Part shown: positions 1-64,000 of the stretch, in pieces
Layout of the letters: each line of letters begins with the position of its first letter
Position numbering within the stretch: position 1 is the first letter of the stretch
Assembly: GCF_007990755.1 (NCBI RefSeq)
Contig: NZ_BJXA01000033.1
Location: forward strand, 25,701 to 89,700
Origin: Nocardia ninae NBRC 108245
Lineage (GTDB): Bacteria > Actinomycetota > Actinomycetes > Mycobacteriales > Mycobacteriaceae
Direction of reading: 5' to 3'
Length of the DNA stretch: 64,000 nucleotides
Made by a program: the position numbers and the translations under genes
The notes under the pieces: model-generated
Told to the model about the DNA's origin: nothing
The model's input: only the letters and a program-made list of their open reading frames with translations
Database searches by the model: none

Positions 1-1591
1 GCAGGTGGGCATCGGAATAGGGCGCGCCCATCAGTTGCACGCCGACGGGTAGGCCGGTGACCGTGCTGGGTTGGGCCGGGATGGCGACGGCGGGCAAGCC
101 GCAGTAGTTGGCGTCGTTGGTCTGTGGTGACATCGCCATGCCTTCCTGCGGGCCGTAGTCCCCGAAGGGTGGGCGGTCGACGAGTTCGGTGCCGAGGACC
201 GGGAGCAGTATTGCGTCCAGGGCATGGTCGCGCAGGAGTGCGCACCAGTGTTGTTGGCGGCGGGTGCGTTCGCGTAGCAGCTGGTGGTAGGCGATGGCCT
301 TGGGTTCGTGGGCGAGCAGGAAGGCGAAGCTTTCGGTGAGGTATCGGGTGTAGGCGTCGCGCCGAGCGGGCCACCATTGTGCTTGGTAGGCACCGATTTC
401 CACGCCCTGGCCGATGATCATGTCCAGGTAGTTCATCGGGGCGGGAGTCTCGACTGCGATCACCTCGGCGCCGAGCGAGCGCAGCGTCGCCTGCATGTCG
501 CGGTAGCTGTCGGCCACGCCGGGATCCAATGCCGGTGCGGTAGCGGGGATTCCGAGTCGGGTGCCGACGAGTCCGGACGCACGCGGCGTGCTGGGGTAGG
601 ACTGGGGCCAATCGATGGCCCCGTTGGTGCGGGGATCGAAGGGATCGAATCCAGCGATCGCCGCGAGCAGCGGGCCGAGGTCGGCGGCACTGCGCGCCAT
701 GGGCCCGACATTGTCGAAGCTCCAGGCGACGGGGATGGTGCCGTACACCGAGACCAGTCCGGCTGTGGGTTTGATGCTGCACACGTTGCAGGCCGAGGCG
801 GGGATACGCAGGCTGCCCGCGGTATCGGTACCCAACGCCGCCGGGGTGAATCGGGCGGCGAGTGCGGCGGCCGAGCCGCCGGAGGAGCCGCCGGGCACCT
901 TGTGGAAGTTCCAGGGGTTGGCGGTTTGTTCGGTGAGCGAACCGATCGCCATCTGATGGGTCTGCACGTGTCCGAGCAGCGGCATCCCGTCGGCCTTCAA
1001 TCGCGCCCAGACGGTGCAGTCGCCCACGGCGACGTTGTCACCGAGCAGTGTGGGCAAGCCCGCGGTCAACGGACGGCCCCGCACGGCGAATACGTCCTTG
1101 AGCGCCAACGGAATTCCGCACAGCAGCGAGGCCCGGTCACCCTCGGATCGGCGGCGTGCGTCAGCCTCCCTGGCTGCCGCGAGCGCGGTATCCGGGTAAC
1201 GCCGGACGAAGGAGTTGATCTCCTTGTCCTTGTCCTCGGCTCGGTCCAGCAGAGCTCTGGTCAGTCGCTCGCTGGTGAGTGCACCCGCGCGCAGCAGCGC
1301 CGCGAGTTCGAGCACGCCGAGCCCGGTCGGATCAGAGCTGTCGATACCGCGGTGATCGGGCAGCGACAGCTCGTAGCTTCGGGGTTTCGCTACCGGCCGG
1401 GGCGCCTGCTGCACCGGAAAAGGCGCGAGGGCATCGGTATTGGTGGGGTCGGTCGCCGGTGGTTGCTCGGGGTAAGAAAAGGCCGAGGTCGACACCGGGG
1501 ACGTAGTGGAGGAGTCGTCGCTGCTACATCCGGCGGCGATGACCGCAGCCGAACTCACCGACACCGCTTGGACAAATTTCCGACGTTCCAT
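1..1591 (-). CDS. Amidase-signature family lipoprotein, partial (3' end outside window)
   Basis: Amidase-signature hydrolase, which would cleave an amide to carboxylate and ammonia; substrate unknown. The product starts MERRKFVQAVSVSS and has a twin-arginine motif followed by a lipobox (IAAGC), so it is probably a Tat-exported lipoprotein acting outside the membrane. The Ser-cisSer-Lys triad is visible: Lys in ALKDVF (about residue 165), the GGSSGGSAAA glycine/serine loop (about 235) and nucleophile Ser in DTAGSLRIPA (about 258). It runs off the left edge after VQLMGAPYSDAHL, so only the last few tens of residues are missing. It follows the MarR gene on the same strand with a 62-bp gap, so co-transcription is likely. 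An AAAGGA lies about 11 nt before the ATG. Confidence 0.88.
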   Translation of the reverse strand, partial: MERRKFVQAVSVSSAAVIAAGCSSDDSSTTSPVSTSAFSYPEQPPATDPTNTDALAPFPVQQAPRPVAKPRSYELSLPDHRGIDSSDPTGLGVLELAALLRAGALTSERLTRALLDRAEDKDKEINSFVRRYPDTALAAAREADARRRSEGDRASLLCGIPLALKDVFAVRGRPLTAGLPTLLGDNVAVGDCTVWARLKADGMPLLGHVQTHQMAIGSLTEQTANPWNFHKVPGGSSGGSAAALAARFTPAALGTDTAGSLRIPASACNVCSIKPTAGLVSVYGTIPVAWSFDNVGPMARSAADLGPLLAAIAGFDPFDPRTNGAIDWPQSYPSTPRASGLVGTRLGIPATAPALDPGVADSYRDMQATLRSLGAEVIAVETPAPMNYLDMIIGQGVEIGAYQAQWWPARRDAYTRYLTESFAFLLAHEPKAIAYHQLLRERTRRQQHWCALLRDHALDAILLPVLGTELVDRPPFGDYGPQEGMAMSPQTNDANYCGLPAVAIPAQPSTVTGLPVGVQLMGAPYSDAHL

Positions 1592-1653
1592 GGCTGCTCG
1601 GTCCTTTCGGATTCTCTGCTCGGACTTGCGTCAATCGACTGTGGGTCGCTGCG

Positions 1654-2247
1654 TTATGTCGGTCCTTTCTCGATCGATCGGCGCGGAGTACCCGACTCGG
1701 CGCGGTGTCGTTGTGGCGGGCGAGCCTGGTAGGACTGGTCGAGCATGCGGGTCAGGGCCGGGGAGGTGGCCAGCGAATCGAGCACCGGGCGCAGGCTCTT
1801 GGTCAAGGCGGCGCGGTCGCGGGTGCTCAGGTGCCGCAGGAAGTGGCGGCGAACCCGGTCGATGTGTTCGGGTGCGGCGGCGAGCAGGGCTCGGCGGCCG
1901 TTGTCGGTGAGTACGACCTCGACGCCTCGTTTGTCGGTCGCGGCCTGTTGCCGGTCCACCAAACCGCGCGCCTGCATGCGTTTGATCTGTTGGGACAGCC
2001 TGCTCTGGGAGAGCATGGCCGCCTCGGCCAGATCGTTCATCCGCACGCGGCAATCCGGTGCCGCCTCCAAGGCGACCAGGACCGCGTATTCATCCAGGGT
2101 CAGGCCGTGAGCGCGCCGCAGGTCGGTGTCGAGCCGATCGATCAGCAAGCGACTGGTGAACAGAAAGGATATCCATGTCGTCAGCTCGTCACCGTCCCAC
2201 CTGCTCACGAATCCGGTACCTTCGGATTGATCTTGTGGGACCATCAT
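1654..2247 (-). CDS. MarR-family transcriptional regulator
   Basis: Winged-helix MarR-type regulator of about 197 residues. The recognition-helix region reads LAEAAMLSQSRLSQQIKRM and is followed by the wing (residues with DKRG) typical of the family. AAGGAG sits 5 nt before the ATG at 2247 and 8 nt before the next in-frame ATG at 2244. Upstream TTG (2265) would put this Shine-Dalgarno inside the gene, so I reject it. The gene is divergent from the flavin oxidoreductase at 2323, and a perfect palindrome between them is the obvious binding site. It probably represses both directions until a small aromatic or similar ligand binds; the ligand is not inferable. Confidence 0.88.
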   Translation of the reverse strand: MMVPQDQSEGTGFVSRWDGDELTTWISFLFTSRLLIDRLDTDLRRAHGLTLDEYAVLVALEAAPDCRVRMNDLAEAAMLSQSRLSQQIKRMQARGLVDRQQAATDKRGVEVVLTDNGRRALLAAAPEHIDRVRRHFLRHLSTRDRAALTKSLRPVLDSLATSPALTRMLDQSYQARPPQRHRAESGTPRRSIEKGPT

Positions 2248-2283
2248 CACATCTCCTTGTGGCAATTGCCTAGCTACCGTCTA

Positions 2284-2307
2284 ATTTACATTAACTTTGA
2301 TGTAAAT
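2284..2307. promoter_or_regulatory. Palindromic MarR-type operator
   Basis: Perfect inverted repeat ATTTACAT-N8-ATGTAAAT between the divergent MarR and oxidoreductase genes. Its A/T richness stands out against the high-GC surroundings. Size and position fit a MarR dimer site covering both promoters. Assignment to this MarR protein is inference. Confidence 0.75.
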
Positions 2308-2322
2308 CGAGAGGAGATAGCC

Positions 2323-3774
2323 GTGACTGACATCGCAACGCTGCTCCACCAGCACCTGCCCTCGACGCAGATGAGTTTCGAGGGTGATCCCGACTACGAC
2401 CGAGCCCGCGCGACCTGGAACGTGCGGACCCAGTTTCACCCCTTGGGGGTCGTGCGGCCGCGCAGCACCGCCGAGGTGGCCACGGTCGTGCGGTGTGCCC
2501 GCGAGGCAGGCGTCACCCAGATCGCGATCCGCTCCGGCGGCCACTCCATCGAAGGCAACGGGCTGGGCGGCCGGGGCGGGCACGCGCTGGTGATCGATCT
2601 GATCCACCTCGACAAGGTCACCGTGGCCCCGGGGGCACGCACCGCGACCGTGGAACCCGGTGCGCTGCTCGGCAATCTCTACTGGGAGGCATGGTCGCAC
2701 GGCGAGCTCATGGTGCCCGGCGGCGACTGCCTGCCCGTCGGCGTCGGCGGCCAGGCCACCTGCGGAGGATACGGGCGCGCCGTGCGTCGATACGGCATCC
2801 TCACCGACCACGTCATGCAGGTCGAGGTCGTCACCGCAGACGGTCGCGTGCTGATCGCCGACGAGGACACCAACTCCGATCTGTTCTGGGCGCTGCGCGG
2901 CTCGGGCACCGGATCGTTCGCCGTGATCACCAAGTTCGTGCTCCGCCTGCACACGGCGCCGAAAGCGCCCGCGAATTTCTCGCTGCGCTACCGCCTGACC
3001 GACATCGACTTCGTCGAAACATTCACGGCGCTACAGGATTACACCCTCAACGCACCGACGACATTCAGTCCGATGCTGGTGATCTGGAAAGGCATCCTCG
3101 AAATGGTCGGTGTGCTGCTCACCGACACACCCGCCGAGCGCGACTCCATGATCGCCGACATGCGCGCGCGTCTGCCGCGACCGACCGAGTCCGACATCGA
3201 ACCGATGAGCTACATCGACGTCATCGCCACCCAAGCCGCGACACAAACCTCGGCACACTGGCTGGCCGAACCCGGCAAACTCAGCCGCGAAGCCGACGAG
3301 AACCTGCGCTACCAGGCGATCAAGGCCGCACACCTGCCCGAACCGTTCACCCCCGAGGTGATCGCGAAACTCGGTGAACTCGCGGCCCGGCAGCCGCTCC
3401 AGGGTGCCCGGATGCAGATGCAAGCCCTCGACCCGGCCTCCGGACTACCGGCCGACGCCACCGCGGTCAAAGTGCGCGGCAGTGTCTGGCTGCTCGGCTT
3501 CGGCACCGACGTCGAATCCGGCGAAACCGACGACCCCGCACAGCTTGTCCCGCTCGGCGAGCAGCGCCGTTGGTGGCCCCGCGAGGCCTACGAGCTGATG
3601 TACCCCCACACTGTCGGCGGCTACATCGGCGACGACGACCTCGAAGAACAGCTGCACGGACGTGACATGTACGCCAGTTATTACGGCGCGCACTTCCCCC
3701 GGCTCCAGACCATCAAACGTAAGTACGACCCGGACAACCTGTTCCACAACGCCATGAGCATTCCGCTCGACTGA
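2323..3774 (+). CDS. FAD-dependent oxidoreductase, berberine-bridge-enzyme type
   Basis: Flavoprotein oxidase of about 483 residues with an N-terminal FAD-binding_4 fold and a C-terminal BBE segment (YDPDNLFHNAMSIPLD). Two features predict bicovalent flavin: the His of RSGGHS (about residue 73) for 8-alpha linkage, and the Cys of GGDCLPVGVGG (about 135) for 6-S-cysteinylation. The family oxidises sugars, alkaloids or polyphenols; the substrate here is unknown. No export signal is visible, so it is probably cytoplasmic. GTG 2323 is chosen because GAGGAG lies 8 nt upstream; longer readings would run through the operator. Divergent from and probably controlled by the MarR gene. Confidence 0.9.
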   Translation: MTDIATLLHQHLPSTQMSFEGDPDYDRARATWNVRTQFHPLGVVRPRSTAEVATVVRCAREAGVTQIAIRSGGHSIEGNGLGGRGGHALVIDLIHLDKVTVAPGARTATVEPGALLGNLYWEAWSHGELMVPGGDCLPVGVGGQATCGGYGRAVRRYGILTDHVMQVEVVTADGRVLIADEDTNSDLFWALRGSGTGSFAVITKFVLRLHTAPKAPANFSLRYRLTDIDFVETFTALQDYTLNAPTTFSPMLVIWKGILEMVGVLLTDTPAERDSMIADMRARLPRPTESDIEPMSYIDVIATQAATQTSAHWLAEPGKLSREADENLRYQAIKAAHLPEPFTPEVIAKLGELAARQPLQGARMQMQALDPASGLPADATAVKVRGSVWLLGFGTDVESGETDDPAQLVPLGEQRRWWPREAYELMYPHTVGGYIGDDDLEEQLHGRDMYASYYGAHFPRLQTIKRKYDPDNLFHNAMSIPLD

Positions 3775-3862
3775 ACGGGGCGCCGCCCCACCGGCGTAGA
3801 GATCGGCTTTCATCCCATGCTCGGCATTCGTTATCCGGTTCGTTGGATCGAAGGAGCTGATC

Positions 3863-6781
3863 GTGAAATTGTGGCAACCATTTCTCCACTCGCCGGCGCT
3901 GCTGGATTCGCCCGGTCGCATTACCGACGCCGCGCCCGAGGCCTTGGCCGAGGGCTCCGCCGCCTCGTTGAAGGCCGATATGGACGGCCTGCTCGGTGCG
4001 GACAAAGTGCACGCACGGGCGATCGATCTGGTGAGATATGCCAGTGATTACAGCCCATACCGACTGATTCCGAAGGTGGTGGTGAATCCGCAGACCCCGC
4101 AGGATGTCGCCGCCGTGCTGGCATACGCGCGTGCGCGCGGGCACACCGTGACCTTCCGTGCGGCGGGCACCAGCCCGAACGGCCAGGCAGCCGGAGACGA
4201 CATCCTCATCGATGTCCGGCGCGGCTGGAGCGGCACGATCGTCGAGGACCAGGGACAGCGGGTACGGGTGCGTCCAGGCACCACCGTTGCCATAGCCAAC
4301 GCTGCCCTCGCCCGGCGCGGCACCCGGTTGGGGCCCGACCCGGCCAGCGCCCATGCGTGCACGGTGGGCGGCGTGATCGCCAACAACTCCTCCGGTTTCG
4401 CCGCGGGGGTGACCCAAACCGCCTCGGCCACATTGCGTTCGGTCACGGTTGTGCTGCCGTCGGGGACGATCGTCGACACCGGCGCCGACGACGCCGACGC
4501 GGTTCTCACGGCCGCGGAGCCGGAATTGGCGGCGGGGCTGCTGCGGATCAAAGCCGAGATCGAGGCCGACACCGAGCTCGCCGACCGCATCCGCCACAAG
4601 TTCGCCATCAAGAACGCCAGCGGGTACCGGCTCGACGGCTTCCTGATCGGCGCCACCCCGGCACAGATCCTCACCCGGCTGATGGTGTGTTCCCAAGGGA
4701 CACTGGGATTCGTCGCCGAAGCCGTGTTCGACACGGTGTCACTGCTGCCCACGCGCGCTGCGGCATTTTTGCTGTTCGATACCCTGGAACACGCCGCCGA
4801 GGCGGTGCCGAAGTTCACCGCGGCCGGCGCCCAGGTCGCCGAACTGCTCGACGGCCGCACCCTACGTGCGTGCGCGCAGCTACCCGCGGCGAATCCGGCC
4901 TGGGCCGAACTACATTCAGGCTCAGCGGCATTGCTGGTGGAAGTGCGGGCCACCGACGAAGTGACATTGGATTCCACGCTGCCACTGGTGGAGGCGGTGC
5001 TGACCGACTGCGCACTCACCGAACCAGGTCAATTCACCCGCGACCGAGCCCAGATCGCCATCTATTGGCAGCTCCGTGAGGGACTGGGTGGTTTGGTCGG
5101 GATGCAGCGCCCCGTCGGCGCCACGATGATCGGCGAGGACGTCTGCGTGCCGCCGGCTCGGGTCGCCGAGGCGGCGAAAGACCTTGCCGCCCTGCTGGAT
5201 ACGCACGGCTACGATCCTTCCCTGCAGGGGCACGCCTCGGCAGGCAACTTCCACTTCTGCCTGATGGTCGACTTCAGCACCGCCGAGGGCAAGAACAACT
5301 ACGCGAAATTCATGGACGAGTTGGTCGAGCTCATCACCGGAAAATACGACGGCTCGTTGAAAGCCGAGCACGGCAGCGGCCGCAACATGGCGCCGTTCGT
5401 ACCGATCGAATGGGGCGACAAAGCCACCGACCTCATGTGGCAGATCAAGCGCCTGTTCGACCCGCACGGGGTGCTCGCGCCCGACGTCATGCTCACCCGC
5501 GACCGCACCTCACATTTGAAGCACCTGCAGTCGATGCCCCGGGTGGAAGACACCATCGAGCACTGCATCGAATGCGGTTTCTGCGAACACGTCTGCCCCA
5601 GCAGGCATCTCACCACCACCCCGCGCCAGCGCATCGTCGTGCGCCGGGAGATGGAACGCCAGGGCGGCGATACACCGCTACGTCGCGCGCTGCTCGAGCA
5701 GTACGAGTACGACGCGGTGGAAACCTGCGCCGGTGACGGCAGCTGCTCACTCGCCTGCCCGCTCGACATAGACACCGGCACCATGATGAAAACCTTCCGT
5801 CACTCCGAACACACCGCGCGACAAGAGAAAACAGCGCTGCTGGTGGCCGAGCGCTGGGGCCGGGTCGAACAGCTGGCCCGGGTGGCGGTGCGGGGCGGTC
5901 ACCTGCTGGGCGCCACCGTGATGACGGCCATCACCGGCCTACTACGCCTGGTCGTGAGCACCGAGCTGATGCCGGGCTGGCTGCGCGAGATGCCCGCCGC
6001 GGCCCCCGCACACCTGCCGCGGACCCAGCGCGACGGTGCGGCGGCGGTCTACTTCCCCGCCTGCATCAACCGCATCTTCGGCCGCGCACCACAGGATCGG
6101 CGGGAGTTGAGCCTACCCGAAGCCCTGGTCACGCTCTCCGCCCGCGCCGGTATGCCGCTGTGGATTCCCGAGGATGTACGCGGCAGCTGCTGCGCCACGG
6201 TCTGGCACTCCAAGGGATACCAGGACGGCAACACCTACATGGCCAACCTGATTATCGAAAACCTCTGGCGCTGGAGCGATTCCGGCACCCTGCCGGTCGT
6301 TATCGACGCCGCCTCCTGCACCCTCGGCGTGCTCAACGAAATCACCGACTACCTGACCGACGACAACGCGGCACACCGGGCCGCGATGACGATCATGGAC
6401 GCCACCACCTGGTCTCAGCAGCAGCTGCTGCCCAACCTCACCGTCGGCGAGAAGCTCGACCGGGTCGCGGTGCACCCCACCTGCTCCACCCGCCACCTCG
6501 GCATCGACGGCACGCTCGCCGAGATCGGTGCCGCACTCGCGACCGAGGTCGTCGTGCCGCAACAGGCCACCTGCTGCGCCTTCGCCGGCGATCGCGGCTT
6601 CCTGCACCCCGAACTCACCGAAGCCGCCACCCACGACGAAGCCGACGAACTCGACGGCCAAAACTTCGACGCCCACCTGTGCAACAACCGAACCTGCGAA
6701 ATCGGACTCGAACACGGAACCGGAGGCCACTACGAATCATTCATCTTCACCCTCGAACGCCAGACCCGTCCACAGAGCTGA
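3863..6781 (+). CDS. FAD-linked oxidase / 4Fe-4S fusion protein (D-2-hydroxyacid dehydrogenase type)
   Basis: 972-residue fusion of a GlcD/D-lactate-dehydrogenase-like flavin domain and a GlcF-like iron-sulfur domain, resembling the YdiJ/Dld group. In order: FAD-binding_4 (about residues 65-280), FAD-oxidase C domain (to about 540), two ferredoxin-type clusters (CIECGFCEHVCP about 567; CAGDGSCSLACP about 622), then CCG cysteine-rich motifs (GSCCATVW about 773; ATCCAFAGDRGF about 902). It probably oxidises a D-2-hydroxy acid and passes electrons through the clusters to a membrane acceptor. GTG start with AAGGAG 7 nt upstream. It follows the flavin oxidase by 88 bp, so possible co-transcription. 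Confidence 0.9.
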   Translation: MKLWQPFLHSPALLDSPGRITDAAPEALAEGSAASLKADMDGLLGADKVHARAIDLVRYASDYSPYRLIPKVVVNPQTPQDVAAVLAYARARGHTVTFRAAGTSPNGQAAGDDILIDVRRGWSGTIVEDQGQRVRVRPGTTVAIANAALARRGTRLGPDPASAHACTVGGVIANNSSGFAAGVTQTASATLRSVTVVLPSGTIVDTGADDADAVLTAAEPELAAGLLRIKAEIEADTELADRIRHKFAIKNASGYRLDGFLIGATPAQILTRLMVCSQGTLGFVAEAVFDTVSLLPTRAAAFLLFDTLEHAAEAVPKFTAAGAQVAELLDGRTLRACAQLPAANPAWAELHSGSAALLVEVRATDEVTLDSTLPLVEAVLTDCALTEPGQFTRDRAQIAIYWQLREGLGGLVGMQRPVGATMIGEDVCVPPARVAEAAKDLAALLDTHGYDPSLQGHASAGNFHFCLMVDFSTAEGKNNYAKFMDELVELITGKYDGSLKAEHGSGRNMAPFVPIEWGDKATDLMWQIKRLFDPHGVLAPDVMLTRDRTSHLKHLQSMPRVEDTIEHCIECGFCEHVCPSRHLTTTPRQRIVVRREMERQGGDTPLRRALLEQYEYDAVETCAGDGSCSLACPLDIDTGTMMKTFRHSEHTARQEKTALLVAERWGRVEQLARVAVRGGHLLGATVMTAITGLLRLVVSTELMPGWLREMPAAAPAHLPRTQRDGAAAVYFPACINRIFGRAPQDRRELSLPEALVTLSARAGMPLWIPEDVRGSCCATVWHSKGYQDGNTYMANLIIENLWRWSDSGTLPVVIDAASCTLGVLNEITDYLTDDNAAHRAAMTIMDATTWSQQQLLPNLTVGEKLDRVAVHPTCSTRHLGIDGTLAEIGAALATEVVVPQQATCCAFAGDRGFLHPELTEAATHDEADELDGQNFDAHLCNNRTCEIGLEHGTGGHYESFIFTLERQTRPQS

Positions 6782-6792
6782 CCCGCCCCCTC

Positions 6793-6969
6793 AGAAAGGA
6801 AGTACTGGGCCGGTATCTCCCCGAGGGCACTGAACTGACCCTGCTCACGCCCGACTCCGACCAAGCCGCACGCGCACCACTGGGCAACGCCATCATCGGC
6901 GACCCCGCCCGGGGCTCGCCCAGCTCGCCGAACTCGTCACCACCCGCCGGCCGATGCCCCCGTCATGAA
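6793..6969 (+). pseudogene. Possible decayed small ORF
   Basis: Reading from 6793 gives plausible coding sequence (LGRYLPEGTELTLL, GNAIIGDPA) up to about 6906. Sense then continues only in another frame as LAQLAELVTTRRPMPPS and a stop at 6967-6969. An AGAAAGGAAG purine run lies at the left end but no normal start codon follows it. I read this as the tail of a lost or frameshifted gene; family not recognised. The rest of the gap to 7162 holds only the two palindromes listed next. Confidence 0.3.
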
Positions 6970-7050
6970 ACAGCAAGCATCGGTTGATATTTCGGCAGAG
7001 CCCACCGACACGATCAGGGGAGACAGAACTCGCGCGGGGGCGGGATCACG

Positions 7051-7118
7051 ACATGGTTCTTTACCAAGAACCGTGTACTCGAGGGCGATAAGTTCTACGT
7101 CAAAGGTCGACCCTCGAG
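7051..7118. repeat. Two adjacent inverted repeats upstream of a frameshifted gene
   Basis: First palindrome: ACATGGTTCTT at 7051-7061 against AAGAACCGTGT at 7066-7076, eleven pairs with one G-T and a 4-nt loop. Second: CTCGAGGG at 7078-7085 against CCCTCGAG at 7111-7118, perfect, with a 25-nt spacer. They lie 45 bp before the damaged gene at 7163 and could be operator sites or hairpins; function unknown. Confidence 0.4.
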
Positions 7119-7162
7119 GTGGCAGGTGCCAGCCCGCGGCTGCGTAGATAAGGAAGCGATCA

Positions 7163-7823
7163 ATGTCGGGTACGGGATCGGTACAGGTCGGCCACCACCA
7201 ATTCAGCGTGGGGGCAATCGACGCCGATACGCATACCTCCTCGATCCCGACGGTGGGGTGCAACGAGTCCCGCACGAGGACCCTGCCGTTCGAGCCGTGC
7301 ACGAGCGCATCCGCACCTGGGGTGGCCGCGCCCCCAGCCCTGCACTCACCGAAGGCTTCGGCATCTACGACGCCCAGTTCCTCGCCGGACTGGATCGGGA
7401 TTTGGTCGACGCCATCGAGAACCTCCCCGAAGACCGCCTCCGGTCCTTGACACGCTGGTGCGCACACCGCGCATTCGAACACGCAGGCTTGGCCCAGTTC
7501 CCAGATTTCCGAACCGCCCTGACCGCCCTGGATGATGTCGAATCCGCGACAGCGCCAACGGATTTCGTCAACGCCTCCCAAGCCCGCTGGCGCCTCGACA
7601 CCGACCCCGACATCCCCGTCACCATCGTCTCCGGACTGCCGGGAAGCAGCGAACAAATCCAGCAACATCAGGCCATCGCGACTACTTCGCCGCCACGGAG
7701 TTCGGCGACCCGCTCAAAGCCGCTTTCAACGCCGTGCGTTTTGCGGCGACGACCTACGGCATGGACTATCGCGAACTGTTCACTGCCGTCCGAACCGAAT
7801 TCTTCACCGTCCCGAAGCCATGA
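7163..7823 (+). pseudogene. Hypothetical protein gene broken by probable frameshifts
   Basis: Coding sense is spread over three frames. From ATG 7163 (AAGGAAG 7 nt upstream) it reads MSGTGSVQVGHHQFSVG, with good third-position GC until about 7230. It then continues in a second frame (YLLDPDGGVQRV, later RWCAHRAFEHAGLAQFPDF) until about 7676. It ends in a third frame (DYFAATEFGDPLKAAFNAV to FFTVPKP, stop 7821-7823). Each switch is explained by one missing base. The later switch is convincing, because the downstream frame is clearly protein-like; the first is less certain. Family not recognised. Sequencing error cannot be excluded. Confidence 0.5.
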
Positions 7824-7845
7824 CTCCGGGACGATTCCCTGCCAA

Positions 7846-7884
7846 GGCACGGTGCGGTTGTGGGACACCACCACCGGCCACTTG
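7846..7884 (+). pseudogene. WD40-repeat-like fragment
   Basis: One frame reads GTVRLWDTTTGHL, which matches the end of a WD40 blade (TVRLWD then G-H). No other WD40 sequence surrounds it, and no gene can be built from it. It may be a remnant of a WD40 protein gene. The 7824-8228 gap otherwise holds only the promoter/operator described at 8003-8059. Confidence 0.3.
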
Positions 7885-8002
7885 ACAGGTTCGAGTCCTC
7901 CCCTGCTCACCGCGGTAACTACCCGAACTCTTCGTAATGCCTGGTGAGAGCGCTAGGTGCAGATGTGTCGCGGGTCACATTTCGATTGTCGTCGAACACC
8001 CC

Positions 8003-8059
8003 TTGACCTTCGAGGCCTGCGTCACGCATGGTGACATGAGGTTAACAAGCGCTTAGTAA
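8003..8059 (+). promoter_or_regulatory. Putative promoter and TetR-type operator of the acyl-CoA operon
   Basis: A TTGACC hexamer at 8003-8008 is followed, about 18 nt later, by CATGGT at 8027-8032, a plausible -35/-10 pair. Just downstream, 8042-8059 is an 18-bp near-palindrome, TTAAC-AAGCGCTT-AGTAA, with AAGCGCTT at its centre and two mismatched pairs. It would suit a TetR dimer, perhaps the TetR encoded at the operon's end (11855). This is inference from position only. Confidence 0.45.
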
Positions 8060-8228
8060 GTCGCGTTCCCCGCTCGAACGGCTGGCGTACCCGAGGACAT
8101 CGGTGGCGTGTCTGCTCTCCGTCGAGGTGAGCTGGACGACCGGTGGTCGTCGGCGGCGTCGGCACACCGTTCGGCGGCGGCGCGGGCTTTCGATACGCAC
8201 CGACAATTACTGGCGAGGAGAACAACAC

Positions 8229-8987
8229 ATGAGCAATGCACAGCGGATCGCGATTGTCACCGGCGCCGCGCGCGGCATCGGCGCGGCTGTCGCGCGTCGA
8301 CTGGCTGCCGACGGAATGGCGGTCGCCGTGCTGGATCTGGATGAAACCGCTTGCGGCGCAGTGGTAGCCGAGATTGAGAAGGCCGGCGGGCGGGCCCTCG
8401 CGGCCGGTGCGGACGTAGCCGACGAGGCAGCCGTGGAGCAGGCCGTGGAACGCGTCGCCGCCGAGCTCGGCGCGCCGAATGTGCTGGTCAACAATGCGGG
8501 TGTGCTGCGCGACAACCTGCTGTTCAAGATGTCCGTCGATGACTGGGACACGGTCATGAACGTGCACCTGCGGGGTTCGTTCCTGATGTCGCGCGCGGTG
8601 CAGCGGCACATGATCGAGCAGAAGTGGGGCCGCATCGTCAGCCTGTCCAGCACCTCCGCGCTCGGTAACCGCGGTCAGGCCAATTACGCTGCGGCCAAGG
8701 CCGGTTTGCAGGGCTTCACCAAGACGCTGGCGTTCGAGCTGGGCAAGTTCGGTGTCACCGCGAACGCCGTCGCTCCGGGTTTCATCGAGACCGATATGAC
8801 GGCGGCCACCGCGGCGCGGATGGGCGTCCCCTTCGAGGATTTCAAAAAGGCGGTGGTGGCGACGATTCCGGTCGCCCGTGCCGGGCAGCCCGAGGACATC
8901 GCGCACACCATCTCGTTCCTCACCAGCGAAGGCGCGGGATTCGTCTCCGGCCAAGTGATCTACGTGGCCGGCGGCCCCAAGAACTGA
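8229..8987 (+). CDS. SDR-family 3-oxoacyl-ACP/CoA reductase (FabG-like)
   Basis: 252-residue short-chain dehydrogenase; would interconvert 3-oxoacyl and 3-hydroxyacyl thioesters with NAD(P)H. The cofactor loop TGAARGIG is at residues 11-18, NNAG at about 88-91, and the catalytic Ser-Tyr-Lys set at about Ser140, Tyr153 (QANYAAAK) and Lys157. The C-terminal part has the SDR pattern PGFIETDM. ATG 8229 has GAGGAG 8 nt upstream. First gene of a tight operon with MaoC hydratase (21 nt downstream), acyl-CoA dehydrogenase and MDR reductase, so it probably serves fatty-acyl or related thioester breakdown rather than bulk fatty acid synthesis. Confidence 0.92.
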   Translation: MSNAQRIAIVTGAARGIGAAVARRLAADGMAVAVLDLDETACGAVVAEIEKAGGRALAAGADVADEAAVEQAVERVAAELGAPNVLVNNAGVLRDNLLFKMSVDDWDTVMNVHLRGSFLMSRAVQRHMIEQKWGRIVSLSSTSALGNRGQANYAAAKAGLQGFTKTLAFELGKFGVTANAVAPGFIETDMTAATAARMGVPFEDFKKAVVATIPVARAGQPEDIAHTISFLTSEGAGFVSGQVIYVAGGPKN

Positions 8988-9008
8988 ATCGCCGAAGGAG
9001 CCATGGCA

Positions 9009-9461
9009 ATGCGGACATTCGATGGTTTGGACGACCTGGCGACAGCGGTCGGCACCCATCTCGGTTACAGCGGGTGGCATACCGTCACCCAGGAGCAGAT
9101 CGATCGTTTCGCGGAAGCGACCGGAGACCATCAGTGGATCCACGTCGACCCGGTGAAGGCGGCCGCCGGACCCTTCGGCACGACGGTGGCGCACGGGTTC
9201 CTCACCTTGTCGCTGCTGCCGATGCTGGCCCGTGAGATCTATCGGGTCGACGGCCTGTCGATGGGGATCAACTACGGCACCAACAAGGTTCGGTTTCCCA
9301 CACCGGTCCCGGTCGGTTCCCGGCTGCGGGCGGGCGTCGAGCTGGTCTCGCTCACGGCGGCGAAGCTCGGGTACCAGGCGGTGAGCTCGGTGACCGTCGA
9401 GATCGAGGGCGCGAGTAAACCGGCCTGCGTGGCCGAGAGCGTCGCGATTCTGGTGCCGTGA
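9009..9461 (+). CDS. MaoC-family (R)-enoyl-CoA hydratase
   Basis: About 150 residues, single hot-dog domain. The hydratase-2 motif is present as [14 protein letters not shown] (about residues 35-48), with the catalytic Asp and His pair. It would hydrate trans-2-enoyl-CoA to (R)-3-hydroxyacyl-CoA, next to the SDR and acyl-CoA dehydrogenase steps of the same operon. Two ATGs, 6 nt apart, follow GAAGGAG. I prefer 9009 (8-nt spacing) over 9003 (2-nt spacing). It ends 32 bp before the acyl-CoA dehydrogenase start. Confidence 0.9.
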
Positions 9462-9493
9462 ACCCGCATGACGAACAACGATCAGGAGTAGAG

Positions 9494-10717
9494 ATGTTCG
9501 AGCTCTCGGACCGGGCCCGCCGAATTCGCGACGATCTGCTGGCCTTCATGGACGAGCAGATCTATCCCGCGGAACCGATCTTCCACGCGCAGATGACGGA
9601 ATCCGGTGACCCGCACTACCATCCGCCGATTCTCGAGGAACTCAAGACCGAGGCCAAGAAGCGTGGCTTGTGGAACCTCTTCCACCCGCATCCGGAGTGG
9701 GGTCCCGGCCTGACCAACTCCGAATACGCGCCGCTGGCCGAGATCATGGGCCGGAGTGCACATCTGGCGCCGGAGGCGACCAACTGTAGCGCCCCCGACA
9801 CCGGCAACATGGAGGTGCTGACGCTGTTCGGCACCGAGGAGCACAAGCGGGAATGGCTGGCGCCGCTGCTGGCAGGCGAGATCCGATCGGCCTTCGCCAT
9901 GACCGAACCCGCGGTCGCGAGTTCGGATGCCACCAATATCCAGTTGCGAATGGACCGCGACGGAGACGACTACGTGCTCAACGGCCGCAAGTGGTGGACA
10001 TCCAATGCGCTGCACAAGAATTGCCAAGTGCTCATCGTCATGGGCAAGACCGACGTCGACGCGCAAGTGCATCGCCAGCAGAGCATGATGGTGGTCCCGC
10101 TCGATACGCCCGGCGTCACCGTGGTGCGCGGGCTGTCGGTGTTCGGCTATCAGGATCGAGAAGGCCACGCGGAGGTGGTGTTCGACAACGTCCGGGTGCC
10201 GCGCACCGCGTTGCTGGCCGGCGAAGGCGACGGATTCATGATCAGCCAGGCCCGGCTCGGCCCCGGCCGCATCCATCACTGCATGCGCGCCGTCGGCATG
10301 GCGGAGCGAGCCCTCGACCTGATGATCGATCGAGCACAAGCCCGCACAACCTTCGGGGAGCCCGTGGCCAACCGGGCCAATATCCAGGACTGGATCGCGG
10401 AGTCGCGCATCGAGATCGAGATGACCCGGCTGCTGATCTTGAAGACCGCGTATCTGATGGACACGGTCGGCAACAAGAACGCGCGCACCGAGATCGCCGC
10501 CATCAAGGTCGCCGCACCGCAGATGGCGTTGAAGGTGATCGACCGGGCCATCCAGGTACACGGCGGCGGTGGCGTCTCCGACGACTTCCCGCTGGCCAGC
10601 ATGTACGCGCACGTGCGAACGCTGCGATTGGCCGACGGTCCGGACGAGGTGCACAAACGCACCATCGCGCAGCGGGAACTGCGCCGCCGGGATCCGTCCT
10701 GGGGCCGGAAAGCCTGA
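9494..10717 (+). CDS. Acyl-CoA dehydrogenase
   Basis: 407-residue FAD acyl-CoA dehydrogenase resembling the ACAD10/11 type. The middle domain has [16 protein letters not shown] (flavin/substrate loop). The C-terminal helical domain has the family signature [16 protein letters not shown] (about residue 353) and [13 protein letters not shown] near the end. It would oxidise acyl-CoA to 2-enoyl-CoA, feeding the MaoC hydratase just upstream. ATG 9494 is preceded by CAGGAG at good spacing. The next gene starts 41 bp downstream on the same strand. Confidence 0.93.
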
Positions 10718-10758
10718 GCCGCACAGATGAATTCGACTACTTCCAGAAGGAGTTCGCC

Positions 10759-11760
10759 ATGACGAAAACCCAGCAGGTCCGGTTGGCCGAGCGGCCGACC
10801 GGGCTGCCCACCGCGGACACCTGGAACCTGACGACCACCGAACTGCCCGACCTCGGACCGGGCGAGATCCTGGTAAAGGTCAACTTCATCTCCCTGGATC
10901 CGGCAATGCGGGGCTGGCTCAACGATGTTCGCTCGTATCTGCCGCCGGTGGGTATCGGGGAGGTGATGCGATCCCTCGACATCGCCACGGTCGTCGAGTC
11001 GACGCACCCGGACTTCGCGGTCGGCGACACGGTCAGCGGCACCTTCGGTGTCACCGAGTACGCCATCAGCAACGGCCGCGGCGTGCAGCGAGTAGACCTG
11101 AACGCCGCCGCCGGCCCGACCTGGCTCGGCGTGCTCGGAATACCCGGCATGACAGCGTATTTCGGCCTGCTCGACGTCGGAAAACTCAGCGAAGGCGACG
11201 TCGTGCTGGTGTCGGCGGCCGCGGGTGCGGTCGGGAGTGTGGCCGGGCAGATCGCGAAAGCCAAGGGCGCCACCGTGATCGGCATCGCGGGCGGGCCGGA
11301 GAAATGCCGGATGCTCACCGAGGAGCTGGGTTTCGACGCGGCCATCGACTATCGCGCGGGCAATGTGCTGAAACAGCTGCGTGCAGTGGCCCCGGACGGC
11401 GTCGACATCTACTTCGACAATGTCGGCGGCGAGATCCTCGATGCCGCACTGGCCAACCTGCGCCGCGGCGCGCGCGTCGTGCTGTGCGGCGCGATCTCGG
11501 CCTACAACGAGCAGAAGCCGCCGCCGGGACCGTCGCGCTACATGTCGCTGCTGGTTTTCCGGGCCACCATGGCTGGGTTCGTGGTCTTCGACTACGCCGA
11601 CCGTTACCCCGAAGCCGGTGCGCAGCTGGCGCAGTGGCTGGCCGAAGGGCGGATCAAGAGCCGCGAACATGTGGTCGAAGGCGGGCTCGCCCGCTTCGGC
11701 GAGACCTTGAACATGCTGTTCACCGGTGCGAACACCGGCAAGCTCGTGCTGGCGGTCTGA
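10759..11760 (+). CDS. MDR-family NADP-dependent oxidoreductase
   Basis: 333-residue zinc-independent medium-chain reductase of the prostaglandin/curcumin reductase type. It begins QVRLAERPTGLPTADTWNL and contains the NADP loop AAAGAVGSVAGQIAKAKG (about residues 153-170). It probably reduces an alpha,beta-unsaturated carbonyl. No zinc-binding cysteine cluster is present, as expected for this group. ATG 10759 has GAAGGAG 8 nt upstream. Last enzyme gene of the operon; hairpins follow it before the TetR gene. Confidence 0.9.
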   Translation: MTKTQQVRLAERPTGLPTADTWNLTTTELPDLGPGEILVKVNFISLDPAMRGWLNDVRSYLPPVGIGEVMRSLDIATVVESTHPDFAVGDTVSGTFGVTEYAISNGRGVQRVDLNAAAGPTWLGVLGIPGMTAYFGLLDVGKLSEGDVVLVSAAAGAVGSVAGQIAKAKGATVIGIAGGPEKCRMLTEELGFDAAIDYRAGNVLKQLRAVAPDGVDIYFDNVGGEILDAALANLRRGARVVLCGAISAYNEQKPPPGPSRYMSLLVFRATMAGFVVFDYADRYPEAGAQLAQWLAEGRIKSREHVVEGGLARFGETLNMLFTGANTGKLVLAV

Positions 11761-11765
11761 ACCCG

Positions 11766-11825
11766 CTGCGCCCTGTCCCCCGTACCGGGGCAGGGTGCAG
11801 CACCTGCCAGGCTGCCCGGCAGGTG
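11766..11825 (+). terminator. Hairpin pair after the acyl-CoA operon
   Basis: Two stem-loops lie between the MDR reductase and the TetR gene. The first (11766-11798) pairs GCGCCCTGTCCCC with GGGGCAGGGTGC with a bulge. The second pairs CACCTGCC (11801-11808) perfectly with GGCAGGTG (11818-11825). There is no U-run, so they may only partly terminate. Confidence 0.45.
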
Positions 11826-11854
11826 ACGGCCCGAATGGATGGGAGACTTGTCAC

Positions 11855-12463
11855 GTGGTCGAATCAGAGGACCGCTCACGCGCGGACGAAACTCGGGCGC
11901 GGCTGCTGGACGCCGCCGTGGTTGCCTTCGCCGAACGCGGCTTCCACGGCTCCACGACCCGCGACATCACCTCGATCGCCGGCTTGAGCACGGCGGCGAT
12001 CTACGTGCACCATCGCTCCAAAGAAGAACTGCTGTACCAGATTTCGCGCACCGGCCACCTGGACACCCTGGCCCGCATCAAGGCCGCTCTCGCTTCTTCG
12101 ACGAACCCCCGCGAACAACTCATCGCCCTGGTGCGCGACTTCGCGATCCACCACGCCCGCGCCCACACCGTCGCCCGCATCATCAACTACGAACTCGCCG
12201 CGCTCAGCCCCGAGCACCAGCGCGAAATCAAGGACATCCGCCACATCATCGACGCCGAGGTCCGCACCCTGATCGAAAACGGCGTCGCCGAAGGCTTTTT
12301 CGACAACCCGAACCCACATATGGCCGCGGTCGCCATTCTGTCCCTCGGCATCGACCTCGCCCGCTGGTACCGCGACGACGGCGCCTGGACCCCCGAGGAC
12401 CTCGGCGACTACTACGTCGACCTGGCCCTGCGTATGGTCGGCGCCCGCCACCCCGATCAGTAA
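11855..12463 (+). CDS. TetR/AcrR-family transcriptional regulator
   Basis: 202-residue TetR regulator. The N-terminal helix-turn-helix reads TRDITSIAGLSTAAIYVHH (about residues 35-55), followed by KEELLYQI. The C-terminal ligand domain is typical in length. GTG 11855 is chosen because GGGAG lies 9 nt upstream and the HTH begins at the usual distance. It follows the acyl-CoA operon in the same direction, so it is a good candidate for the repressor acting at the palindrome at 8042-8059, with an acyl-CoA as possible ligand. Both are inferences. Confidence 0.9.
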   Translation: MVESEDRSRADETRARLLDAAVVAFAERGFHGSTTRDITSIAGLSTAAIYVHHRSKEELLYQISRTGHLDTLARIKAALASSTNPREQLIALVRDFAIHHARAHTVARIINYELAALSPEHQREIKDIRHIIDAEVRTLIENGVAEGFFDNPNPHMAAVAILSLGIDLARWYRDDGAWTPEDLGDYYVDLALRMVGARHPDQ

Positions 12464-12545
12464 GGGCGTCCCCTGCTGAACCGGTCAGCCGAATTGCTCG
12501 GCAGCGCTGATCGACTCGCGTGACACGGCCGCCGACCCGCAACGG

Positions 12546-15122
<2,577 letters not shown>

Positions 15123-15456
15123 GGACCTAGGCTAGCCGCAAACGCCCCTTCCAGACCATCCGCAACACTGGTATCGCAGGTCTCACGAGTGCCGAACTGT
15201 GCGGATGCCCAGGTCGCCGCCGATCCAGGGCGGCGTGATCAATCCCCCGCTCAGAGCCGCTTCCGCGTGTCGCAGAGCCGATCGTGCATGCTTCCCGCGG
15301 CCCACCGAGCTCCGCACAGACCGCAGACTGCGATGGGAGACGCTGCGACTGAGCAATTGTCTGCGGAACGGTCCGTGCGACTGGGATCGACCGTGTGCAC
15401 TGGATCTCGGGCTGGCGGAAGTTCAGATTTCGGCCGATACGACTGCTCAACGAGGG
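15123..15456. other. Intergenic region, no gene seen
   Basis: 334 bp between ftsK and the DinB-like gene, both read leftward. I see no credible ORF, RNA or strong hairpin. The left end holds the presumed ftsK -10 hexamer (reverse complement of 15129-15134). Confidence 0.5.
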
Positions 15457-16080
15457 TCAGACGGAACGGTCCAACCCCAATACCCTGCGAATATCCTCGG
15501 GTTCGCCGGTGCTCTCGATGAGGACCTCGTCCCGGCCGAACGCGTGCAGCAGCAGCTCCGACGGCTTACCTTTCAACGTCACCTCGCCGCCCGGCTTCGA
15601 GCGCACAACCGCCCGTTTGCCGTCCGGCGTCGCCAGCACCACCGTCACCGGCGATTTGCGGTAGGACCGCCGGGCCATCCGGCTGACCAGGGGCCAGTAC
15701 TTGTCCTCGTCGGCCTGCGCGAGCTCACGCGGCGCCCAGCCGGGAGTGCCGCGGCGCACGTCTTCGTGGTGGACGAACATCTCGGTCAGGTTCACGAGCG
15801 CGTCGAGCGGGCGCAGCGGCGACCACCACGGCGGCCCGGTCCGGACCTGCTCCAGCAGCTCGGGGAACGGCCGGCTCGCCACCTTCGCCTGCACCCCTTC
15901 GAGATACCCGGCCAGCGGCTTCAGCATGATGCCCGGCGAGGCGTCGAACCGTCGCTCGCGAACCACCAAGTGCGCGGCCAGGTCTCGCACCGTCCACGTG
16001 CCACAGAGGGTCGGCGCCTCCGGCCCGACGGCCGTCATCGTCTCGACGAGCTGCTGACGTTCCCGCTGCGCGATGCTCAC
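15457..16080 (-). CDS. TIGR03085-type metal-binding protein (DinB / maleylpyruvate-isomerase-like fold)
   Basis: 207-residue member of the actinobacterial mycothiol-dependent maleylpyruvate isomerase-like superfamily. The N-terminal helix bundle holds TLCGTWTVRDLAAHLVVRE and later MFVHHEDVRRG; the histidines are the presumed metal ligands. Members are thiol-dependent transferases or isomerases; substrate unknown. GTG 16080 (reads VSIAQRERQQLVETM) matches the usual start of the family. The hexamer TATGTT lies 6 nt upstream, which suggests leaderless expression. Longer upstream reading is low-quality Arg/Cys sequence, so rejected. Confidence 0.8.
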   Translation of the reverse strand: MSIAQRERQQLVETMTAVGPEAPTLCGTWTVRDLAAHLVVRERRFDASPGIMLKPLAGYLEGVQAKVASRPFPELLEQVRTGPPWWSPLRPLDALVNLTEMFVHHEDVRRGTPGWAPRELAQADEDKYWPLVSRMARRSYRKSPVTVVLATPDGKRAVVRSKPGGEVTLKGKPSELLLHAFGRDEVLIESTGEPEDIRRVLGLDRSV

Positions 16081-16237
16081 ACCCTGAACATACCCACCGA
16101 GACGCACGCAGCGACCTCGGCACACCTGATTCGCACGGGATTTCAGCATCCCCCAGAAACGAGGCCCCGAATTCTTGGGTAGCGCAATGAGTGTTCGCTA
16201 TGTACCTTGTCACTCGGTCCATCGGGTCGTGGGCCTC

Positions 16238-16642
16238 ATGAACAAGAAGGGCAAATTCCCTGTGAAGAAGTTTGTTACTGGTGCGGCCATTGTGGCCGCC
16301 GCTAGTTGTGCGCTGGCTATCAGCGCGCCTACCGCTCAAGCCAAGGCGTACAACTACGGCGCGATCGCGCTGTCCACGTCCACCGGGCTGATCGGCTACT
16401 CCTACGACTACCCGGATTCCTCGTCCGCACAGGCGCGGGCCGTGCGCAGCTGCGGGGCGAACGACTGCGAGACGGTGGTCTGGTTCGCCAATGGCTGTGG
16501 GGCAGTGTCCTATTCCAATCGCACCGGCAACTACAGCTGGGCCTACGCCGCCTCCCGTGGTCGTGCACAGAGTAAAGCGTTGTCTCTCAACAACTCCGAC
16601 GCCTACATCGTGCACTGGAACTGCACATCCAACCACGGCTGA
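16238..16642 (+). CDS. Secreted DUF4189 domain protein
   Basis: About 134 residues. A lysine-rich n-region and hydrophobic core end in APTAQA-KA, a normal signal-peptidase site, so the product is secreted. The mature part fits DUF4189: YGAIALSTSTGLIGYSYDY, then paired cysteines (SCGANDCETVVWF and NGCGAVSYS) and a final Cys, probably forming disulfides. Function unknown. Start is uncertain: ATG 16238, or GTG 16262 (reads MKKFVTGAAIVAAAS) with AGAAGG about 10 nt upstream. Such small secreted proteins are common in Nocardia. The next gene, an exported lipoprotein, starts 29 bp downstream. Confidence 0.82.
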   Translation: MNKKGKFPVKKFVTGAAIVAAASCALAISAPTAQAKAYNYGAIALSTSTGLIGYSYDYPDSSSAQARAVRSCGANDCETVVWFANGCGAVSYSNRTGNYSWAYAASRGRAQSKALSLNNSDAYIVHWNCTSNHG

Positions 16643-16671
16643 CGTCCGCGCATCGATTCAGGGGAAACATC

Positions 16672-17232
16672 GTGAAACACCGCACCTTCCGGACCGCCGT
16701 GGCCATCGTGCTGACCGCCGCCGCTGCCACTCTCACCGCCTGCGCTTCCGGCGACAAGGAATCCGCCACGCCGAGCACCACCGCCGATGCCGCCAAGGAA
16801 GCCGGTGAACTCCAGGGCGGCAGCGACAAGGGTGAGAAGGAGACCGGCTCCGCGCCGACCACTCCGTCCTCGCCGGTGCTGGCCAAGCCGTCCACGCAGC
16901 AGCTGAACGACCGCCTGACCAAGGCGTTCGATCCCAATGTGCCCAACCAGGAGAAGATCAGCTGGATCCAAGCCGCTGAGCAGGATCCGTACCTGGTCGC
17001 CAACCTCGTCGACGCCGCCAAGAAGCAGGGCGTCCAGGTGGAGATCACCAAGGTCGGCGAGCCGGCGGACGGCAAGCTGAAGGCCGATGCCAAGGTCACC
17101 ATCAACGGCACCCCGGTCGACGACGCGTTCGTCTCCTTCGTCTCCGAAGGCGGCGAGTGGAAGGTCGACCACACCTTCGCGTGCAACATCGTCAAGAGCG
17201 CGAAGATCGAATCCGCGGCCTGCCAGGAATGA
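16672..17232 (+). CDS. MTB12-like low-molecular-weight antigen lipoprotein
   Basis: 186 residues with a lipoprotein signal (TAAAATLTAC lipobox) and a Ser/Thr/Pro/Lys linker (about residues 25-70). The C-terminal domain reads LNDRLTKAFDPNVPNQEKISW and ends FACNIVKSAKIESAACQE, like the mycobacterial Cfp2/MTB12 fold (cystatin/NTF2-like). Exported, membrane-anchored, function unknown. GTG 16672 follows GGGGAAA. It is probably co-expressed with the DUF4189 gene upstream and ends at a strong bidirectional terminator. Confidence 0.82.
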   Translation: MKHRTFRTAVAIVLTAAAATLTACASGDKESATPSTTADAAKEAGELQGGSDKGEKETGSAPTTPSSPVLAKPSTQQLNDRLTKAFDPNVPNQEKISWIQAAEQDPYLVANLVDAAKKQGVQVEITKVGEPADGKLKADAKVTINGTPVDDAFVSFVSEGGEWKVDHTFACNIVKSAKIESAACQE

Positions 17233-17315
17233 GCCGGTCCGCCTGACGCGGGTGCGCCGGCGCTCCTGCAAAGGATGAACCAGCACCCCCGTCAAGGATC
17301 GACCAGCACAGCCGA

Positions 17316-17347
17316 AAAGCGCCGGATGCCAAGGCATCCGGCGCTTT
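17316..17347. terminator. Bidirectional intrinsic terminator
   Basis: Perfect 15-bp stem, AAAGCGCCGGATGCC (17316-17330) with GGCATCCGGCGCTTT (17333-17347) and a 2-nt nominal loop. It has A/T tracts at both ends. It serves the MTB12-like gene on the + strand and rnj on the - strand. Confidence 0.9.
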
Positions 17348-17360
17348 CGCTATCCGAGAA

Positions 17361-19484
17361 TCAGACCCCGATAACAGTCGGCACGATCATCGGGCGACGA
17401 CGGTAGGTGTCGGCGACCCAGCGGCCCACGACGCGCCGCACACTCTGCGCGATCCGATGAATGTCGGTGACACCCTCGGTAGCCAGCCGCAGCAGTTCCG
17501 CCTCGACCAGCTCGGCCGCGTCGGTGAGCGCGCCGGGATCGTCGGAGAACCCGCGCCCGCTGACCTCCGGCGCACTGACGGCCTTGCCGGTGGTCTCGTC
17601 GATCGCGACGGTGATCGAGATGAACCCGCCCTCGCCGAGCACCAGGCGGTCCGACAGCGTCGACTCGCCGACGTCACCGACCGAGAGGCCGTCGACGTAC
17701 ACGTGCCCGACCGGCACCCGCCCGACGATCGAGGCGATCCCGTCGACCAGGTCCACCACGACGCCGTCCTCGGCGAGCATGACCCGGTCCTCGGGCACCC
17801 CGGTCGCGATGGCGAGCGCGGCGTTGGCACGCAGGTGCCGCCATTCGCCGTGCACCGGCATCGCATTGGTGGGCCGCACCGCGTTGTACAGGTACAGCAG
17901 CTCACCGGCGGACGCGTGCCCGGAGACGTGCACCTTGGCGTTCTGCTGGGTGATCACCGTGGCGCCGAGCCTGGCCAGGCCGTTCACCACCGCGAACACC
18001 GAGTTCTCGTTGCCGGGGATGAGCGAGGAGGCCAGCACCACCAGATCGTCCTCGCGGATGTTGATCTGGCGGTGATCGCCGCGGGCCATCCTGGACAGCG
18101 CCGAGAGCGGCTCGCCCTGCGAACCGGTCGAGATCAGCACCAGCCGGTCGCCGGGCAGCGTCGCGGCCTGATCGAGGTCGACGACCACGCTCTCCGGCAC
18201 CGTCAGATAACCGAGGTCCTGCGCGATCTGCATGTTGCGCACCATCGACCGGCCGACGAAGCAGATCCGCCTGCCGTACTTCTGCGCGACGTCGACCACT
18301 TGCTGGATGCGATGCACATGGCTGGCGAAGGAGGCGACGATCACGCGGTTGCGCGCCTTGCCGATCACCGTGTCGAGCACGCCGCCGATCTCGCGTTCCG
18401 GCGTGACGAAGCCGGGAACCTCGGCATTGGTCGAGTCCACCAGGAACAGGTCGACACCCTCGTCGCCGAGCCGGGAGAAACCGGCCAGGTCGGTGAGGCG
18501 ACCGTCCAGCGGCAGCTGGTCGAGCTTGATGTCGCCGGTGTGCAGCACGACGCCGGCCGGGGTGCGGATGGCGACCGCGAGCGCGTCCGGGATCGAGTGG
18601 TTGACGGCGAAGTACTCGCAGTCGAACGGGCCGTGCGTGGTGTGCTGGCCCTCGATGACCTCGATCAGCTTCGGCTGCTGGCGGTGCTCACGGCACTTCG
18701 CCGCGACCAGCGCGAGGGTGAACTTGGAGCCGACGACCGGGATGTCGGAGCGCAGCCGCAGCAGGAACGGGATCGCGCCGATATGGTCCTCGTGGCCGTG
18801 CGTGAGCACCACCGCGACGACGTCGTTGATCCGGTGCTCGATGGGGCGGAAGTCGGGCAGGATCAGGTCGACGCCGGGCTGCTGGTCCTCCGGGAACAGC
18901 ACGCCGCAGTCGACGATGAGCAGCTTGCCGCCGTACTCGAAAACGGTCATGTTGCGGCCGATTTCGCCGATGCCGCCGAGGGCGAAGACGCGCAGGCCGT
19001 TCTTGGCCAGCTTCGGCGGGGCGCCCAGGCGATCGTGGGCCAGGGCGGCGGCGCGCGGATCCGGTTGCGGCGCGGACTGTTCGGCGCGGCCCCGGCCGGA
19101 CTGCTGGCGGCCACGGCCGGATTTCCGGGCCTGCTGGTTGTTCTGCGGCGCTTCGGCGCGGGCAGGCGACTTCTTCGCCGGTGCGGACTTCTTCGCCGCG
19201 GGCGCCTTCCTCGGCTGCGAGGTCTGCGCCGCGGCCTGGTCGGCTTGCGCGGTTACCTCGGTCTGCACGACGACGACCTCTGATTGCACCGTGACATCCG
19301 GCTGGGCAGCGGTATTCGGCTGCGCGCCAGCGGTGGACGGTGCTGCGGCAGTGGATGGGGCCGCGGCTTCGGGCTGTGCCGAAGGCTTTTCGGTACGCGC
19401 GGGCTGCTCGATCGGAGCAGGCGGCGGCGGACCCGCGGTGCGGGTCGCGGTACGGCGGGGCCGACGGGCCACTGGTTCTGTCAT
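17361..19484 (-). CDS. rnj: Ribonuclease J
   Basis: 707-residue RNase J, a 5'-3' exo- and endoribonuclease in mRNA decay and rRNA maturation. Residues 1-150 form an unstructured Ala/Pro/Gln/Lys-rich extension, longer than in Firmicutes but usual in actinobacteria. The metallo-beta-lactamase core has the zinc motif HGHEDHIGAIPF (about residue 226) and a later HVSGHASAGEL (beta-CASP region). The C-terminal domain is complete. It sits 172 bp after dapA on the same strand, the order known from mycobacteria. ATG 19484 gives MTEPVARRPRRTATR. Confidence 0.95.
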   Translation of the reverse strand: MTEPVARRPRRTATRTAGPPPPAPIEQPARTEKPSAQPEAAAPSTAAAPSTAGAQPNTAAQPDVTVQSEVVVVQTEVTAQADQAAAQTSQPRKAPAAKKSAPAKKSPARAEAPQNNQQARKSGRGRQQSGRGRAEQSAPQPDPRAAALAHDRLGAPPKLAKNGLRVFALGGIGEIGRNMTVFEYGGKLLIVDCGVLFPEDQQPGVDLILPDFRPIEHRINDVVAVVLTHGHEDHIGAIPFLLRLRSDIPVVGSKFTLALVAAKCREHRQQPKLIEVIEGQHTTHGPFDCEYFAVNHSIPDALAVAIRTPAGVVLHTGDIKLDQLPLDGRLTDLAGFSRLGDEGVDLFLVDSTNAEVPGFVTPEREIGGVLDTVIGKARNRVIVASFASHVHRIQQVVDVAQKYGRRICFVGRSMVRNMQIAQDLGYLTVPESVVVDLDQAATLPGDRLVLISTGSQGEPLSALSRMARGDHRQINIREDDLVVLASSLIPGNENSVFAVVNGLARLGATVITQQNAKVHVSGHASAGELLYLYNAVRPTNAMPVHGEWRHLRANAALAIATGVPEDRVMLAEDGVVVDLVDGIASIVGRVPVGHVYVDGLSVGDVGESTLSDRLVLGEGGFISITVAIDETTGKAVSAPEVSGRGFSDDPGALTDAAELVEAELLRLATEGVTDIHRIAQSVRRVVGRWVADTYRRRPMIVPTVIGV

Positions 19485-19610
19485 GCCTGCACCTCGCTGC
19501 GGCTAGGTTCCGGCCGGACAAGGGTCGCGGTGCCGAAGATTCGGTCACCGCGCTTCCTCATGGGCACCTCGATGACGCTCGTTGCCGTCATGCGTGAGGC
19601 GCACGCGCTG

Positions 19611-19655
19611 GTGATTCGTTCGCTCCGCTGTGTGGTGATTCGCTTGCTCCGCTCT
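19611..19655. repeat. Short direct repeat between dapA and rnj
   Basis: GTGATTCGTTCGCTCCGCT (from 19611) is repeated as GTGATTCGCTTGCTCCGCT (from 19635), period 24 bp, two differences. No function is evident. Confidence 0.4.
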
Positions 19656-19656
19656 C

Positions 19657-20628
<972 letters not shown>

Positions 20629-20727
20629 TCATGGTCAGAAAGGCTACCCGGTCGAGGGAACGCCCTCGACACCGTCGCCACCGAACGGACCGGCCGGTTG
20701 TCCGGGTCGAGGCCCTTCGGGCGGCGA

Positions 20728-20780
20728 TGATGTCATGCCTGTCCTTGCGTGACATCAAAAATGGCGTCATGCTGATGTCA
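20728..20780. promoter_or_regulatory. Three phased TGATGTCA operator boxes
   Basis: TGATGTCA at 20728-20735, its reverse complement TGACATCA at 20750-20757, and TGATGTCA again at 20773-20780. Spacing is 22 and 23 bp, about two helical turns. The last box ends on the first base of the start codon of the next gene. This layout fits cooperative autoregulation by a ribbon-helix-helix protein. Confidence 0.6.
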
Positions 20781-21223
20781 TGGATCTGAACAAGTACACC
20801 GCCCGCCTGCGCGAGGACCTGATCGCGGCCGCCGCCCTCGGCGACGAGAAGACCCAGGCCACCGCGGCGGCGTTGGCCGCGGCGACGGAGAGTTCGGCCC
20901 GGCTGGTGCTACTTGCCGCGCTGTCCGACCTGGCCGCCGAACTCAGCGCTGAACTGGGCGATCGCACCGTGCAACTCTCCTTCGACGGCACCGAGGCCAA
21001 GGTCGACCTGCGCAAGAAACCGTCCACCGACGATCACCCCACCTTCGAGGAGATGACCGGCGACATCAGCCGGGTCACGCTGCGCCTGGTGGAACAGATG
21101 AAATCCAAGGCCGAGGAGGCGGCCGCGCAGAGCGGACAGTCGCTGAACTCGTGGTTGTCCAGCGCTGTCTCGGGGGCACTGCGTGATCAGATGCGTGGAT
21201 ATGGGCCTAAACGGGACATCTGA
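20780..21223 (+). CDS. Probable ribbon-helix-helix (Arc/HicB-like) DNA-binding protein
   Basis: 147 residues, mostly helical. The N-terminal part reads MDLNKYTARLREDLIAAAAL. The C-terminal segment SGQSLNSWLSSAVSGALRD (about residues 118-136) resembles the helices of an RHH domain as in HicB-type antitoxins. No toxin gene adjoins it, so a free-standing regulator is as likely as an antitoxin. Three TGATGTCA boxes lie over its promoter and start, which supports autoregulation. There is no clear Shine-Dalgarno; CATGCT 6 nt upstream could be a -10 of a leaderless transcript. Convergent with the next gene, 19 bp apart. Confidence 0.7.
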   Translation: MDLNKYTARLREDLIAAAALGDEKTQATAAALAAATESSARLVLLAALSDLAAELSAELGDRTVQLSFDGTEAKVDLRKKPSTDDHPTFEEMTGDISRVTLRLVEQMKSKAEEAAAQSGQSLNSWLSSAVSGALRDQMRGYGPKRDI

Positions 21224-21242
21224 CACATAGGCGCACCGGAAC

Positions 21243-22442
21243 CTAGAGGAGCGGTGCGAGGTTGCCGCGCGAGCCGATCACGACCTTGTCGAGTTCCAGC
21301 CAGTCGGCCATGTCGCGGAGGGCCTCGGTGAGGGCGTGCGCGGTGGCGGGGGTGTCGTAGCCGGGTTCGGCGAAGGCCCCGGGGACGGAGAGGCGACCTG
21401 CCGCGCGTTCGGCGCGCAGGTCGACTCGGCCGACCAGTTCGCCGTTCAGGAGGAACGGGAAGACGTAATAACCGTGCACCCGTTTGGGTTCCGGAGTGTA
21501 GATCTCGATGCGGTAGTGGAAGTCGAAGAGGCGTTCGGTGCGGGCGCGGAAGAAAATCAGCGGGTCGAACGGGCACAGCAGGGCCGCACCTTCGACGCGG
21601 CGCGGGATGAGGGTGCCCTCGCGCAGGTAGGCCGGCTTGTCCCAGCCTTCGACCTCGACCGGAAGCAGTTCGCCCGCGTCGACCAGGTCGGTGATGGCCG
21701 GTTCGGTTTGCTTGCGGTTCAGTCGGTAGTAGTCGCGCAGGTCGGTTTCGGTGCCGATACCGTGTGCGGTGGCCGCGCGGAGCACCAGTTCGCGCACCGC
21801 GTCTTCCTCGGAAACCTTGCGCGCCAGGATATCCGGTGGGATCACGCGTTCGGTGAGGTCGTAGTGCCTGGCGAAGCTGACGCGCTTGTCCACCGACAAC
21901 GCACCGGCGGCGAAGAGTTGTTCGCAGATCATCTTGGTGTCGCTGAGGTTCCACCAGGAACCTTTGGGGCGCGGCTTGTCCAGTTCGAGATGGCGCTCGA
22001 CCTCACCGGCGGTGCAGGCGCCGACCTCGGTGATCACGTCCAGAATGTCTTTGCCCAGTGTGGGATTGCGCTCCACCACCTTGCGCATCCCCGACCAGCG
22101 GCCGTGCTCGAACTGCGCCATCCGCCACCCCATCAGCGGCCAATCCTCGACCGGAATCAGCGCGGCCTCGTGCGCCCAGTACTCCACCAGCCGCCGCGGC
22201 CGCCGCGCGTTGTGGCTCCACGCCGCCTCGTCGAGCAGCGCCCGGTCGTAGGCCCCGATCCGGCTGAACACCGGCGCGTAATGCGCCCGCACCACCGCCG
22301 ACACCGAATCCAACTGCAACAGTTGCGTTTTCTCGACAACACCGAGCACCGACCGCCGGGTAGCGCGCACCGGTTTCCGTGCCGCAAACCCCTGCGCCGC
22401 CAGCGCCACCCGCCGCGCGACCCCCGCACTAATCTTCCGCAT
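21243..22442 (-). CDS. Winged-helix DNA glycosylase of the AlkZ/YcaQ family
   Basis: About 399 residues, HTH_42 superfamily. It starts MRKISAGVARRVALAAQGFA, the usual N-terminus of the family, and carries the catalytic-type motif QLDSV (about residues 44-48) and YWAHEAALIP. AlkZ uses QxQ and E. coli YcaQ uses QxD; this protein has Q-L-D and so resembles YcaQ, which unhooks interstrand crosslinks. Role therefore likely repair of alkylated or crosslinked DNA. ATG 22442 is preferred over the upstream TTG 22472 on homology grounds. It is preceded on its strand by a repeat-element region. Confidence 0.82.
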   Translation of the reverse strand: MRKISAGVARRVALAAQGFAARKPVRATRRSVLGVVEKTQLLQLDSVSAVVRAHYAPVFSRIGAYDRALLDEAAWSHNARRPRRLVEYWAHEAALIPVEDWPLMGWRMAQFEHGRWSGMRKVVERNPTLGKDILDVITEVGACTAGEVERHLELDKPRPKGSWWNLSDTKMICEQLFAAGALSVDKRVSFARHYDLTERVIPPDILARKVSEEDAVRELVLRAATAHGIGTETDLRDYYRLNRKQTEPAITDLVDAGELLPVEVEGWDKPAYLREGTLIPRRVEGAALLCPFDPLIFFRARTERLFDFHYRIEIYTPEPKRVHGYYVFPFLLNGELVGRVDLRAERAAGRLSVPGAFAEPGYDTPATAHALTEALRDMADWLELDKVVIGSRGNLAPLL

Positions 22443-22484
22443 GTTCCGAACAATGCCACGCGGGTCCGACAATCTTCCGCCTGG

Positions 22485-22532
22485 CGGGACATGGTGTAGC
22501 GATCACTCGACATTCGCCGCCACCGTGTCCCG
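22485..22532 (+). repeat. GGGACATG-type inverted-repeat element, copy A
   Basis: CGGGACATGGTG (22485-22496) pairs with CACCGTGTCCCG (22521-22532), twelve pairs with one G-T. The core contains TAGCGATCACTCG and CGCCGCCACC, shared with copy B and the 72-bp array at 51.8 kb. It lies between the glycosylase start and the 3' end of the kinase-like gene. Confidence 0.65.
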
Positions 22533-22617
22533 TTCGAGCCAGACGCCGCAAGTTCGTCGACCGTCGCCCTCGTTCGAGCCGGGCGCGACTGCCAGGCGCG
22601 TTCGCGCGTGACTTCGC

Positions 22618-22684
22618 CGGGACATGGCCGCCCACCGGGACACGGTGGCGGTGGGGCGGCGTGTGATCGCTCCACCATGTCCCG
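22618..22684 (-). repeat. GGGACATG-type inverted-repeat element, copy B
   Basis: Opposite orientation to copy A. Arms are CACCATGTCCCG (22673-22684) and CGGGACACGGTG (22636-22647), with an extra GGGACATGG at 22619-22627. Read on the - strand the core contains GGAGCGATCAC, nearly identical to copy A. The outer arm ends 7 bp before the stop codon of the neighbouring gene. Confidence 0.65.
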
Positions 22685-22691
22685 TTCGGAC

Positions 22692-23711
22692 CTAGGTGGA
22701 GACCTTGATGCTGCCGGCTGCGTCTATCTCGGTGCGGCGGTCTTGGTCGGGGGCGTTGGCGAGGACGGTGGCGAGGATGCGGCGGCCCATGGGCAGGACG
22801 CGGACGGTGACCGAGCCTGCGTTGGCGGCGTCCAATTCCTTTGTCGCCGCTTCGATCACCTGGTGGCGGACCCAGCGCGGGACGCCGGCGAAGCCGCCGT
22901 CGTCGAGCAGGACCACCTCCACGCCGCGCGAGCGGGCGCCACGGGCGGCGCTGCTGAGCTCGTCGGTGACGAGTTGGGGTGCGCGTAGTCCGTCGCGTAG
23001 TTCGGCTTCGAGCAGCCTGCACTGTTCGCGTTCGGTGGCGGTGAGTTCGACCCCGTCGGCGATGCGCTCCAGAATGGGCCTGGCCACCTTGTCGAGGCGG
23101 GCCAGCTGGCGGTCGCGTTCCCCGTTCTCCGCGGCCATGGTGGCCTCGGCGGCGGCGCGCATCGTCGACTCCTCGCGCAGCAGCCGCAGCGACCGCTGGG
23201 TAGGACGCATGATCACCGCGAACAGCGAGACACCGGCCACCGTGGAGATCGGCACGATCGAGCCGGCCACCACGCCACCGCGCAACCCGTTCACCACGCC
23301 GACGGTCGCGATCACCGCCGCGACACCGCCGACGCCGAGCCACGCCGCGCCCAACCGCCCGCGCAGCACGAGCACCGCGAGCACGTAGGACGACGCGAAC
23401 GCCGTCCACACCTGCTCCGACCACCCGTTCTCGACGTCGAACGAGGTGAGCGCGGTCGCCACCGGCCCGGAGGCGGCCACGAAAATCGTTGCGGGCAACG
23501 GCAACGGGTCGATCGGCACCACCAGCACCAACACCCCGGCCGCGGCCAGCAGCACCAGGGCAGCCACCGCGGCCAGCAGGGGCGTGTCGCCGAAGTTGCG
23601 CACCATGTACAGCACGATCGTCGCCTGCAGGATGAGCAGGAAGAGCCCGGCTGCCGGATCCCGCAGGCCGAGTAGATCGCGCAGCCCGAATTCGGTATCC
23701 GTATCAGCCAT
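22692..23711 (-). CDS. Degenerate histidine-kinase-like membrane protein
   Basis: 339 residues. The N-terminal half has about five or six membrane helices (residues 20-165). A coiled segment (RLLREESTMRAAAEATM) and a cytoplasmic part resembling a DHp/HATPase follow. Where the phospho-accepting His would be expected it reads ARPILERIADG, and no clear N, G1 or G2 ATP boxes are visible. It is therefore probably a catalytically dead partner. Its start overlaps the end of the true kinase gene by 8 nt, so the two are translationally coupled and probably form one sensory complex. Confidence 0.75.
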   Translation of the reverse strand: MADTDTEFGLRDLLGLRDPAAGLFLLILQATIVLYMVRNFGDTPLLAAVAALVLLAAAGVLVLVVPIDPLPLPATIFVAASGPVATALTSFDVENGWSEQVWTAFASSYVLAVLVLRGRLGAAWLGVGGVAAVIATVGVVNGLRGGVVAGSIVPISTVAGVSLFAVIMRPTQRSLRLLREESTMRAAAEATMAAENGERDRQLARLDKVARPILERIADGVELTATEREQCRLLEAELRDGLRAPQLVTDELSSAARGARSRGVEVVLLDDGGFAGVPRWVRHQVIEAATKELDAANAGSVTVRVLPMGRRILATVLANAPDQDRRTEIDAAGSIKVST

Positions 23712-24990
23712 CGCTACCCCACACCAATGTCACCGTGGTGCCCTCGCCCGGCTGCGACTCCACGAAGCCCGCGCCGCCGGCCAGCTGGCGCATCCGCCCG
23801 AGAATGCTCACCGAGATGCCGAGCCGATCGGCGGGTACCTGACTCAAATCGAAACCCGCACCGTCGTCACGGAATACGACCCGGATACCGCCCGCGCTGA
23901 TCGTCACCGTGACGGTGCGCTGCACCTCGCGGCCCGGCACGGTGGCGTGGCGCAGACTGTTGCGCACCGCCTCGGTGAGCGCGGCGGCGATGGTGCCCGC
24001 GGCGTCCACCGGCAGCCGGAGGTCGTCGAAACCGGACCACCGCCGGGCGATGAAACGGATCCCGGGATTGACCTCGTGCACGGCCGAACGCAGGAAGCCG
24101 GTGGCCGACTGCGCGTCGAGCCGATTCGGCTCCACCTCGCCGACCCGGCATTCATCGAGTTGTTCGAGCGTTCGCTCGGCCTGCCTGCGCAGCACCGGCG
24201 AGTCGGTGCCCGCCCGGGACGCGTCCAGCAGCGTGGACAGCACCGCATCGTGGATCAGCGCGGCGAAGCGCGCCCGTTCGCGATCGCGCGCCGCGGCACC
24301 CGCCACGGCAGCCGCGCGCCTGCTCTCGATCGCCGACTCCCGGTCCACCCGGTCCGCGGCGGCCTTGGCGTAGATGGCGCACCACAGGAACAACGCGCAC
24401 AAGCCCGCCGCCCGCACGAAGTCGCCGGCCCAGGTGACCACCGGCGTCGCGTCCGGCACCACCAGCGACTTGGCGAACGCCGACAGCGCCGCACCGATCA
24501 CCAGGTAGGCGACCGCGAACAGCGGCCGCCACGCCAGCACGGCCGCGAGCACACCGAGTGCGAGCACGCGATACAGCCACACCGAGGCGGTGGCCGGCGC
24601 CGGATCGGGATAGGCGAACGGGATCACGATCATCGCCGCGAGGAAGCTCACCGCCGCCGCACCCGACACCAGCTGGATGAGCTGCCTGCTCGACGCGATC
24701 GACACCGCGCCGAGCACCGGGAACAACCCGAACGCCAGCACCACCATCAGGATGGTCCAGCCGCCCGCGATGAACCGGCTCTGGTCCGCGATCTCCGGCA
24801 GTTCCACCACCGCGACGATCACCCCGGCGATGCCGATCGCCAGCCCGAAGCGGCGCAGAATTCGTTCGGACGCACCCTCGTACGCGCTCCGTTTCGGCAC
24901 CGGAGCCGCTCCCCTGCGCCAACGACTCGGCGCGATGCGGTCGAGTGTCACAGGAGCATTCGAGGTGTCCAGCATGCTGGACGCGATCAC
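23704..24990 (-). CDS. Sensor histidine kinase
   Basis: 428 residues. About six to eight membrane helices (residues 50-225), a coiled linker, then an H-box FAALIHDAVLSTLL (His about 247) and an ATPase domain with N-box ALTEAVRNSLRHA and G1 FRDDGAGFD. It should phosphorylate the response regulator encoded 19 bp upstream. Start GTG 24990 has GGCGAGG about 7 nt upstream; ATG 24975 (MLDTSNAPVTL) is the alternative. Operon order: regulator, this kinase, kinase-like partner. Signal unknown. Confidence 0.88.
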   Translation of the reverse strand: MIASSMLDTSNAPVTLDRIAPSRWRRGAAPVPKRSAYEGASERILRRFGLAIGIAGVIVAVVELPEIADQSRFIAGGWTILMVVLAFGLFPVLGAVSIASSRQLIQLVSGAAAVSFLAAMIVIPFAYPDPAPATASVWLYRVLALGVLAAVLAWRPLFAVAYLVIGAALSAFAKSLVVPDATPVVTWAGDFVRAAGLCALFLWCAIYAKAAADRVDRESAIESRRAAAVAGAAARDRERARFAALIHDAVLSTLLDASRAGTDSPVLRRQAERTLEQLDECRVGEVEPNRLDAQSATGFLRSAVHEVNPGIRFIARRWSGFDDLRLPVDAAGTIAAALTEAVRNSLRHATVPGREVQRTVTVTISAGGIRVVFRDDGAGFDLSQVPADRLGISVSILGRMRQLAGGAGFVESQPGEGTTVTLVWGSDG

Positions 24991-25009
24991 GATTGTGCCT
25001 CGCCGGCGC

Positions 25010-25696
25010 TCATGCGCGTGGATGCCGCTCGGGCACGGGCAGCCAGCCGTCCTCCACTGCCCGCTTGTACAGGTCGGTCTTGGTCGGCGCCGGACGTCCC
25101 GCGTCGGCGTACTTCTGGCGGATGCGGCCGAGGTAGTCGTTGACCGTCTGTTCGGACAGGCCGGTCAATCGCGCGACCCGGGAGGCTTTCTCGCCGGACG
25201 CGTAGAGCGTGAGTACCTCTTCCTGACGCGGGCTCAGGCCCACGTCGGACAACTGCGGGTCGCCGTCGATGGCGGCCGCCCAGTCGGTGGTCACCACCTG
25301 TTCACCGGACGCCGCGCGGCGCACGGCCGCGACCACGGTCTGCACGTCCTCGGACTTGCGCACCACACCGAGCACACCGGCCCGCGCGGCGGAGCGCACG
25401 AGGAACGCGTTGTCCGCGCCGGTGAAGATCAGCACCTCGATGCCACGGTCGCGCAGTGCGCGCACGTTGTCCTCGGGTGTCGACCCATCGGCCAATCGCA
25501 GATCGAGGACGACCAGGTCCAGTTGCGGTAGATCCTGAGCGGCGGCCAATAATTCCGGCACCGTGCCCGCGGTCAGCACCAGGTCGAGATCGGGTTCGGG
25601 CGCGAGCATTGCGGCCAGTCCGATCGCTACTGATTCGTGGTCTTCGACCACTCCGATCCGGCGCGGTGCGTTATTGCCCCCTTCGGCCAACGTCAC
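25010..25696 (-). CDS. NarL/LuxR-type response regulator
   Basis: 228 residues. The receiver domain begins RRIGVVEDHESVAIG and has the phospho-acceptor Asp in LVVLDLRLADG (about residue 63). The C-terminal LuxR helix-turn-helix reads LSPRQEEVLTLYASGEKASR and LSEQTVNDYLGRIRQKY. GTG 25696 is chosen because GGAG sits 7 nt upstream and earlier residues are not receiver-like. First gene of a three-gene two-component operon with the kinase and the kinase-like protein. Confidence 0.9.
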   Translation of the reverse strand: MTLAEGGNNAPRRIGVVEDHESVAIGLAAMLAPEPDLDLVLTAGTVPELLAAAQDLPQLDLVVLDLRLADGSTPEDNVRALRDRGIEVLIFTGADNAFLVRSAARAGVLGVVRKSEDVQTVVAAVRRAASGEQVVTTDWAAAIDGDPQLSDVGLSPRQEEVLTLYASGEKASRVARLTGLSEQTVNDYLGRIRQKYADAGRPAPTKTDLYKRAVEDGWLPVPERHPRA

Positions 25697-25861
25697 CTGA
25701 AATCTCCATTCCCGAGCAAACTCGTCACATCCCCACCGCAACAACGTTCTGCCAGTATGCCGGGCCGAAGCACCGAATGGTCAGACACCAGAAATCGGGG
25801 CCGTTCCACATTCGACCTCGGCAGAGATTGTCACTGCCAGCTATTTCGGGGACAAAAACTG

Positions 25862-26317
25862 TCAGGTACCCATCACGTGTGCGGCAATGGTCGCGCCCAG
25901 CTCCCAACACCGTTGGATGTCGTCCTTGCTCGGCGCGCCGGACACGATAACCGGTGCGGCCGCCTGCTCCCAGCCGAGGCCGGTGGTGACGCGTTCGATG
26001 CCGCGTTCAGCGCCTTCGGTGCCCTCGTTCCCGTGCAGGTAGCAACCGAACGGTCGGCCGCGGGTGGAATCGAGGCAGGGGTAGTAGAACGTGTCGAACG
26101 CATGCTTCAGCGCACCGGACATGTAGCCCAGATTCGCCGGGGTGCCGAGCAGAAAACCATTGGCTGCCAGCACATCCGACGCAGTGACGGACAGTGCCGC
26201 GCGACGCACGACGGTCACGCCTTCGATCTCCGGATCGGTCGCGCCGGACACCACCGCCTCGAACATCGCCTGCATGTGCGGGGACGGCGTGTGATGGATG
26301 ATCAGCAACTGCGCCAC
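25862..26317 (-). CDS. Flavodoxin-like FMN protein
   Basis: 151 residues, single flavodoxin-like/NADPH-dependent FMN reductase fold. It begins with strand LLIIHHTPSPHMQAM (phosphate loop region) and has GFLLGTPANLGYMSGALKHAFD, a typical FMN-ring loop. Probable electron carrier or quinone/flavin reductase; partner unknown. GTG 26317 lacks a Shine-Dalgarno, but TAAGAT lies 6 nt upstream (complement of 26324-26329), so it is probably leaderless. Confidence 0.85.
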   Translation of the reverse strand: MAQLLIIHHTPSPHMQAMFEAVVSGATDPEIEGVTVVRRAALSVTASDVLAANGFLLGTPANLGYMSGALKHAFDTFYYPCLDSTRGRPFGCYLHGNEGTEGAERGIERVTTGLGWEQAAAPVIVSGAPSKDDIQRCWELGATIAAHVMGT

Positions 26318-26696
26318 ACGAGGATCTTAGTGCGCGCCACGCGGTGCACCGGTGGGCACCGGTCGGCGCGGCCGGTCCGGGGCGGGCTGCCAATCTTTGC
26401 TCCAATCGGCGCGTCGAGTGGCGCGCGGATTGCGGTCGAAGTATTCGCAATCCCGCATGATGGCTCGGCCGCCCGTTGCACGCCTTGCGTGAAACATCCT
26501 CGGGTGAGAGAAATTTCACCTGTTCACCGGTCTTGACCCGGACAATTCGGCGACCGGTGTACCGCGCGGGTTGCGCCGAATTCCGCCGGATCCACTGGCG
26601 CCAACACCCTCTAATGCGCCTAACGCAGCGTCTCGTCGCTCGAATTTCGCGAAGGCGGGAGCGGTCGTGCGGCTGGAGCTGGGGAGCGGTGCGAAT
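26318..26696. other. Intergenic region, no gene seen
   Basis: 379 bp. A short Arg-rich reading at 26476-26700 has no Shine-Dalgarno and atypical composition, so I do not call it. A GGTGCACCGG / GGGCACCGG imperfect repeat lies near 26344. The left end holds the presumed -10 of the flavodoxin-like gene. Confidence 0.45.
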
Positions 26697-27206
26697 CTAA
26701 CGCCCTTGGTCGCGTTCGAGTTTCTCCAGCGCGACCGCGCGGCGCATGGTGGCGCGGGCTCGGGTGCGGTCACCGGCGTAGTCGTAGGCGCGGGCCAGGC
26801 GATAGGAGACGCGCCAGTTGTCGGGGTCGGCTTCCCATTCGGTTTTGACCTGGGCGAACAGCGCGTCGGCGGCGTCGCGTTCGATCCGGCCGGACGGGCG
26901 GCGGGGCAGGTCGGAGGTGTCCAGTTCGCGGCCCTCCTCGTGGATGCGGCGGGCCAGGTGCTGGTGGGCCAGGGCGGCGCGGACGGTGGCTGCGACCACC
27001 CAGACGCCGACGAACGGCAGGATGAGCACGCCGATGCCGATGAGGATCGCGGCGATGTCACCGGACCCGATGAGGCTGAACGAGATTCGGCCGAGGAGCA
27101 GGAAGTAGAAGCCGAGCACCAGGACGAGCGCGGCGAGCAGCGCGACGACCTTGACGACTTCCCTGTTCTGTCCGCTGCCGTCGGCGGCGGAGTCCGCGGC
27201 GTTCAC
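26697..27206 (-). CDS. Membrane protein with TPR-like C-terminus
   Basis: 169 residues. Two membrane helices (VVALLAALVLVLGFYFLL about residues 19-38; AAILIGIGVLILPFVGVWVV about 50-70), then a soluble tail with one or two TPR-like helices (WRVSYRLARAYDYAGDRTRAR). Function unknown. GTG 27206 has GAGG 5 nt upstream. It lies 37 bp after dapB on the same strand, so co-transcription with dapB is likely. Confidence 0.78.
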   Translation of the reverse strand: MNAADSAADGSGQNREVVKVVALLAALVLVLGFYFLLLGRISFSLIGSGDIAAILIGIGVLILPFVGVWVVAATVRAALAHQHLARRIHEEGRELDTSDLPRRPSGRIERDAADALFAQVKTEWEADPDNWRVSYRLARAYDYAGDRTRARATMRRAVALEKLERDQGR

Positions 27207-27243
27207 GCGCGCACCTCGCCTGCGGCGTGGGCCGCGTACCTGT

Positions 27244-28074
<831 letters not shown>

Positions 28075-28125
28075 CTATATGCGCATGTTTGCGATGGGGT
28101 GCACCTCTGCCCTACCGTCGCGGGC

Positions 28126-28947
28126 GTGACTTCGATTCATCAGCGGGCAGCGGATTTCCTACGGACGCACGACAGTAAGAACCTTGGTGTCGGGCAGCAT
28201 GATTGGCGGTACTACACCGGCGGCGCGGGGGATCCGGTACTGCTGCTCAGCGGTGGCGCGGGAATCGGTATCAGCTGGCTCGACGTGGCGAGCGCACTGA
28301 TTCCGCGGTTCCGGACCATCGCTCCCGACTACCCGTCGGGTGTCGGGTCCGTTGCCGCGCTGGTCGACGGTGTGGTCGCGGTGCTCGATGCCGAGGGGGT
28401 CGATCGGGCGCATGTGGTCGGGCAGTCGGCGGGGGGCATGTTCGCAGAACTCCTATCGCGTCGGGCGCCGGATCGGGTCCGGTCGCTGACCTTGTCGAGT
28501 ACCGGGTTGTACGGGCCGGAGGATGTGGACCGGCTGCGGATGCGGGTCGAAACCACCGTGGCGACACCGTGGCCGGAGACGCAGGCGGCGATTCGTACCG
28601 CGCTGCACAGCACCTGGGCGGACTCCGATGAGGCCGAGTTCTGGATCGAGCAGGTGGTGGCGGCCACCGATGCGGCGGGCAGTGCGGGTGCCGCCAATTC
28701 CTATCGGCTGTTGCTGGAGCTCGCCGAGGGGGTGGACGAGCTCATGCGCGGTTCCGCCTGGTCCGGACCCACCTTGATCTTCCGAGCGGACGACGATCCG
28801 CTGATCACCAGCACCCACACCGGACGCTTACGCGACCTGCACCCGGGCTGTGAATTCCGCACCTTCGCGGAGGGTGGCCATTCCCTGCTGATCAGTCGAA
28901 CCGCGGACTACGTCGCCACGGTGACCGAATTCCTCAGCCGCACCTAG
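28126..28947 (+). CDS. Alpha/beta-fold hydrolase
   Basis: 273 residues. Oxyanion-side loop LLLSGGAGIGISW, nucleophile elbow GQSAGG (Ser about residue 105), acid in FRADDDPLI and catalytic His in AEGGHSLLI near the end, so the triad is complete. Substrate unknown. GTG 28126 has no Shine-Dalgarno; TACCGT at 28113-28118 sits 7 nt before it and TTGCGA about 18 nt further up, so a leaderless transcript is likely. Its stop codon directly abuts that of the convergent PIN-toxin gene. Confidence 0.87.
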   Translation: MTSIHQRAADFLRTHDSKNLGVGQHDWRYYTGGAGDPVLLLSGGAGIGISWLDVASALIPRFRTIAPDYPSGVGSVAALVDGVVAVLDAEGVDRAHVVGQSAGGMFAELLSRRAPDRVRSLTLSSTGLYGPEDVDRLRMRVETTVATPWPETQAAIRTALHSTWADSDEAEFWIEQVVAATDAAGSAGAANSYRLLLELAEGVDELMRGSAWSGPTLIFRADDDPLITSTHTGRLRDLHPGCEFRTFAEGGHSLLISRTADYVATVTEFLSRT

Positions 28948-29370
28948 CTATTCCCGCCATGGACACAGCACCTGCACTCCCGTGCCACGAAAGTCCTTCT
29001 CGTTGCGCGTGACGACGGCGAGTCCGTGTGCTTCCGCGGTTGCCGCAATGAGCGCGTCCACGGCGTCGACCCGATGCCCAGCGCCTTCGGCTCTGGCGCG
29101 GATGCGACCCCACGCCTGCGCGACACCGAGGTCGATCGGCAGTAGTCGCGCGTCGAATCGGTCGGTGACCTGGTCGGACAGCCACGTGGTCAAGCGCGCC
29201 TTGCGCCGCCCGTTGGACATCCGGTCGACGCCTCGGCGGATCTCCCCGATCGTGATGACGCTCAGGAACATTCGTTCCTCGTCGGCGTCGTGCAGCCATT
29301 CGATCAGTCCGGGGTCCGGGCGGGGTTTGATCCATTCCGAGACGGCGTTCGTGTCCAGCAGGTAGCCCAT
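28948..29370 (-). CDS. PIN-domain ribonuclease toxin (VapC-like)
   Basis: 140 residues. PIN fold with the acidic residues at the usual places: Asp in MGYLLDTNAVSEW (residue 6), Glu in ITIGEIRRG, and Asp in HRVDAVDALIAATA. It should be a Mg-dependent RNase that cleaves tRNA or rRNA when free. ATG 29370 has GAGG 8 nt upstream. The antitoxin gene ends 20 bp upstream on the same strand, the normal antitoxin-toxin order. Confidence 0.92.
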   Translation of the reverse strand: MGYLLDTNAVSEWIKPRPDPGLIEWLHDADEERMFLSVITIGEIRRGVDRMSNGRRKARLTTWLSDQVTDRFDARLLPIDLGVAQAWGRIRARAEGAGHRVDAVDALIAATAEAHGLAVVTRNEKDFRGTGVQVLCPWRE

Positions 29371-29390
29371 CGGCTCGTCCTCGACGGCCC

Positions 29391-29672
29391 TCACAGGGTC
29401 ACGTCGCGGTGCTGCGGATCCGTCCTGTCCCGGGTCACGACCAGCTCCGGGTCGCGTAGGGGGGAATCGGCGAAGAACTCGGCCAGGCTGCCCTGTCGCG
29501 CGTTCCGGCGCCGCCACTCGTCGATCGGTACGACAACGGCGACCTCACGTCCATGCTTGCTGATCACCTGCGGTCCCTCCCGTTCCACCGTGTCGATCAA
29601 CTCGGACAACCTGGCCTTCGCGTCGGCGAGAGGCCATGCGACATCTGGTCGCTCCGACCGCTTTCGTGCCAT
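29391..29672 (-). CDS. Phd/YefM-type antitoxin
   Basis: 93 residues. N-terminal DNA-binding region with PLADAKARLSELIDTVEREG and GREVAVVVPIDEWRR, as in Phd/YefM antitoxins; a C-terminal tail (DPELVVTRDRTDPQ) would wrap the toxin. ATG 29672 is preferred over the upstream GTG 29693. A short inverted repeat GACCA-N12-TGGTC (29688-29709) just upstream may be the autoregulatory site. Pairs with the PIN toxin downstream. Confidence 0.88.
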   Translation of the reverse strand: MARKRSERPDVAWPLADAKARLSELIDTVEREGPQVISKHGREVAVVVPIDEWRRRNARQGSLAEFFADSPLRDPELVVTRDRTDPQHRDVTL

Positions 29673-29845
29673 CTGATCACCCGTTTCGACCACTTTGACT
29701 ATTCTGGTCAGTTCAGCGTACCTATCGGGTCGCTGCGGCGCCAGACCTGGTGGGGGGCGTTTTTTACAGCAACCCGTGTGGTCACGGGTGGACTACTCGC
29801 CGGTCGGTTCATCGCCACGGTGGACGCCGACCGAACGGTGTCTCA

Positions 29846-30958
29846 TCAGTCGAAAACGATGACCTGTCGCAGGGCATGACCCGCGGCGAGTTCGTCCATG
29901 GCGTGGTTGATGTCGTCGAGGCCGATGTGTGCGGACACCAGACGTTCGACGGGCAAGCGGCCTTCGCGCCACATCCGGACATAGGTCGGAATGTCGCGGG
30001 CGGGGACGGCCGAGCCCAAGTAGCTGCCGACGATCGAACGCCCCTGCGCGACAAGGCCCAGCGGTGAAATGCTGGCCCGAGCGTCCGGGGAGGGCAGACC
30101 CACGGTCACCGTGGTACCACCGGGAGCCGTTGCGGCGACAGCGGTTTCGAAGGCCCGGACGTTTCCCGCGGCCTCCACCACGATCTCCGCTTGCACACCC
30201 GACTCGGCCACCTGCGCCGGCGTGTACGCCGCGGTGGCACCCAATTCCTTTGCCAGGGCCAGCTTCTCCGGAACAGTGTCCACCGCGATGACCTCGTGAC
30301 CGTCGGCCGCCAACGACACCGCGACCAGCACCGCCGCCATGCCGACCCCACCCAGCCCGACCACCATGATCCGGTCCCCCGGCCCCGGTTTCGCCGAATT
30401 CAGCAGTGCGCCACCGCCGGTCAGCACCGCACAGCCGAGTACGGCCGCCACCTCGGGCGGCACGTCGTCGTCCACCGGCACCACCGACCTGCGGTCCACC
30501 ACCGCGTGCGTCGCGAAGGCGGACACCCCGAGATGATGGTGCACCTCGGCACCGTCGCGGCTCAGCCGTCGCCCGCCGCCGAGCAGTTCGCCGGCGTTGT
30601 TGGCGACACTGCCCGGTACGCACGGCGTCCGGCCGTCGGTCGCGCACCCCGCGCATTCGCCGCAGCGCGGCAGGAAGGTCATCACCACGCGCTGCCCGAT
30701 CGCGAGATCGCTGCCGCCCGGACCGATCGCCTCGACCCGCCCCGCCGCCTCGTGGCCGAGCAGCATCGGCACCGGCCGCACCCGATTACCGTCGACCACC
30801 GACAGGTCCGAATGGCACAGCCCGGCCGCCTCGATCCGCACCAGCAGCTCCCCCGCCGCCGGCTCGCCGAGCTCCAACTCACCCACACTTATCGGCGCCG
30901 ACTCGGCGAACGGCACGGGCGCCGCGATCCGCTCCAGGACCGCCCCACGAATCTTCAT
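29846..30958 (-). CDS. Zinc-dependent alcohol dehydrogenase
   Basis: 370-residue MDR-type dehydrogenase of the class III/mycothiol-dependent size. Catalytic zinc Cys in GLCHSDLS, GHEAAG, and the structural zinc cluster CGECAGCATDGRTPC (about residues 92-106). NAD loop VVGLGGVGMAAV (about 195-206). Oxidises a primary or secondary alcohol; substrate unknown. ATG 30958 (MKIRGAVLERIAAP) is the family start. TAGCGT lies 7 nt before it (complement of 30966-30971), so probably leaderless. A GTG 21 nt upstream is the alternative. Confidence 0.92.
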   Translation of the reverse strand: MKIRGAVLERIAAPVPFAESAPISVGELELGEPAAGELLVRIEAAGLCHSDLSVVDGNRVRPVPMLLGHEAAGRVEAIGPGGSDLAIGQRVVMTFLPRCGECAGCATDGRTPCVPGSVANNAGELLGGGRRLSRDGAEVHHHLGVSAFATHAVVDRRSVVPVDDDVPPEVAAVLGCAVLTGGGALLNSAKPGPGDRIMVVGLGGVGMAAVLVAVSLAADGHEVIAVDTVPEKLALAKELGATAAYTPAQVAESGVQAEIVVEAAGNVRAFETAVAATAPGGTTVTVGLPSPDARASISPLGLVAQGRSIVGSYLGSAVPARDIPTYVRMWREGRLPVERLVSAHIGLDDINHAMDELAAGHALRQVIVFD

Positions 30959-31003
30959 TCCGCCGACGCTACCGTCCACGCTGTCCCAGGCACAGGGGCC
31001 GAG

Positions 31004-32398
31004 CTAGCGCACCCGCTCGGCGACCCTGGTGGCGCGGTAGAGCAACCATTCCAGGGGTCCGCGGTGGAAGAAGCGGGACCAGCAATACGCGAACATCATG
31101 ATGATCGCACTCAATCCGAGCAGCACCGGGAGCGAACCGGCGGGCAGCACATCGAAGCCGAGCGCGGCGATGGCGGCGACGTGGAACACGTAGGCGGTCA
31201 ACGCCATGCTGCCGACCGCGATCAAGGGCGTGGCCACCCGAAGGAACCGCCGGGATCCGTCGCATGCGGCCAGGCAGGCGATGAGCACCGCGAGCGCAAC
31301 GCCGGTGTTGCCGACGATCGACAGGGTGGTCTCGCTGTGCGGCATCGCGCTCAGCTGATATCGCCAGCCTGCCGGATCCTCGGCCATGTCGGACCACCAG
31401 GGCGCGCGCATAATTCCCGGCGGCGTTGTCGCGGACGCGAAATGCAACGCCACTGCGGAACCGCCGTAGCCGAGCGTCGCCAAGCCGAGACCGGTGGCCG
31501 CGAGCCGAACGCGAATCACCTTGTCCGCCAAGTCGAGTCGAGCGACAGCCATGCCCGCGACGACGAACGGCAACCAGCTGAGCGCCGGGTAGCTGCCGGT
31601 CAGTAACAGCCCGACCACCCCGTCATTGCTGCTGCTCGGATCACCGCGCCCGCTCAACCAGGCGAGCGGATCGGACCGGGTGACAGCGGCGGTCCACCCG
31701 GAGTCGGTGGCCATCACCACTGCCACAATTTGCGGGAGCACCAGCGCGCTCACCACCGCCACCACGGCCAACGTGCCCGCACGCAACCGGGCCAGCGGCA
31801 GCGCCAGCAGGAAGTACAACCCGTAGTAGGCCAGAATCACCTCGACCTTGGTTCCCGACGCGGTCAGCGCGGTACCGAGCACCAGCAGAATCACCGCCCG
31901 GATCAGTATCTTCACCCGTGCCTGCCGCCCCGCCTGCCCCGTCTTCGGCACCCGGCGCCCGGTGATCAGCAGAATCGAGAATCCCGCCAAGAACGCGAAC
32001 AACGCCGAAGACCGCCCGTGCGTCACCTCCATGGCGAACCCGAGGACACCACCCCGCCCAGGCTCCGGACCCACGTGCGCCGCATACATCCCGAGCACCG
32101 CCAGCCCCCGCGCAAGATCCACCCCCACCAACCGCACACCGGCCCGGACGTGATCATCCACCAACACCGTGGCCCCCGGCCGCACCGTATCCCCGACTCC
32201 TCCTGCGCCTACCGCCCCTTCGACCAGCGGGGTATCGCCGACCCGCAATGCGTCGCCCGTCCGCGCGCTAATGCCGACCTGCGATGCTTCGCCCGCCCGC
32301 GCGGCATCGCCGAGCCACACCGCGCCTTCAGTCCCCACCGCGCCTTCAGCCCGCACGGTATCGGCAGCCTTGGTGTTGCCGGCCCGCACCTGCGTCAT
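31004..32398 (-). CDS. Membrane acyltransferase of the HGSNAT/DUF1624-DUF418 type
   Basis: About 464 residues. The N-terminal 85 are a low-complexity Gly/Ala/Val/Asp repeat (VRAEGAVGTEGAVWLGD, LRVGDTPLVEGAVGAGG). The membrane domain then starts with RLVGVDLARGLAVLGMYAAH, the family signature, followed by about nine to ten helices. Related proteins transfer acyl groups across the membrane to sugars or other acceptors; substrate unknown. ATG 32398 overlaps the stop of a 65-codon ORF upstream as ATGA. The repeat region continues into that ORF in another frame. Confidence 0.82.
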   Translation of the reverse strand: MTQVRAGNTKAADTVRAEGAVGTEGAVWLGDAARAGEASQVGISARTGDALRVGDTPLVEGAVGAGGVGDTVRPGATVLVDDHVRAGVRLVGVDLARGLAVLGMYAAHVGPEPGRGGVLGFAMEVTHGRSSALFAFLAGFSILLITGRRVPKTGQAGRQARVKILIRAVILLVLGTALTASGTKVEVILAYYGLYFLLALPLARLRAGTLAVVAVVSALVLPQIVAVVMATDSGWTAAVTRSDPLAWLSGRGDPSSSNDGVVGLLLTGSYPALSWLPFVVAGMAVARLDLADKVIRVRLAATGLGLATLGYGGSAVALHFASATTPPGIMRAPWWSDMAEDPAGWRYQLSAMPHSETTLSIVGNTGVALAVLIACLAACDGSRRFLRVATPLIAVGSMALTAYVFHVAAIAALGFDVLPAGSLPVLLGLSAIIMMFAYCWSRFFHRGPLEWLLYRATRVAERVR

Positions 32399-32592
32399 CG
32401 ACCCACGCTGCGCCGCGTAGCAGCACCAGCCCTCGCGGCGTGCAGAACCTGCGGCTTCACCAGCCCCGCGGGATCGCCAACCCACACGCCGCCACCAACC
32501 CACACCACCTCGCCGGCCCGTGCCGGATCGCCCACCCCTGCGGACTGACCAACCCATACAGCAGACTCTGCCGAAATCACGTTGTGCCCCAT
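32395..32592 (-). CDS. Small upstream ORF overlapping the acyltransferase start
   Basis: 65 codons from ATG 32592 (MGHNVISAESAVWVGQSAG). Its stop overlaps the acyltransferase ATG (ATGA), the pattern of translational coupling. It contains the same kind of repeat as the acyltransferase N-terminus (GVGDPARAGEVVWVGGGVWV). Two explanations fit: a coupled leader peptide, or the original N-terminus of the acyltransferase separated by a frameshift in the repeat. No clear Shine-Dalgarno. Confidence 0.35.
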   Translation of the reverse strand: MGHNVISAESAVWVGQSAGVGDPARAGEVVWVGGGVWVGDPAGLVKPQVLHAARAGAATRRSVGR

Positions 32593-32789
32593 CGCTTCAG
32601 CGTCGACGGCAGCGCGCCCGTGCGGTATCCGACAAGCGTCCGAACCAGCTCCCCTAGTCGGTGATTCGCCACCCGCCGACCGGCTGGACCGACCCCGCCG
32701 ATCGGCTACCCGAACCCCTCCCGGTCGGGTGTGCCCAGCACCCGGATCTAGGCTCACGGACAGGTGCGGTGACGGAGGAGGTGTGGCGG

Positions 32790-33437
32790 GTGATTCGGGT
32801 GGTGGTCGTGGATGACGAGGCGCTGGTGCGGTCCGGTTTCGAGCTGATTCTGAATGCGGCCGCCGACATCGAGGTGGTGGCGACGGCGACCGGGCCGGCG
32901 GCGGTAGCGGCGGTCACGGCGGCGCGGCCGGATGTGGTGCTGCTCGATATCCGGATGCCCGACGTCGACGGGTTGACGGTGCTGCGCCAGCTGCGTGCCA
33001 TGGCGGACCCGCCGGCGGTCGCGATGCTGACGACCTTCGACACCGATGACTACATTCTGTCCGCATTGCGTTCCGGCGCAGCGGGTTTCGTACTCAAAGA
33101 CACCGAGCCCGAACAACTGGCACAGCTGACCCGCACCCTCGCCGCGGGCGGCGTCGTGCTGTCGCCGAAGGTCTCGGCCGCGTTGTTGCGCAACGCCGAA
33201 CCCGCCACCGCCGCCGATATCGACGCGGACGCGGCGCGCGTCGAACGGCTCACCGATCGGGAACGCGCGGTGCTCGTGCTGATCGCCGAGGGCCTGTCGA
33301 ACGCCGAGATCGGTCAGCGGATGCACCTGAGCGTGGGCACGATCAAGGATCACGTCAGCGCGATCTTCACCAAGTTGCGGGTGAGCAGCCGCGTGCAGGC
33401 GGCGTTGCTCGCGCAACGAGCGGGACTCCTGTCGTGA
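32790..33437 (+). CDS. LuxR/NarL-type response regulator
   Basis: 215 residues. Receiver domain with VIRVVVVDDEALVRSG at the start and phospho-acceptor in VVLLDIRMPDVDG (about residue 54). LuxR HTH: LTDRERAVLVLIAEGLSNAE and LSVGTIKDHVSAIFTKL. GTG 32790 has GAGGAG 9 nt upstream. The stop overlaps the kinase start (GTGA), so the two are coupled. Divergent from the acyltransferase gene, a possible target. Confidence 0.93.
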   Translation: MIRVVVVDDEALVRSGFELILNAAADIEVVATATGPAAVAAVTAARPDVVLLDIRMPDVDGLTVLRQLRAMADPPAVAMLTTFDTDDYILSALRSGAAGFVLKDTEPEQLAQLTRTLAAGGVVLSPKVSAALLRNAEPATAADIDADAARVERLTDRERAVLVLIAEGLSNAEIGQRMHLSVGTIKDHVSAIFTKLRVSSRVQAALLAQRAGLLS

Positions 33438-34516
33438 ACCGGCCCCCGCCGTGGCTGATCGACCTCGCGCTGGTCGCGGTGGCGGTGGCCGACGTCCTCG
33501 CCGATGGCGAAGTCACCTCGCGCGTCGAGCTCGTCGCGGCCGCTGTCGCCTGCGCAGCCTTGCTGCTGCGCCGCCGCTTTCCCCTGTTGGTCTTCGCGTC
33601 GACGCTGCCCGCGAGCTTGCTGCTCGCCATTCTCGCCGCGCCCGCGATCGCGCTGTACTCGCTGGCCGAACGCACGACCAACCGCGCGCTGCTGTTCGGG
33701 TCCGTACTCGCCACTTCGATTGCCGTGTCCATACCGTGGCCGCCCGGCGAGTACGTCGGGCAGCGGGACATCATCACCGCCTTTGCCTACGCGCTGGCCT
33801 GGGCGGGCGCCCCGGTGCTGCTCGGCCAACTCGTGCGGACCCGCCGCGATCTGTCCGCCCGGTTGGTCGAGATCGAGGAGGCGCGCGACCACGAACGGCG
33901 ACTGCACGCCCAGGCGGTACTGGCGCGGGAACGCGCGCAGATCGGACGCGAAATGCACGATGTGGTCGCCCATCAGGTCAGTTTGATCGCCGTGCGCGCG
34001 GGCGCGCTCCAGGTCGCGGCCACCGACGCCGACGCGGCCGAGGCGGCGCGCACCATCCGCAGGCTCAGCGTCGACACACTGGACGAACTCCGCCACATGG
34101 TCACCCTGCTGCGCGCCGCAGGCGGCCAGAGCACCGAGCTCACCCCGCAGCCGACGCTCGCGGATCTGCGAAAGTTGCTCGACGCCAGCGGCATTCGGGT
34201 AGAGCTGCGCGGCGATCTGCCCGATGAGCTCAGCGCGCCTGGCCAGCGCACCGTCTATCGCACGGTGCAGGAGGCGCTCACCAACGTCCGCAAGCACGCA
34301 CCGGGCGCGACCGCCACCGTCGAGCTCTGGCACGACGGTGACCATTTCGGCGTCACGGTTCGCAATACCGAGCCGACCAGGCCTGCGGTGCCCCTGCCGA
34401 GCTCCCGGCACGGATTGGTCGGACTGGCCGAGCGGGCCGAACTCCTCGGTGGCAGTTTCGAATCCGGTCCGACCAGCGATCGTGGCTATCGCGTCGCGCT
34501 ACGCCTGCCGCGCTGA
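33434..34516 (+). CDS. DesK/NarX-type sensor histidine kinase
   Basis: 360 residues. Four or five membrane helices (about residues 8-140), a coiled linker (RLVEIEEARDHERRLHAQ), HisKA_3 H-box REMHDVVAHQVSLI (His about 175) and a HATPase with TVQEALTNVRKHA (N-box) and a late HGLVGLAERAELLGG. The G1 box is weak (VTVRNTEPTRP lacks DxGxG), which is common in some of these kinases. GTG 33434 overlaps the regulator stop by 4 nt. Signal unknown. Confidence 0.92.
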   Translation: MNRPPPWLIDLALVAVAVADVLADGEVTSRVELVAAAVACAALLLRRRFPLLVFASTLPASLLLAILAAPAIALYSLAERTTNRALLFGSVLATSIAVSIPWPPGEYVGQRDIITAFAYALAWAGAPVLLGQLVRTRRDLSARLVEIEEARDHERRLHAQAVLARERAQIGREMHDVVAHQVSLIAVRAGALQVAATDADAAEAARTIRRLSVDTLDELRHMVTLLRAAGGQSTELTPQPTLADLRKLLDASGIRVELRGDLPDELSAPGQRTVYRTVQEALTNVRKHAPGATATVELWHDGDHFGVTVRNTEPTRPAVPLPSSRHGLVGLAERAELLGGSFESGPTSDRGYRVALRLPR

Positions 34517-34657
34517 AACGAAACATGGTCTGGGTCACTCGATACTGGCGACATCCATGGGATGTTTGCTAGCGTCTTCGACCGTGACGGTGCTCCCGTT
34601 GGCCGCCTTGTACCGAGCCCGGGGTCGGGACCGTCACCGCACAAGGAGAAAATTCCA

Positions 34658-35053
34658 CTGTCAGTACAGTTCAATCACACCATTGTCGGTTGCCACGATA
34701 GTCGAGTGACCGCCGAATTCTGGGCAGACATTCTGGGCGCGGAACTCGGGGCCGAATGGGGCCCGTTCATTCCGCTCCCGCTGGATAATTCGGTCACTTT
34801 CGATTTCGCGAATGTGCCACCGCATGTCACCGAGATTCAGCCGCAGCATTACGCATTCCTGATCTCCGAGCCCGAATTCGACGCGGCCTACGCCAAGATC
34901 CAGCGCTACAAACTGGACCATTGGGCCGATCCGCGTCAGCAGGGCGTCAACGAGATCAATCACAATGACGGCGGCCGGGGCGTCTACTTTTTGGATCCCA
35001 ACGGTCACTTCATGGAATTGATCACCGTCCCGTACGGTGGCTGGCCCAGCTGA
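34658..35053 (+). CDS. VOC-family (glyoxalase-fold) protein, probable CTG start
   Basis: About 131 residues. VOC fold: SVQFNHTIVGCHDS first module, HYAFLISEPEFDAAY, then GRGVYFLDPNGHFMELIT with the metal-ligand Glu. Possible dioxygenase, lyase or resistance role. Start: AAGGAG at 34643-34648 lies 9 nt before CTG 34658, where homologues normally begin MSVQFNHTIV. No ATG, GTG or TTG is in frame there; the next is ATG 34562, which would add 32 atypical residues and bury the Shine-Dalgarno. I take CTG as the start. A strong terminator follows. Confidence 0.82.
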   Translation: MSVQFNHTIVGCHDSRVTAEFWADILGAELGAEWGPFIPLPLDNSVTFDFANVPPHVTEIQPQHYAFLISEPEFDAAYAKIQRYKLDHWADPRQQGVNEINHNDGGRGVYFLDPNGHFMELITVPYGGWPS

Positions 35054-35060
35054 AAGGTCT

Positions 35061-35090
35061 AGGGGCGGCGTCCACCCGGACGCCGCCCCT
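35061..35090 (+). terminator. Intrinsic terminator after the VOC gene
   Basis: Perfect 13-bp stem AGGGGCGGCGTCC (35061-35073) with GGACGCCGCCCCT (35078-35090), a 4-nt loop, then CCTTCTTG. It also separates the convergent pentapeptide gene. Confidence 0.88.
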
Positions 35091-35135
35091 CCTTCTTGAT
35101 CAAGTGCGCGGATGAGGCTCCCCTACGCGCAACCC

Positions 35136-36539
35136 TCACTCGCCGGGCTGCTCCGGCGGCCACGGGTTGGGTTTGATATTGGCCGGTTTGCGCGTCGGGA
35201 TGTCATCCCAGTCGAAGTGGGTGCCGACCCAAGCCTTCGGCCGGTCGAAGGTGACTTCGGTGGCGGCGAAGCGGGCATCGACGAAGGAGATGTCGCCGAA
35301 GAAGTCGCCCTCGGTGAAATCGACGGAGCGGCCGGCGAACGTAGTGCCCGCGAACGTGGTGGTGCCGTGGAATTCGGCTCCGCTGAAGTCGGTTTCGCGG
35401 GTACCTCGGTTGCGCATGCGGGCCGGAGCGCCGATGCGAGTGTCGTCGAATGCCACGGCGCTCGCCTCGAACTGGGCGCCCGCGAAGGTGATTCGCGGGC
35501 TCGAGATATCCGCGCCGGTGAAGGCGAGGTGCTGCCCGTCCAGGACGGCGCGTTCGAACGAGGTGAGGTCGGCGTGGAACTTCGTGTCCTGGAACGAGGT
35601 TCGGGCGCCGGTGCAGCGGATGCCGCTGAACGTCGTCCGTGGGCCGGTGAAGACGGCGTTCTCGAAAGACACCGAACCGTCGAACATCGCGCCGTCGAAG
35701 GTGGTGCCGTAACCAGCGCGTTCGACCTTCTCGGGTCGAGCCGGGCCGAACCGCGCGTGCTCGAACAGCACGGGACCGCCTTCGAACACCGCGTCGCGGA
35801 AGGTGACGTGCGGGCCGGCGAACAGCGCGTGCTCGAACGTGGTGCGGCCGATGAAGACCGCGCGGGCGAACGAGATGTTGCGTCCCCGGAAGACCGCGTA
35901 CCGGAAGTCGCCGCGTTCGATGACCGCGTTGGTGAAGGTGAACTCGCAGTCCGACCAGGAGATCTCGGCGGACCGCTGCAGATGCGCGGCGATCACCTGC
36001 ACGATGGTGCGGCGCACCTCCCGGTCGTTCTGCCGGAACTGGTAGACCCGCTCGACCTTCAGACCCGACTCGTCCACCGTTTCCGCCTGCGACACAAGGT
36101 GATTCGCACCGGCCACCGGATCGTAGGGCAGCCGGAGGTAACCGCAGAGCACGTCGACGCACTGCTGACGCCTGCTCGGCGAACGGAACTCGTCGGCGAC
36201 CCCGGCCATCGCGTAGACCCCGGCGATCCGCACCGCCACGTCGGCATCGCCGAGTTGCCGCGAGGCGGCGCCGAACAGTTCGGCGAAGCGTCCGCGTTCG
36301 AGGTCGCGTTGCCGCCGATAGGCCACCACGAGCGCGACGGCGCCACCGACTCCGGCGACCACCGCCAACGCGATCTTGGTCAGCTCCAACTGATTCGGCG
36401 TCTCGGCCTCCGCGCCCATCGCCAGCCAGAGCAGCCACCAGGTGAGCACCGCGATACCGAGGCCACAGACGACCGCCGCCAGCACCGCAAGCAGTAACGC
36501 CTGACGGTGCAGTCGGTCGCCCAACCGCCCCCATCGCAT
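35136..36539 (-). CDS. Membrane-anchored pentapeptide-repeat protein
   Basis: 467 residues. Two membrane helices at the N-terminus (ALLLAVLAAVVCGLGIAVL about residues 13-32; KIALAVVAGVGGAVALVVAY about 55-74), a helical region (RDLERGRFAELFGAASRQL), then from about 190 to 440 pentapeptide-like repeats with F/L at every fifth place (FRDAVFEGGPVLFEHARF), which fold as a right-handed beta helix. Function unknown; some members mimic DNA. ATG 36539 has TACCAT 6 nt upstream (complement of 36546-36551), suggesting a leaderless transcript. Confidence 0.87.
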   Translation of the reverse strand: MRWGRLGDRLHRQALLLAVLAAVVCGLGIAVLTWWLLWLAMGAEAETPNQLELTKIALAVVAGVGGAVALVVAYRRQRDLERGRFAELFGAASRQLGDADVAVRIAGVYAMAGVADEFRSPSRRQQCVDVLCGYLRLPYDPVAGANHLVSQAETVDESGLKVERVYQFRQNDREVRRTIVQVIAAHLQRSAEISWSDCEFTFTNAVIERGDFRYAVFRGRNISFARAVFIGRTTFEHALFAGPHVTFRDAVFEGGPVLFEHARFGPARPEKVERAGYGTTFDGAMFDGSVSFENAVFTGPRTTFSGIRCTGARTSFQDTKFHADLTSFERAVLDGQHLAFTGADISSPRITFAGAQFEASAVAFDDTRIGAPARMRNRGTRETDFSGAEFHGTTTFAGTTFAGRSVDFTEGDFFGDISFVDARFAATEVTFDRPKAWVGTHFDWDDIPTRKPANIKPNPWPPEQPGE

Positions 36540-36768
36540 TAGCGCATGGTAGCCGCATTGCCGCCCGTCGACTACCGGACAAGATCGGCTATCCCTGCGC
36601 CCCAAACTCTTTCAAATGTCCTCTATCCATGCGGGGGACATCGTGGAGAGCCGCACTCGACCGAGGTCACCGGCCGACGGCGCACTTGCGTCGGCCGGGC
36701 AAACGCGGACACAGGTGCGAACCGCGTCGTTGGACTGATCGGCCGAGCTCCTCGAGTACTCTGCGGAC

Positions 36769-37176
36769 ATGTCCGCTTCCGATTCGCTGGATCCGATCGC
36801 CGAGGTCGAGACCGTACACGCGCTGCTGTCCACCTGGTTGGGCACCGACGCCGAGCCCGACGTCCTGGAACGTTTCGCCGCCACCCAGCACGCCACGTTC
36901 TCCATGGTGACCATGGACGGCACCCGGCTGAGTAGCTCCGAATTGCTGTCGGGGCTGCGCCGCGCCCGCAATTCCGCGCCCGGGCTCGATATCGAGATCT
37001 CCGAGGCGGAGGTGCTGCTCAACGAAGGAAACGTGACGGTGGTCCGCTTCATGGAACGCCACCATCGCGACGGAAAACACGCCGACCGCTGGTCGACCGT
37101 GGTGCTGACCACCGAGGGCAACCCGTCCCGGTACAGCTGGCGCGTATTGCAGGAAACCGCAGCTCCCGCCGACTGA
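36769..37176 (+). CDS. NTF2-like hypothetical protein
   Basis: 135 residues of probable DUF4440/SnoaL-like fold: TVHALLSTWLGTDAEPDVLE, a central FSMVTMDGTRLSSSELL, and a strand VTVVRFMERHHRDGK. No catalytic assignment. ATG 36769 is preceded by TACTCT at 36757-36762 with 6 nt between and no Shine-Dalgarno, so probably leaderless. The next gene begins 93 bp downstream on the same strand. Confidence 0.75.
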   Translation: MSASDSLDPIAEVETVHALLSTWLGTDAEPDVLERFAATQHATFSMVTMDGTRLSSSELLSGLRRARNSAPGLDIEISEAEVLLNEGNVTVVRFMERHHRDGKHADRWSTVVLTTEGNPSRYSWRVLQETAAPAD

Positions 37177-37269
37177 CGCGGCTGCGCTGTCACCCACGTC
37201 CGGTAGACATGGTGTGCGGCACCCGGCGTGCCTCGGACCACCCCTCGCACCGCGACTCGGAGGCTGTCC

Positions 37270-38742
37270 ATGAGATGTGTTGTGTTCGGCGCGACCGGCT
37301 ACATCGGCGGACGACTGGTCCCGGAGCTCTTGGCGGCGGGCCATTCGGTGCGGCTGATGGTGCGCACACCCGGCAAACTCGACGAGGCCCCATGGCACGA
37401 CGACGTGGAGATCGTCACCGGTGATGTCACCGATTCGGCCTCGGTCACCGCCGCCCTGGCGAACCAGGAGATTCTCTACTACCTGGTGCATTCGTTGACC
37501 CAGCGCGACTTCGTCGACATCGATCGCCGGGCGGCGCGCATCGTGGCGAGCGCGGCCGGCGCGGCCGGACTGTCCAGAATCGTGTACCTGGGCGGCATCA
37601 TCCCGCAGGGCGAGCAGCTGTCACCGCATCTGTCCTCGCGAGCGGAGGTCGGCGAAATCCTGCTCGGCTCGGGCGTGCCCACCGTGGAGTTCCGGGCGGC
37701 GGTGATCATCGGGTCCGGGTCGGCGAGCTTCGAAATGCTGCGCTACCTGTCCGAACGGCTGCCCGCGATGATCACGCCGCGCTGGGTGCACAACCGCATT
37801 CAGCCGATCGCGATCCGCGACGTGCTCTACTACCTGACCCACGCCGGCGCCCTCGGCCCGGAGGTGAACCGGTCCTTCGACATCGGCGGACCCGACGTCC
37901 TGACCTACCTCGACATGCTCCGCAGATACGCGGTGATCGCCAAGCTGCCGCGACGCGCGGTGGTGCCGGTGCCGGTGTTGACACCCTGGCTGTCGGCGCA
38001 GTGGGTCAACCTGGTCACCCCGGTGCCGCGCGCGATCGCCGTGCCGTTGATCGAGTCGCTGGTGCACGAGGTCGTCTGCGGTGACCACGACATCGCCGAC
38101 CACATCCCGGACCCGCCGGACGGCCTGACCGGTTTCGAGCGCGCGGTGGAACTCGCACTCGCCCGGATCCGCGACTTCGATGTGCCGACCCGCTGGTCCG
38201 ACGCCGACACCCCGGGCGCACCGTCGGACCCGCTGCCCAGCGACCCGGACTGGTCCGGCGGCACCCTGTACCAGGATGTCCGCGAACGCCACACCGACGC
38301 CGACCCCGCCACCGTCTGGCAGGTCATCGAATCCATCGGCGGGGAGCACGGGTGGTATTCATTCCCGCTGGCTTGGTCGGTGCGCGGATGGATCGATCGG
38401 ATCGCGGGCGGTGCCGGGTTACGGCGTGGGCGCCGGGATCCGCACCGGTTGCGAGCCGGAGAGGCGCTGGACTGGTGGCGCGTCGAGCACATCGAACGAC
38501 CTCGGCTGCTTCGGCTGCGCGCCGAGATGCGGGTCCCGGGCGATGCCTGGCTGGAGCTGTCGGCAGAGCCGGATGCCGGTGGCGGGACGATGTATCGGCA
38601 GCGCGCCATCTTCGAACCGCGCGGGTTGTCCGGGCATGCGTACTGGAAGGCGATCTCTCCGTTCCATCAGATCGTGTTCGGGGGGATGGTTCGCAATATC
38701 ACCGGGGCTGCCGAAGCCACTGAGCGCCAGGCTGGTTCGTGA
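37270..38742 (+). CDS. NAD(P)-binding SDR / DUF2867 two-domain protein
   Basis: 490 residues. N-terminal atypical SDR domain with CVVFGATGYIGGRLV (residues 3-17) and YYLVHSLTQRDF; C-terminal DUF2867 domain (about 330-490; GEALDWWRVEHIERPRLLRL, EPRGLSGHAYWKAISPFH). Proteins of this build are common in actinobacteria, with no defined substrate; ubiquinone- or carotenoid-binding roles have been suggested for relatives. ATG 37270 has GGAGG 6 nt upstream. Confidence 0.88.
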   Translation: MRCVVFGATGYIGGRLVPELLAAGHSVRLMVRTPGKLDEAPWHDDVEIVTGDVTDSASVTAALANQEILYYLVHSLTQRDFVDIDRRAARIVASAAGAAGLSRIVYLGGIIPQGEQLSPHLSSRAEVGEILLGSGVPTVEFRAAVIIGSGSASFEMLRYLSERLPAMITPRWVHNRIQPIAIRDVLYYLTHAGALGPEVNRSFDIGGPDVLTYLDMLRRYAVIAKLPRRAVVPVPVLTPWLSAQWVNLVTPVPRAIAVPLIESLVHEVVCGDHDIADHIPDPPDGLTGFERAVELALARIRDFDVPTRWSDADTPGAPSDPLPSDPDWSGGTLYQDVRERHTDADPATVWQVIESIGGEHGWYSFPLAWSVRGWIDRIAGGAGLRRGRRDPHRLRAGEALDWWRVEHIERPRLLRLRAEMRVPGDAWLELSAEPDAGGGTMYRQRAIFEPRGLSGHAYWKAISPFHQIVFGGMVRNITGAAEATERQAGS

Positions 38743-38809
38743 TCGCCGTGCGCGGCCGAGCGCACCGCTCGAGGCAGAGTCATCGACCCGGCGCAAGCCG
38801 GAACCGTGA

Positions 38810-39883
38810 TCACCGGGTTCGGTCGACGTCCTGCACGAAGCGGCGCTGATCGTCCAGAAAGCCTGTCGCGAACAGTGATCGGGGTGCGGCGACGGCAAAG
38901 ATGATCGTCTTGCTCGTGCTGTCTTCGATGTCCTTGCGCACCAGCGAGTGCGTCGCGTTGCGGTAGTGCTCGATACGCAGCAGATCGGCGGGGATCAGTT
39001 GGCGGTAGCGGGCCTCGGTGTCGGCGACGTCGACGTTGATGTCGTAGTCGGCCAGGGTGAGCAGCACGGGGATGCGGACGGCGGCGAGGTCGGCGGCGGC
39101 GTCGGCGGTGTAGTTCTGCTGGATGAAACGCCAGCGCTGTGCGGTCATGTCCGAGGTGACGGCGGCTGCCGCACGGGCTTGTTCGAAGGTCGCGCCCTCG
39201 CGCAAGAGTTTGCGGGTGCGTTCGCTGTCGGCGATCGCCGCATCGATGCGCGCCGGGCCCGCGTGCTCGGCGGTCAGCTTGGCAATCGTGTGGTAGCGGC
39301 CCTGTTGGAGCCAGTTGACGGCGGGCGACACGGCGATCATGAACTGCAAGCCCGGATCTCGTGCGGCGACCGCGGGCAGGACCCAGCCTGCTTGGCTGGC
39401 GCCCCACAGCCCGATCCGCGCCGGATCGATCTCGGAACGCGTTCTGGCCCAGGCGATCGCGTCGAGAGTCTCGGTGGTCCGGTCAGCCATGGTCTGGTTC
39501 AGCCAGTCACCGGGTGCTCCCGCCACACCGGGCTTGTCCCAGGACAGCGACGCATACCCGGCCCGCGCCAACGACTCCCAGATCGGACGGTAGAACGTGT
39601 CGTGGGTGGCGTCGATCGGCCCGTCACCGTGGACGAAAACCACCAACCCGAACGGCGCCGTCCCCTCCTCGGGCAGCGCGAGTGCACCGTTCAGCGGTTG
39701 CGCGCTGCCAGGGATCGTGACGCGTTGTTCCCGCAGGTCGTAGCTGTTCTGATACACGACCCAGCCACCGGCGGCCCCGATCAGCGCGAGAATCGCGGTG
39801 AGCGACAACAGTATTCGGCGGCGTCGCGAAACAGGTCGCGCGCGCGCTGTTCCGGGCTCCGCGCGCGAACTTTCCGAAGGCAT
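38810..39883 (-). CDS. Membrane-anchored alpha/beta hydrolase
   Basis: 357 residues. One N-terminal membrane helix (ILLSLTAILALIGAAGGWVVY) places the catalytic domain outside. Fold motifs: VVFVHGDGPIDATHD (oxyanion region), nucleophile in GLWGASQAGWVLP, acid in LTLADYDINVD and His in RNATHSLV. Probable esterase or peptidase of the S9/dienelactone group. ATG 39883 has GGAG 5 nt upstream. Divergent from the PaaX-like regulator; ATCGTT direct repeats lie between them. Confidence 0.85.
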   Translation of the reverse strand: MPSESSRAEPGTARARPVSRRRRILLSLTAILALIGAAGGWVVYQNSYDLREQRVTIPGSAQPLNGALALPEEGTAPFGLVVFVHGDGPIDATHDTFYRPIWESLARAGYASLSWDKPGVAGAPGDWLNQTMADRTTETLDAIAWARTRSEIDPARIGLWGASQAGWVLPAVAARDPGLQFMIAVSPAVNWLQQGRYHTIAKLTAEHAGPARIDAAIADSERTRKLLREGATFEQARAAAAVTSDMTAQRWRFIQQNYTADAAADLAAVRIPVLLTLADYDINVDVADTEARYRQLIPADLLRIEHYRNATHSLVRKDIEDSTSKTIIFAVAAPRSLFATGFLDDQRRFVQDVDRTR

Positions 39884-39893
39884 ATCCACTCCA

Positions 39894-39918
39894 ATCGTTC
39901 GTTCTGAAAACCATCGTT
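39894..39918. promoter_or_regulatory. ATCGTT direct repeats in the hydrolase/PaaX intergenic region
   Basis: ATCGTTCG at 39894-39901 and ATCGTTTG at 39913-39920, period 19 bp. The same hexamer occurs inverted in the divergent region at 41252-41291. Candidate binding sites for the PaaX-like regulator. Confidence 0.45.
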
Positions 39919-39960
39919 TGTATGCTGAGCACATCAGGATCGACCGGATCGAGAGGGCGG

Positions 39961-40848
39961 ATGGTGGAGACGCACAGCGTAGAGGTGACGACGCGGACCC
40001 TGGTGGAAAGCATGGTTCGCGAGGACGCCACCATCGACGCCGGTGCGCTGTACACGGTCGCGAACGCGCTCGGCATGACCGATCAGCAGGTCCGGTTGTG
40101 CGTGCGCCGCCTGGTCGCGGACGGGCAGTTCACCCAGCAGGGGCGGGGGCGCAAGGCGATTCTGCACGCCACCGCGGCGACGGCGAGCGCGCTCGCGCCC
40201 GACGTGGAGTTCGTGCGCTACATGTTCGCGCAGGATCGCGGCGAGGCCGCGTGGGACGGGTTGTGGCATCTGGTCGCCTTCGCCATTCCCGAGACCGCTC
40301 GGTCGGCCCGAGATGCCATGCGGGACGGCATCGTTCGGCTCGGCGGCGCACCGATCCAGGGCGGACTGTACGTGAGCCCGAACGCGTGGGAGCAGCATCT
40401 GGACGCGCTCGCCGCCGAGCTCGACGTCACCGACCACCTCACCACCTTCACCACGACCGACCTGCGCGTCGGGCAGACCGAGGCACCGCGCCGCATCGCC
40501 GCCCGACTGTGGCCGCTGGACGAGGTCGCCGCGCGCCATCGCCGTCTCCTGGATTTCGCGCAACGCACGCTGCGCCGGTTGCGCACTGCCGAGTTGTCCG
40601 ACACCGAATTGCTGACCGTCACCATCGAACTGGCCGCCGAGTTCACGCGCGCGATGGAGCCCGATCCCCTGCTGCCGCCGCAGTTGCTGCCGCAACCGTG
40701 GGCCGGGACCAAGGCCCGCGGCGTGGTCGCCGAATGCTGGGCGCTGTTGCTCGCAGCCGAGACGTCCACGCCGCCTCGCCTTTTCCGCGCCTACGCCGAC
40801 GTCGTCAGCGACGTTGCGAAACATGCCGCACCCCCAGGTATTTCGTAG
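39961..40848 (+). CDS. PaaX-family transcriptional regulator
   Basis: 295 residues. N-terminal winged helix ALYTVANALGMTDQQVRLCVRRLVADGQF (about residues 26-55), then the PaaX middle domain (WDGLWHLVAFAIPET) and a helical C-terminal domain (FAQRTLRRLRTAELSDTELL). PaaX represses aromatic catabolism through a CoA-thioester effector; ligand here unknown. ATG 39961 (MVETHSVEV) is chosen; ATG 39922 would add 13 residues. Its 3' end overlaps the convergent membrane gene by 44 bp. Confidence 0.8.
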   Translation: MVETHSVEVTTRTLVESMVREDATIDAGALYTVANALGMTDQQVRLCVRRLVADGQFTQQGRGRKAILHATAATASALAPDVEFVRYMFAQDRGEAAWDGLWHLVAFAIPETARSARDAMRDGIVRLGGAPIQGGLYVSPNAWEQHLDALAAELDVTDHLTTFTTTDLRVGQTEAPRRIAARLWPLDEVAARHRRLLDFAQRTLRRLRTAELSDTELLTVTIELAAEFTRAMEPDPLLPPQLLPQPWAGTKARGVVAECWALLLAAETSTPPRLFRAYADVVSDVAKHAAPPGIS

Positions 40849-41260
40849 TGATCGAAACTGTCGGTGCGAGTGCCGACGCCACGGCGGTCAGCACGGTTGT
40901 CGCGAACCAGAATCGCGTCCACGTCGGCGGCACCGGCGTGAGCAGCACCAGCAACGCCGAGTAGATCACCGCACCTCTGCGCAGGCGGCGCTCGCAGTAG
41001 ATCTGCCGCCGGAGCGCGGTCGCGCCTGCCCATGCTCGCGGGCCTATCAGGCCTCGCCAGGTGTGCAGCGTCAAGAACCACATCGCGATGAGCAGCCCCG
41101 AGCCGAGCAGCTGAATCCAGTCCGGGAGCTCGACCTCGGGCCCACTGAGCGGCAGCGCGACCGATGCGAAGGCGATGCCGCCCGCGGCCTCGATCAGGAT
41201 GAGCCGCCGCACCGGACCGATGGGCGTCTCGCGCAGCAATCTTGTCGCAGAATCGTTCAT
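40805..41260 (-). CDS. Small integral membrane protein
   Basis: 151 residues with four predicted helices: LILIEAAGGIAFASVALPL, IQLLGSGLLIAMWFLTLHT, GAVIYSALLVLLTPV and FWFATTVLTAVASAL. Family not recognised. ATG 41260 (MNDSATRLLRET) lies within the operator-like ATCGTTCAT. Divergent from the saccharopine-dehydrogenase-like gene, with 56 bp between starts. Confidence 0.72.
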   Translation of the reverse strand: MNDSATRLLRETPIGPVRRLILIEAAGGIAFASVALPLSGPEVELPDWIQLLGSGLLIAMWFLTLHTWRGLIGPRAWAGATALRRQIYCERRLRRGAVIYSALLVLLTPVPPTWTRFWFATTVLTAVASALAPTVSITTKYLGVRHVSQRR

Positions 41261-41298
41261 GTTACCGTCGATCGTAGACGCAATGAACGATATTGCGT
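41251..41298. promoter_or_regulatory. Nested inverted repeats in a divergent promoter
   Basis: ATCGTTCAT (41252-41260) and ATGAACGAT (41283-41291) form a perfect 9-bp inverted repeat with a 22-bp spacer. ACGCAAT (41278-41284) and ATTGCGT (41292-41298) form a second, perfect 7-bp repeat around the right arm. Likely control of both divergent genes. Confidence 0.55.
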
Positions 41299-41316
41299 AG
41301 TCGAAGGAGGATGGGC

Positions 41317-42519
41317 ATGCGGGTTCTGGCATTGGGCGGCGCGGGAGCGATGGGGTCCGTGGCGGTGCGGACTGCGGCAGGCCTGCCCGGCGTGCAGGAG
41401 ATCATCGTGGCCGACCGCGACGTGGTCGCGGCTCGAGAAGTCGTCGACAGGTGGTCGGGATCGGGCGCTGAACTGCGGGCCTGCCGGATCGACGTGACCG
41501 ACCGCGCGGCGCTCTACGGCGCACTCGGCGAGGTCGATGTCGTGCTCAATACCGTTGGCCCGTATTACCGTTTCGGCCTGACGGTGCTGCGGGCGGCGAT
41601 CGACACCGGGACGCACTACCTCGACATCTGCGACGACTGGGAGCCCACGATGCAGATGCTCGAATACGACGCCGACGCGCGCGCCGCAGGCGTCTGCGCG
41701 ATCGTCGGAATCGGCGCGAGTCCAGGGGTGAGCAACCTGCTGGCGGCCCGCGCCGCTCGCGAACTCGACCGCGTCGAGGACATCTACACCGCCTGGCCGG
41801 TGGATGTACCCGGTGCCGGCAGTTCGGACGGCCTCGAGCTCACGGGCCCGAACGGGTTACCGACCGCGGCGGCCGTGCACTGGATGCAGCAGATCAGCGG
41901 GGCGATCACGGTGGTCCGGGCGGGACAGCTGGTCCAGGAACCGCCGTTGCAGCCCGTGCCGTTGACGCTGCCCGGTGGCCGCATCGGCACGGCTTACACC
42001 GTCGGCCATCCCGAACCGGTCACCCTGCACTGGACTCTGCAACCGGCCGGACGCGTGGCGAATCTGATGGTCGTCACACCCGGCACCGCGGCCTTCCTGG
42101 ACGTGCTGCGTACCGATATCGACAAGGGCGCGCTCACCAACGAAACCGCGGCAGCCGAATTGGCCGCGCCCACCCTGTGGCGTGGCCTGCGCTCGATGGC
42201 ACGGTCGTGGCGCTTCGCCGCACCGGGGAATCTGCCGCCGTTCTTCGCCGTCGCCACCGGTAGCAAAGATGGTGTGCCGCTGTCGATCCTGGCCCATGTC
42301 GGCTCCGCGCTGATCGACAACATGGCGGAAGCCACGGGAATCCCGTTGGCGCTCGGGCTTTCTCAGCTCGTCGACGGTGTGGCGATACGGCCGGGTGTGC
42401 ATCCCCCCGAGGCAATCCTCGAGGCGGACCGGTTCTTCGACGACCTCGGCAGACATACCTGCGACGTCGTCACCGAACAGGCACCGCTCGCCTCGGCCAC
42501 AGTCGCTTCCAGCGGGTGA
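41317..42519 (+). CDS. Saccharopine-dehydrogenase-like NAD(P) oxidoreductase
   Basis: 400 residues. Rossmann loop VLALGGAGAMGSVAV (residues 3-17), then CDDWEPTMQML and GIGASPGVSNLLAARAA as in saccharopine/lysine-6-dehydrogenase relatives. Probably acts on an amino-acid-derived imine; substrate unknown. ATG 41317 has GGAGG about 6-7 nt upstream. The DAO-like gene follows after 95 bp and has its own promoter. Confidence 0.85.
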   Translation: MRVLALGGAGAMGSVAVRTAAGLPGVQEIIVADRDVVAAREVVDRWSGSGAELRACRIDVTDRAALYGALGEVDVVLNTVGPYYRFGLTVLRAAIDTGTHYLDICDDWEPTMQMLEYDADARAAGVCAIVGIGASPGVSNLLAARAARELDRVEDIYTAWPVDVPGAGSSDGLELTGPNGLPTAAAVHWMQQISGAITVVRAGQLVQEPPLQPVPLTLPGGRIGTAYTVGHPEPVTLHWTLQPAGRVANLMVVTPGTAAFLDVLRTDIDKGALTNETAAAELAAPTLWRGLRSMARSWRFAAPGNLPPFFAVATGSKDGVPLSILAHVGSALIDNMAEATGIPLALGLSQLVDGVAIRPGVHPPEAILEADRFFDDLGRHTCDVVTEQAPLASATVASSG

Positions 42520-42614
42520 CGACCCATCGCCGCCGATAGCCGAATACCGCACTGGCGCCTGCACGTTCCTGCTTTCCGAGCCGCGGGCGCCGGTTCGTGA
42601 GTACGGTCGCGATC

Positions 42615-43547
42615 ATGGCGAATGATGTGTTGGTACTGGGGGCCGGAGTCATCGGACTGACCACCGCGGTGTGCCTGGCGGAGGAGGGGCATCGGGTTCG
42701 GGTGTGGGCGGAACTGCCGCCGGAGCGAACGACCTCGGCGGTGGCGAGCGGACTGTGGTGCCCCGGCGCCACGGCACGGGATCTGGCGTGGAGCCGCGTG
42801 ACGTTCACCGAGTTCTCCCGGCTGGCCGACGATCCGGCGTCGGGCTTGCACTTCGAACGCGGACTTCAGGTTTCGCGGTTCTGGTCCGAACCGCCCGCGT
42901 GGATCGGCGAGCTGGCCGACCTGGAAATGTGCGCCCCCGACGAACTGCCGGACGGCATGCTGATCGGCTTCCGCAGCACCGCCCCGCTGATCGATCTGCC
43001 GCGCTACCTGCGCTACCTGACCGGTCGGCTGGCGGCGCAGAACGTGACGGTCGAGCAGCGGACGGTGCGCGCTCTCACCGAGGCCGCGGCCGCCGCCTCC
43101 GTCGTGGTGAACTGCACCGGCGTGGCGGCGGCCGCACTCACCGGCGACGACATGCAGCCGGTCCGCGGGCAGCATGTGATCGTCCGCAACCCCGGCATCA
43201 CCGACTTCTACGTCGAACTCGGCGCCCCCACCGAATGGGCTGGAATCTTCCCGCACGGCGACCGCCTGATCCTCGGCGGCGTGCGCCAACGCGGCGAGTG
43301 GAGCCTCGACCCGGACCCCGAGGTGGCCGACCAGATCCTGCGCCGCTGCATCGCCGTCGAACCCAAGCTCGCCGCCGCGGAGGTAGTCGGCCACGAGGTC
43401 GGCCTCCGCCCCGGTCGCGTCGAAGCCAGGCTCGATGAGGAGCGCGTCGGTGAGTCCAGGATCGTGCACAACTACGGGCACGACGGATGGGGTGTCAGCC
43501 TCTCCTGGGGCAGCGCCCGCGAAGTCGCGCGGCTGCTCGCCGACTGA
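42615..43547 (+). CDS. D-amino-acid-oxidase-like FAD enzyme
   Basis: 310 residues. FAD loop DVLVLGAGVIGLTTAVCL (residues 4-21), VVVNCTGVAAAAL, substrate-carboxylate Arg in ILGGVRQRGEW, and the C-terminal signature NYGHDGWGVSLSWG. Would oxidise D-amino acids to 2-oxo acids with hydrogen peroxide. It ends at RLLAD with no peroxisomal tail, as expected in bacteria; length is slightly short. TACGGT at 42602-42607 is 7 nt before ATG 42615, so probably leaderless; GTG 42597 is the alternative. A strong terminator follows. Confidence 0.87.
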   Translation: MANDVLVLGAGVIGLTTAVCLAEEGHRVRVWAELPPERTTSAVASGLWCPGATARDLAWSRVTFTEFSRLADDPASGLHFERGLQVSRFWSEPPAWIGELADLEMCAPDELPDGMLIGFRSTAPLIDLPRYLRYLTGRLAAQNVTVEQRTVRALTEAAAAASVVVNCTGVAAAALTGDDMQPVRGQHVIVRNPGITDFYVELGAPTEWAGIFPHGDRLILGGVRQRGEWSLDPDPEVADQILRRCIAVEPKLAAAEVVGHEVGLRPGRVEARLDEERVGESRIVHNYGHDGWGVSLSWGSAREVARLLAD

Positions 43548-43586
43548 TCCGGTTGCCAGGCCCGCAAGCCTCGTCAGGAATGTAGA

Positions 43587-43616
43587 AAGCCCCGGTCAGC
43601 AGAGTGACCGGGGCTT
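43587..43616. terminator. Bidirectional terminator
   Basis: Perfect 12-bp stem AAGCCCCGGTCA (43587-43598) with TGACCGGGGCTT (43605-43616), loop GCAGAG. It lies between the DAO-like gene and tRNA-Gly, which converge. Confidence 0.88.
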
Positions 43617-43623
43617 CGACAAG

Positions 43624-43695
43624 AGCGGATGACGGGATTTGAACCCGCGACCCTCACCTTGGCAAGGTGATGCGCTACCACTGCGCTACATCCGC
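43624..43695 (-). tRNA. tRNA-Gly (anticodon GCC)
   Basis: On the - strand: acceptor stem GCGGATG paired with CATCCGC, anticodon loop TTGCCAA giving GCC, T-loop GGTTTGAATCC, discriminator U, all correct for tRNA-Gly. The CCA end is not encoded. Flanked by a terminator at its 3' side. Confidence 0.97.
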
Positions 43696-43768
43696 GTTCG
43701 CATCTCGAATACTCGGTGATGCGAGATGGAACTTTAGCCGATGCACGGCGGAAAATGCCAATCCGCGA

Positions 43769-44986
43769 TCATGCGGTCTGTTCGGCGGCCGTGGGTTTGC
43801 GGCGCAGGCCGAGTCCGGCGGCGGTCAGGCAGGCCAGCGACACGACCACGACGAACCACGGGAACACCGCGCTCAGGCTCCAGGTGGTGGCGGCCCAGCC
43901 GGCCAGGATGGTCGGCAACGCCATGGCGGTGTAGGCGAGCAGGTAGTACGCCGACATGGTTTCGCCCCGCTTGTGTTGCGGCACAACCTCGGACAGGTGG
44001 CGCAGCGATCCGCCGAAGCCGAGTCCGAAGGTGGCGCCGAGCAAGACACCGGCCAGCAGCACCACGACCCAGTTGCCGGTGTGCAGAGCGGGCACGGTGA
44101 GCAGTAGCGCCACCGCCATCCCGGTGTCGCCGCCGATGGCCGCGCGCCGTGCCGGAATCTTGGTCGCGAACAGCTGCGAGGTGGCGCCGGCCAGTGCGGT
44201 CGACGCGACCACCGCGCCGCCGAAAACCAAGTTGTGGATGCCGGTTTCGGCCGAGGCGAGCGACGGGTACAGCGACAGCAGCACGCCGAGCACCGACCAG
44301 GCCGCCATCACGCCGAGCGCGGAGAACCAGAAGTCGCCGCGAATCTCCGGCGGCACAGACGGTTTCGCGATCCGGATCCGGCCCGGGATGCGGCCGGTGT
44401 GTGGCTCCTCCAGCGCGATGACGCCGACGCCGATGAGCAGGCAGACAACGGTGATGACGACGTACGGCAGGCGCAGCGGGTGCGGTGCGTACTGCGCGAG
44501 CAGGGCCGAGCCCAGAATCGCCACGGCCATACCGACATTGAACGCCACACCGGTGAGCTGACCGGATCGCGCGCCGTGCTTGGGCCGCAGATCCAGCAGG
44601 GCCGCCGCACCGGCGACCACCGTCGCGCCGACCGCGAAGCCGTGCAATGCACGCGCCACCAACAGCATCGCGACATTGTCGGCCAGCAGGAAGACCGCGA
44701 GTCCGGCGATCATCGTCACGAAAGCACCGAGCAGCACCGGCTTGCGGCCGACCACGTCGGAGATCTTGCCCGACACCAGCACCGCGCCCAGGGCCGCGAA
44801 CGCGTACACGGCGAACACGAAGGTCGTCGTCAGCGGCGAGAAGTGCCACTCCTGCTGGTACATGCCGTACAGCGGGGCCGGTACCCCGGAGACGCCGAGC
44901 GCCACCCCGCCCGCGGCCAGCACCAGGCCGTAGGCCCAGCGCTGTGAGGTCTGCTCGTCGGCGGCGGGCAGCACTGTCGCTGTCAT
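43769..44986 (-). CDS. MFS transporter
   Basis: 405 residues, about twelve membrane helices. The loop 2-3 motif reads GKISDVVGRKPVLLG, typical of drug/metabolite antiporters. Probably an exporter; substrate unknown. ATG 44986 has GGAG 5 nt upstream. Divergent from an ArsR regulator, with an 11-bp inverted repeat between, so it is probably the regulated pump. Confidence 0.9.
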   Translation of the reverse strand: MTATVLPAADEQTSQRWAYGLVLAAGGVALGVSGVPAPLYGMYQQEWHFSPLTTTFVFAVYAFAALGAVLVSGKISDVVGRKPVLLGAFVTMIAGLAVFLLADNVAMLLVARALHGFAVGATVVAGAAALLDLRPKHGARSGQLTGVAFNVGMAVAILGSALLAQYAPHPLRLPYVVITVVCLLIGVGVIALEEPHTGRIPGRIRIAKPSVPPEIRGDFWFSALGVMAAWSVLGVLLSLYPSLASAETGIHNLVFGGAVVASTALAGATSQLFATKIPARRAAIGGDTGMAVALLLTVPALHTGNWVVVLLAGVLLGATFGLGFGGSLRHLSEVVPQHKRGETMSAYYLLAYTAMALPTILAGWAATTWSLSAVFPWFVVVVSLACLTAAGLGLRRKPTAAEQTA

Positions 44987-45004
44987 CGAAACTCCGATCC
45001 GGTA

Positions 45005-45062
45005 GGTTTGATGATGATCGAACCGCGTACGACACTACAGCTGGTATGACGATCATCAAACC
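45005..45062. promoter_or_regulatory. ArsR/MFS intergenic inverted repeat
   Basis: GGTTTGATGAT (45005-45015) and ATCATCAAACC (45052-45062), perfect 11 bp, spacer 36 bp. Both arms flank the region holding both promoters, so each may bind an ArsR dimer. Confidence 0.6.
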
Positions 45063-45079
45063 ATGGAGTGAGGTAGATC

Positions 45080-45409
45080 ATGACCGAAGCTAAGGAAGCG
45101 GCAGTCGAGGCCGCACCGGTGGCCGCGCTGTCCACCGTGCTCGGCGCGATACAGGACCCCATCCGCCTGGAAATGGTGCGGCGGCTGAGCAACGCCGGCA
45201 CCGCGGTCCGCTGCAACGAGCTCTACGACGTGATCAACAAGTCGACCGCGACCCACCACTTCAAGATCCTGCGCGAGGCAGGGGTCATCGAGCGGGTGAT
45301 CGTCGACGGTCAGATCTGGCAGCGGCTACGCGCTCGCGACCTGGAAACCGCCCTCCCCGGCGTGGTGTCCGCGGTCGTCGAAGCCGCCAACCGCGCGACT
45401 ACGGACTGA
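45080..45409 (+). CDS. ArsR-family transcriptional regulator
   Basis: 109 residues. Winged helix: IQDPIRLEMVRRLSNAG then KSTATHHFKILREAGVIER (recognition helix). No metal-binding Cys pair (ELxVCDL-type) is present, so a non-metal ligand is likely. ATG 45080 follows GGAGTGAGG. Divergent from the MFS gene and probably its repressor. Its 3' end is 16 bp from the convergent protease gene. Confidence 0.9.
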   Translation: MTEAKEAAVEAAPVAALSTVLGAIQDPIRLEMVRRLSNAGTAVRCNELYDVINKSTATHHFKILREAGVIERVIVDGQIWQRLRARDLETALPGVVSAVVEAANRATTD

Positions 45410-45425
45410 CTCCCGCTTCGCCGGG

Positions 45426-46796
45426 TCAGCCTTCGACCAATCTCCGCACCGCGGCAGGCAATTCGCGGGTCCGCTTGTACGGCCCGGCAACCGACGCGGC
45501 AAACGGACGTCCCAGCAGCGTGCCGGCGATAGCCGACACCTCATCGGTGGTCACCGCGTCGATCCGCGCCAACGTCTCCGACACACTCCGATGGTTGCCG
45601 TAACTGAGTTCACTGCGCCCGATCCGGTTCATCCGGGACGCGGAGTCCTCCAGCCCCAGCACGAGCCCACCACGCAACGAACCCTTGGCCCTGGCACATT
45701 CGGCATCCGTAATGCCATTGGCCGCAACCTCTTCGAGCACCCCGCGCGCCAAAGTCGCGACCTTGCCGAGGTTCTCCGGCTGACAGCCGATGTACACCGA
45801 GAACGCGCCGGTATCGGCGAAGGTGTCCACGCTGGAGTACACCGAGTACGCCAGCCCGCGTTCCTCCCGGATCCGCTGGAACAGCCGGGAACTCAGCCCG
45901 CCGCCGACCACGGTGTTGAGCACCGAGAGCGGCCAGCGCCGCTCCCCCTCGTGCCGCCCGAAGGCGCGCACCCCGAACGCCAGGTGCGCCTGCTCGCTGT
46001 CGCGGTGGCTCCAGTGCAGTTCGGGATCGCTGGCCGGGCGAAACCGCCCCTCGCGACGCTTGGCGGGCGTGGCCGCCGGGTCGAGCCGATTCTCGAACGC
46101 GCGATGCACCAACTCCACCGTGTGCTCGTGTTCGACATTGCCCGCGACCGCGACGACCATCCGGTCCGGCCGGTAGCGCCGCAGGTGGAAACCGCGCAAC
46201 TGCCCGGCGTGCATCGACTCGATGGATTCGATCGAGCCGATCACCGGCCGCCCGATCGGATGGTCACCGAACAGCGCGGACAGGAACGCGTCGCCGACCA
46301 GATCCTCCGGGTCGTCGTCGCGCATGGCGATCTCTTCGAGCACCACCTGACGTTCCAGGTCGACGTCCTCGGCGCGGCACAGCCCGTTGAGCACCACGTC
46401 GGAGACCATGTCCACGGCCAGCGGCAGGTCCTCGTCGAGCACGTGCGCGTAGTAGCAGGTCTGCTCTTTCGCGGTGAACGCGTTGAGCTCACCGCCGACG
46501 GCGTCCATCGCCTGCGCGATGTCCAGCGCCGTGCGCGTCGGTGTCGCCTTGAACAGCAGGTGTTCGAGAAAGTGGGCCGCACCGGCGACGGTGGGGCCCT
46601 CGTCGCGCGAGCCGACGCCCACCCAGACGCCGATCGAGGCCGAGCGCACGCCCGGCACATGTTCGGTCACCACGCGCAGCCCGCCGGGTAGCACGGTGCG
46701 CTGTACGCCGGGGTCGGTCATGTTGGCTCGCAGCTCCAGTGACGAACCCCCCTGCTCGCGTCGGAGCAGAGGGGCTGTCGTCTTCTTCGTCGTCAC
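45426..46796 (-). CDS. M16-family zinc metalloprotease (PepR-like)
   Basis: 456-residue insulinase-type protease. Inverted zinc motif HFLEH at about residues 76-80, distal Glu in the CRAEDVDLERQVVLEEIAM helix, and a complete C-terminal M16_C domain. Probably processes exported or small peptides; substrate unknown. GTG 46796 begins 11 bp after the pnp stop, so it is co-transcribed with pnp; a weaker alternative is ATG 46721 (MTDPGVQRTVLPGG). Confidence 0.92.
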   Translation of the reverse strand: MTTKKTTAPLLRREQGGSSLELRANMTDPGVQRTVLPGGLRVVTEHVPGVRSASIGVWVGVGSRDEGPTVAGAAHFLEHLLFKATPTRTALDIAQAMDAVGGELNAFTAKEQTCYYAHVLDEDLPLAVDMVSDVVLNGLCRAEDVDLERQVVLEEIAMRDDDPEDLVGDAFLSALFGDHPIGRPVIGSIESIESMHAGQLRGFHLRRYRPDRMVVAVAGNVEHEHTVELVHRAFENRLDPAATPAKRREGRFRPASDPELHWSHRDSEQAHLAFGVRAFGRHEGERRWPLSVLNTVVGGGLSSRLFQRIREERGLAYSVYSSVDTFADTGAFSVYIGCQPENLGKVATLARGVLEEVAANGITDAECARAKGSLRGGLVLGLEDSASRMNRIGRSELSYGNHRSVSETLARIDAVTTDEVSAIAGTLLGRPFAASVAGPYKRTRELPAAVRRLVEG

Positions 46797-46807
46797 AAAG
46801 ACAAGTA

Positions 46808-49087
46808 CTACTCGGTCGCTGCCGCGCCCGCATCAACGGTGTCGGCTTCGGCCGGCTCTTCGGCGTTCTCCTCGACCGGGACCAGCGAGATCTTGCCGCG
46901 GTTGTCGATATCGGCGATCTCGACGCGCAGCTTGTCGCCGACGTTCACCACATCTTCGACCTTGGCGACGCGCTTGCCGTTGCCCAGCTTGGAGATGTGC
47001 ACCAGGCCGTCGCGGCCCGGCAGCAGCGACACGAACGCGCCGAAGGCGGTGGTCTTGACGACCGTGCCCAGGAAGCGCTCGCCGACCTTCGGCAGCTGCG
47101 GGTTCGCGATGGCGTTGATCTGATCGATCGCCGCCTGCGCCGCCGGGCCGCTGGTCGCACCGACGTAGACCGTGCCGTCATCCTCGATGGAGATGTTGGC
47201 GCCGGTCTCCTCGGTGATCTGGTTGATCACCTTGCCCTTGGGCCCGATCACCTCGCCGATCTTGTCGACCGGGATCTTGATGGCGGTGACGCGCGGGGCG
47301 TACTGGCTCATCTCGTCCGGGGTGTCGATGGCCTCGGCCATGACCTCCAGGATGGCGGTGCGCGCGTCGTGCGCCTGGCTCAGCGCACCGGCGAGCACCT
47401 GCGAGGGGATGCCGTCGAGCTTGGTGTCGAGCTGCAGCGCGGTGACGAAGTCACGGGTGCCCGCGACCTTGAAGTCCATGTCGCCGAAGGCATCCTCGGC
47501 GCCGAGGATGTCGGTCAGTGCGACGTAGCGCACCTCGTCCTCGCCCTTGTCGTTCTTGACCGTGTCCGACACCAGGCCCATGGCGATACCGGCGACCGGG
47601 GCCTTCAGCGGCACACCGGCGTTCAGCAGCGACAGGGTCGAGGCGCAGACCGAGCCCATCGAGGTGGAACCGTTGGAGGACAACGCCTCCGACACCTGAC
47701 GGATGGCGTACGGGAACTCTTCCTGGCTCGGCAGCACCGGCATCAGGGCCCGCTCGGCGAGCGCGCCGTGGCCGATCTCGCGACGCTTCGGCGAGCCGAC
47801 GCGACCGGTCTCACCGGTCGAGTACGGCGGGAAGTTGTAGTGGTGCATGTAGCGCTTGCTGGTCTCCGGGCCGAGCGAGTCGACCTGCTGGGCCATCTTC
47901 ACCATGTCGAGGGTGGTGACGCCGAGGATCTGCGTCTCGCCACGCTCGAACAGCGCCGAACCGTGCGCCCGCGGCACCACGGCGACCTCGGCGGACAGCG
48001 CGCGGATGTCGGCCAGACCGCGGCCGTCGATGCGGAAGCCGTCGGTCAGGATGCGCTGGCGCACCAGCTTCTTGGTGACCGAGCGGAACGCGGCACCCAG
48101 CTCCTTCTCGCGACCGGCGAAATCGTCGCCGAGGCGAGACAGCACGTCGAGCTTGATCTCGTCGATCTTCGCTTCGCGCTCCTGCTTGTCGGCGATCGAG
48201 AGCGCCTCGCTCAGCTCACGCTTGGCGGTGCCCTCGACGGCCTCGTACACATCGGTCTCGTACGGCGGGAACAGCGGGAACTCGCCGGTCGGCTTGGCGG
48301 CCAGCTCGGCGAGGTCGGCCTGCGCCTTGCAGAGGCGGGCGATGAACGGCTTGGCGGCCTCGAGGCCCTCGGCCACCACAGCCTCGGTCGGCGCCTGCGC
48401 GCCACCCTCGATCAGCGCGATGACCTTGTCGGTGGCCTCGGCCTCGACCATCATGATCGCGACGTCACCGGACTCGACCACGCGGCCCGCGACGACCATG
48501 TCGAACACGGCCCCCTCGAGCTGCTCCACGGTCGGGAACGCGACCCACTGGCCGTCGATCAGCGCGACGCGCACGCCGCCGACCGGGCCGGAGAACGGCA
48601 GGCCCGCGATCTGGGTGGACGCGGACGCGGCGTTGATCGCCACCACGTCGTACAGATCGTTGGGGTCCAGGCTCATGATCGTGACGACGACCTGGATCTC
48701 GTTGCGCAAGCCGTCGACGAACGACGGGCGCAGCGGGCGGTCGATCAGGCGGCAGGTCAGGATCGCGTCGGTGGACGGGCGGCCCTCGCGACGGAAGAAC
48801 GAGCCCGGGATGCGGCCCGCGGCGTACATGCGCTCTTCGACGTCGACCGTCAGCGGAAAGAAGTCGAACTGGTCTTTCGGGTGCTTGCCCGCGGCGGTGG
48901 CGGACAGCAGCATGGTCTCGTCGTCCAGGTAGGCGACGACCGAGCCTGCGGCCTGACGGGCCAGACGGCCGGTCTCGAAGCGGATGGTGCGGGTGCCGTA
49001 GCTGCCGTTGTCGATCAGCGCGACGGACTCGAACACACCGGGCTCGACCTCTACGGCCGAGGACTTGCGTTCAGTTGTTTCGGACAT
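46808..49087 (-). CDS. pnp: Polyribonucleotide nucleotidyltransferase (PNPase)
   Basis: 759 residues. Two RNase PH domains separated by an all-helical linker, then KH domain ([20 protein letters not shown], about residues 600-630) and S1 domain ([20 protein letters not shown], about 670-740), and an acidic C-tail. 3'-5' phosphorolytic RNase in mRNA decay. ATG 49087. The 5' leader holds a 9-bp hairpin that could be a cleavage or autoregulatory site. rpsO lies 375 bp upstream on the same strand. Confidence 0.97.
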
Positions 49088-49112
49088 TCTCTTCTCTCAA
49101 CCTCTCGTCTTC

Positions 49113-49144
49113 GCCGGATCGGGCGCCCAACGGCGCGATCCGGC
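49113..49144 (-). promoter_or_regulatory. Hairpin in the pnp leader
   Basis: GCCGGATCG (49113-49121) pairs perfectly with CGATCCGGC (49136-49144), loop of 14 nt. It ends 25 bp upstream of the pnp ATG. In E. coli a leader hairpin cleaved by RNase III controls pnp; a similar role here is only an analogy. The rest of the gap to rpsO holds the terminators at 49395-49450. Confidence 0.4.
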
Positions 49145-49394
49145 TCTTCGTCAGCCATCCCTGGTACGGACGCGCGGCAACCATCCTGGCCGCGGCGCGC
49201 ACACCCGGCCGAATCCCCTTGGATCACGGCGACGCGGAGGCGGTCATCGATCGAAGCCCGCCGGCGGTATATCCCCTGCCGGGAGGCCACTACCGAAGAC
49301 CGACGCCACGCAGGCGGGTGCATACGGCTGTGCAATGTTGTCGTGTACCGGACCGCCGATGACAAAGCGGTCGCCCACATACACGAATAGCCAA

Positions 49395-49450
49395 CGGGGA
49401 GATTGTACGTCTCCCCGCTGGCCGGGTCTCCGGCTACCTCGGGTAGCCGG
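49395..49450 (-). terminator. Two hairpins between rpsO and pnp
   Basis: CCGGCTACC (49430-49438) with GGTAGCCGG (49442-49450), and CGGGGAGA (49395-49402) with TCTCCCCG (49410-49417). Both are perfect. The first lies 12 bp after the rpsO stop on the - strand. They may terminate or stabilise the rpsO mRNA; no long U-run follows. Confidence 0.6.
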
Positions 49451-49462
49451 CGTGTGGAGCGA

Positions 49463-49732
49463 TCAGCGGCGCAGGCCGAGACGCTCGATCAGCGAACGGT
49501 AGCGCTGGATGTCGTTGGCGGCCAGGTACTTCGAGAGCCGACGACGACGACCGATCAGCGCGAGCAGACCGTGCCGGGTGTGGTGATCGTGCTTGTGCAC
49601 CTTCAGGTGCTCGGTGAGGTCGGAGATCCGCTTGGACAGCAGCGCGATCTGGGCCTCCGGCGAGCCGGTGTCCTTCTCGTGCAGGCCGTATTCCTTGAGA
49701 ATCGCCGACTTCTGCTCAGTGGTCAGAGCCAT
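49463..49732 (-). CDS. rpsO: 30S ribosomal protein S15
   Basis: 89 residues, the normal S15 length. [20 protein letters not shown], then [21 protein letters not shown], the [21 protein letters not shown]-like core and [19 protein letters not shown]. Binds 16S rRNA early in 30S assembly. ATG 49732. Confidence 0.98.
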
Positions 49733-49957
49733 GAGGCATCCACTCCCTATTTCAGTCCCGCGCTCGAATGTCCGGTTACCCGGGATGGGTGCCACCGCGG
49801 ACCGCAGCAAACCCGAGGATCTACCTTACCGGATCGGCTTCGCTGGGCCGAAATCGGATAGCAGATCGCCGGTCACGGAGGCCGGGCCGATCGGATTCGC
49901 ACCGGCTAAGGCGCCTGCGTTGCTCAGCCGCGGCGCCCAGCGGCTCGGCCTGGCCGG

Positions 49958-50929
49958 TTACCGGTCGTCCACGGCGGCGAGGATCTTGCGGGCCTTCTCC
50001 ACGTCACGCTGCATGTGTTCGATGAGCTCGTCCACCGAGTTGAACTTGCGCTGACCACGCACATGGTCGACGAAATCGACCGCGACGTGCTGGCCGTAGA
50101 GGTCGGCCTCGCCGTCGAGCACGTAGGCCTCGACGGTGCGGGCGCGGCCGGAGAAGGTGGGGTTGGTGCCGACCGAGATGGCGGCCATCGCCCGCTCGCC
50201 CGGGGTGACGGTGCCGATGGTCGGGCCGGGGCCGAGCACGGTGAACCAGCCCGCGTACACGCCGTCGGCCGGTATCGCGGCGTGCATCGGCGGCGCGACG
50301 TTCGCGGTCGGGAAGCCGAGCTGGCGGCCGCGGCCGTCGCCGTGCACCACCACCCCCTCGACCCGATGCGGACGGCCGAGCGCCTCGGCCGCGGCGGCCA
50401 TGTCGCCCGCGTCGACGCAGGCGCGAATGTAGGTGGAGGAGAAGGTGACCGCGTGCTCGCCGAGCAGCTTGACGCCGTCGACCTCGAAGCCCCAGCGGCC
50501 ACCGAGCTCACGCATGGTTTCGATGGTGCCCGCGGCCTTCTTACCGAAGGTGAAGTTGTCGCCCACCACGACCTCGGCCACATGCAGCCGCTCGACCAGC
50601 AGGTCGTGCACGTAGCGCGCCGGAGTCAGCTTCATGAACGTTTGCGTGAAAGGCATCACGCAGAACACGTCGATGCCCAGTTCCTCGGCCAGTTCCGCCC
50701 GGCGGGTCAGCGTGGTCAGCTGCGCCGGATGCGAGCCGGGGCGCACCACTTCCATCGGATGCGGATCGAACGTCATCAGCACCGCCGGGACACCGCGCGC
50801 GGCCGCCGATTTCACAGCTCGGCTGATCAGCTGTGCGTGACCGCGGTGCACACCGTCGAACACACCGATCGTGAGCACACACCGACCCCAGTCCGCGGGC
50901 ACGTCGTCCAGACCTCGCCATCTCTGCAC
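49958..50929 (-). CDS. ribF: Bifunctional riboflavin kinase/FAD synthetase
   Basis: 323 residues, cytoplasmic. N-terminal FAD synthetase with TIGVFDGVHRGHAQLI (residues 20-35) and the FSSTYIRACVDAGD segment; C-terminal riboflavin kinase with GRGRQLGFPTANV and NPTFSGRARTVEAY. Makes FMN then FAD from riboflavin. GTG 50929 has TAAGCT 7 nt before it (complement of 50937-50942), so it is probably leaderless. Divergent from the DtxR-type regulator. Confidence 0.97.
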   Translation of the reverse strand: MQRWRGLDDVPADWGRCVLTIGVFDGVHRGHAQLISRAVKSAAARGVPAVLMTFDPHPMEVVRPGSHPAQLTTLTRRAELAEELGIDVFCVMPFTQTFMKLTPARYVHDLLVERLHVAEVVVGDNFTFGKKAAGTIETMRELGGRWGFEVDGVKLLGEHAVTFSSTYIRACVDAGDMAAAAEALGRPHRVEGVVVHGDGRGRQLGFPTANVAPPMHAAIPADGVYAGWFTVLGPGPTIGTVTPGERAMAAISVGTNPTFSGRARTVEAYVLDGEADLYGQHVAVDFVDHVRGQRKFNSVDELIEHMQRDVEKARKILAAVDDR

Positions 50930-50936
50930 AGTCGGC

Positions 50937-51078
50937 AGCTTATATCGCGCAGCTGAACGGGGTTCGACCGAAGCCGGGTGCCTGGGTCACGCGCTGCTTC
51001 CGGTGGCGTGTACGTGTGGTGAATCCCGAGTTTCCCCGTGCGGCGAGCTGTGTCAATCGGCAGGCATGTGCTTAAGCT
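50937..51078. promoter_or_regulatory. Divergent leaderless promoters of ribF and the metal regulator
   Basis: TAAGCT occurs on the - strand (complement of 50937-50942), 7 nt before the ribF GTG, and on the + strand at 51073-51078, 7 nt before the regulator GTG 51086. The same hexamer and spacing in both directions support a pair of leaderless promoters. Confidence 0.6.
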
Positions 51079-51085
51079 CGGGTAT

Positions 51086-51838
51086 GTGCCCGGTAAACGA
51101 GACATCGCCACCCGCCGTGAGCTAACCGACGCTGCCGCGCCGACCCCGGCCACCGGCGGCACCGCGACGATCGCGCCGGTGCTCTCCTCGGTCGCCCAGG
51201 ACTATCTCAAGGTGATCTGGACCGCACAGGAGTGGTCCCAGGAGAAGGTGTCGACCAAGCTGCTCGCCGAGCGCATCGGGGTGTCCGCGTCCACCGTCTC
51301 CGAGGCCGTGCGCAAGCTCGCCGACCAAGGGCTGGTCGAGCACGCCCGCTACGGTTCGATCACCCTCACCGAGGGCGGGCGCCGGGCCGCGATCGCCATG
51401 GTGCGCAGGCATCGGCTGATCGAGACGTTCCTGGTCAACGAGCTCGGCTACGGCTGGGACGAGGTACACGACGAAGCCGAGGTGCTCGAGCACGCCGTCT
51501 CCGAACTGCTCATGGCGCGCATCGACGCCAAACTCGGCTACCCCGACCGTGATCCGCACGGCGACCCCATCCCCTCCGTCGACGGCGCCGTACCCACCCC
51601 ACCGGCCCGCCAGCTCAGCGACTTCCGCGCGGGCGAGTCCGGCCGGGTGGCCCGCATCTCCGACTCCGACCCCGACATGCTCCGCTACTTCGACTCCGTC
51701 GGCATCGCGCTGGACACCACCATCACCGTGCTGGAACGCCGAGATTTCGCCGGCACCATAGCAATTCGGATCGGCACCGCCGAGACTCCCACCGATCTCG
51801 GCAGTCCCGCTGCCGAAGCCATCTGGCTCACGACTTAG
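51086..51838 (+). CDS. DtxR/MntR-family metal-dependent regulator
   Basis: 250 residues. N-terminal winged helix SVAQDYLKVIWTAQEW and LLAERIGVSASTVSEAVRKL; dimerisation/metal domain HRLIETFLVNELGYGWDEVHDEAEVLEHAVSE with Glu/His metal ligands; C-terminal FeoA/SH3-like domain (DFRAGESGRVARISDSDPDML). Probably a manganese- or iron-sensing repressor, in the place of mycobacterial sirR. GTG 51086; no Shine-Dalgarno but TAAGCT 7 nt upstream. The repeat array begins 6 bp after its stop. Confidence 0.9.
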   Translation: MPGKRDIATRRELTDAAAPTPATGGTATIAPVLSSVAQDYLKVIWTAQEWSQEKVSTKLLAERIGVSASTVSEAVRKLADQGLVEHARYGSITLTEGGRRAAIAMVRRHRLIETFLVNELGYGWDEVHDEAEVLEHAVSELLMARIDAKLGYPDRDPHGDPIPSVDGAVPTPPARQLSDFRAGESGRVARISDSDPDMLRYFDSVGIALDTTITVLERRDFAGTIAIRIGTAETPTDLGSPAAEAIWLTT

Positions 51839-51844
51839 TCGTCC

Positions 51845-52556
51845 GACGGGACATGCGGGCGCGGTTACCCCCACTTCCGCGCCGCCATGTCCCACCGGCT
51901 CATCGCTCAGCCGTCTGACGGGACACGAGGGCAGCGCTGCTCGCACCTTCGCGCCGCCATGCCCTGCGGGCTCACCGCCCAGCCGTCCAACGGGACACGA
52001 ACGCGCGGCTACCCACACTTTCCCGCCGCCATGTCCCACTGGCTCACCGCCCAGTCGCCCAACGGGACACGAAGACGCGCCATCCAACGGGACACGAAGG
52101 CGCGGCTACTCCCGCTTTCCCGCCGCCACGCCCCACTGGCTCACCGCCCAGTCGGCCAACAGGACACGAGGGCAGCGCTACTCGCACCTTCGCGCCGCCA
52201 CGTCCCGCAGGCTCACCGCTTAGGCGTCTGACGGGACATGCGGGAGCGGTTACTCACGCGTTCACGCCGCCATGTCCCGCAGGCTCACCGCTCGGTCGTC
52301 CAAAGGGGCACGAGGGCGGTCCCACCTTCACGCCGCCACGTCCCGCAGGCTCACTGCCTAGTCACCAACGGGACACCACGGAGCGACCACTGCACGTCCA
52401 CGCCGCCACGTCCCGTCGGCCCACCACCTAGCCGCCCAACGGGACATACGAGAGCGGCTACTCGCAGTTTCGCGCCGCTATGTCCCGTTGGCTCACTGCC
52501 TAGTCGTCAAACGGGACGTGAGGGAGCGGTTACTCGCACTTTCCTTGTCCCGTTCG
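51845..52556. repeat. 72-bp tandem repeat array (about ten units)
   Basis: Units start at 51845, 51917, 51989, 52061, 52086, 52158, 52230, 52302, 52367, 52438 and 52510. Most are exactly 72 bp apart; the 52061 unit is a 25-bp fragment, 52302 is 65 bp, 52367 is 71 bp and the last is cut short. Each unit begins (A/G)ACGGGACAYG, has a core near GGAGCGGTTACTCGC and CGCGCCGCC, then CAYGTCCC, and ends in GGCTCACCGC and AGTCGTCC-like sequence. The first and second arms are inverted copies. The array fills almost all of the gap between two convergent genes. Not coding: the odd units break any frame. Confidence 0.85.
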
Positions 52557-52565
52557 ATGGGGTGG

Positions 52566-53348
52566 TCAGCAGTTGAAGTACTTCTGGAGGCGGGTGGGGA
52601 CGCCGTCGGCGGAAGCCTTTGTCCAGCAGACGTTGTGGGGGAAGTAGACGTAGGTGGCCCAGCCGTCGGGGGTGCGGCGGACGATGCGCTGGGTGTCGCC
52701 GGGGGCGTCCCAGGCGATGACCGCCCAGTTGCCGTCGCATTCGGTGACGGTGGCGTTGTGGCTGCCGAGTTCACCGATGTCGTCGAGGTCGTGCACGATC
52801 GATTGCGCGGCGCAGGGGGCGGGCAGGTCTGGTTCCTGGAAGCGCAGTTCGCCAGCGGCGAGCTCACCGTCGCGGACGAGGAAGAGGCTGTGCATGCCCT
52901 CGGGGACCGGGGTCGTGCCGGGAGGCGGGGTGCCCATGCCGAAGTGGTAGCAGCCGATCGGGACCGAGAAGGTGGCGGCGCCGTTGCCGTCGGTGACGGC
53001 GTCTCGGCGGAGTACCTCGTTGCTGCCCAACGGGATGTCGCGCTTCGACGGGTCGCAGGGCTGGATCAAGCTGAGATTGACCGGCACGTTCGGGACCGGC
53101 GTGCCGGAGAGGGTTCGCGTCCGGATCACCACGGTGCCGGTGCCCTGCGGTGGATTGCCGGGTGGCGGCGGCACGATTTGAGTGGGTGCGGCGGTGGGTA
53201 CGTTCGGCGCCGACGTCGACGTCGGCACGGTCGTCGACCGATCGCGCGACGGTGTCGATGGCTCGTCACCATTCCCACCGCAAGCCGACGCCAGCACCGC
53301 CACCGCGATGACCGCTAACCCCTGCTGCACCATTCTGCGGACAACCAT
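52566..53348 (-). CDS. Secreted lipoprotein with Ig/Cna-B-like domain
   Basis: 260 residues. Lipoprotein signal ending VLASAC (Cys about residue 23), then a Thr/Pro/Ser-rich linker to about 70. The mature domain reads VVIRTRTLSGTPVPNVPVNL and VTDGNGAATFSVPIGCYHF, like a carboxypeptidase-regulatory or Cna-B beta sandwich, and a C-terminal half with several Cys. Function unknown. ATG 53348 has GGAGG 8 nt upstream. Its stop lies 9 bp from the repeat array. Confidence 0.8.
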   Translation of the reverse strand: MVVRRMVQQGLAVIAVAVLASACGGNGDEPSTPSRDRSTTVPTSTSAPNVPTAAPTQIVPPPPGNPPQGTGTVVIRTRTLSGTPVPNVPVNLSLIQPCDPSKRDIPLGSNEVLRRDAVTDGNGAATFSVPIGCYHFGMGTPPPGTTPVPEGMHSLFLVRDGELAAGELRFQEPDLPAPCAAQSIVHDLDDIGELGSHNATVTECDGNWAVIAWDAPGDTQRIVRRTPDGWATYVYFPHNVCWTKASADGVPTRLQKYFNC

Positions 53349-53801
53349 CGCCCTCACCTCCCGATCAGGCCATCAGATACTCGACCTATCGCCGTAACCC
53401 ACGCCATGGTTACCCCAGGTAAATCCCCATACCCGCATTCGACTCGAAATCGTTCCCGCCGCGTCGAGTGGCACATGGTGGAGACCTGTTCTCGCACTTT
53501 GCCGCAGCCATGTGCCACTCTCGCCGCCGAGGGTGCGGGTGGCCGGGTGTGTCGTCACGCGGCGCCTTCGCCCTGGATTTGATCCGGCGAATCAGGTCGA
53601 CCGCGCCGTTGGGTCCAGTCCCGCTTGACGGCGGATGGGCGCCTGATCGAGCGAGCACCGACCGTTTCTGCGTGAGCTGCTTTGCGCAAGCGGGGAATTC
53701 GCACAACAGCCGGAATCTCGAGAGGGAGCATGACTAGCCAGCGAACCACCGAGCGGGACACCGGCCCCATTCGGTGGCGGGCAGCGCTGCCGTCGGTTCG
53801 A
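53349..53801. other. Intergenic region with one inverted-repeat element
   Basis: 453 bp between the lipoprotein start and the DUF4345 gene. I see no convincing gene. It contains the palindromic element at 53466-53520 and a GAGCGGGACACCGG run near 53751 that recalls the array arm. Confidence 0.5.
53466..53520. repeat. Variant inverted-repeat element with compensatory arms
   Basis: GAGTGGCACATGG (53466-53478) pairs perfectly with CCATGTGCCACTC (53508-53520), 13 bp. Its core has TGGAG, TCTCGCACTTTGCCGC, matching the array core. The arms differ from the array's GGGACA/TGTCCC by a matched C/G change, so pairing is conserved. Confidence 0.6.
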
Positions 53802-54212
53802 TCAGGTATACGTGGGCGCGGATCGGATTGTGCGGGTGCGGTTTTCGTCGGCGGTAGCCAGCCACCAGAAGATCGGCGGCAGGACTACTTCGATGACAGT
53901 GAGGACGATCTGGAACCAGTGCGGCCAGCCGTAGACGGCCACCGAGACGGCGCGGCCGACGGCACCGAGCAGGAAGATGCCGGCGAGCCAGCGGATCACG
54001 GTCGAGGGGATCGGGGATTCGCGGGCTGCCCAGATCCAGGCCGCGCCGTAGCCGACGAAGATCGCGCCGAAGAAGCGACTCTGACTGTCGGCGGTGGCGC
54101 CCAAATCGCCCATGTCGGGGACGGCGTCGTTGCCGAGTGCGATGTGCAGGAAGCCGATCGCCACGCAGGCGACTCCCATCACCATGGATAGCCATTTGAG
54201 TGTTGCAGCCAT
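53802..54212 (-). CDS. DUF4345 membrane protein
   Basis: 136 residues, four helices (LSMVMGVACVAIGFLHIAL; RFFGAIFVGYGAAWIWAA; IRWLAGIFLLGAVGRAVSV; IVLTVIEVVLPPIFWWLA). DUF4345 family, function unknown. ATG 54212 has GGGGAG 6 nt upstream. Divergent from a TetR gene, with tandem operators between, so probably its target. Confidence 0.82.
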   Translation of the reverse strand: MAATLKWLSMVMGVACVAIGFLHIALGNDAVPDMGDLGATADSQSRFFGAIFVGYGAAWIWAARESPIPSTVIRWLAGIFLLGAVGRAVSVAVYGWPHWFQIVLTVIEVVLPPIFWWLATADENRTRTIRSAPTYT

Positions 54213-54273
54213 GTGTTTCTCCCCGGGAGTGTACGAATACCACTGGTGCGCAGTATGTTCCGCCAACCAACCG

Positions 54274-54332
54274 CTAGTAGATGGTTGTCTACTAAGAGAC
54301 CCTACGACGCTTAGTAGACAAACGTCAACTAA
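54274..54332. promoter_or_regulatory. Two TetR-type operators
   Basis: Operator 1: TAGTAGAT-GGTT-GTCTACTA (54275-54294). Operator 2: TTAGTAGAC-AAAC-GTCAACTAA (54311-54332). Together they also form a perfect 12-bp inverted repeat (54285-54296 with 54310-54321). Operator 2 overlaps the TAAGCT -10 at 54330-54335 of the TetR gene. Confidence 0.75.
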
Positions 54333-54342
54333 GCTTTTCCGG

Positions 54343-54969
54343 ATGAGTACTCGCCGCCGCCTCTCCCCCGACGCGCGCCGCAAGGTGCTGCTGGAAGCCG
54401 GTGCGCGGCTGTTCGCCGAACGCGCCTACGACGCGGTGCTGATGGAGGACGTCGCGGCGGCCGCCGGAGTATCGCGCGCACTCCTCTACCGCCACTTCCC
54501 CAGCAAGCGGGACCTGTTCGCGGGCGTCTACGAAGAGGCGGCCGACCAGCTGTTGGTCGCAACAACTTTCGACACCGAACGGCCACTCGCCGAGCAACTC
54601 GCCGCAGGACTGGACACGCACTTCGACTACTTCGAAGCCAACGCCCACAGCGTGCTCGCGGCCAATCGCGTGCTCGCAGGCGATCCCACCATTCAGGCGA
54701 TCATCGCGGGCGAACTCGGGGAACTGCGCCACCGGCTGCTGGACGTCATGGGCGTCGAAGGCACCACCCGAACCCAGGTGTCCTCAATCCTGATGAGCTG
54801 GCTGACCTTTGTCCGCGTACTCACCGTGGAATGGCTGGAGAACAAGCACTTCTCCCGCGCGGAGCTGCTCGACATCAGCGTCGGCGCGCTCCTCGGTGCC
54901 TTGCACCCGATCCTCGGGGACGAGTTCTTCCCAGTCGGGCAGGTGCTCGATGCGGAGAACCCGGCCTGA
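54343..54969 (+). CDS. TetR-family transcriptional regulator
   Basis: 208 residues. HTH: MEDVAAAAGVSRALLYRHFPSK (about residues 32-53). C-terminal ligand domain of normal length. ATG 54343 has no Shine-Dalgarno; TAAGCT at 54330-54335 lies 7 nt upstream, so leaderless. Two near-identical operators just upstream indicate autorepression and control of the divergent DUF4345 gene. Ligand unknown. Confidence 0.92.
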   Translation: MSTRRRLSPDARRKVLLEAGARLFAERAYDAVLMEDVAAAAGVSRALLYRHFPSKRDLFAGVYEEAADQLLVATTFDTERPLAEQLAAGLDTHFDYFEANAHSVLAANRVLAGDPTIQAIIAGELGELRHRLLDVMGVEGTTRTQVSSILMSWLTFVRVLTVEWLENKHFSRAELLDISVGALLGALHPILGDEFFPVGQVLDAENPA

Positions 54970-55333
54970 GCCCCCACTTTTCGCTCCCGAAGCCCCGAAT
55001 TCGGCCGGCTCGCGACGGAAGTGTCCGCTCAGGCCGGGGCCGCGGTTACCACGACGAGACTGTGGTGAACGACCGCGCCACCCGACAACCAACCGACCCC
55101 CGAGCCACTGGCAAGCCGCGGCCGCCAGCCCATCGCCCGCCTGGTCAACCAACCGGGCCGCGAGTCGACCGATGCGCCCAGCACAGAACTGACACCATCA
55201 CCACCATCAGCGAAGCCGCTCCGACCAGCCTGGCCGACGTAAGCGCGGGCCAGCTCATCCGCCGCCCGACCATCCGCTTCGACTCCGCAACGCCAACATT
55301 CGCACCGAATGCCGAACCGGCTGGGTCGCGGCT
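54970..55333. other. Intergenic region, no gene seen
   Basis: 364 bp between convergent TetR and truB genes. Readings here are Pro/Arg-rich with no start signals. No strong hairpin or repeat was found. Confidence 0.5.
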
Positions 55334-56239
55334 CTACAGGTTGGACGGGCGGACGACCATGACGGAGGCCGCGCGCTTGCCGCTCTCCTGGAGCAGGGCG
55401 ATCGCGCGCCCCTCCTGGTCGATGGCCGCGTAGACGCCGAGCAAGCCGATGGGGTCCAACCAGCGGCCGTTGCGGAGGTCGTTGGCTTGGGTTTCGTCGA
55501 TCTCCCTGTGCGGGAAGGCGGTTCGGACCGCCTCGTCCATGTCGAGGCTGAGCAGGGATGCCTCGGACTCCGCGGCGGTGGCCAACTCGTCCAGGGTGCG
55601 GGCGTGTTCGAGGGTGAACGGGCCGACTCTGGTGCGGCGCAACGCCGTCAGATGGCCGCCCACACCGAGCGCGGCGCCGAGGTCGCGGGCGAGGGCGCGC
55701 ACGTAGGTGCCGGAGGAGCATTCGACGAGCACGTCCAGGTCGACGAACGCACCGTCCTGGATGTCGCGGCGGGCGAGGATGTCGAAGCGGGACACGGTGA
55801 CCGGGCGGGCGGCCAGCTGCACGTCTTCACCTGCGCGGTGCCGGGCGTAGGCGCGTTCGCCGTCCACTTTGATCGCACTGACGGTGGCGGGCACCTGTTC
55901 GATGTCACCGGTGAGTTTCGCCGTGTGCGCGGCGATGTCGGTGTCGACGAGGTGCAGGGCCGGGGTGGTCGTGAGGACTTCCCCCTCGGCGTCGTCGGTG
56001 GTGGTGGCCTGACCGAGCCGAATGGTCGCGGTGTACGCCTTGGTGGTCAGGGTGAGCAGGCCGAGCAGTTTGGTGGCGCGTTCCACGCCGAGCACCAGCA
56101 CCCCGGTCGCCATCGGGTCGAGGGTGCCCGCGTGGCCGATCTTCTTGGTGCGCAGCAGCTTCCGGCACTTCGCGACGACGTCGTGGCTGGTCCAGCCGCC
56201 ATCCTTGTCGACGATCAGCAGTCCGCCGAGACCGTTCAT
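55334..56239 (-). CDS. truB: tRNA pseudouridine-55 synthase
   Basis: 301 residues. Catalytic Asp41 in KIGHAGTLDPMATGVL; later TYVRALARDLG. Makes pseudouridine 55 in the tRNA T-loop. The start overlaps the pptT stop (TGATG), so the two are coupled. Actinobacterial C-terminal extension (VYAAIDQEGRAIALL) is present. Confidence 0.97.
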   Translation of the reverse strand: MNGLGGLLIVDKDGGWTSHDVVAKCRKLLRTKKIGHAGTLDPMATGVLVLGVERATKLLGLLTLTTKAYTATIRLGQATTTDDAEGEVLTTTPALHLVDTDIAAHTAKLTGDIEQVPATVSAIKVDGERAYARHRAGEDVQLAARPVTVSRFDILARRDIQDGAFVDLDVLVECSSGTYVRALARDLGAALGVGGHLTALRRTRVGPFTLEHARTLDELATAAESEASLLSLDMDEAVRTAFPHREIDETQANDLRNGRWLDPIGLLGVYAAIDQEGRAIALLQESGKRAASVMVVRPSNL

Positions 56240-56907
56240 CAGTCGAGCACGATCGCGGTGAGGATGAACCCGTCGGTGATCAGCCAGCGGCCGTCGAACG
56301 AAAGCAGCGGCACCCCACCGTCGTTCGTCTGCCCTGGCACCAGCAGTTTGCTGTGGAAGGTGCCCCGACCGGAAGCGCCTGAGCTCTCCTGGATCTCGAA
56401 GGTGATGTGCGCTTCCTCGAAGCCGAGCCAGCGTGTGGTCAGCGGCCACCATGTCTTGAAGGTCGCTTCCTTCGCGCAGAACAGCAGCCGGTCCAGGTGC
56501 AGCGCGGAGCCGGTGGACCGCAGCCACTCCCGCTCCGGCGGCAGACTCACCGAATCCAGCACGCCCTCGGGCAGCGCCGCATGCGGCTCGGCATCGATCC
56601 CGATGGACCGGAAACGCATCTTGTGCGCCAACGCGGCGGCCCGATACCCGTCGCAATGGGTAAGACTGCCGACGACGCCGCGCGGCCACACCGGCGCGCC
56701 CCGCTCCCCCTTACCGATCGCCACCTGCGGCTCACCGAGCTCCGCCAGCGCCAACCGCGCGCAATACCTGGCCCCGATGAAGTCCCGCCGCCGCTTCTCC
56801 ACCGCCTTCGCGATGAGATGCTCCTCGGCCGGATGCGCCTTCAGGTCCTCCGGATACTCCAGCAGCTCAGCCGCCGCCACACCGGCGGGCAAAATGTTCT
56901 CGATCAT
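56239..56907 (-). CDS. pptT: 4'-phosphopantetheinyl transferase
   Basis: 222 residues, Sfp-type. Mg site IGIDAEPH (about residues 113-120) and LLFCAKEATFKTW (WxxKEAxxK-like). Transfers phosphopantetheine from CoA to carrier proteins of mycolate/siderophore/polyketide synthesis. ATG 56907 or GTG 56910; TAGGCT upstream suggests a leaderless start. Overlaps truB by one base. Confidence 0.93.
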   Translation of the reverse strand: MIENILPAGVAAAELLEYPEDLKAHPAEEHLIAKAVEKRRRDFIGARYCARLALAELGEPQVAIGKGERGAPVWPRGVVGSLTHCDGYRAAALAHKMRFRSIGIDAEPHAALPEGVLDSVSLPPEREWLRSTGSALHLDRLLFCAKEATFKTWWPLTTRWLGFEEAHITFEIQESSGASGRGTFHSKLLVPGQTNDGGVPLLSFDGRWLITDGFILTAIVLD

Positions 56908-57003
56908 CACGGTCGAGCCTAGACGAGGCGCAGCACGCTCCCACAGCGCCGCCCCGCGACCCACCGATGGTCGCAGCCGCCCTGCGGCGACGTTGCCGGA
57001 CCG

Positions 57004-57300
57004 GCGCTGCTCGGCCAACGAGCCAGTTAGCTTTCCGCACAGCCGAGGATCGCGGAAGTCCACCCCGCCCTCGACCACCCGGACAGCGGCAAACCTCAGC
57101 AGACCAGGCACTACTCGGCCAACGAACAGGTCAGCCTGCGGCGTCAGCCGGGGTCACGAAAGTCCAGCCCGCCCTCAACCACCCGGACAGCGGCAAACCT
57201 CAGTGGACCAAGCGCTGCTCGGTTAGCGAGCCGGTCAGCCTTCCGTGGCCGGGATCGCGGGAGTCCGGTCGGCTCCCGACTGCCGGGGCAGCGCCGCTCC
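57004..57300. repeat. 104-bp tandem repeat, about 2.8 copies
   Basis: Units begin at 57004 (GCGCTGCTCGGCCAACGAGC), 57108 (GCACTACTCGGCCAACGAAC) and 57212 (GCGCTGCTCGGTTAGCGAGC), exactly 104 bp apart. Copies 1 and 2 share CACCCGGACAGCGGCAAACC; copy 3 diverges after about 60 bp. Period is not a multiple of 3 and no gene fits. It occupies part of the 578-bp gap upstream of pptT; the remainder holds nothing clear. Confidence 0.75.
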
Positions 57301-57485
57301 GGTGCAGATGCCGAGCCCGTCAGGAATCACTCGCGACTCGGCACGCTGCGCTGACTACTGCTGGCCGGCCGCCTCTGCAAGCGAACTGGCCACTCGCTCA
57401 GTGGACACCGCAGTCGAGGTCGTGCAGCGAACTCGGCTATCGACAGTCCGCCCTCCGGCGCACGCAACCTGGCGAGCGCCGGCGC

Positions 57486-58445
57486 TCAAACACCGCGGCG
57501 GCGTTGCGCTTTGGCGCGCATTTCCGCTGCGGCGGCTTCCATTTCAGGGGTGACCTTGAAATGTCCGCCCCAGTCGTTCAGCGAGCCCGGCGGGTACTCC
57601 GGGGCCGGGAGGATTTGGCGGAGTAGCCGTTCGGGGAGGCCGCGGCGTTGCCATTCGCGGGGGTAGCCGAGGGACACCTCTTCGAAGCGGACGCCGTCGT
57701 AGTGCGAGGTGCGCGGGATGTGCAGGTGGCCGTAGACCGAGCAGACCACGTTGTAGCGGGTGTGCCAGTCGGCGGTCAGTTCGGTGCCGCACCAGAGCGC
57801 GAACTCGGGATAGAACAGCACGTCGGTGGGCTGACGGACCATCGGGAAGTGGTTGATCATGACCAGCGGCGTGCCCTCGGGCAGCGCGTCCAGCTTGCGT
57901 TTGGTGAACTGCACGCGGGCGTGACACCACGCGTCACGCGTCAGATAGGGATCCGGGGAGAGCAGATATTCGTCGGTGGCCACCACGTTGCGGTCCCGCG
58001 CGATGGCGAGCCCTTCGGCCTTGGTGGTGGCGCCTTCCGGCAGGAACGAGTAGTCGTACAGCAGGAACAGCGGCGCCAGCGTCACCGGCCCGCCGTACTG
58101 CTCCGCGCCCGCACCCTCCCACACCGGGAACGGGTCCTCCGGGGTCAGCACGTCGAGGTCGCGGCAGATCGACACGAGGTAGTCGTAGCGGGCGACGCCG
58201 GTCATCTGGACCGGATCCTTCGCCGTCGTCCACAGCTCGTGGTTGCCGGGCACCCAGATCACCTTGGCGAACCGGCCGCGCAGCAACTCCAGCGCCCACC
58301 GGACGTCGTCGGTCTTCTCCCCCACGTCCCCGGCCACGATCAGCCAGTCCTCCGGCGAGTCGGCGTGGATCTGCTCGACTACCGGCCGATTCCCCTGGTG
58401 TCCGACATGAATGTCGCTCACCGCCATCAACTTGGGTATCACCAC
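57486..58445 (-). CDS. Calcineurin-type metallophosphoesterase
   Basis: 319 residues. Metal motifs in order: MAVSDIHVGH, IVAGDVGE, VPGNHELW, MINHFPM and VYGHLH. Phosphatase or phosphodiesterase; substrate unknown. Start GTG 58445 (then GTG 58442) follows AAGGTAGGT; ATG 58427 is an alternative. It lies 63 bp after the MATE gene on the same strand. Confidence 0.9.
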   Translation of the reverse strand: MVIPKLMAVSDIHVGHQGNRPVVEQIHADSPEDWLIVAGDVGEKTDDVRWALELLRGRFAKVIWVPGNHELWTTAKDPVQMTGVARYDYLVSICRDLDVLTPEDPFPVWEGAGAEQYGGPVTLAPLFLLYDYSFLPEGATTKAEGLAIARDRNVVATDEYLLSPDPYLTRDAWCHARVQFTKRKLDALPEGTPLVMINHFPMVRQPTDVLFYPEFALWCGTELTADWHTRYNVVCSVYGHLHIPRTSHYDGVRFEEVSLGYPREWQRRGLPERLLRQILPAPEYPPGSLNDWGGHFKVTPEMEAAAAEMRAKAQRRRGV

Positions 58446-58508
58446 ACCTACCTTGGCACACTCCCACCGCCCCGCGCCCGTCACCCCGGTGTCGGGGCGG
58501 CAGCCCGA

Positions 58509-59999
58509 CTAAACCTGTTGCCGCGGAATTTCAGCGCCGATCTGCGCCCACCTACCGGACCAGGCCCGCCAGGAGACCGCGACCAACCGCAGCATCATGA
58601 AGGCGACCAGCCCGGACCAGATTCCGGCGATGCCCCAGTCGAAGACCAGGGAGAGCCAGATAGCAGGGAGGAATCCGAAGATGGCGGCGGCGAGGGTACT
58701 GGTGCGCAGGTAGGCGGCGTCGCCCGCGCCGAGTAAGACGCCGTCCAGGGCGAAGACGATGCCCGCCACCGGGATGATGCAGACGAAGAACCACCAGGCG
58801 ACATGGGTGCGGTTCAGCACGTCGGGGTCGTCGGTGAACAGTTTCGGGATGAGCGCGGCGCCCGCGGCGAAGCAGGCGGCCAGCGCGAGGGCGAAAATCT
58901 CGGACCACCGGGTTACCCGGGCGGCCAGCCCGCGAGCACCACGCGCGTCACCCGCACCGAGGGCCGCGCCGACGAGAGTTTGGGCGGCGATGGCGAGCGA
59001 ATCCAGGGTCAGGGCAAGGAAATTCCACAGCTGTAGGACCAACTGGTGCGCGGCAACAGAGGCCGCGCCGAAGCGGGCCGCAACGGCGGCAGCCGAGACG
59101 AAGCACGCTTGGAAGGCGAGACTGCGAGCGATCAGATCACGGCCGAGCACCAGCTGCGCACGCATCACCGACCAGTGCGGAACAAGCGAAACACGTTCCC
59201 GAACAAGGGCATGCAGAAACAACCCGGCCATCACCAGCTGACCCGCAACGTTCGCGACGGCGGACCCGGGCAACTCCCACCGCGGCGCCCCGAACCATCC
59301 GTGCACCAGCACCGGACACAACACGGCCGAAACACCCAGCCCGGCAAGAACATAGACGAGCGGCCGCCGAGTCTCCTGCACCCCGCGCAACCACCCGTTC
59401 CCCGCCATCGAGATCAAAATCAGCGGCACCCCGAACAGCGCGACGCGCAACCACACCAACGCCTCGTCCGCGATGTCCCCACCACCGGAGATCGCATTGA
59501 TCAGCGGCACCGCGAAAACCTGTACCAGGAGCAGAATCAGCGCACCGACCACGATCGCCAACCACGTCGCCTGCACCCCCTCGGCCACCGCGCCCCGCTC
59601 ATCCCCCGCCCCGTGCCGACGTGCCGCCCGCGCGGTCGTCCCGTACGACAGGAACGTCAACTGCGAACTCACCTGCGCCAGAATCAATCCCCCGACCGCG
59701 AGCCCGGCCAACGCCAACGCCCCGAGCCGCCCCACCACAGCAAGGTCGAACAGCAGATACAGCGGCTCGGCCACCAACACCCCCAGCGTCGGCAGCGCAA
59801 GCCCGAGAATACGTCGCGGCCCCACCCCGGCCGCCGAATCCGACGCCGTGGCAACAAGAGCAGCTTCCCCGGCTCCCCCGGAGACGTCCGACAGCGCAGC
59901 GCCCCCAGCTCCCCCAGGCACGCCTGAAGCCGTGCCAACGAGCGCAGGATCTTCGGTTCCGCCGGAGACCTCCGCCCCGCCCGAGCTCATCGAACCCAC
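58509..59999 (-). CDS. MATE-family efflux transporter (DinF-like)
   Basis: About 496 residues. Twelve helices start at ILGLALPTLGVLVAEPLYLLF; two homologous halves. The first 60 residues are a Gly/Ala/Ser-rich cytoplasmic tail. Cation-coupled export of toxic compounds; substrate unknown. Start is uncertain: GTG 59999 has GGGGAGG 4 nt upstream; ATG 59990 is next. Same strand as the DHH gene, 78 bp downstream of it. Confidence 0.9.
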   Translation of the reverse strand: MGSMSSGGAEVSGGTEDPALVGTASGVPGGAGGAALSDVSGGAGEAALVATASDSAAGVGPRRILGLALPTLGVLVAEPLYLLFDLAVVGRLGALALAGLAVGGLILAQVSSQLTFLSYGTTARAARRHGAGDERGAVAEGVQATWLAIVVGALILLLVQVFAVPLINAISGGGDIADEALVWLRVALFGVPLILISMAGNGWLRGVQETRRPLVYVLAGLGVSAVLCPVLVHGWFGAPRWELPGSAVANVAGQLVMAGLFLHALVRERVSLVPHWSVMRAQLVLGRDLIARSLAFQACFVSAAAVAARFGAASVAAHQLVLQLWNFLALTLDSLAIAAQTLVGAALGAGDARGARGLAARVTRWSEIFALALAACFAAGAALIPKLFTDDPDVLNRTHVAWWFFVCIIPVAGIVFALDGVLLGAGDAAYLRTSTLAAAIFGFLPAIWLSLVFDWGIAGIWSGLVAFMMLRLVAVSWRAWSGRWAQIGAEIPRQQV

Positions 60000-60077
60000 G
60001 AAACCTCCCCGTCGCCGCCTACGATCCTGCCAACGCGAGACTCTGCCACGAGCCACCGACAAACAGCCGCGGCAGCC

Positions 60078-61079
60078 TCACCCGAGGGCAGCCAGCAATC
60101 CGGCAACCAGATCGTCCGGATTCCCATAAGCCGTGTACCCAGCGGCAAATCGATGGCCACCCCCACCGAGCGCGGTCGCTATCTCCGCAACATCCACCCC
60201 GTCGTCCGCCCCCGGCCGACTGTCCCTGGCCCGCAAGGACACCGTCCACCGATCGGCGACGCTACTGGATTGCTTGAACACCGCGGCGATCCCCGCTTCC
60301 GAAGTGGTGCGGACGATGTCGATGACACTCTCCGCCTCTTCGGAACTCACCCCGGCAATATCCTCACGCCGCACGACCGCATAGACCAGCCCGATACCGC
60401 CGTGCACCCCCGGCTCGAGCTGCGCGGTACTCAGCACCCGGGACAGCATGGTCAACCACCCGAACGGATGCGTGTCCAGCAACGCCCTGGCGATCTCGGC
60501 ACTATCGATACCGGTGGCGAGCAGCCGCTCCGCCAACTCGTGCGTACCGGGTCGAACCCAGCGAAACGAGCCGGTGTCGGTGACCAGCCCGGCGTAAAGG
60601 CAGTGCGCCACTTCGGCATCGATCGGCACACCCCACACATCGAGCAGCCGCACGATCAAACTGGTCGTCGATTCCGCACCGGCGTCGATCACATTGATCG
60701 ACCCGAACCGGGTGTTGGACCGATGATGGTCGAGCACCAAAGTGTTTGCAGCCCCGGTCATCCGGTCGGCCAGCGCACCGAGCCGCCCGGCACTGCCGCA
60801 GTCGACCGCGACCAGCAGATCGACCTCGGCGGGCACGTCGCCGGGCGCCACCAGATGGTGCACACCCGGCAGTGACCGCATCGACTCCGGCAGCTCGGCG
60901 GGTTCGGCGAACGACACCCACACCGGGATCCCGCGCCGATGCAGGACCAGCGCCAGCGCGAGACCACTACCGACGGTGTCGGCGTCCGGTTGCACATGGC
61001 AGAGGATGGTGACCGAGCGGGCGGCGTTCAACGCCTCGACGGCAGATTCGAGGTCGACCGCGTCCCGCATCGTCGTCAT
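60078..61079 (-). CDS. DHH-family phosphoesterase (NrnA/CnpB-like)
   Basis: 333 residues. Motif I CHVQPDADTVGSGL, DHH in VLDHHRSNTRFGS (about residue 118), and DHHA1 signature GGGGHRFAAGY at the end. Hydrolyses nanoRNA and/or cyclic dinucleotide products (pApA). ATG 61079 lies 13 bp after the rbfA stop, so co-transcribed. Confidence 0.93.
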   Translation of the reverse strand: MTTMRDAVDLESAVEALNAARSVTILCHVQPDADTVGSGLALALVLHRRGIPVWVSFAEPAELPESMRSLPGVHHLVAPGDVPAEVDLLVAVDCGSAGRLGALADRMTGAANTLVLDHHRSNTRFGSINVIDAGAESTTSLIVRLLDVWGVPIDAEVAHCLYAGLVTDTGSFRWVRPGTHELAERLLATGIDSAEIARALLDTHPFGWLTMLSRVLSTAQLEPGVHGGIGLVYAVVRREDIAGVSSEEAESVIDIVRTTSEAGIAAVFKQSSSVADRWTVSLRARDSRPGADDGVDVAEIATALGGGGHRFAAGYTAYGNPDDLVAGLLAALG

Positions 61080-61092
61080 CGTCTACCGCATG

Positions 61093-61536
61093 TCACTCTG
61101 CGTCGTCGCGTTCGACCTTGTACGGGTCGGCGTCGCCGGCGTGCCTGGCGTTGGCCGCCACTTTCGCCACCTCTTCGTCCGCGGCCTTGGCCCTGGCCAG
61201 CAGTTCTTCCATGTCCTTCGCGACCTCGGGCACTTTGTCGAGCACGAACGCCAGGGTCGGCGTGAACTTCACGCCGGTGCCCGCGCCCACCTTCGAGCGC
61301 AGCACCCCCTTGGCTTTTTCCAGGCCCGCCGCGGCGCCCTGGTAGTCCGGTTCGGTGTCCAAGGTTTCGCCGAGGACCGTGTAGTACACCGTCGCCTCAC
61401 GCAGATCGCCGGTGACCTTGGCATCGGTGATGGTCACGAAACCCAGCCGCGGATCCTTGATCTCATATTCGATCGCGGTCGCCACGATCGAGGAAATCCG
61501 CTTGGCGAGTCGGCGTGCCCTGGCTTGATCCACCAT
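61093..61536 (-). CDS. rbfA: Ribosome-binding factor A
   Basis: 147 residues. KH-like fold: [32 protein letters not shown] and the VYYTVLG strand; acidic actinobacterial tail. Acts in 16S rRNA 5'-end maturation. ATG 61536; 54 bp after the DUF503 gene. Confidence 0.96.
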
Positions 61537-61590
61537 GGCTGAACCTTCCTCACTCTGTCTATTGTCGGTGGAACCAACGGTCCACCGTTA

Positions 61591-61881
61591 TCAGTCTTCG
61601 GGCCCGAAGATCCTGCGGCGTACTGCCAGCAACTGTAACTCCGGACGTGCCGCGACATGCCGCTCACAGCGGTCGAGTACCTCGGTCAGGTGATCCATAC
61701 CGGAACTGACCAGGGCAACCCCCAGCAATGAACGGCGATAGCGGTCTTGCTCACCGCCCTCGGCGGCACTCACGCCGAAACGTTGCAACTCGGCCAGGAT
61801 CGGCCTGATCACGGAACGCTTCTCTTTCAGTGAATGCACGTCGCCGAGCAGAAGATCGAACTCGAGTGCCCCCAGGAACAC
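61591..61881 (-). CDS. DUF503 protein
   Basis: 96 residues. Begins MFLGALEFDLLLGDVHSLKEK; SLLGVALVSSGMDHLTEVLDR. YlxP-like DUF503, usually in the infB-rbfA operon; possibly ribosome assembly. GTG 61881 has GAGG 7 nt upstream. Confidence 0.93.
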   Translation of the reverse strand: MFLGALEFDLLLGDVHSLKEKRSVIRPILAELQRFGVSAAEGGEQDRYRRSLLGVALVSSGMDHLTEVLDRCERHVAARPELQLLAVRRRIFGPED

Positions 61882-61929
61882 CTACACACCTCTTTGTGTC
61901 GAAAGGCACGAGCTCCGAGAAACTCGCCG

Positions 61930-61968
61930 CGCACGTCACGCCGAGCGGGTAGCCCGGCGTGACGTGCG
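61930..61968 (-). terminator. Hairpin between infB and the DUF503 gene
   Basis: Perfect 14-bp stem CGCACGTCACGCCG (61930-61943) with CGGCGTGACGTGCG (61955-61968), 11-nt loop, 9 bp after the infB stop. No U-run, so likely attenuation or mRNA end protection rather than full termination. Confidence 0.6.
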
Positions 61969-61977
61969 GTCGAGAAC

Positions 61978-64000
61978 TCAGTCGCGCGGCTTCTCGCGCA
62001 GCTCGTAGGCCTGGATGATGTCGCCTTCCTTGATGTCGTTGTAGGTCAGCGTCAAACCGCATTCGAAGCCCTCACGGACCTCGGTGACGTCGTCCTTTTC
62101 CCGCTTCAAGGAAGAGATCGTGACCGTTTCGGCGATCACCACGTTGTCCCGGAGCAAGCGCGCCTTGGCGTTGCGCTTGACCGATCCCTCGAGCACCATG
62201 CAGCCGGCGATGTTGCCGACCTTCGACGAACGGAAGATCGCGCGGATCTCGGCGCGGCCCAGGTCGACCTCTTCGTAGATCGGCTTGAGCATGCCCTTGA
62301 GGGCCTTCTCGATCTCGTCGATGGCCTGGTAGATCACCGAGTAGTACCGGATGTCCACGCCTTCGCGGTTCGCCAGCTCGGTCGCCTTGCCCTCGGCCCG
62401 GACGTTGAACCCGATGATGATCGCGTTCGACGCCGACGCCAGGTTGACGTTGGTCTCGGTGACACCACCGACACCGCGGTCGATGACCCGCAGGCGAACC
62501 TCGTCGTCGATCTGGATACCGAGCAGCGCCTCTTCGAGGGCCTCGACGGTACCGGAGTTGTCGCCCTTGAGGATCAGGTTGAGCTCCGAAGTCTCCTTCA
62601 GTGCGGCATCCAGATCTTCCAGGCTGATCCGCTTGCGGCTGCGTGCGGCCAGCGCGTTGCGCTTGCGCGCATTGCGGCGGTCGGCGATCTGGCGAGCGAT
62701 CCGGTCCTCGTCGACCACGAGCAGGTTGTCACCGGCGCCCGGCACCGACGTGAAGCCGATGACCTGGACCGGCCGCGACGGCAGCGCCGCGGTGACATCC
62801 TCGCCGTGCTCGTCGACCATCCGACGGACGCGACCGTAGGCGTCGCCCGCCACGATCGAGTCGCCGACGTGCAGCGTGCCGCGCTGGATGAGCACGGTCG
62901 CCACCGGGCCACGGCCGCGGTCGAGGTGCGCCTCGATGGCGACACCCTGCGCGTCCATGTCCGGGTTGGCCCGCAGGTCCAGCGCCGCATCCGCGGTCAG
63001 CAGCACCGCTTCGAGCAGCGCGTCGATGTTGGTGCCCTGCTTGGCGGAGATGTCGACGAACATGGTGTCGCCACCGTATTCCTCGGCAACCAGGTTGTAT
63101 TCGGTCAGCTGCTGCCGGATCTTGTCCGGGTTCGCGCCTTCCTTATCAATCTTGTTGACCGCCACCACGATCGGCACGTCGGCCGCCTGCGCGTGGTTGA
63201 TCGCCTCCACCGTCTGCGGCATGACGCCGTCGTCGGCGGCGACCACCAGGATCGCGATATCGGTGGCCTTCGCACCACGGGCACGCATGGCGGTGAACGC
63301 CTCGTGACCCGGGGTGTCGATGAAGGTGATGAGGCGGTCGTTCTCGCCCAGATGAGTCAGCACCTGGTAGGCGCCGATGTGCTGGGTGATGCCACCGGCC
63401 TCGCCCTCACGGACGTTGGCCTTACGGATCGTGTCGAGCAGTCGAGTCTTACCGTGGTCGACGTGACCCATGACGGTCACCACCGGCGGACGCTGTTCGA
63501 GATCGTCTTCGCCGCCCGCGTCTTCGCCGTAGGTCAGGTCGAACGACTCCAGCAGCTCGCGGTCCTCGTCCTCCGGGCTGACCACGTGCACGACGTAGTT
63601 CATCTCGCTGCCGAGCAGCTCGAGGGTCTCGTCGTTCACCGACTGGGTCGCGGTGACCATTTCGCCGAGGTTGAACAAGGCTTGGACCAAGGCAGCGGGG
63701 TTCGCGTCGATCTTCTCCGCGAAGTCCGAGAGCGAGGCGCCACGGGCGAGCCGGATGATCTCGCCGTTGCCGCGAGGCAGGCGAACGCCGCCGATGGCGG
63801 GCGCTTGCATGCTCTCGTACTCGGCGCGCTTCGCCCGCTTCGACTTACGGCCACGACGCGGCGCGCCACCGGGACGACCGAACGCACCGGCCGCACCGCC
63901 ACGACCACCGGGACCACCCGGACGACCGCCGCCACCGCCACCGGGGCGACCGCGGAAACCACCGGGAGCGCCACCGGCACCGGGCGCACCCGTGCCTGCA
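61978..64000 (-). CDS. infB: Translation initiation factor IF-2, partial (5' end outside window)
   Basis: The C-terminal 674 codons. Glycine-rich N-region ([20 protein letters not shown]), basic [15 protein letters not shown]2-N-like helix, then the GTPase: G1 [26 protein letters not shown]. Domains II-IV follow to the stop. Loads fMet-tRNA. An internal ATG at 63810 is not the start: coding sense continues to the window edge. Confidence 0.97.

Follow-up and report, generated by a model that had tools for sequence, protein, structure and literature searches.

A 72-bp tandem array in Nocardia ninae belongs to a dispersed family of dyad-symmetric elements and repeats the end of an adjoining gene

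In Nocardia ninae NBRC 108245, a dtxR/ideR-type gene is separated from a convergent lipoprotein-like gene by a tandem array of 72-bp period that fills the gap and is located at 51840-52560 of the window (the whole stretch of 64,000 nucleotides that was analysed). The array belongs to a dispersed, dyad-symmetric and lineage-specific family of elements biased towards gene 3' ends. Its spacers copy the 3' end of the dtxR gene, and the array therefore grew by tandem duplication of an element together with 26 bp of its flank. From the step shared by arrays and from flank matches elsewhere, we infer flank-capturing growth at all loci. The array is read here, with moderate confidence, as a BIME-like array of a Nocardia dyad-element family, in which arrays grow by a fixed flank-capturing module and a protein presumably reads the arms.

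The array and its element family

The preliminary description reported about ten units with a 72-bp period, extending from 6 bp after one stop codon to 9 bp before the other, and this observation is confirmed. The left gene ends at 51838 and the stop codon of the right gene lies from 52566, leaving a gap of 727 bp with ten recognisable units and one 25-bp stub (Table 1). TRF gives a period of 72 at 51840-52073 (score 263) and 52083-52543 (score 437), along with overlapping rows with periods of 97, 169 and 241. With up to 2 mismatches allowed, the pattern of the downstream arm matches at 16 places in the window, 10 of them inside the array, and 0 of 100 shuffles reach 16 (3.1 +/- 1.7); the upstream-arm pattern has 13 in the whole window, reached by 1 of 100 shuffles (3.8 +/- 2.2). 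The inverted arms that had also been described are present, but their pairing is imperfect and several units fold weakly. The interpretations that accompanied the description are, taken together, partly supported.

Table 1. Features in and around the array, in window coordinates
Feature	Position	Strand	Start of CGGGACA or variant	Remarks
Type-B element	22478..22540	+
Second type-B element	22628..22691	-		opposite orientation; one element at the orthologous gap of G291
dtxR/ideR-type metal-dependent regulator gene	51086..51838	+		Pfam PF01325, PF02742, PF04023; start uncertain, longest ORF from 51038
Unit 1	51840..51911	+	51847	72 bp
Unit 2	51912..51983	+	51919	72 bp
Unit 3	51984..52055	+	51991	72 bp
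Stub	52056..52080	+	52063	25 bp, left arm only
Unit 4	52081..52152	+	52088	72 bp
Unit 5	52153..52224	+	52160	72 bp
Unit 6	52225..52296	+	52232	72 bp
Unit 7	52297..52361	+	52304	65 bp, 7 bp short
Unit 8	52362..52432	+	52369	71 bp, 1 bp short
Unit 9	52433..52504	+	52440	72 bp, well paired, -31.4 kcal/mol
Unit 10	52505..52560	+	52512	last, shortened before the right arm
Convergent lipoprotein-like gene	52566..53357	-		no Pfam match; name judged from its own sequence
Type-A single element	53461..53523	+		arms GAGTGGCACATG / CATGTGCCACTC; single in N. ninae and G291

A search of Rfam with 51000-53400 returned a sole match, at chance level (E = 0.79) and outside the array, and collections of plasmid and phage DNA gave no match in the array. 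The array is also unlike a CRISPR array, in which repeats would be near-identical and spacers unrelated: here the repeat parts carry many substitutions, and the mean likeness of spacers within an array is 65%. Elsewhere in the window, 22478-22691 contains two inverted type-B elements at a distance of about 150 bp that flank a further lone arm, and 57040-57241 contains a direct duplication of 104 bp (about 1.9 copies, 83% matches) near a putative phosphopantetheinyl transferase frame.

The repeated element is a dyad of about 50 bp, consisting of GGGACATG, 30 bp and CATGTCCC, with inverted arms around a conserved CTCG core. In the N. ninae genome, blastn with the array gave 24 matches including itself, and a strict two-arm pattern matched 14 times forward and 14 times in reverse, against 0 for the backward control. 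A profile built from 40 units had at least 150 matches in the whole genome, while an iterated DNA profile at 10 bits or more identified 262 elements in 1.24 Mb and 0 in the reversed sequence. The 1.24 Mb are made up of 400 kb from the start of contig C1, the window and 40 regions around matches, and the densities are not genome-wide because the regions other than the C1 stretch and the window were chosen for holding elements. The elements fall into 72 clusters, 30 of them single and 42 with 2 to 17 units, and the multi-unit clusters hold 232 of the 262. Of the 78 arm matches in this sequence, 71 belong to paired elements, and of the remaining seven all but one lie at most about 100 bp from a cluster; GGGAC is 93-98% constant per position over 161 full-size units. 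The unit is thus found far beyond the window gap, and no known transposon or gene was found as its source, so that neither refuting condition of the preliminary description was borne out.

Two subfamilies differ in their arms, which are CGGGACATG in the array-forming type B and GAGTGGCACATG in type A. An arm-letter rule assigns 229 of the 262 elements to type B and 14 to type A, leaving 19 undecided; the type-A copies comprise 11 single ones and 3 in clusters with type B, and never stand two in tandem. The type-A element of the window (53450-53554) has at least 35 matches in the genome of a relative, G222, 78-100% identical over 30 to about 90 bp, which suggests that type A multiplied there.

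Elements are intergenic almost without exception, only 2 of the 262 lying inside genes predicted with our own simple codon-based gene finder. By gap type, the 72 clusters comprise 30 in convergent, 34 in tandem and 7 in divergent gaps and 1 at a contig edge, compared with 122 convergent, 396 tandem and 189 divergent among the 707 background gaps of at least 60 bp in the fetched N. ninae sequence. This corresponds to an enrichment in convergent gaps (Fisher p = 5e-6) and a deficit in divergent ones (p = 0.001). The median distance from a cluster is 57.5 bp to a gene 3' end and 590 bp to a 5' end, and the 3' end is the nearer in 58 of 72 clusters. On a larger scale, all 16 clusters in the first 400,000 bp of C1 lie between 113 and 312 kb, an uneven spread that is not significant (KS p = 0.09); on the G291 chromosome, the 38 loci among the matches listed crowd at 6.2-7.4 Mb (KS p = 0.01).

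A search of the motifs across relatives, as proposed in the preliminary description, found a match to model R1 in 23 of 59 Nocardia genomes including N. ninae; the other 22 have 1 to 25 matches, and some single ones are marginal and may be due to chance (e.g. loci L106 and L107). Genome-wide, R1 has at least 150 matches in G291, from a close species, and 149 among the 150 matches scored in G237, and none at E <= 1e-4 in G293, a close relative. The hairpin model R2 matched in 4 of 160 genomes of the order, namely N. ninae (at least 33), a congener (26) and, outside the family, two genomes that have a single marginal match each, with 0 matches in the 18 same-family genomes outside the genus among those listed. 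Matches being nearly confined to the genus, the element family looks Nocardia-specific within the limits of the strict filters.

Elements of other species mostly keep the length and the core, and both arms have changed jointly, to GAGTGGCACATG, CAGGGGGACATG, CACCGGGAAATG, GAGGGGGAACTG and others. In alignment A2, which comprises 26 of 28 other-species loci (L106 and L107 being left out as likely coding matches) and 9 N. ninae singletons, two-sided changes occur in 17 of 19 arm pairs and fill 84 cells, against 28.5 in shuffled data, with 0 of 500 shuffles reaching 84. As judged from these alignments, dyad symmetry is kept through change, which suits a palindromic protein site as well as it does a hairpin. 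In G018 (L111:1470-1590 and L088), an additional imperfect palindrome, ACCGATCGGTCAGGGGGACATG with its mirror, prolongs the arms.

Growth of arrays at gene ends

The dtxR gap differs widely among relatives. No element is present in G293, in which the two genes overlap by 11 bp, or in N. lijiangensis, in which the gap is 87 bp and holds an unrelated hairpin. The gap of 86 bp in G251 contains exactly one element, and it is followed in size by the ten units in 727 bp of N. ninae and thirteen units in 915 bp of G291. Across 500 kb around dtxR in 32 named Nocardia, R1 gave 0 matches and R2 only three, with E > 0.2. When 12 N. ninae array loci were compared with G251 and/or G293, an element was found in 0 of 10 fetched G293 loci, and 7 of 10 G251 loci carry one to three elements at the gene end.

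The comparison of copy number, proposed between strains, was made here between species. Across 43 orthologous gaps (two rows share an anchor), unit number differs between N. ninae and G291 in 25 of 28 multi-unit clusters, examples being 6/16, 17/8, 14/8, 3/10 and 10/13. Of 15 N. ninae singletons, 13 are single in G291, one has no element and one has 2, loci without an element in G291 being under-counted because its regions were fetched around G291 matches. No clean insertion with target duplication was seen; at the one locus specific to N. ninae that was inspected, a singleton at C1:266559, a deletion in G291 is possible. The suggestion of a mobile-element-like amplification is thereby supported in substance, as the family is dispersed and lineage-specific and array length differs at most orthologous loci compared.

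The spacers indicate what was duplicated. The window spacer GGCTCACCGCCTAGTCGTCC copies the dtxR gene end ATCTGGCTCACGACTTAGTCGTCC with its stop codon; the apparent source is the last 14 bp of the gene, stop codon included, and a few bases beyond, and the spacer consensus is 72% identical to the left flank over the inner 18 bp. The coding part (ATCTGGCTCACC.CCTGA and similar) is found at the same place in other Nocardia that carry no array. By eye, a 12-unit array at another locus of G237 repeats the end of its own upstream gene, and the longer spacer of locus L136 resembles an inverted copy of a gene end. Among the 38 N. ninae arrays with a 26-bp spacer, likeness of the spacer to an adjoining flank reaches 60% in 16, in 13 of them to the left flank and in 4 to the right, one array matching both. 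Every match is at zero shift, and about 4% per left flank are expected under a null with a narrower range of shifts than the test itself. In the remaining 22, likeness to either flank stays below the 0.6 cut-off. A flank match could alternatively stem from a decayed outer unit. A symmetric paired-nick model, which duplicates the dyad centre +/-36 bp and predicts spacers half from the left and half from the right, was rejected because the window spacer follows the left flank over its full length.

Similar spacers in at least four arrays are due to the position of these arrays in a larger dispersed repeat, and the 38 arrays are therefore not all independent. A composite dispersed repeat of 0.7-0.9 kb, 82-87% alike between copies, was observed at L138:11000-11900, L146:9920-10810, L148:9900-10570 and L153:9640-10180, with parts in L126 and L145. 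It carries a short type-B array and a second palindrome of about 75 bp built on GGGTGCGGATCCCGAGAG, and its end motif is intergenic in 6 of 6 copies in the 1.24 Mb, with 0 in the reversed control. An argument that treated 72-bp dimers as separate duplications was dropped, at least two of them being longer in G291 (2 v 6 and 2 v 8).

Spacing is largely uniform. In 148 of 215 N. ninae elements, the two arms start 38 bp from each other. Between neighbouring elements, the distance from a right arm to the following left arm is 34 bp in 108 of 162 pairs, with 44, 33 and 45 as the next most frequent values, and 38 of 40 arrays contain this 34-bp step. In G291, whose arrays are mostly the same loci as in N. 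ninae, it accounts for 138 of 190 pairs and is present in 31 of 32 arrays; in G237 it accounts for 20 of 40 pairs and is present in 7 of 7 arrays. Neighbouring elements are nearly always co-oriented, opposite pairs numbering 4 in N. ninae, 5 in G291 and 5 in G237. Off-size spacings favour +10 bp, and off-peak distances lie in helical phase in 12 of 23 cases in N. ninae (p = 0.0025), 10 of 20 in G291 (p = 0.008) and 1 of 4 in G237. The keeping of helical phase is suggestive, given that the choice of phase window followed inspection of the data and that loci are common to the N. ninae and G291 sets.

Proposed working and alternative explanations

In the proposed course of events, a module made of a non-autonomous dyad element, mostly near a gene 3' end, and 26 bp of adjoining host DNA is duplicated in tandem in steps of about 72 bp. 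A candidate protein would recognise the paired arms and cut and copy at a fixed distance, giving the 72-bp module; alternatively, it would bind along the array in register with the helix, with the result that the duplications which persist are mostly phased ones. The favoured reading is that the module length is set in one of these two ways by a protein that reads the arms, and a candidate protein-binding array, already named among the possible roles, fits the fixed spacing and the conserved arms. A role of the array as a buffer between convergent transcription units would likely be a by-product.

Against this reading stands the search for proteins, in which no enzyme or binding protein was identified. 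The Y1 transposase domain Y1_Tnp (PF01797) was found neither in the N. ninae genome nor in any of G291, G237, G222 and G251, the control being found in 5 of 14 known genomes, and a RAYT was rejected as the mobiliser on this ground. Among 31 Nocardia, PF01797 occurs in four (G003, G009, G018 and G052), of which G018 and G052 also carry elements; the genomes that were found to have no Y1 transposase include the type-B-rich G291 and G237 and G222, apparently rich in type A. A gene linked to the elements was likewise not found, as no family among 218 neighbouring proteins recurs in more than 3 of 21 genomes. The 22 arrays whose spacers match neither flank also count against the proposal. Within arrays the arms exceed the middle of the unit in likeness, which speaks for it, with 0.91 for the left arm, 0.76 for the right arm and 0.74 for the middle in N. 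ninae (n=3), and 0.92, 0.88 and 0.74 in G291 (n=6); the N. ninae right arms hardly do so, however, and the search itself needs the arms, which counts against it. The spacer interior in the same arrays (3 and 6, respectively) is 75-77% alike.

An explanation that requires no dedicated protein is that the arrays are passive VNTRs, in which an element settled once per gap, its flank was duplicated by chance, and slippage or unequal recombination did the rest. The failure to find an enzyme, the change of unit number at most multi-unit loci between two close species, and higher-order repeats inside arrays all agree with this explanation, and so does the likeness of spacers, which is 65% within arrays (27 arrays) and 36% between arrays, with 30% for shuffled spacers. 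However, a first duplication by chance predicts a period specific to each locus, yet the 34-bp step recurs in nearly all arrays of three genomes with largely different spacers, and type-A copies are not found in tandem (11 single, 3 beside type-B units). A purely passive origin is accordingly considered rather unlikely.

It is improbable, though compatible with part of the same evidence, that the array is a chromosome-organising binding site for gyrase, a nucleoid protein or similar, with the arms as half-sites on one helix face and with its length under selection. Binding by gyrase, IHF or Pol I is a mark of BIMEs. The 38 bp between arm starts in most elements, the preference for +10 bp among off-size steps, the arms that keep their letters where pairing is lost and the uneven distribution along the G291 chromosome point in this direction, and E. 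coli BIME-2 is described as gyrase-bound in the portions of PMC6379681 and PMC2817692 consulted. On the other hand, 36 of 59 Nocardia genomes have no R1 match, nor does G293 at E <= 1e-4, and the site is therefore not essential; moreover, the uneven spread does not reach significance in the 400-kb N. ninae stretch.

The role as an RNA hairpin array for bidirectional termination, in which each unit is a hairpin ending both convergent transcripts and arrays add up the effect, suits single copies better than arrays. Single copies fold well (means of -31.2 and -30.0 kcal/mol, with median z of -3.5 and -4.3 against base shuffles) and clusters lie near 3' ends with an enrichment in convergent gaps; several element-free relatives also carry, by eye, an ordinary hairpin in the same gap. 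Array units, however, fold weakly (mean -23.2 kcal/mol, median z -1.6), and much of the pairing is gone from these units, which makes a hairpin-terminator array less likely. After removal of seven of 47 elements, the array-rich alignment A1 shows arms that retain their letters, with pair covariation not above shuffles, and selection on the hairpin inside arrays was dropped as an explanation for this reason. Between 51600 and 52800, a search for terminators with a T tract found 0 sites where 0.3 were expected, so that the stable hairpin followed by a T tract of an intrinsic terminator is lacking in the array. Gene 3' ends also hardly differ in best hairpin energy, at -21.2 with elements (n=56) and -21.5 without (n=595), against -19.3 for the coding control. 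Termination by the array is thus judged unlikely.

Least probable, and very unlikely in our judgement, is a MITE, in which the arms would be the terminal inverted repeats of a non-autonomous DNA transposon mobilised by a DDE transposase. The inverted ends, the species-specific arm types that change jointly and the many matches to the window type-A element in G222 would suit it. Against it, no insertion sequence with the same ends came up in the search for arm matches in 1.24 Mb, 71 of 78 of which lie in paired elements, no target duplication was seen by eye in the flanks inspected, singletons included, and one spacer length at most arrays would not be explained.

Relation to known systems and significance

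The preliminary description knew of no named family for the unit, and none emerged from the searches; the architecture is of the REP/BIME type. According to the available text of PMC2817692, REPs and BIMEs are high-copy extragenic palindromes in regular alternating tandem modules, with length differences between strains and unrelated inter-repeat segments at each locus. Regularly spaced palindromic repeats in alternating orientation (mostly 38 and 34 bp) and intergenic tandem modules are likewise found in Nocardia. The likeness to the REP/BIME systems of E. coli (BIME-2), Stenotrophomonas and Xanthomonas, drawn from architecture only and from those parts of the literature, lies in alternating spaced half-sites, length changes and capture of gene 3' ends. 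In Stenotrophomonas, a RAYT transposase is tied to the BIMEs, and inter-REP segments capture the 3' end of rayt genes and vary substantially in length (PMC2817692, same portion), whereas the Nocardia spacer is 26 bp in most pairs and no RAYT was found. REPs themselves are described, in the part of PMC3733652 available, as single palindromes of 20-40 bp, in contrast to the Nocardia arms, which lie 38 bp apart from start to start.

The Pseudomonas REPINs are REP doublets that form hairpins, are extragenic and show compensatory changes of their ends, the ends of the GI REPIN being 71 bp apart (PMC3116915, in part). The Nocardia element resembles them in its extragenic position, in its pair of conserved inverted ends at a fixed distance and in the compensatory changes of its arms; in contrast to the REPINs as portrayed there, no RAYT was found and most Nocardia copies (232/262) lie in arrays of flank-capturing modules. 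The element is thus BIME-like in architecture and, with Y1/RAYT not found, not a member of the RAYT system as tested. In mycobacteria, which are related actinobacteria, MIRU/VNTR loci consist of intergenic tandem units with strain-variable copy number, to which the Nocardia arrays are alike in general outline. A motif of Bifidobacterium animalis, GGGACAG(N)15TGTCCC, which is intergenic in 20 of 21 copies, mostly nearer to a 3' end, and presented as a potential novel motif in the accessible part of PMC5217627, shares the inverted GGGAC/GTCCC arms and the intergenic 3'-end bias; its arm spacing is 15, and arrays are not mentioned in that part. No description of the Nocardia element was found in the literature searched, which included few papers from subscription journals, and the repeat-related text of a Nocardia genome paper (PMC5336288) contains nothing like it.

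The BIME-like reading of the Nocardia arrays has consequences beyond the window. One locus is visible in three states among relatives, with no element, with one element and with an array, and the host-derived spacers record the first duplication; the formation and spacing of BIME-type arrays are therefore testable largely by sequencing. Loci that differ in length between species are, in addition, candidate typing markers. It is tentatively proposed that BIME-like arrays in actinobacteria may be made by a RAYT-free route, in which a candidate protein would read the arms, as half-sites on one helix face, and duplicate a fixed module. Should this possible route be true, gene ends would have been copied into intergenic arrays at dozens of loci.
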